NCBI GenBank assembly: GCA_027424065.1
Contig: DAIBYH010000009.1
Coordinates: 1-15,501 of the forward strand
DNA: 15,501 nt
Direction: 5' to 3'
Source: Candidatus Parcubacteria bacterium
GTDB taxonomy: Bacteria; Patescibacteriota; Minisyncoccia; UBA6257; 2-01-FULL-56-20
In this document: positions 1 to 15,501 of the stretch, one piece after another
Layout of the letters: each line of letters begins with the position of its first letter
Numbering within the stretch: position 1 is the first letter of the stretch
Made by a program: the position numbers and the translations under genes
Notes under the pieces: model-generated
The model's input: the letters and a program-made list of their open reading frames with translations, nothing else
Told to the model about the DNA's origin: nothing
The model's database searches: none

Positions 1-101
1 CGTGTTCTCCTCTGCAAGCGTGAATGGAAGGACCCGGAAGATCAGTGCGGTCTTTTCCGTAAATTCGTCGACCGGGCACGTGGCCCCTATTTTCTGGCAA
101 A
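1..101. other. Upstream flank, no supported gene
   Basis: This stretch precedes the first gene. Two plus-strand frames and one minus-strand frame are open across it, but none has a start here or a recognisable motif, so no partial gene is called. Only a possible -10 box (TATTTT, 88-93) stands out. Confidence 0.4.
88..93 (+). promoter_or_regulatory. Possible -10 box of the pilMN gene
   Basis: TATTTT lies 8 nt before the ATG at 102, the same geometry as the better -10 boxes before infB, hrcA, dnaJ and gpmI. The candidate -35 (TTCGTC, 64-69, 18-nt spacer) is poor, and the gene may instead be read from an upstream operon. Confidence 0.3.
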
Positions 102-1655
102 ATGTCCAATAGGAATGAAAAAAAATCGAAGCGCGGCGTAGTGGATCAGGCGCGGAGCGTGGGCGCAAAGATGTTGCGGTTCTTCCGTATCCGGCCGGTT
201 GCGGGAGGTCTTGAGGTCACGGATCAACTGCTTCGCCTTGCGTATTTCGATGGTTCGGCATGGCAGTTCCGGGCTGTTCGCATGGAGCCGGGCATTGTGG
301 AGGGAGGAAAGATCATCGATCCCGCCGCGTTTTCCGGGGCACTCCTTTCGCTGCGCGGTCAGGTACCGAAGCTCGCGAAGAAGAGCGCGACGATGAACGT
401 CGTGGTGTCGCTTGGCGCAGCGACCATTTACAATCAGATCTTCAATCTCCCGCTGCTTCGGGGCGAAGAGCTCATGACCGCCATGAAGCTGAATTTGCAG
501 ATGGCGTCTTCAGTGGACGTCTCCCAGGTTTATTCGGGTTTTGAGGTCATCAGTACGAATGAATCCACGGGACGCATTGAGGCGCTCGGAGCTTTTGCGG
601 ATCGCGCGATGGTGGATGCGGTGACGGGTGCGCTGTTCTCGGCGGGGTTCATTGCGACCGCCATAGAATCGAAGGCTCTTTCCGTGGCTCGTACCGTGAA
701 GCAGTACTGCCCGAGTCTTGATCCCGAAAAATCGTATCTTGTCGTCATCATCGACGATACCGGATTGGATTTCATCATCGTGCGGCGCGGTAAATTATGC
801 TTTGAATACATGGAGCCGTGGCGCGATATGACGAACGACAAAGGGGAGATCTCCTCGGAAAAGTTCCGGCAATCGTTTGCGCTCGATCTGCGCCAGGTCA
901 TGAACTTCTACCAGCAGCATTGGACGGATAAGATCGCCGCCGTCGGTCTTTCGGGGGAGTTCTTCACCGATGAAGCGCGCGAGATCATCGCCGCCGTGGA
1001 GCCGGTGGACGTCGTCTCCATGAAGAACGTTCTCGGCGATTCCGCGACGGACGCCTGGGTGGCGCCTTTCGGTGCGGGCCTCCGCGGCATGGCGATCGAA
1101 GAAACGGTCCACGAGATCGATTTTCTCGGCGAGGGAGCGCGGCGATTCTCGGAGGAAAGCAGGATTCTCGACTTCCTCTCGTTCTGGCGCGTCGCCGCAC
1201 CGATATTCTTCGCGGCGCTCATCGCCGTGCTCGGCGTGTCCGACGCTTTCATCCGCACGACCGGAACCAGTACGGCATCGTATTCGGCGTCGATCACCTC
1301 GGAGAATGCGATGACGGCGCAGAAGGCGGCCGGCCTCATTTCCCAGGCGACCGCGTTCAATAATTCCGTTGCCATGATCTCATCGCTCGAGGCCGCCGCC
1401 CCGTCGCGTTCCGCGCTCCTCGGCGCCATTTCCGCGGCCGCTGCGTCGAGCAGTATTACCCTTACCCGCGTGGCACTCCAGTCGGAAGGAACGCCGATCC
1501 TGATCGCAGGGCAGGCGCAGTCCGAAGATTCCATCTCCGCATTCAAGACGGCGATCTCTGCGACCCCCGGATTCACGAGCGTTGATCTCCCGCTCCAGGG
1601 GATCCAGGGCAGCGGAACGCAGTACACGTTTTCCATGACGTTTTCCGCGAAGTAG
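102..1655 (+). CDS. Type IV pilus assembly PilM-PilN fusion protein
   Basis: This 517-aa protein appears to join the two inner-membrane platform proteins of type IV pili. Residues about 34-335 resemble PilM, the actin-like cytoplasmic ATPase, with the short beta-strand pattern of that fold (for example SYLVVIIDDTGLDFIIV near 211-227). At about 338 EIDFLGEGARR resembles the cytoplasmic INLLP-type segment of PilN that normally contacts PilM. One membrane segment follows (about 363-381), then a periplasmic ferredoxin-like PilN domain (about 425-517). In most bacteria pilM and pilN are separate adjacent genes. No pilO or other pilus gene follows. The next gene, infB, has its own promoter, so any pilus partners lie upstream of the window. 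No Shine-Dalgarno precedes the ATG. Family assignment rests on domain order and hydropathy and is fairly confident; PilM sequence similarity is weak by eye. Confidence 0.75.
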   Translation: MSNRNEKKSKRGVVDQARSVGAKMLRFFRIRPVAGGLEVTDQLLRLAYFDGSAWQFRAVRMEPGIVEGGKIIDPAAFSGALLSLRGQVPKLAKKSATMNVVVSLGAATIYNQIFNLPLLRGEELMTAMKLNLQMASSVDVSQVYSGFEVISTNESTGRIEALGAFADRAMVDAVTGALFSAGFIATAIESKALSVARTVKQYCPSLDPEKSYLVVIIDDTGLDFIIVRRGKLCFEYMEPWRDMTNDKGEISSEKFRQSFALDLRQVMNFYQQHWTDKIAAVGLSGEFFTDEAREIIAAVEPVDVVSMKNVLGDSATDAWVAPFGAGLRGMAIEETVHEIDFLGEGARRFSEESRILDFLSFWRVAAPIFFAALIAVLGVSDAFIRTTGTSTASYSASITSENAMTAQKAAGLISQATAFNNSVAMISSLEAAAPSRSALLGAISAAAASSSITLTRVALQSEGTPILIAGQAQSEDSISAFKTAISATPGFTSVDLPLQGIQGSGTQYTFSMTFSAK

Positions 1656-1693
1656 GCGCCGCCGCGGATGAGGGCGCTGAATTTCACGCAACC

Positions 1694-1722
1694 TTGTTTT
1701 TGCCCGATTTTTCTGCTAAAAT
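1694..1722 (+). promoter_or_regulatory. infB promoter, extended -10
   Basis: The -35 is TTGTTT (1694-1699), the spacer is 17 nt, and the -10 is TAAAAT (1717-1722) with an upstream TG (1714-1715), giving TGCTAAAAT. The predicted start of transcription, about 1729-1730, is 2-3 nt before the ATG at 1732. The transcript would be practically leaderless, which agrees with the absence of a Shine-Dalgarno. Confidence 0.7.
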
Positions 1723-1731
1723 TGACGCGTT

Positions 1732-3210
1732 ATGTCAAATAGTGCAGAGAAAGAACAGAGACCGCCGATCGTCGTCGTCATGGGCCATGTAGATCATGGC
1801 AAAACGACGCTTTTGGACTATATCCGGAAAACGAACACCGCCTCCCGGGAGGCGGGCGGCATTACGCAGGCGGTCGGCGCCTATGAGATCGTCCGGAACG
1901 GGCGAAGAATGACATTCATTGATACGCCGGGCCACGAAGCGTTCAGCGCCATGCGTTCGCGCGGCGCACAGGCGGCGGATCTCGCCATTCTGGTCGTTGC
2001 CGCTGAGGAGGGCGTCAAGCCTCAGACCCGCGAGGCGATCAAGATCCTTGAAGAGACCAAGACGCCGTTCGTGGTCGCCATCAATAAGATCGATAAGACG
2101 GGGGGCAATATCGATAAGGCCCGCAATGATCTCTCGGCCGCGAACGTTTTTCTTGAGGGGTTCGGCGGCCAGGTGAGCTATCAGGGAATTTCGGCAAAGA
2201 CCGGCGACGGCGTGGATGCGCTTTTGGAACTTATCCTGCTTGCGGCGGACATGGAAGACCTTTCGTTCGATCCTTCCGCTCCGGCGTCAGGTTATATTCT
2301 CGAGGCGCGGCGCGATCCGCGGCGCGGCATTGAGGCGAGCATGATCGTGAAAAACGGGACGCTGCGGCGCGGCGATGCCATCCGGACGCACGGTGCCAAG
2401 GGCAAGGTGAAGATCCTGGAAGATTTCCTTGGCGCGGCGGCTACGTCACTTACGCCTTCAGCGCCGGCGATCGTGATCGGTTTTGAAGAGCTTCCTTTGA
2501 TCGGTGAAGAATTCTGGACCGGCGAAGAGTTGCCTGCGAAGGAGGGGCCGCAGGGACGAAAAGGGGAATCGGGGGTCATAGTAAGGAAAGCGGGTAGCGC
2601 GGCGGCGACGGGCAAGGAACTCCGCCTGATGCTCAAGGCGTCCGATGCCGGATCGCTCGAGGCGCTTACGGCGGTCATCGGGGGTGTCGGCGAAAAGGAT
2701 GAGCGGGGCATTGCCATCGTGGACCGGTCCGTCGGCGACGTGACCGATGGCGATGTTAAGAGTGCGCTCGCTACGAATTCCATTATCGTTGCATTCAAGA
2801 ACCGCATTGAGAAGGGTGCCCAGAATTTGGCGGAAGCGCAGAGCGTGACCATCATCACCTCGAAGATCGTATATGAACTCGCGGATGCCGTTGCCGAGCT
2901 CCTGGCGGGCAAGCGCGGGCCGCAGGCAGCCGGAAAACTGGAACTTCTCGCGGTTTTCAATACTGAAAAGGCCGACAAGCAGCTGGTCGGCGGCCGCGTC
3001 GTCGAGGGAACCATTCGTCCGAAAATGTCGTTCGAGATCGTCCGCAGGACGGAACAGGGCGACGAGACGGTCGCTGGCGCGGGAAGGGTCATCGGGTTGC
3101 GCGAACGGAAGTCAGAGATCTTTCAGGCGGAATCAGGGAAAGAGATCGGTGTTCTCGCGAGCGCGAACGTGACCATGCAGGTCGGTGACATGCTGGTCAT
3201 CAAGAAATGA
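1732..3210 (+). CDS. infB: Translation initiation factor IF-2, short form
   Basis: IF2 is the GTPase that places initiator fMet-tRNA on the small subunit and promotes subunit joining. All G motifs are present: G1 GHVDHGKT (18-25), the switch-I GGITQ (42-46), G3 DTPGH (64-68), G4 NKID (118-121) and G5 SAK (154-156). Domain II and the C-terminal domains follow. The protein is 492 aa because the long N-terminal region of typical IF2 (E. coli about 890 aa) is missing; the G domain starts almost at once. In the C-terminal C2 domain the usual AGC and ECG motifs read VGG (near 423) and KEIG (near 472), so both cysteines are lost. rbfA follows after 7 nt, the common infB-rbfA pairing. The ATG fits the promoter just upstream. 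Confidence 0.95.
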
Positions 3211-3217
3211 TCGGAAC

Positions 3218-3547
3218 ATGAGACTCTTTCGTCCGGAACGGATCGGCAGCGTCATCCAGGAGGAGATCGCACAGATGATCGTCCGGGACGTTGAGGTTCC
3301 CGGAGGTCTCATTACGGTCATCGGGGTTGATGTCGACAAGAAGATCGAGCACGCCCGCGTCCGCGTGAGCATTTTGCCGCCATCTTTTGAGGCGGCGGCA
3401 TTACGGAAGCTCAATATGCGAATCGGAGAGTTCCAGCACGCATTGAATCGGAAGATGGGCATTCGGCCGATGCCCCTGATCTCGTTCTTGATCGACCGCG
3501 GCAATGAGAACTCCGCGCGCGTCGATACTCTGCTTAAGGAACACTGA
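3218..3547 (+). CDS. rbfA: Ribosome-binding factor A
   Basis: RbfA is a small KH-like protein that binds the 30S subunit and helps 16S rRNA 5'-end maturation. The 109-aa protein starts MRLFRPERIGSVIQEEIAQM, the usual RbfA opening (basic residues, then a helix before the first strand), continues with an ARVRVSIL strand (48-55), and ends in the conserved P-x-I-x-F segment followed by SARVDTLLKEH. The start at 3218 is preferred to an in-frame ATG at 3185 because the latter lies inside infB and adds residues the family lacks. It follows the infB stop by 7 nt with only a weak GGA upstream, so it is probably read from the infB transcript. Confidence 0.9.
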   Translation: MRLFRPERIGSVIQEEIAQMIVRDVEVPGGLITVIGVDVDKKIEHARVRVSILPPSFEAAALRKLNMRIGEFQHALNRKMGIRPMPLISFLIDRGNENSARVDTLLKEH

Positions 3548-3553
3548 ACCTTC

Positions 3554-5398
3554 ATGGACCTCCGCTCCTGGTTTCGATCGCCGCGCCGCGAGTACGCCAT
3601 CGCTGTTCTTACGGGATCGGCGCTGATCCTTGATTTTTTCTTTCCTCAGCTCGGTTGGTTTCTCATCTTTGCGGCTGCCGTAGGATCGGTGCAGACCTTG
3701 TGGGGCGCAGGGGCGTCGCTCCGGAAGTTTCGGATCAATATCGACACGTTCAACGCGATCGCGCTCCTTATTGCATTCGCTACGGGCCAATTCCGTCCGG
3801 CGGCGTTCATTGTGCTGATGCTTGATTTCGCGAGCCTGCTCGAATGGCGGACGTCGTCGCGGGCGCAGGATGCCGTGCGGGAACTTCTGAAACTGAAACC
3901 GGCGAAAGCGGTGCGCGAGAAGGAGGGCGGCAAGGAGACCATCTCCGTGGATGATGTTCGCGCCGGGGATATTCTGATCATCGAGGAGGGATCCCGGGTT
4001 CCTGCCGACGGCGCAGTGATCTTCGGGAAAGGGCTTCTGAACGAATCGTCGGTGACAGGCGAATCCCGGCCGATCGAGAAGGCGGTCGGCGACCATCTGA
4101 TCTCCGGCACGCTCAATGAGTCGGGGACCATGAAGATGCACGTATTGCGCGCCGGCAAGGATGCCACCATCGAACGGATGGCGGAGCTTGTCCGGGAAGC
4201 GCAGAAGAACAAGTCGCGCTCGGAGCGGCTCGCCGACAGGTTTGCCGCGATCTTTCTTCCGATCGTGCTTGTGATCGGCGCTGCGACATTCATCATTACC
4301 CGCGATCCGCTCATGACCGCCGCGCTTTTCCTGGTGGCATGTGCCGATGATATGGCGGTCGCGATCCCGCTTGCCATCATGGCGGCGCTCGGACGGGCCG
4401 CAAAACGGGGCGTCATTATCAAGGGAGGGGAATGGCTTACGGCGCTCAGCGGCGCCGATACGCTCGTGCTTGATAAGACCGGCACGCTGACCTACGGCAA
4501 GTTCGCATTCCGGGATGCGCAGTTTTTTGCTGATACGGCGCCGGAACGGTTCTGGCGGGCGGTCGGCTCTGCGGAAAAATTCTCGGAGCATCCCGCGGGC
4601 AATGCGATCTGGAAAGAGGCATCGCGGCGCGTACCGGACATTCCTGATCCGCAGGAGATAAAGACCTACAAAGGAATGGGCATCTGGGCCCGCACCGCGG
4701 ACGGCGAGGTCGCTATTGGCGACGAAAAGCTTTTTGACGAACTTGGTATCGTGCTTCCGGAGGAGGTGCGCGGGCGGTTCCGGCGCGAGGTTGAGGAACA
4801 TGCCGGTACGACCGTGATCGTTGCGCTTGATCGGCAGGCGGCAGGATTTCTTGCGGTTGCCGACGTGCCCCGCGCCGAAGCAAAGGAAAGCATGCAGGAT
4901 CTGAAGCGGACCGGTATCCGCGATATCATCATGTTCACGGGCGACAACGAGGCGGTTGCAAAAAAAGTTTCCGCGGAACTGGGGCTTGATTCCTATACGG
5001 CATCCATGCTGCCGGATGATAAATTGCGAGAGCTCGAGCGGCTCCAGAAGGAGGGCCGCCATACCGCCATGGTGGGCGATGGCGTGAATGATGCGCCGGC
5101 GCTCGCGCGCGCGGATGTCGGCATTGCCATGGGGTCAGAGGGAACCGCCGTCGCGGTTGCATCGGCGGATATCGTCATCCTGACGGATGACCTGTCCCGC
5201 ATTCCGGAAATGATCGGTCTGGGCCGCCGCACGTCGTCGGTCGTACGGTGGGACGCGATCATCTGGTTTGCGACGAACGCGATCGGATTCGCGCTGGTCT
5301 TCATGAACCTGCTGAATCCCGCAGGAGCGGCATTTTATAATTTTGTCACCGACTTTTTCCCGCTCATGAATTCGGCGCGCTTGTTCCGGAAAAAATGA
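3554..5398 (+). CDS. P1B-like heavy-metal P-type ATPase with CADD motif
   Basis: This 614-aa protein is an ATP-driven cation pump. Four N-terminal membrane segments (about 14-105) precede the actuator domain with TGES (168-171). Two more membrane segments follow (about 231-275), then the phosphorylation site DKTGT (307-311, Asp307), the nucleotide-domain SEHP (344-347) and KGMGI (373-377) motifs, TGDN (462-465), GDGVNDAPAL (508-517), and two final membrane segments. The SEHP motif and the eight-segment layout mark the P1B metal-transporting group. There is no N-terminal HMA or Cys-rich metal domain. The membrane motif that is normally CPC, SPC or TPC reads CADD (263-266), so the transported ion cannot be predicted. 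The ATG is 7 nt after the rbfA stop with no Shine-Dalgarno. The DUF167 gene overlaps its stop by ATGA. Confidence 0.9.
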   Translation: MDLRSWFRSPRREYAIAVLTGSALILDFFFPQLGWFLIFAAAVGSVQTLWGAGASLRKFRINIDTFNAIALLIAFATGQFRPAAFIVLMLDFASLLEWRTSSRAQDAVRELLKLKPAKAVREKEGGKETISVDDVRAGDILIIEEGSRVPADGAVIFGKGLLNESSVTGESRPIEKAVGDHLISGTLNESGTMKMHVLRAGKDATIERMAELVREAQKNKSRSERLADRFAAIFLPIVLVIGAATFIITRDPLMTAALFLVACADDMAVAIPLAIMAALGRAAKRGVIIKGGEWLTALSGADTLVLDKTGTLTYGKFAFRDAQFFADTAPERFWRAVGSAEKFSEHPAGNAIWKEASRRVPDIPDPQEIKTYKGMGIWARTADGEVAIGDEKLFDELGIVLPEEVRGRFRREVEEHAGTTVIVALDRQAAGFLAVADVPRAEAKESMQDLKRTGIRDIIMFTGDNEAVAKKVSAELGLDSYTASMLPDDKLRELERLQKEGRHTAMVGDGVNDAPALARADVGIAMGSEGTAVAVASADIVILTDDLSRIPEMIGLGRRTSSVVRWDAIIWFATNAIGFALVFMNLLNPAGAAFYNFVTDFFPLMNSARLFRKK

Positions 5399-5634
5399 AG
5401 GTTCTTATTTTTGCAAAACCCGGCGCCAAGCGGGCGGCCTGCTCGGAGCTTGAGAATCTCGTTCCTGGTTTCGATGCGTGCTTGTCCGTTGCGGTCAAAG
5501 AACCGGCGCGGGACGGCGCTGCAAATCGTGCCGTCGAAGTTGCGCTTGCCGGACATTTCCGCGTTCCGGTCTCCCGGGTGCGGATCATTTCCGGCCTGAC
5601 GGGAAGAAAAAAGATCGCCGTCGTGGAACAGTGA
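5395..5634 (+). CDS. DUF167 (YggU-family) protein
   Basis: This is a 79-aa protein of unknown function. It shows the DUF167 pattern: an N-terminal strand with a KPGAK turn, LSVAVKEPARDGAANRAVEV in the middle (the family's V-K-x-P-x-x-G-x-A-N signature), and a closing V-x-I-I-S-G-x-x-x-R-K-K strand. Length is typical for the family (about 80-100 aa). Its ATG overlaps the ATPase stop as ATGA, implying translational coupling. It converges with the VIT1-like gene 23 nt away. I see no clear terminator between them. Confidence 0.8.
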   Translation: MKVLIFAKPGAKRAACSELENLVPGFDACLSVAVKEPARDGAANRAVEVALAGHFRVPVSRVRIISGLTGRKKIAVVEQ

Positions 5635-5657
5635 GGGCCACGCCATAGACCAGGACT

Positions 5658-6155
5658 TTATGCGGCTTTGACGAACTTGCCGACCAGTACGCCGATCACG
5701 ATGGCCGATCCGCCGAGAAGGGCGGTGAGGACCGCGTGCTTCATGAGATTGACTTTGATGACGGCCGCGCTTACGAGGCCGACGATGAAGAGCGCCGTCA
5801 CCGAGAAGATGATAGAGAGCCAGAGTGCTGCGCCAGGACCGCCGAACAGATAGGGGAGTATCGGGATAAAGGAGGCAAAGATGAACGAGAGGAACATAAC
5901 GCTGCCGCCGATGAGCGGTTTCGCGGCGGAAACCTCCTTCCCCGCGTTCACTTCTTCGGCCGATTCTTCGGAGAGGAAGCTTCCGACGGCCATGGAGAAT
6001 GCTTCTACGAAGGCATAGACAACCCCGGTCAGGATGATGACCTGCCGGGAGGTTCCGCTCACATCGATACCCGAGAGAAGGCCGACGGTGGAGACCAGGC
6101 TGTCGGAGATCCCGAAAATGATGTTGCGGAGATAGATGTCGGTGTTATTCGGCAT
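5658..6155 (-). CDS. VIT1/CCC1-family membrane protein, minimal form
   Basis: This 165-aa protein resembles the VIT1/CCC1 family, which moves Fe(II) or Mn(II) across membranes. Residues 8-30 (YLRNIIFGISDSLVSTVGL and on) match the first helix signature FGxxDGLVS. Residues 51-68 match the second (SMAxGxxLSxxSxxE), with Met55, Glu63 and Glu64. About five membrane segments are predicted (12-30, 38-60, 80-104, 109-132, 137-160). The cytoplasmic helical metal-binding domain normally found between segments 2 and 3 is nearly absent, so the protein is shorter than the usual 230 or so. Such short forms exist, and substrate specificity is uncertain. It is divergent from hrcA, and its promoter region touches the CIRCE-like site. 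An extended -10 lies 14 nt before the ATG; no Shine-Dalgarno is seen. Confidence 0.75.
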   Translation of the reverse strand: MPNNTDIYLRNIIFGISDSLVSTVGLLSGIDVSGTSRQVIILTGVVYAFVEAFSMAVGSFLSEESAEEVNAGKEVSAAKPLIGGSVMFLSFIFASFIPILPYLFGGPGAALWLSIIFSVTALFIVGLVSAAVIKVNLMKHAVLTALLGGSAIVIGVLVGKFVKAA

Positions 6156-6169
6156 GGTCGTATGTTTTC

Positions 6170-6178
6170 ATTATACCA
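6170..6178 (-). promoter_or_regulatory. Extended -10 promoter of the VIT1-like gene
   Basis: Read on the minus strand, this is TGGTATAAT, a perfect -10 with the TG extension. The ATG begins 14 nt downstream, giving a predicted leader of about 7 nt. No good -35 is present. Its place, about 6193-6198, abuts and slightly overlaps the CIRCE-like operator. Confidence 0.65.
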
Positions 6179-6196
6179 GAGCATCTGCCGTTGGCA

Positions 6197-6223
6197 TTAG
6201 CAGTATTGACACGAGATTGCCAA
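6197..6223. promoter_or_regulatory. CIRCE-like HrcA operator
   Basis: The left half TTAGCAGTA (6197-6205), a 9-nt spacer and the right half GATTGCCAA (6215-6223) match CIRCE (TTAGCACTC-N9-GAGTGCTAA) at 7 of 9 positions on each side, with the exact spacing. It lies directly before the hrcA gene, and the hrcA -35 box sits in its spacer, so bound HrcA would block RNA polymerase. The match to the classic element was made by eye. Context makes it convincing. Confidence 0.8.
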
Positions 6224-6233
6224 TTCTTATAAT
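6206..6233 (+). promoter_or_regulatory. hrcA operon promoter, leaderless
   Basis: The -35 is a perfect TTGACA (6206-6211), the spacer is 16 nt, and the -10 is a perfect TATAAT (6228-6233). Transcription should start at about 6240, which is the A of the hrcA ATG. This implies a leaderless mRNA. The -35 is inside the CIRCE-like site. Confidence 0.85.
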
Positions 6234-6239
6234 TGAAAT

Positions 6240-6902
6240 ATGCTTACGGATCGCGGGGAGCAGATCTTGGAGGCCGTTATTCAGGGGTTCATCGATACCC
6301 GGGAACCTGTCAGTTCGGGGTGGCTGTACCGCGAATATGATTTTGGCATCAAGCCGGCCATGATCCGGCTGGAACTCGATGCGCTTACGCGGGAGGGCTA
6401 TCTGGAACAGCCCTACCATTCGGCGGGCCGCGTGCCGACCGATACGGGCTATGAATTTTTCGTCCACCAGCTTCTTGCGGCGGAAGCGGCGGCGATGCGC
6501 CAGACCGCGCTCCAGGATCTTCTGGCGAACGCGGCATGGAGCGCTCTCATTGAAGAGCTTTCGGACGAGCTTGGCCTTCTCGGGGTTGTTGCCGCCCGGG
6601 GCGGCGTTTATAAGGCGGGCCTTGATCAGCTGGTGGACCACCTTGATTGGGACGACCGCGGGGAGATCCGATCGGTCATTCGGGATTTCGAAGCGGTGGA
6701 TGAACGGGCGTCCCGCGCCGCGGAGAAGATCGGCGAGGGACCGCAGGTGTTCATCGGAAAAAAGAGTCCGGTAACAAGGAGCGAAAGCTTGGCAGTGGTC
6801 GGGGGAAACTATCGGGTTGGCGACGCGACGGTCTCGGTCTTTGCGATCGGCCCGAAGTGCATGGATTACAAAAAAGCGATCAGAATATTCAAAAATCTTT
6901 GA
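6240..6902 (+). CDS. hrcA: Heat-inducible transcription repressor HrcA, short form
   Basis: HrcA represses class I heat-shock operons by binding CIRCE and loses activity when protein misfolding rises. Residues 1-75 are a clear HrcA winged helix: LTDRGEQILEAVIQGFIDT, REPVSS, PAMIRLELDAL and the signature GYLEQPYHSAGRVPTDTGYEF spanning 53-73. The C-terminus (about 188-220) keeps the family's R-V-G and I-G-P-x-x-M-D-Y-x-x-x-I ending. The protein is 220 aa against about 340 in Bacillus, so the central GAF-like/dimerisation region is much reduced. The ATG coincides with the predicted transcription start and there is no Shine-Dalgarno. The operator directly upstream and the grpE-dnaK-dnaJ genes downstream confirm the role. 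Confidence 0.92.
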   Translation: MLTDRGEQILEAVIQGFIDTREPVSSGWLYREYDFGIKPAMIRLELDALTREGYLEQPYHSAGRVPTDTGYEFFVHQLLAAEAAAMRQTALQDLLANAAWSALIEELSDELGLLGVVAARGGVYKAGLDQLVDHLDWDDRGEIRSVIRDFEAVDERASRAAEKIGEGPQVFIGKKSPVTRSESLAVVGGNYRVGDATVSVFAIGPKCMDYKKAIRIFKNL

Positions 6903-6969
6903 TAGTGTTCTAGTGTTGTAGTATTGCGATCACTTACAACAATTAGAACATTACAACATTAGAACAATC
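6903..6969. repeat. Inverted array of degenerate 8-mers between hrcA and grpE
   Basis: Immediately after the hrcA stop are three tandem 8-mers: TAGTGTTC (6903-6910), TAGTGTTG (6911-6918) and TAGTATTG (6919-6926). They are followed by complementary units CAACAATTA (6937-6945), GAACATTA (6946-6953), CAACATTA (6954-6961) and GAACAATC (6962-6969). The arm 6906-6920 can pair with 6952-6966 over 15 bp with one G-U pair, or with the near-copy 6935-6950 with one bulge, so two hairpins exclude each other. There is no T-run, so it is not a standard terminator. It is far more AT-rich than the genes around it. Confidence 0.8.
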
Positions 6970-6987
6970 ACAAATATCACCACTATT

Positions 6988-7512
6988 ATGTCTGACGAAC
7001 CGCAGAATATTATGAACGAACCGGAACTTGAAGCCGCTGATCCGAAGCTTCTTTCGGAGCAGCTTGCCGCCGCCGAGCGCCAGCGCGACGAATATCTTGC
7101 CGGTTGGCAGCGCGCCAAGGCGGATTTTCTGAACTATAAGAAAGAGGAGATGGCGCGCCTGCAGGACGCCATAAAGTATGGCAGCGAAGACCTCGTTAAG
7201 GACCTGATTTCCGTTCTGGACAATTTCGATCTCGCGCTCCGATCCCTCGAGAGGTCGGGTCCCGTGGAAAAGGGCATCTATCTCATCCGTTCGCAGATCG
7301 AAGATATTCTCAAGAAGCGCGGACTTGCCAGGATGGAGATCAAGCCAGGAGATCCGTTCGATCCCGCCACCATGGAGGCCATGACCGAGACCCCGAGCGA
7401 TCTTCCGCCGGGAACGGTCGCGGAGGAAATAGAGCCCGGCTATCGTCTTCATGAAAAGGTCTTGCGGGCGAGCAGGGTGATCCTGAGCAAGCAGAAGGAA
7501 GGCAGCGATTAG
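6988..7512 (+). CDS. grpE: Nucleotide exchange factor GrpE
   Basis: GrpE releases ADP from DnaK and is the cofactor that resets the chaperone cycle. The 174-aa protein has an acidic N-terminus, a long helix (about 20-75) with the family pattern LAGWQRAKADFLNYKK (about 42-57), then VLDNFDLAL (76-84) and the C-terminal beta domain, whose signature reads G-D-P-F-D-P-x-x-M-E-A (121-131) and P-G-T-V-A-E-E-I-E-P-G-Y (141-152). Length is typical (about 170-200). It lies between hrcA and dnaK. No Shine-Dalgarno precedes the ATG (the upstream bases are CACCACTATT), and the 8-mer inverted array occupies most of its leader. Confidence 0.95.
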   Translation: MSDEPQNIMNEPELEAADPKLLSEQLAAAERQRDEYLAGWQRAKADFLNYKKEEMARLQDAIKYGSEDLVKDLISVLDNFDLALRSLERSGPVEKGIYLIRSQIEDILKKRGLARMEIKPGDPFDPATMEAMTETPSDLPPGTVAEEIEPGYRLHEKVLRASRVILSKQKEGSD

Positions 7513-7560
7513 AGGTTAGCGATCAGGCAAAAAAAATCATTAATTATTCATAAAAAAATC

Positions 7561-9456
7561 ATGTCCAAAATAATCGGTATCGATCTTGGTACGACCAATT
7601 CTGCGGTTGCCGTCATGGAAGGCGGTGAGCCGAAGATCCTGGAGAATGCGGAGGGAAATCGCACGACCCCTTCCATTGCCGCTGCTTCGAAAACGGGCGA
7701 GCGCCTCGTCGGCCTGCTCGCGAAGCGGCAGTCGGTGACGAACCCGAAAAATACGATCTTCTCTGTGAAACGCCTGATCGGCCGTAAGTTCTCGGATCCG
7801 GAGGTGACGCGCGACAAGGCATGGCTTCCCTATGATATCCAGGCGAGTCCTACGGGCGGCGTGGAAGTGAAGATGGGGGATAAATGGTATTCGCCGGAAG
7901 AGATCTCCGCGGCGATCCTTGCAAAACTGAAAGCGGACGCGGAGGCGCGCCTCGGTGAGAAGGTTGAAGAGGCCGTGATCACGGTTCCGGCCTATTTCGA
8001 CGATTCCGAGCGGCAGGCCACGAAGAACGCGGGCGAGATCGCGGGCCTCAAAGTGCGACGCATCCTGAATGAGCCGACGGCGGCCGCGCTCGCCTACGGC
8101 ATGAATAAACAGAAGAACGAGAAGATCGTCGTTTACGATTTCGGCGGAGGCACGTTCGACATCTCCGTGCTGGAGGTGGGAGACGATACGGTGGAGGTGA
8201 AGGCGACCGGCGGCGACACCCATCTCGGCGGCGATGATTTTGACAAGAAGATCCAGGAGTACCTCGTGGACGAATATCGGAAACAGGAAGGCATAGATAT
8301 CTCCAAGGACGCGCTTGCGCTGCAGCGTTTGAAGGAAGCCGCGGAAAAGGCGAAGCATGAACTGTCTACGGCGATGGAAACGGAGATCAATCTTCCCTAT
8401 ATCTCTTCCGACGCAAACGGCCCGAAGCATTTCGTGATGAAGCTTTCCCGGGCCAAGCTTGAATCGCTGGTCCAGGACTACATTGACCGTTCCGTTCAGC
8501 TGACGAAAGAGACCGTGACGAGCCCCGCGCCGAAGGGCGCCGGATACCAGATCTCGGATATCAACGAGGTGATTCTGGTCGGCGGACAGACGCGTATGCC
8601 CGCCATGGTGGATGCGGTCCGGAAACTGTTCGGCAAGGATCCGCACCAGGGCATCAACCCCGACGAGGTCGTTGCGCAGGGTGCCGCCGTACAGGCAGGC
8701 ATTCTCCAGGGCGACGTGAAGGATATTCTCCTTCTGGACGTCACGCCGCTTTCGCTTTCCATCGAGACCTATGGCGGCGTTGCGACCCCGATGATCCCCA
8801 AGAACACGACGGTGCCGACGGCAAAGACCCAGACCTTTTCCACGGCCGCCGACAATCAGACCTCCGTGGAGGTGCATATCGTGCAGGGCGAGCGGCCCAT
8901 GGCCGCGGACAACAAGACGCTTGCGCGGTTCATTCTGGACGGCATTCCGCCCTCTCCGCGGGGCCTGCCGCAGATCGAGGTCGCCTTTGACATCGACGCG
9001 AACGGGATCCTGAACGTTTCCGCGAAGGATAAGGGAACCGGGAAGATGCAATCGGTGAAGATCCAGGCCTCGACGAACCTTTCCAAGGAGGATATCGAGA
9101 AGATGAAGCAGGAAGCCGCAGCCCATGCCGCAGAGGACGAGAAGAAGAAAGAGCTTATCGAGGCGCGCAACCAGGCGGAGTCATCCCTCTATATCGCCGA
9201 GAAGGCGATGAAGGACGCCGGAGAAAAGCTCCCGGCTGACGTGAAGACGGGCGTTGACGCGAAGATCGAGGATCTTAAGAAGGTGAAAGATGGCGATGAT
9301 GCCACTGCGATCAGGGCGGCCATGGAATCGCTTTCAGCCGAAATTCAAAAGATCGGCCAGGCGGTGTACAATAAGGAGAATGGCGGACAAAATCCCGATG
9401 ACGGCGCTGGGCCAGAACAGACAGAGCCAGAACCTCATCAACCCGATCAGAATTGA
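7561..9456 (+). CDS. dnaK: Chaperone protein DnaK (Hsp70)
   Basis: DnaK binds exposed hydrophobic segments of unfolded proteins in an ATP-controlled cycle with DnaJ and GrpE. The 631-aa protein has the nucleotide-binding domain (1-385) with GIDLGTTNS (6-14), the catalytic lysine Lys70, [11 protein letters not shown] (170-180), DFGGGTFD (193-200) and GGQTRMP (341-347). The interdomain linker [14 protein letters not shown] (385-398) follows, then the beta substrate domain (to about 505), a helical lid, and a Pro/Glu/Gln-rich tail. The classical EEVD-type end is not present. The leader 7513-7560 is AT-rich and lacks a Shine-Dalgarno. The tail coding sequence overlaps the next gene in another frame by up to 77 nt. 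Confidence 0.98.
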
Positions 9457-10411
9457 GAAGGTGGAGCCGGATGTCGTACCGAAGGGATTCTCTTGGTCCC
9501 TCGTTCTTGATGCGGTCGGCATCTTGGCGGCGTTCTTCGCCGGATATTCCTACTTCCAGTTTCTCGCGAAAGCATGGCCGCTTCTTGTTTTCGTGGGAGC
9601 GTTCCTGGTCTTCGGCGCCGTGCTTGCGATAGAGGCCCTTCTTCAGGCGCGGACATGGCGGCAGATCGGCATGCTCGCGATCCAGTCCGCGGCGTTCCTT
9701 CTTCCGTTCCTTTTCTTCAACCGGCTCATTCTCGGCGCATCGCTTGTGATCATGTTCGCGTTCCTCGTTCTCGGCCACATGAGCGGACGCTCCGAACTGG
9801 ACCATACGATGACCATCCGGTTCTTCAGGGCAACGCACGGCGTTGTGGCGAACGCGATGACCGGAGGCCTCCTTGTGGCGATCCTTCTGTATCTGCCGGT
9901 GGCGAACACGGGATCGGTCTTCGTGGGAGAATCAAGTTTCACGGGATTCTTCAATTGGACGGCGGGGATCCTCGGGGGATTCTATCCGGCGATAACCTTT
10001 ACGGGGTCATTCAACGATTTCGCCGCAAGTCTTGCCAAGGAACAGCTTGCGGGCAATGCGGCATTTACGGCAATGGCGCCGAATGATCAGGCGACAGCGC
10101 TTTCTGCCGCAACGAGCCAGATCGAGGGTTCCTTCGCAAAATCGCTCGGTTTCGTTCCTGCGCCGGCCGAATCTCTGAGCAGTGTCATCTATACTGCCGT
10201 CAAGAACGTTATTGAGGGATGGCGCGCGCGATTCACGATCTGGTTCACGGCGGCATGGGGCGTGATGCTCTTTTTGGTGCTGCGGAGCATCGGCGTCGTT
10301 GCCACGTGGATCGGACAGCTGATCGCCATGATCTTCTATGAGGCGCTGCTCTCGCTCGGCGTGATCCACATCAAGCAGGAGCCGCGCACCAAAGAGGTCG
10401 TAACGTTCTGA
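9380..10411 (+). CDS. Multi-pass membrane protein of unknown function
   Basis: I do not recognise this family. The 343-aa product has a hydrophilic N-terminus (1-37) and about seven membrane segments near 40-58, 66-88, 97-113, 117-133, 156-173, 287-301 and 304-325. A long Ala/Ser/Phe-rich extracytoplasmic or amphipathic stretch (about 176-285) separates segments 5 and 6. The C-terminus is short and charged. The start is uncertain: ATG 9380 has AAGGAGA immediately before it (too close for ideal use), and ATG 9398 lacks a clear site. Both lie inside dnaK, overlapping its tail by 59-77 nt. An earlier in-frame ATG at 9290 would add a basic non-family-like stretch and is rejected. Its position between dnaK and dnaJ suggests membrane stress or co-expression, but no function is claimed. 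Confidence 0.75.
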
Positions 10412-10462
10412 TTTTAGAAAAATTTAATCCCGGGTGCGGTAGGGTGGAGAAAAAACAAAACC

Positions 10463-10672
10463 ATGCCGCATCATGAAAAACCGGCAGTTCCCGCGGAAGC
10501 GGAGATCGCCAAGAAGCTCGATGAGCTGTTTGCAAAAGTGAAGTCCCGTACCATCGTTGAGTTCGAAGGGAAGCAGTATCAGATACGATATTTTCCGCTC
10601 TCCAAATCTCCCGACGGCGCCAAGGTGGAAGAATGGGGCCATCGCTGGGTCTTGATGGATGAAGAACAGTAG
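10463..10672 (+). CDS. Small hypothetical protein in the dnaK-dnaJ interval
   Basis: This 69-aa protein is unrecognised. It has an N-terminal amphipathic helix (about 11-27), then a beta-rich half with TIVEFEGKQYQIRYFPLS (30-47) and EEWGHRWVLMDEEQ at the end. It carries no signal peptide, membrane segment or cysteine. GGTGGAG (10443-10449) lies 13 nt before the ATG, a long spacing. Codon use looks like that of the neighbours. The dnaJ promoter lies within its last codons. It could be a small adaptor or regulatory protein, which is inference only. Confidence 0.65.
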   Translation: MPHHEKPAVPAEAEIAKKLDELFAKVKSRTIVEFEGKQYQIRYFPLSKSPDGAKVEEWGHRWVLMDEEQ

Positions 10673-10681
10673 CATTATAGT
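10652..10681 (+). promoter_or_regulatory. dnaJ promoter, leaderless
   Basis: The -35 is TTGATG (10652-10657), the spacer is 18 nt, and the -10 is TATAGT (10676-10681). Transcription should begin at about 10688, the A of the dnaJ ATG. It overlaps the end of the 69-aa gene and gives dnaJ a transcript independent of the CIRCE-controlled promoter. Confidence 0.6.
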
Positions 10682-10687
10682 GGTACC

Positions 10688-11788
10688 ATGCCTAAAAATT
10701 ATTATCAGATCCTCGGTATTGAAAAGAACGCCTCCGAAGAGGAGGTGAAAAAGGCATACCGCAAACTGGCGCATCAGCATCACCCCGATCGTCCCGGCGG
10801 GAACGAACAGAAGTTCAAGGAGATCAACGAGGCCTACCAGGTGCTTTCCGATAAGACGAAGCGCATGCAGTACGACCGGTTCGGTTCCGTCGGTGAAGGA
10901 CCTGCTGCAGGGGCGTGGGGCGCCCAGGGAGGGTTTTCCGGCGCCGGATTCGAGGGGTTCGGCTTCGATCCGGAACAATTCGCAGGCATGGGCGACTTCG
11001 GGGACATCATGGATTCCATTTTCGAGGGCATGGGCGTGCGTCCGCGGCGCAAGACCTATGATAAAGGATCGGATCTTGAGGCACAGGTGGAGATAACGCT
11101 CGAAGAGGCGTTTCTCGGAACATCAAAGACCCTGCACATTCGGACTCTTGTTGCCTGCGGGACCTGCAAGGGGAAAGGCGCCGCCGAAGGAAGCACTTTT
11201 GAAAAGTGTGCGACCTGCGACGGCCGCGGCGAGATCCGCGAACAGCGCAGAACTTTTTTCGGGACTTTCTCGCAGATCAAGGCGTGCGAAAAATGCCATG
11301 GCACGGGGGAGATCCCGAAGCATGCTTGTTCGACCTGCCATGGCGCCGGCCGCGTCGCGGCAACGCGGGACATTACGATAGAGATCCTGCCGGGCATCGA
11401 TGATAACCAACTGATCAAGGTCAAGGGTATGGGCGAGGCCGGAGAGCGCGGTACGACGGCGGGCGATCTATACGTGCGCGTCCGCGTTGTGCGGCATCCG
11501 GTCTTTGAGCGCCGCGGGAACGATCTTATCGTGCGGTATGAATTGAACATGCTGGACCTTCTGCTGGGGAAGAAGATAGCCGTCCCAACGATCGAAGGAA
11601 AGCGCCAGGAGGCGGAGATCCCGCCGGGATTCAACTTGAAAGACCACCTTAGGATCCCGCGCGAAGGAATGCCGCATTTCGGATCGGGCAGATCGATGTT
11701 CGCCGCGGGTCGGGGCGACCTTCTTGTAGATTTCATCATCAAGGCGCCGAAACCGGACGGAAAGGTGAAAAAAGCGCTTGAATCATAG
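10688..11788 (+). CDS. dnaJ: Chaperone protein DnaJ (Hsp40)
   Basis: DnaJ delivers substrates to DnaK and stimulates its ATPase. The 366-aa protein has a J domain (1-66) with the catalytic HPD at 32-34, a Gly/Phe-rich linker (about 67-117), and a zinc-binding domain with all four CxxCxGxG repeats (Cys157/160, 174/177, 200/203, 214/217). The C-terminal substrate-binding domains follow (about 224-355), including [20 protein letters not shown] and GDLYVRVRV. It is a complete class A DnaJ of slightly short length. A leaderless promoter is placed just upstream, and no Shine-Dalgarno is seen. The acetyltransferase gene follows after 11 nt. Confidence 0.97.
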
Positions 11789-11799
11789 CTGCTGTCCTC

Positions 11800-12237
11800 A
11801 TGGCGATCCTGATCTCGGGCGATAAAAAACATATCCGGCCGGACGAGGTCGCGGCGCTCTATGTGGAGCTTGGATGGGGGACGGCTCGGGAATATTCCCC
11901 GGCGCGCATGAGCCGATCGCTCGCGGGGTGCGATATCGTGGTCGGCGCATGGAATGATGCCGGCGAGCTCGTTGGCATCGCCCGCGGGTTTTCCGATTTT
12001 GTTACGACGACAAAGATACTCGATATGCTGATCGCGCCGGAATATCAGCGGCAGGGGATCGGCATCCGCATGATGCGGAAGATAGAGTCGCTCGCGCGCG
12101 GGACCGATATCTACTTTGAGACCGAACGGAAAAATTTCGGTTTCGCGGAGAAGTGCGGCTATGTGAAACGGAAGGGCCTGATGGTGTTCATGAAGCCGGT
12201 TCGCCATTCCGGAAAAGTATCAGGCCGAAAAAAATAA
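11800..12237 (+). CDS. GNAT-family N-acetyltransferase
   Basis: This 145-aa protein has the Gcn5-related acetyltransferase fold, which moves an acetyl group from acetyl-CoA to an amine. The acetyl-CoA motif A is LDMLIAPEYQRQGIGIRMMR (74-93), with the R/Q-x-x-G-x-G pyrophosphate loop at 83-88. NFGFAEKCGYVKR (112-124) is the usual motif B. The substrate is unknown. It is the last gene of the plus-strand cluster, 11 nt behind dnaJ, and is followed by an intrinsic terminator 20 nt downstream. The C-terminal tail is basic. Co-transcription with dnaJ is likely, but a functional link to heat shock is not shown. Confidence 0.88.
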   Translation: MAILISGDKKHIRPDEVAALYVELGWGTAREYSPARMSRSLAGCDIVVGAWNDAGELVGIARGFSDFVTTTKILDMLIAPEYQRQGIGIRMMRKIESLARGTDIYFETERKNFGFAEKCGYVKRKGLMVFMKPVRHSGKVSGRKK

Positions 12238-12256
12238 GCACATCCTTTTTCTGGGA

Positions 12257-12283
12257 CCGCCGATTTTCGAGGCGGATTTTTTT
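12257..12283 (+). terminator. Intrinsic terminator of the heat-shock cluster
   Basis: The stem CCGCC (12257-12261) / GGCGG (12271-12275) with a 9-nt loop is followed by ATTTTTTT (12276-12283). It lies 20 nt after the acetyltransferase stop and directly abuts the 3' end of the oppositely oriented tRNA gene. Confidence 0.8.
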
Positions 12284-12284
12284 G

Positions 12285-12356
12285 TGGCTAGGGTGGGAAT
12301 TGAACCCACGACCCGACGCTTATGAAACGTCTGCTCTACCACTGAGCTACCTAGCC
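12285..12356 (-). tRNA. tRNA-Met (anticodon CAT)
   Basis: A complete 72-nt cloverleaf on the minus strand: acceptor GGCTAGG/CCTAGCC (7 bp), D stem GCTC/GAGC, anticodon stem GACGT/GCGTC with loop TTCATAA (anticodon CAT at 12322-12324), variable loop GGGTC, T stem GTGGG/CCCAC with TTCAATT, and discriminator A. The first pair G1-C72 is paired, so it is not the initiator tRNA. Resemblance to the elongator Met tRNA (start GGCTA, G-TAGCTCAG) favours Met. A lysidine-modified Ile tRNA cannot be wholly excluded. CCA is not encoded (the next bases are CAA). Confidence 0.95.
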
Positions 12357-12390
12357 AGCTTCCCGAATTGCATCGGCGAAGATCATGAAG

Positions 12391-12419
12391 ATACTACCGC
12401 ATTTCCCGGGCATTTTCAA
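12391..12419 (-). promoter_or_regulatory. tRNA-Met promoter
   Basis: On the minus strand the -35 is TTGAAA (12414-12419), the spacer is 17 nt and the -10 is TAGTAT (12391-12396). Transcription would start near 12384, about 28 nt before the tRNA. It sits just beyond the terminator of the upstream small gene. Confidence 0.7.
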
Positions 12420-12433
12420 CAGGAATCAGCGTC

Positions 12434-12469
12434 AAAAAAACGGGCGGGAAGCGTGAAGCATCCCGCCCG
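12434..12469 (-). terminator. Intrinsic terminator of the small cysteine-containing gene
   Basis: On the minus strand the 9-bp GC-rich stem CGGGCGGGA / TCCCGCCCG (12461-12469 and 12441-12449) with an 11-nt loop is followed by a run of seven T (12434-12440). It begins right next to the stop codon of the small gene. Confidence 0.92.
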
Positions 12470-12679
12470 CTATGCCGCTTTCCGGCGTCTCCGACGTTTT
12501 TTCCGGTGCTGGCCTCCGACGTGCCATTTGCTGCAGAAAGGGCACGGATACGTGCTCAGATAGATGTTGTCGCCGTTTTTGCGGCGAATATCTTCGGCGT
12601 GACGGATCGCGTCGGCCTGGTTCTCGTGCGGGACCTTATCCCCGCACATATGTTCGTACAGGGAATAATCATCCGACAT
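12470..12679 (-). CDS. Small putative zinc-binding protein with basic tail
   Basis: This 69-aa protein is of unknown function. It contains Cys12, His18, then YPCPFCSKWHVGGQH (44-58) with a CxxC (Cys46, Cys49), which together could bind one zinc ion. The tail is a run of Lys and Arg (59-69) that could contact nucleic acid. A similar C-P-x-C-x-x-W-H-x-G pattern recurs in small uncharacterised bacterial and phage proteins. The start at 12679 is chosen because AAAGGAAA precedes it at a usable distance; an in-frame ATG at 12709 would add ten residues. It has its own strong terminator. Its promoter, in the gap shared with gpmI, is not clear. Confidence 0.75.
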   Translation of the reverse strand: MSDDYSLYEHMCGDKVPHENQADAIRHAEDIRRKNGDNIYLSTYPCPFCSKWHVGGQHRKKRRRRRKAA

Positions 12680-12760
12680 GAGATTTCCTTTCCCGGGGCA
12701 CACCCGCAAACTTCCGGTATGAAAACACGAAACGCGGGATTACGCAAGTTTCGCACGGAA

Positions 12761-12769
12761 TGGTAAAAT
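12761..12769 (+). promoter_or_regulatory. gpmI promoter, extended -10
   Basis: TGGTAAAAT is an extended -10 (TAAAAT at 12764-12769). A weak -35, TTACGC (12740-12745), lies 18 nt upstream. The ATG begins 9 nt after the -10, so the predicted leader is 2-3 nt, the same arrangement as infB. Confidence 0.65.
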
Positions 12770-12778
12770 GATCCTACT

Positions 12779-14314
12779 ATGGCAAAGAGAACATTCGTTT
12801 TGATCGTGCTGGATGGATGGGGGATCGGCAGGAACGATGCTTCAAATCCTATTTATGTTGCCAAGCCGGCAACGTTCGCGAAGCTTGCGGACGAATATCC
12901 GGTGACGAGCCTCCAGGCATCGGGTATCGCGGTCGGTCTTCCCTGGGGCGAGGTCGGCAACAGCGAGGTCGGTCACTTGACGCTCGGTGCGGGCAAGGTG
13001 CTGTACCAATATTATCCGAAGATCACGATGGCGATCCGCGACGGGTCGTTCTTCGAGAACAAGGTCCTGAAAGATGCCTGTGCGCACGCACGGGAAACGG
13101 GCGGGGCCGTCAATTTCGCCGGCCTGCTCACCAAGGCGAACGTTCATGCGTCCCTTGACCACCTGAAGGCGCTTATCAAAATGGCACAGCAGGAGAAGGC
13201 GCCGAAGATCAACCTGCATCTTTTCGCCGACGCCAAGGACAGCCCGCCGCACACGCTGCAGCAGTTCCTGAAAGAGATCCCCCGGGAATACCTCGCGAGC
13301 CTTATGGGCCGTTACTATGCCATGGACCGGCAGGGTGATTGGCGCCTGACCGAAGCGGCCTACGGGGCCATGACGGGCGCTTCGGGACAGCTCGTTGCCG
13401 ATCCTGATCCGGTGATCGCGGCGACCTATGCGCGCGGCGTGACCGAGGAATATCTTTTGCCCCTGCGGTTCGCTGAAGATCGGAAAGTGCAGGACGGCGA
13501 CGCGCTCTTCTTTTTCAATTATCGCGAGGACAGCATCCGGCAGCTCGCATCTTCCTTCATTCTCAAGCCGTTCGACAAGTTCGCGACGGTCGATTTCAAA
13601 AATCTTTTCGTGGCGACCATGAGCCATTACGATGATGCTTTTACGGTCCCGGTTGCATTCCCTGCGGACATTGTTACGAATCCGATCGGCAAGGTGCTTT
13701 CCGATCGGGATATGACCCAGCTGCGGCTTGCGGAAACATACAAATACGCGCACGTGACCTATTTCTTCAACGGACTCCGCGAAGAACCTTTCACGAACGA
13801 ATACCGCATCCTGATCCCGTCGAACGAGAGCCTGCACCCCGAAGAGCATCCCGAAATGATGGCGAAGCTCATTACGGACCGCCTGGTGGAGGCGGTCGAG
13901 AACCGTGCATTCGATTTCATCCTCGTCAACTACGCAAATCCGGATACGATCGGGCATACCGCCGATTATAATGCGGGCGTGGAGGCGGTCCGCGTCGTGG
14001 ACCGGGAGATCGGACGGGTCCTTGAGGCCGCCGAACGTTCCGGCGCCCTGCTCATGCTCACGGGCGACCACGGCAATATTGAGGAGATGATCAATCCGAT
14101 GACGGGACTTCCTGAGAGCCAGCACGATCCAAGTCCGGTTCCGTTCTATCTCGTGGGACAGGAATTCAAGGGGAGGAAGTTCGTCAATCAGGATGCGCTT
14201 GCCGCGGAAACGCTCGGCTCTCTCGCGGATGTTGCGCCGACGATCCTTGAGATCATGGGCGTCCCGCAGCCCCCGGAAATGAACGGCAGGAGCTTACTTG
14301 ACGGATTATCGTAG
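12779..14314 (+). CDS. gpmI: 2,3-bisphosphoglycerate-independent phosphoglycerate mutase
   Basis: This Mn-dependent enzyme interconverts 3- and 2-phosphoglycerate in glycolysis. At 511 aa the length is typical. Seen in order: Asp12 in VLDGWG, catalytic Ser62 in GNSEVGH, His123, Asp154, GRYYAMDR (177-184), FNYRED (246-251), NPDTIGH (387-393), GDHGN (429-433) and His449, so the two-metal ligand set is present. Substrate-side motifs depart from the standard family: the usual DGRDTPP loop reads DAKDSPP (151-157) and the FRxDR motif reads YREDSIR (248-254). The start follows an extended -10 directly. A small membrane-protein gene with its own promoter comes next. Function as iPGM is secure; kinetic consequences of the changes are not known. 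Confidence 0.95.
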   Translation: MAKRTFVLIVLDGWGIGRNDASNPIYVAKPATFAKLADEYPVTSLQASGIAVGLPWGEVGNSEVGHLTLGAGKVLYQYYPKITMAIRDGSFFENKVLKDACAHARETGGAVNFAGLLTKANVHASLDHLKALIKMAQQEKAPKINLHLFADAKDSPPHTLQQFLKEIPREYLASLMGRYYAMDRQGDWRLTEAAYGAMTGASGQLVADPDPVIAATYARGVTEEYLLPLRFAEDRKVQDGDALFFFNYREDSIRQLASSFILKPFDKFATVDFKNLFVATMSHYDDAFTVPVAFPADIVTNPIGKVLSDRDMTQLRLAETYKYAHVTYFFNGLREEPFTNEYRILIPSNESLHPEEHPEMMAKLITDRLVEAVENRAFDFILVNYANPDTIGHTADYNAGVEAVRVVDREIGRVLEAAERSGALLMLTGDHGNIEEMINPMTGLPESQHDPSPVPFYLVGQEFKGRKFVNQDALAAETLGSLADVAPTILEIMGVPQPPEMNGRSLLDGLS

Positions 14315-14326
14315 TTGTGGTAAAAA
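14298..14326 (+). promoter_or_regulatory. Promoter of the 115-aa membrane protein gene
   Basis: The -35 is TTGACG (14298-14303), the spacer is 17 nt, and the -10 is TAAAAA (14321-14326) with TG extension (14318-14319). It starts within the last codons of gpmI. The predicted start, near 14333, leaves a leader of about 13 nt. Confidence 0.7.
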
Positions 14327-14331
14327 AATAC

Positions 14332-14337
14332 GGGAGG
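14332..14337 (+). promoter_or_regulatory. Strong Shine-Dalgarno deciding the start at 14346
   Basis: GGGAGG ends 8 nt before ATG 14346. It is the best ribosome binding site in the window and shows that this gene starts here and not at the in-frame ATG at 14298 inside gpmI. Confidence 0.85.
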
Positions 14338-14345
14338 ATTTAACA

Positions 14346-14693
14346 ATGTTTCGTTCGGTAAATCGGATGGGCGTTTTTACGTTTGTCGCGCTTTGTCTGT
14401 TCTCGGCGGAGTCGATCTTCGCCCGGCAGTTGGGCGTTTCCGGAACGGCGATCTTCTGGGTGATATTCACCCAGTTCGTCATCGTCGCGGCCGTGCTCGC
14501 GGCGATCGACCCTTTCCGTGGAAAGGGGACCGGATACGGTTTCGCTGCGCTGTGCAGTTTCGGGTCGCTGGTCCTTATGGCGGCTCATGAGCTGTGGTGG
14601 GTCGGATTCGCCTTCTGCGTCGCCGGTCCGGCGACGATGTGGGCGGTCTATAGCTTACGGAAGATCCGGAGCGTCAGCATACGACTCCGGTAA
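14346..14693 (+). CDS. Small four-helix membrane protein, unknown function
   Basis: This 115-aa protein is unrecognised. It has about four membrane segments (8-26, 33-53, 63-79, 84-103), a short charged loop (DPFRGKG, 55-61) and a basic C-terminus (RKIRSVSIRLR), suggesting a cytoplasmic tail. No catalytic motif is visible. It follows gpmI by 31 nt but has its own consensus promoter, a strong ribosome binding site and an intrinsic terminator 20 nt after its stop, so it is probably a separate transcription unit. The sequence alone suggests no function. Confidence 0.75.
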   Translation: MFRSVNRMGVFTFVALCLFSAESIFARQLGVSGTAIFWVIFTQFVIVAAVLAAIDPFRGKGTGYGFAALCSFGSLVLMAAHELWWVGFAFCVAGPATMWAVYSLRKIRSVSIRLR

Positions 14694-14713
14694 CGCCCCC
14701 TTTGTTCTTTCTG

Positions 14714-14754
14714 CCCCCGTTTCGGCAAGTCGCCGAGCGGGGGTTCATTTTTTC
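14714..14754 (+). terminator. Intrinsic terminator after the small membrane protein gene
   Basis: The outer stem CCCCCG (14714-14719) / CGGGGG (14738-14743) and inner stem TCGGC (14722-14726) / GCCGA (14732-14736) enclose a 5-nt loop. TTCATTTTTT follows. Confidence 0.9.
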
Positions 14755-14823
14755 TTGGGCGGTGTCTTCCTGTCGGAGAGCGAAGGGCGAACGATTTTGT
14801 CGGCAGTTATCCGCAAGGCGGAT

Positions 14824-14861
14824 CACATCTCTTAATCCACGATCGTCCAAAAAGAGAGCCG
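14824..14861. repeat. Degenerate copy of the 38-bp palindrome
   Basis: Aligned without gaps to 14901-14938 it matches at 29 of 38 positions, including the central ACGATCGT and the left-hand CATCTCTTAAT. Its own symmetry is partial. The first bases of the copies are 77 nt apart. Confidence 0.8.
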
Positions 14862-14900
14862 AGCTCGTTTATTCCAGTAATTGCGCAAGAAGAATGAACT

Positions 14901-14938
14901 CGCATCTCTTAATAAACGATCGTTTATTAAGAGATGCG
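14901..14938. repeat. Perfect 38-bp palindrome beside the recombinase gene
   Basis: Each arm is 19 bp; the left arm is CGCATCTCTTAATAAACGA and the right arm is its exact complement with no spacer. It begins 16 nt beyond the recombinase stop codon. Read as a tyrosine-recombinase site, it splits into 11-bp arms TCTCTTAATAA and TTATTAAGAGA around an 8-bp ACGATCGT. It lacks a following T-run on either strand, so it is not a standard terminator. Confidence 0.9.
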
Positions 14939-14953
14939 GGGTTTAGCGATTTT

Positions 14954-15501
14954 TCATCCACCTGTTTCATCACGACGTTTCCCGTGGAAGGTCTTATGGA
15001 TCTCGCGGAGCTGCTTGTCGGTGAGGTGCGTGTAGATCTGCGTCGTCGCAATGTTCGCGTGCCCCAGGAGTTCCTGGACCGACCGGATATCTGCTCCGTT
15101 CATCAGGAGATCGGTCGCAAAGCTATGCCGCAATTCGTGCGCATGGACGGGTTTTATGATGCCGGCTTGCCGCGAGCGGAATGCGACGACGCGCTCCGCT
15201 GAGCGGGGTGTGATGCGGCCGATGATCTTTCCTGACTTGTTGATGCTGACAAAAAGCGCCGTTTCGGCGTCGGCGCGTTTTTCAAGATACCGACGGATAG
15301 CTTCTTTTGCCGAAGGAGAAAGGAAAACGACGCGGATCTTATCGCCTTTTCCGCGTACGGAGAGCTCGCCCCGTTTGAGGTCCAGATAGCGGTCCAGCGA
15401 ACAGAGTTCTGCGAGCCGGAGGCCGGTGGAGAAGAATGTTTCAAGGATCGCTTTGTCTCGCAGGTCGCGCAGCGTGTCTTCTTTCGGTGCCGCGAGCAGG
15501 T
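14954..15501 (-). CDS. Tyrosine recombinase (XerC/XerD-like), C-terminal part
   Basis: The minus-strand frame is open from the window edge to a TGA at 14954-14956 and gives the last 181 residues of a site-specific recombinase. The catalytic set is complete in the visible part: Arg in TGLRLAEL (residue 28 of the fragment), Lys in RGKGDK (51), HELRH with His121 and Arg124, His in LLGHANI (147) and the nucleophile Tyr in QIYTH (156). The pattern is that of the Xer group, which resolves chromosome dimers at dif, but integrases of mobile elements share it. The N-terminal DNA-binding domain lies outside the window. A pair of related palindromes lies directly beyond its stop codon. Confidence 0.93.
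   Translation of the reverse strand, partial: LLAAPKEDTLRDLRDKAILETFFSTGLRLAELCSLDRYLDLKRGELSVRGKGDKIRVVFLSPSAKEAIRRYLEKRADAETALFVSINKSGKIIGRITPRSAERVVAFRSRQAGIIKPVHAHELRHSFATDLLMNGADIRSVQELLGHANIATTQIYTHLTDKQLREIHKTFHGKRRDETGG

Follow-up and report, generated by a model that had tools for sequence, protein, structure and literature searches.

Palindromic arrays in a Candidatus Parcubacteria genome and palindrome-flanked genes for Cas2-like (PaaX_M) proteins in its relatives

Genes for proteins with a Cas2-like (PaaX_M) domain were found between two copies of a matched palindrome in genomes related to that of the analyzed Candidatus Parcubacteria bacterium. Such a pair was found around 50 of the 50 genes for which both flanks were present, in 44 of these cases under fixed limits. 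The window, that is, the whole stretch of 15,501 nucleotides analyzed here, contains an array of two palindromes that resemble those around the genes in centre, size, and layout. With moderate confidence, this array can be considered a stand-alone form of the ends of a small selfish unit similar to a REPtron.

Palindromes of the window and their dispersed family

The window is the complete contig C9 of a 532,786-bp genome, which is 84.95% complete and consists of 83 contigs. A sequence-only reading of the window had described a perfect 38-bp palindrome (Table 1), and the symmetry was borne out: its arms of 19 bp have zero mismatches. The chance expectation of a perfect 38-bp palindrome in 15.5 kb is about 6e-8 (hand calculation, equal base frequencies). 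The second copy, also described in that reading, was confirmed as well: it agrees with the first at 29 of 38 positions when counted by eye, and a repeat search gave 80% over 35 nt. The sequence CGTTTATT is present at 14866-14873 as reported, but it is not a half copy of the palindrome, as it had been described; it belongs to a 43-bp linker (type A) common to other arrays. The adjoining right-hand gene is indeed a tyrosine recombinase (Phage_integrase match, 5.6e-36), herein referred to as xer. The palindrome lies 15 bp beyond the xer stop codon (14954-14956, minus strand), and this codon is overlapped by the leader-like flank of the array. The 131-aa ORF on the opposite side of the array, beside gpmI, had no match in a Pfam search. 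Its identity to the counterpart in G001, a genome of the same genus, is 33% vs. 80-85% for xer and gpmI; this ORF is apparently fast-evolving.

Table 1. Features of the palindromic array and its neighbors in the window
Feature	Position	Strand	Basis
Perfect dyad, copy 1 of the local array	14901..14938 (34-bp core 14903-14936)	.	Sequence, profile match
Diverged dyad, copy 2 of the local array	14824..14861 (34-bp core 14826-14859)	.	11/17 pairs complementary
43-bp linker, type A, joining both cores	14860..14902	-	Reverse-oriented linkers at C2, C3, and C19 are 70-84% identical
Leader-like flank	14939..14964	-	Array alignments continue through it: C19 to 14954, C10 to 14964
3' part of xer (tyrosine recombinase), 5' side cut by contig end	14954..15499	-	Phage_integrase
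131-aa ORF, opposite side of the array	14298..14693	+	Gene order kept in G001 without the array

In total, 29 dyads of this family were found in the genome of the window, forming 15 arrays on 14 contigs. When 3 mismatches at most were allowed to the pattern CATCTCTTAATNNACGATCGT, this genome yielded 50 strand matches vs. 0 for the reversed control. A sequence-only profile built from the 29 copies gave 58 strand matches below E 3e-4, which are the same 29 dyads, and one weaker match, a palindrome on contig C14. The dyads of the family have an ACGRYCGT centre, a length of 34-40 bp, and two-fold symmetry; they carry CATCTCTT, and their 34-bp consensus is approximately CATCTCTTWATNNACG-RY-CGTNNATWAAGAGATG.

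Four of the 15 arrays contain one dyad, eight contain two, and three contain three. Within an array, neighboring dyads either lie 3-6 bp apart or are joined by one of two linkers, A (43 bp) or B (41 bp). Both linkers recur among the arrays in either orientation and, therefore, the arrays were copied as blocks. Several arrays have an AT-rich flank on one side. The identified genes flanking the arrays are housekeeping or other ordinary genes or genes for tRNA, with a recombinase found in the window alone, and several of the flanking ORFs had no Pfam match. By our reading, 9 of the 15 arrays are located beyond the end of an identified gene.

Some other repeated or palindromic elements were also observed in this genome. 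A larger second repeat adjoins some of the arrays (L010, 3045-3220; L013, 4421-4590; L020, 2969-3068) and has a 70% match in G001 (C22, 1625-1771). Additional intergenic hairpins, belonging to the TTATCGAGGTTGAACCTCGATAA type and to the CCCCGGG...CCCGGGG type, are located right next to arrays (L016, about 1499-1525 and 2321-2347; L013, L015, and L019, just past the arrays). The palindrome on contig C14 (about 7257-7300; L104, L089) is a lone perfect one of about 44 bp, with the centre GCGATCGC and an inner TTTATCC. Its outer arms are unlike those of the window family, and it may represent a different unit, present here as a single copy.

No covariation above the level of shuffled alignments was found in the window family: 79.9% of the cells are paired vs. 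79.4% after shuffling, and 6 pairs with double changes were observed vs. 7.0 in the shuffles. At the seven pairs that vary most, pairing is absent in 9 to 14 of 26-27 sequences. Six copies that were folded are stable, at -11.2 to -28.6 kcal/mol.

Palindrome-flanked genes for Cas2-like proteins in related genomes

The profile of the window dyad gave nothing at E <= 0.01 in the 37 other genomes of the family among the best candidates scored (up to 150 per genome). A pattern scan of 40 relatives gave three single matches, each with 2 mismatches, and the single match in G001 (2 mismatches) is located in an apparent coding stretch and has no matching second arm. The same kind of scan of genome contigs at large gave 6 single matches in unrelated taxa, which were taken as chance. 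The lead came from a scan of sampled stretches of the relatives for near-perfect dyads, by which three palindromes were found in G024. These palindromes, approximately TAATNNACGATCGTNNATTA, have the centre and the inner positions of the window family and different outer arms. Two of the three bracket an ORF of 188 aa with the PaaX_M domain, the 'central Cas2-like domain' of Pfam (1.1e-22).

Genes for such proteins, 53 in total, were found below E 1e-20 in 18 of the 38 family genomes with a profile of 28 relatives. The number of genes per genome was 14 in G020 and one in G001. Five weaker profile matches (E 0.008-0.065) were excluded from the catalogue. No Cas2-like gene was found by this profile search in the window's own genome, in the 84.95% of it that is present on 83 contigs.

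All 28 aligned members match PaaX_M (best 7.5e-23). At E <= 0.01, all 28 also match the NCBIfam cas2 model, 23 match the Pfam model for CRISPR Cas2, and 22 match, weakly, the PaaX model TIGR02277; the best E-values among the members are 1.1e-6 for the Pfam and 1.2e-8 for the NCBIfam Cas2 model. Bit scores are available for one member only, member 1, and are 20.7 (cut-off 23.8) for the Pfam Cas2 model, 20.9 (cut-off 24.5) for the NCBIfam one, and 24.4 (cut-off 264.55) for the PaaX equivalog TIGR02277. The best sequence match in PDB, 3exc (E 0.0016, labelled uncharacterized), spans the Cas2-like half of the protein. The next PDB matches, all of them weak, fall on the N-terminal half and are mostly to DNA-binding regulators; the putative winged-helix assignment of this half is likewise weak. 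In the alignment of the 28 members, the residues L, L, G, D, and S are invariant, whereas no His or Tyr is. Thus, no signature of HUH enzymes or tyrosine recombinases is present. In the Cas2-like region, a Q-K-S motif is near-invariant and the Asp of FDIP is invariant; the latter we take to be the residue with a role in Cas2.

To define a matched palindrome pair, the following strict limits were used: at least 10 of 17 paired positions in the dyads, a distance of no more than 250 bp from the matched stretch on each side, and at least 22 of 34 identical positions between the two dyads. Within these limits, a pair was found for 44 of the 53 Cas2-like genes. Among 326 control ORFs of 150-300 aa from the sampled stretches, only one passes, and it is itself the Cas2-like gene of G024. 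Six further genes (loci L117 of G001, L151, L165, L166, L225, and L229) have their pair farther out, offset by one base, or extending over the stop codon, as judged by eye under looser limits. In the remaining three (L156, L215, and L222), the contig ends before one of the two flanks is complete; the other flank has a dyad, which is weak in L156.

In the 44 units found under the strict limits, the centres of the two dyads lie 572-879 bp apart (median 665), and the upstream dyad is located about 20-230 bp from the matched start. The commonest centre is ACGATCGT (16 and 17 of 44), followed by GCCATGGC (5 of 44) and then by various others. The ACGNNCGT centre, as in the window family, was found in 22 of the 44 downstream dyads. 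Most genes have arms of their own, and paralogues within one genome have different palindromes. In a raw count over the two palindromes of each unit, 38 base pairs differ in both bases and nevertheless remain complementary, 79 differ in a single base, and 26 differ in both and are unpaired. Locus-specific symmetry beyond the common arms, formed by bases in which the two copies differ, was found at 117 of 334 positions vs. a mean of 27.3% in shuffles, none of the 300 shuffles being as high. When the protein tree is compared with the palindrome centre, the label changes 16 times across the 44 labelled rows and one clade of 4 is pure; this raw comparison is only suggestive.

Mean pairing is 15.4 of 17 positions in the gene-flanking dyads, with 36 of 88 perfect, vs. 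13.2 of 17 in the window family, with 2 of 29 perfect; since the former dyads were chosen by symmetry and the latter by sequence, this contrast is at most indicative of decay. Stand-alone copies, located more than 1.2 kb from any catalogued gene, were found in both genomes sampled: 300 kb of G020 contained 7 such places, and 276 kb of G001 contained one (C16:7109). Some of them, for example C63:25434 and C3:5898 in G020, have symmetrical changes. Additionally, at three loci of G020 (L151, L167, and L176), further palindromes are stacked by the gene with a spacing of about 55-115 bp, like short arrays.

No target-site duplication above chance was found around whole units. Several units have the same neighbors across genera and, thus, movement is not frequent. 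One recurring slot is the end of xer: palindromes of this kind are located no more than about 140 bp past this gene in 5 of the 14 genomes where its end is visible, a count that is biased upwards because G008 and G052 entered the set through the gene search. These five comprise the window's genome, three genomes that have a whole unit there (G004, G008, and G052), and G007, in which a single dyad is found at about +12; in the three genomes with a whole unit, the next gene after xer is the palindrome-flanked Cas2-like gene. In G005, a Cas2-like unit is located 856 bp from xer, and in G003, a dyad of a different type is found at +83 past it. A second recurring slot, in several genera, is next to genes read by eye as valS and tsaD. 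Cas2-like units of differing protein types were observed by valS and/or tsaD in G010, G042, G020, G051, and G009 (L160, L162, L217, L178, and L168). The slots common to genomes may reflect either vertical inheritance or preferred targets.

Proposed explanation and alternatives

Membership of the window family in the Cas2-like palindrome system appears quite likely. Arguments for it are the length, the two-fold symmetry, and the ACGNNCGT centre common to 22 of the 44 units, together with the lone C14 palindrome with its GCGATCGC centre and the presence of the system in the same-genus G001. Against it, the search of the window's own 85%-complete genome gave no cognate gene, and the outer arms are at the shuffled level: compared with the arms of the units, 457 of 500 shuffled arms were as good as those of the window family, which are thus no better than chance. 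When 33 other loci were searched with the dyad profile, a G024 dyad scored best (E 0.0029), and this match rests on the inner 20 bp. The window family is linked to the units by centre, size, and layout only.

The proposed selfish unit consists of a palindrome, a gene for a winged-helix/Cas2-like (PaaX_M) protein, and a second palindrome. The protein would bind its own palindrome as a dimer, and the upstream copy may double as the operator of the gene. Additionally, the protein would spread the palindromes to further intergenic sites by copying or insertion, in a manner similar to that proposed for TnpA-REP and its REPs. Binding and catalysis by the Cas2-like protein and movement of the unit are inferred. 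The search of the window's genome gave no gene, and the dyads there are less symmetrical than the gene-flanking ones; they are therefore likely to be relics, or else to rely on a gene located in the part of the genome that is missing. Several points speak against the selfish unit. The window's genome has no detected Cas2-like gene, the arms of the window family are at the shuffled level, the family shows no covariation above shuffles, and in the gene-flanking pairs 79 changes are one-sided and 26 are two-sided but unpaired. Moreover, target-site duplication was not seen above chance, the conserved neighbors indicate infrequent movement, the winged-helix assignment is weak, and a pure regulator could likewise sit between dyads.

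A regulator of this kind is the main rival. In that case, the Cas2-like protein would be an ordinary PaaX-type repressor, the dyads its operators, and the scattered dyads a fast-changing regulon. Homology to PaaX (PaaX_M in 28 of 28 members; TIGR02277 in 22 of 28, weakly), weak winged-helix matches in the N-terminal half, and the position of the upstream dyad in the 44 strict cases agree with such a repressor. Nevertheless, it seems unlikely: the matched dyad is found downstream of the gene as well in all 50 cases with both flanks, paralogues of one genome have different palindromes, and 29 dyads are present in a genome with no detected regulator. The arrays, moreover, have common linkers and were copied as blocks, and 9 of the 15 lie past the end of an identified gene. 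Another explanation, which we consider improbable, is that the dyads are plain hairpins, that is, bidirectional terminators or mRNA stabilizers that were perfected and copied by template switching without a dedicated protein. Their intergenic location, the stability of the six folded copies, and the one-sided flank rich in A or T that several arrays have would suit this explanation, but neither a T-run nor an orientation towards gene ends is consistent. Plain hairpins are further disfavored by the unpaired sequences at the seven most variable pairs, by the lack of covariation above shuffles, and by the fact that in the relatives the dyads are strictly associated with a single gene family.

One option in the sequence-only reading was a site at which the neighboring Xer acts (dif-like or an attachment site), or a scar of one, and this can hardly be expected now. 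The arms and the centre are readable as a tyrosine-recombinase core, the palindrome lies close to the xer stop codon, and similar palindromes follow xer in 5 of 14 genomes. However, 29 copies were found where one or very few dif sites per chromosome are expected. Both observations that the sequence-only reading had named as refuting were made: the search of the window's genome gave many scattered copies away from recombinases, and the palindrome is absent beside the orthologous xer of G001. Relatives of xer are present in 26 of 26 genomes searched vs. 1 of 38 for the dyad family. In G001, the order xer, 131-aa ORF, gpmI is kept and no palindrome follows the orthologous xer; thus, the dyad is not the conserved site of the recombinase. 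A dif or attachment site was rejected on copy number and on the absence in G001, and xer is regarded as a neighbor of the array. What remains of the earlier suggestion is a mobile-type element and the relevance of the xer end, for which G004, G008, G052, and G007 provided unexpected support. Just as improbable are REP/BIME elements moved by a Y1 (HUH) transposase. Modular palindromic arrays, present in one family genome only, are in accord with them; in contrast, no Y1_Tnp was found in the window's incomplete genome, while 5 of 14 control genomes were positive, and the gene bracketed in the relatives is Cas2-like, without the invariant His or Tyr.

Orthologous comparison of the selfish unit's presumed stand-alone arrays with G001 was feasible at two sites, xer and the C3 array. 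At the latter, 541 bp separate the flanking alignments in the window's genome vs. 46 bp in G001. At the C36 site, synteny with G001 is lost.

Some other candidates were also rejected. Searches for a Y1 transposase and for a serine recombinase in the window's genome gave 0 matches each. An Rfam family was rejected, the six sources searched giving only 16S rRNA and tRNAs. Phage or plasmid origin is unsupported, with no exact match of the pattern in viral contigs. As for relatives of three proteins, none were found for the first in viral contigs, for the second in phages, and for the third in plasmids.

Comparison with known systems

The units found here have the anatomy of gene-plus-palindrome units, in this case with a Cas2-like protein. 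To our knowledge, gene-plus-palindrome units are associated only with Y1 HUH transposases. In the open-access full text searched (with few subscription papers and no preprints), no description of palindrome-flanked Cas2-like/PaaX units was found, and this kind of unit with a Cas2-like gene is apparently undescribed so far. It offers a testable idea for small proteins that are likely annotated as PaaX, or as Cas2 without CRISPR, and the strict pairing in 50 of 50 cases makes each protein/DNA pair directly testable.

The finding also bears on the origin of Cas2. Tentatively, the units could form a new minimal class of mobile elements in small-genome (Patescibacteria-like) bacteria, in which a Cas2-fold winged-helix protein would recognize, cut, and spread its own palindrome without Cas1 and without HUH, DDE, serine, or tyrosine recombinases. 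We regard such a class as possible, with the balance somewhat against it. If it is real, Cas2 would gain a relative on the side of transposons, equipped with DNA ends of its own, and the recognition of repeats during CRISPR adaptation may be evolutionarily linked to it.

The likeness to PaaX regulators includes the PaaX_M domain in 28 of 28 members and the weakly winged-helix-like N-terminal half. The differences are the palindromes on both sides of the gene, the many copies with different palindromes in several genomes, and the score of member 1, which is far under the equivalog cut-off. With Cas2 of CRISPR-Cas systems, the proteins share the Cas2-like region with its invariant Asp (FDIP) and near-invariant Q-K-S motif; in contrast to Cas2, they are encoded between paired palindromes, and the one member with bit scores available is under the Cas2 cut-offs. 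BIME and BOX elements are similar in general description, with palindromic modules, common linkers, and 1-3 modules per array.

The closest anatomy is that of the RAYT/REP systems. As described for these systems (PMC2817692), the RAYT gene is located between two REPs, coevolves with them, and is fast-evolving, whereas the REPs form mosaic arrays and usually number more than 100 per genome. As in the REPtron (PMC2817692; PMC8266576), the gene is bracketed by two copies of its own palindrome, the palindromes vary with the gene, and stand-alone copies in mosaic arrays are found in one species. Unlike in the REPtron, the protein found here is a Cas2-like (PaaX_M) one and not a Y1 HUH transposase, and the palindromes are near-perfect dyads with a recurrent 8-bp centre, present in tens of copies in the window's genome.
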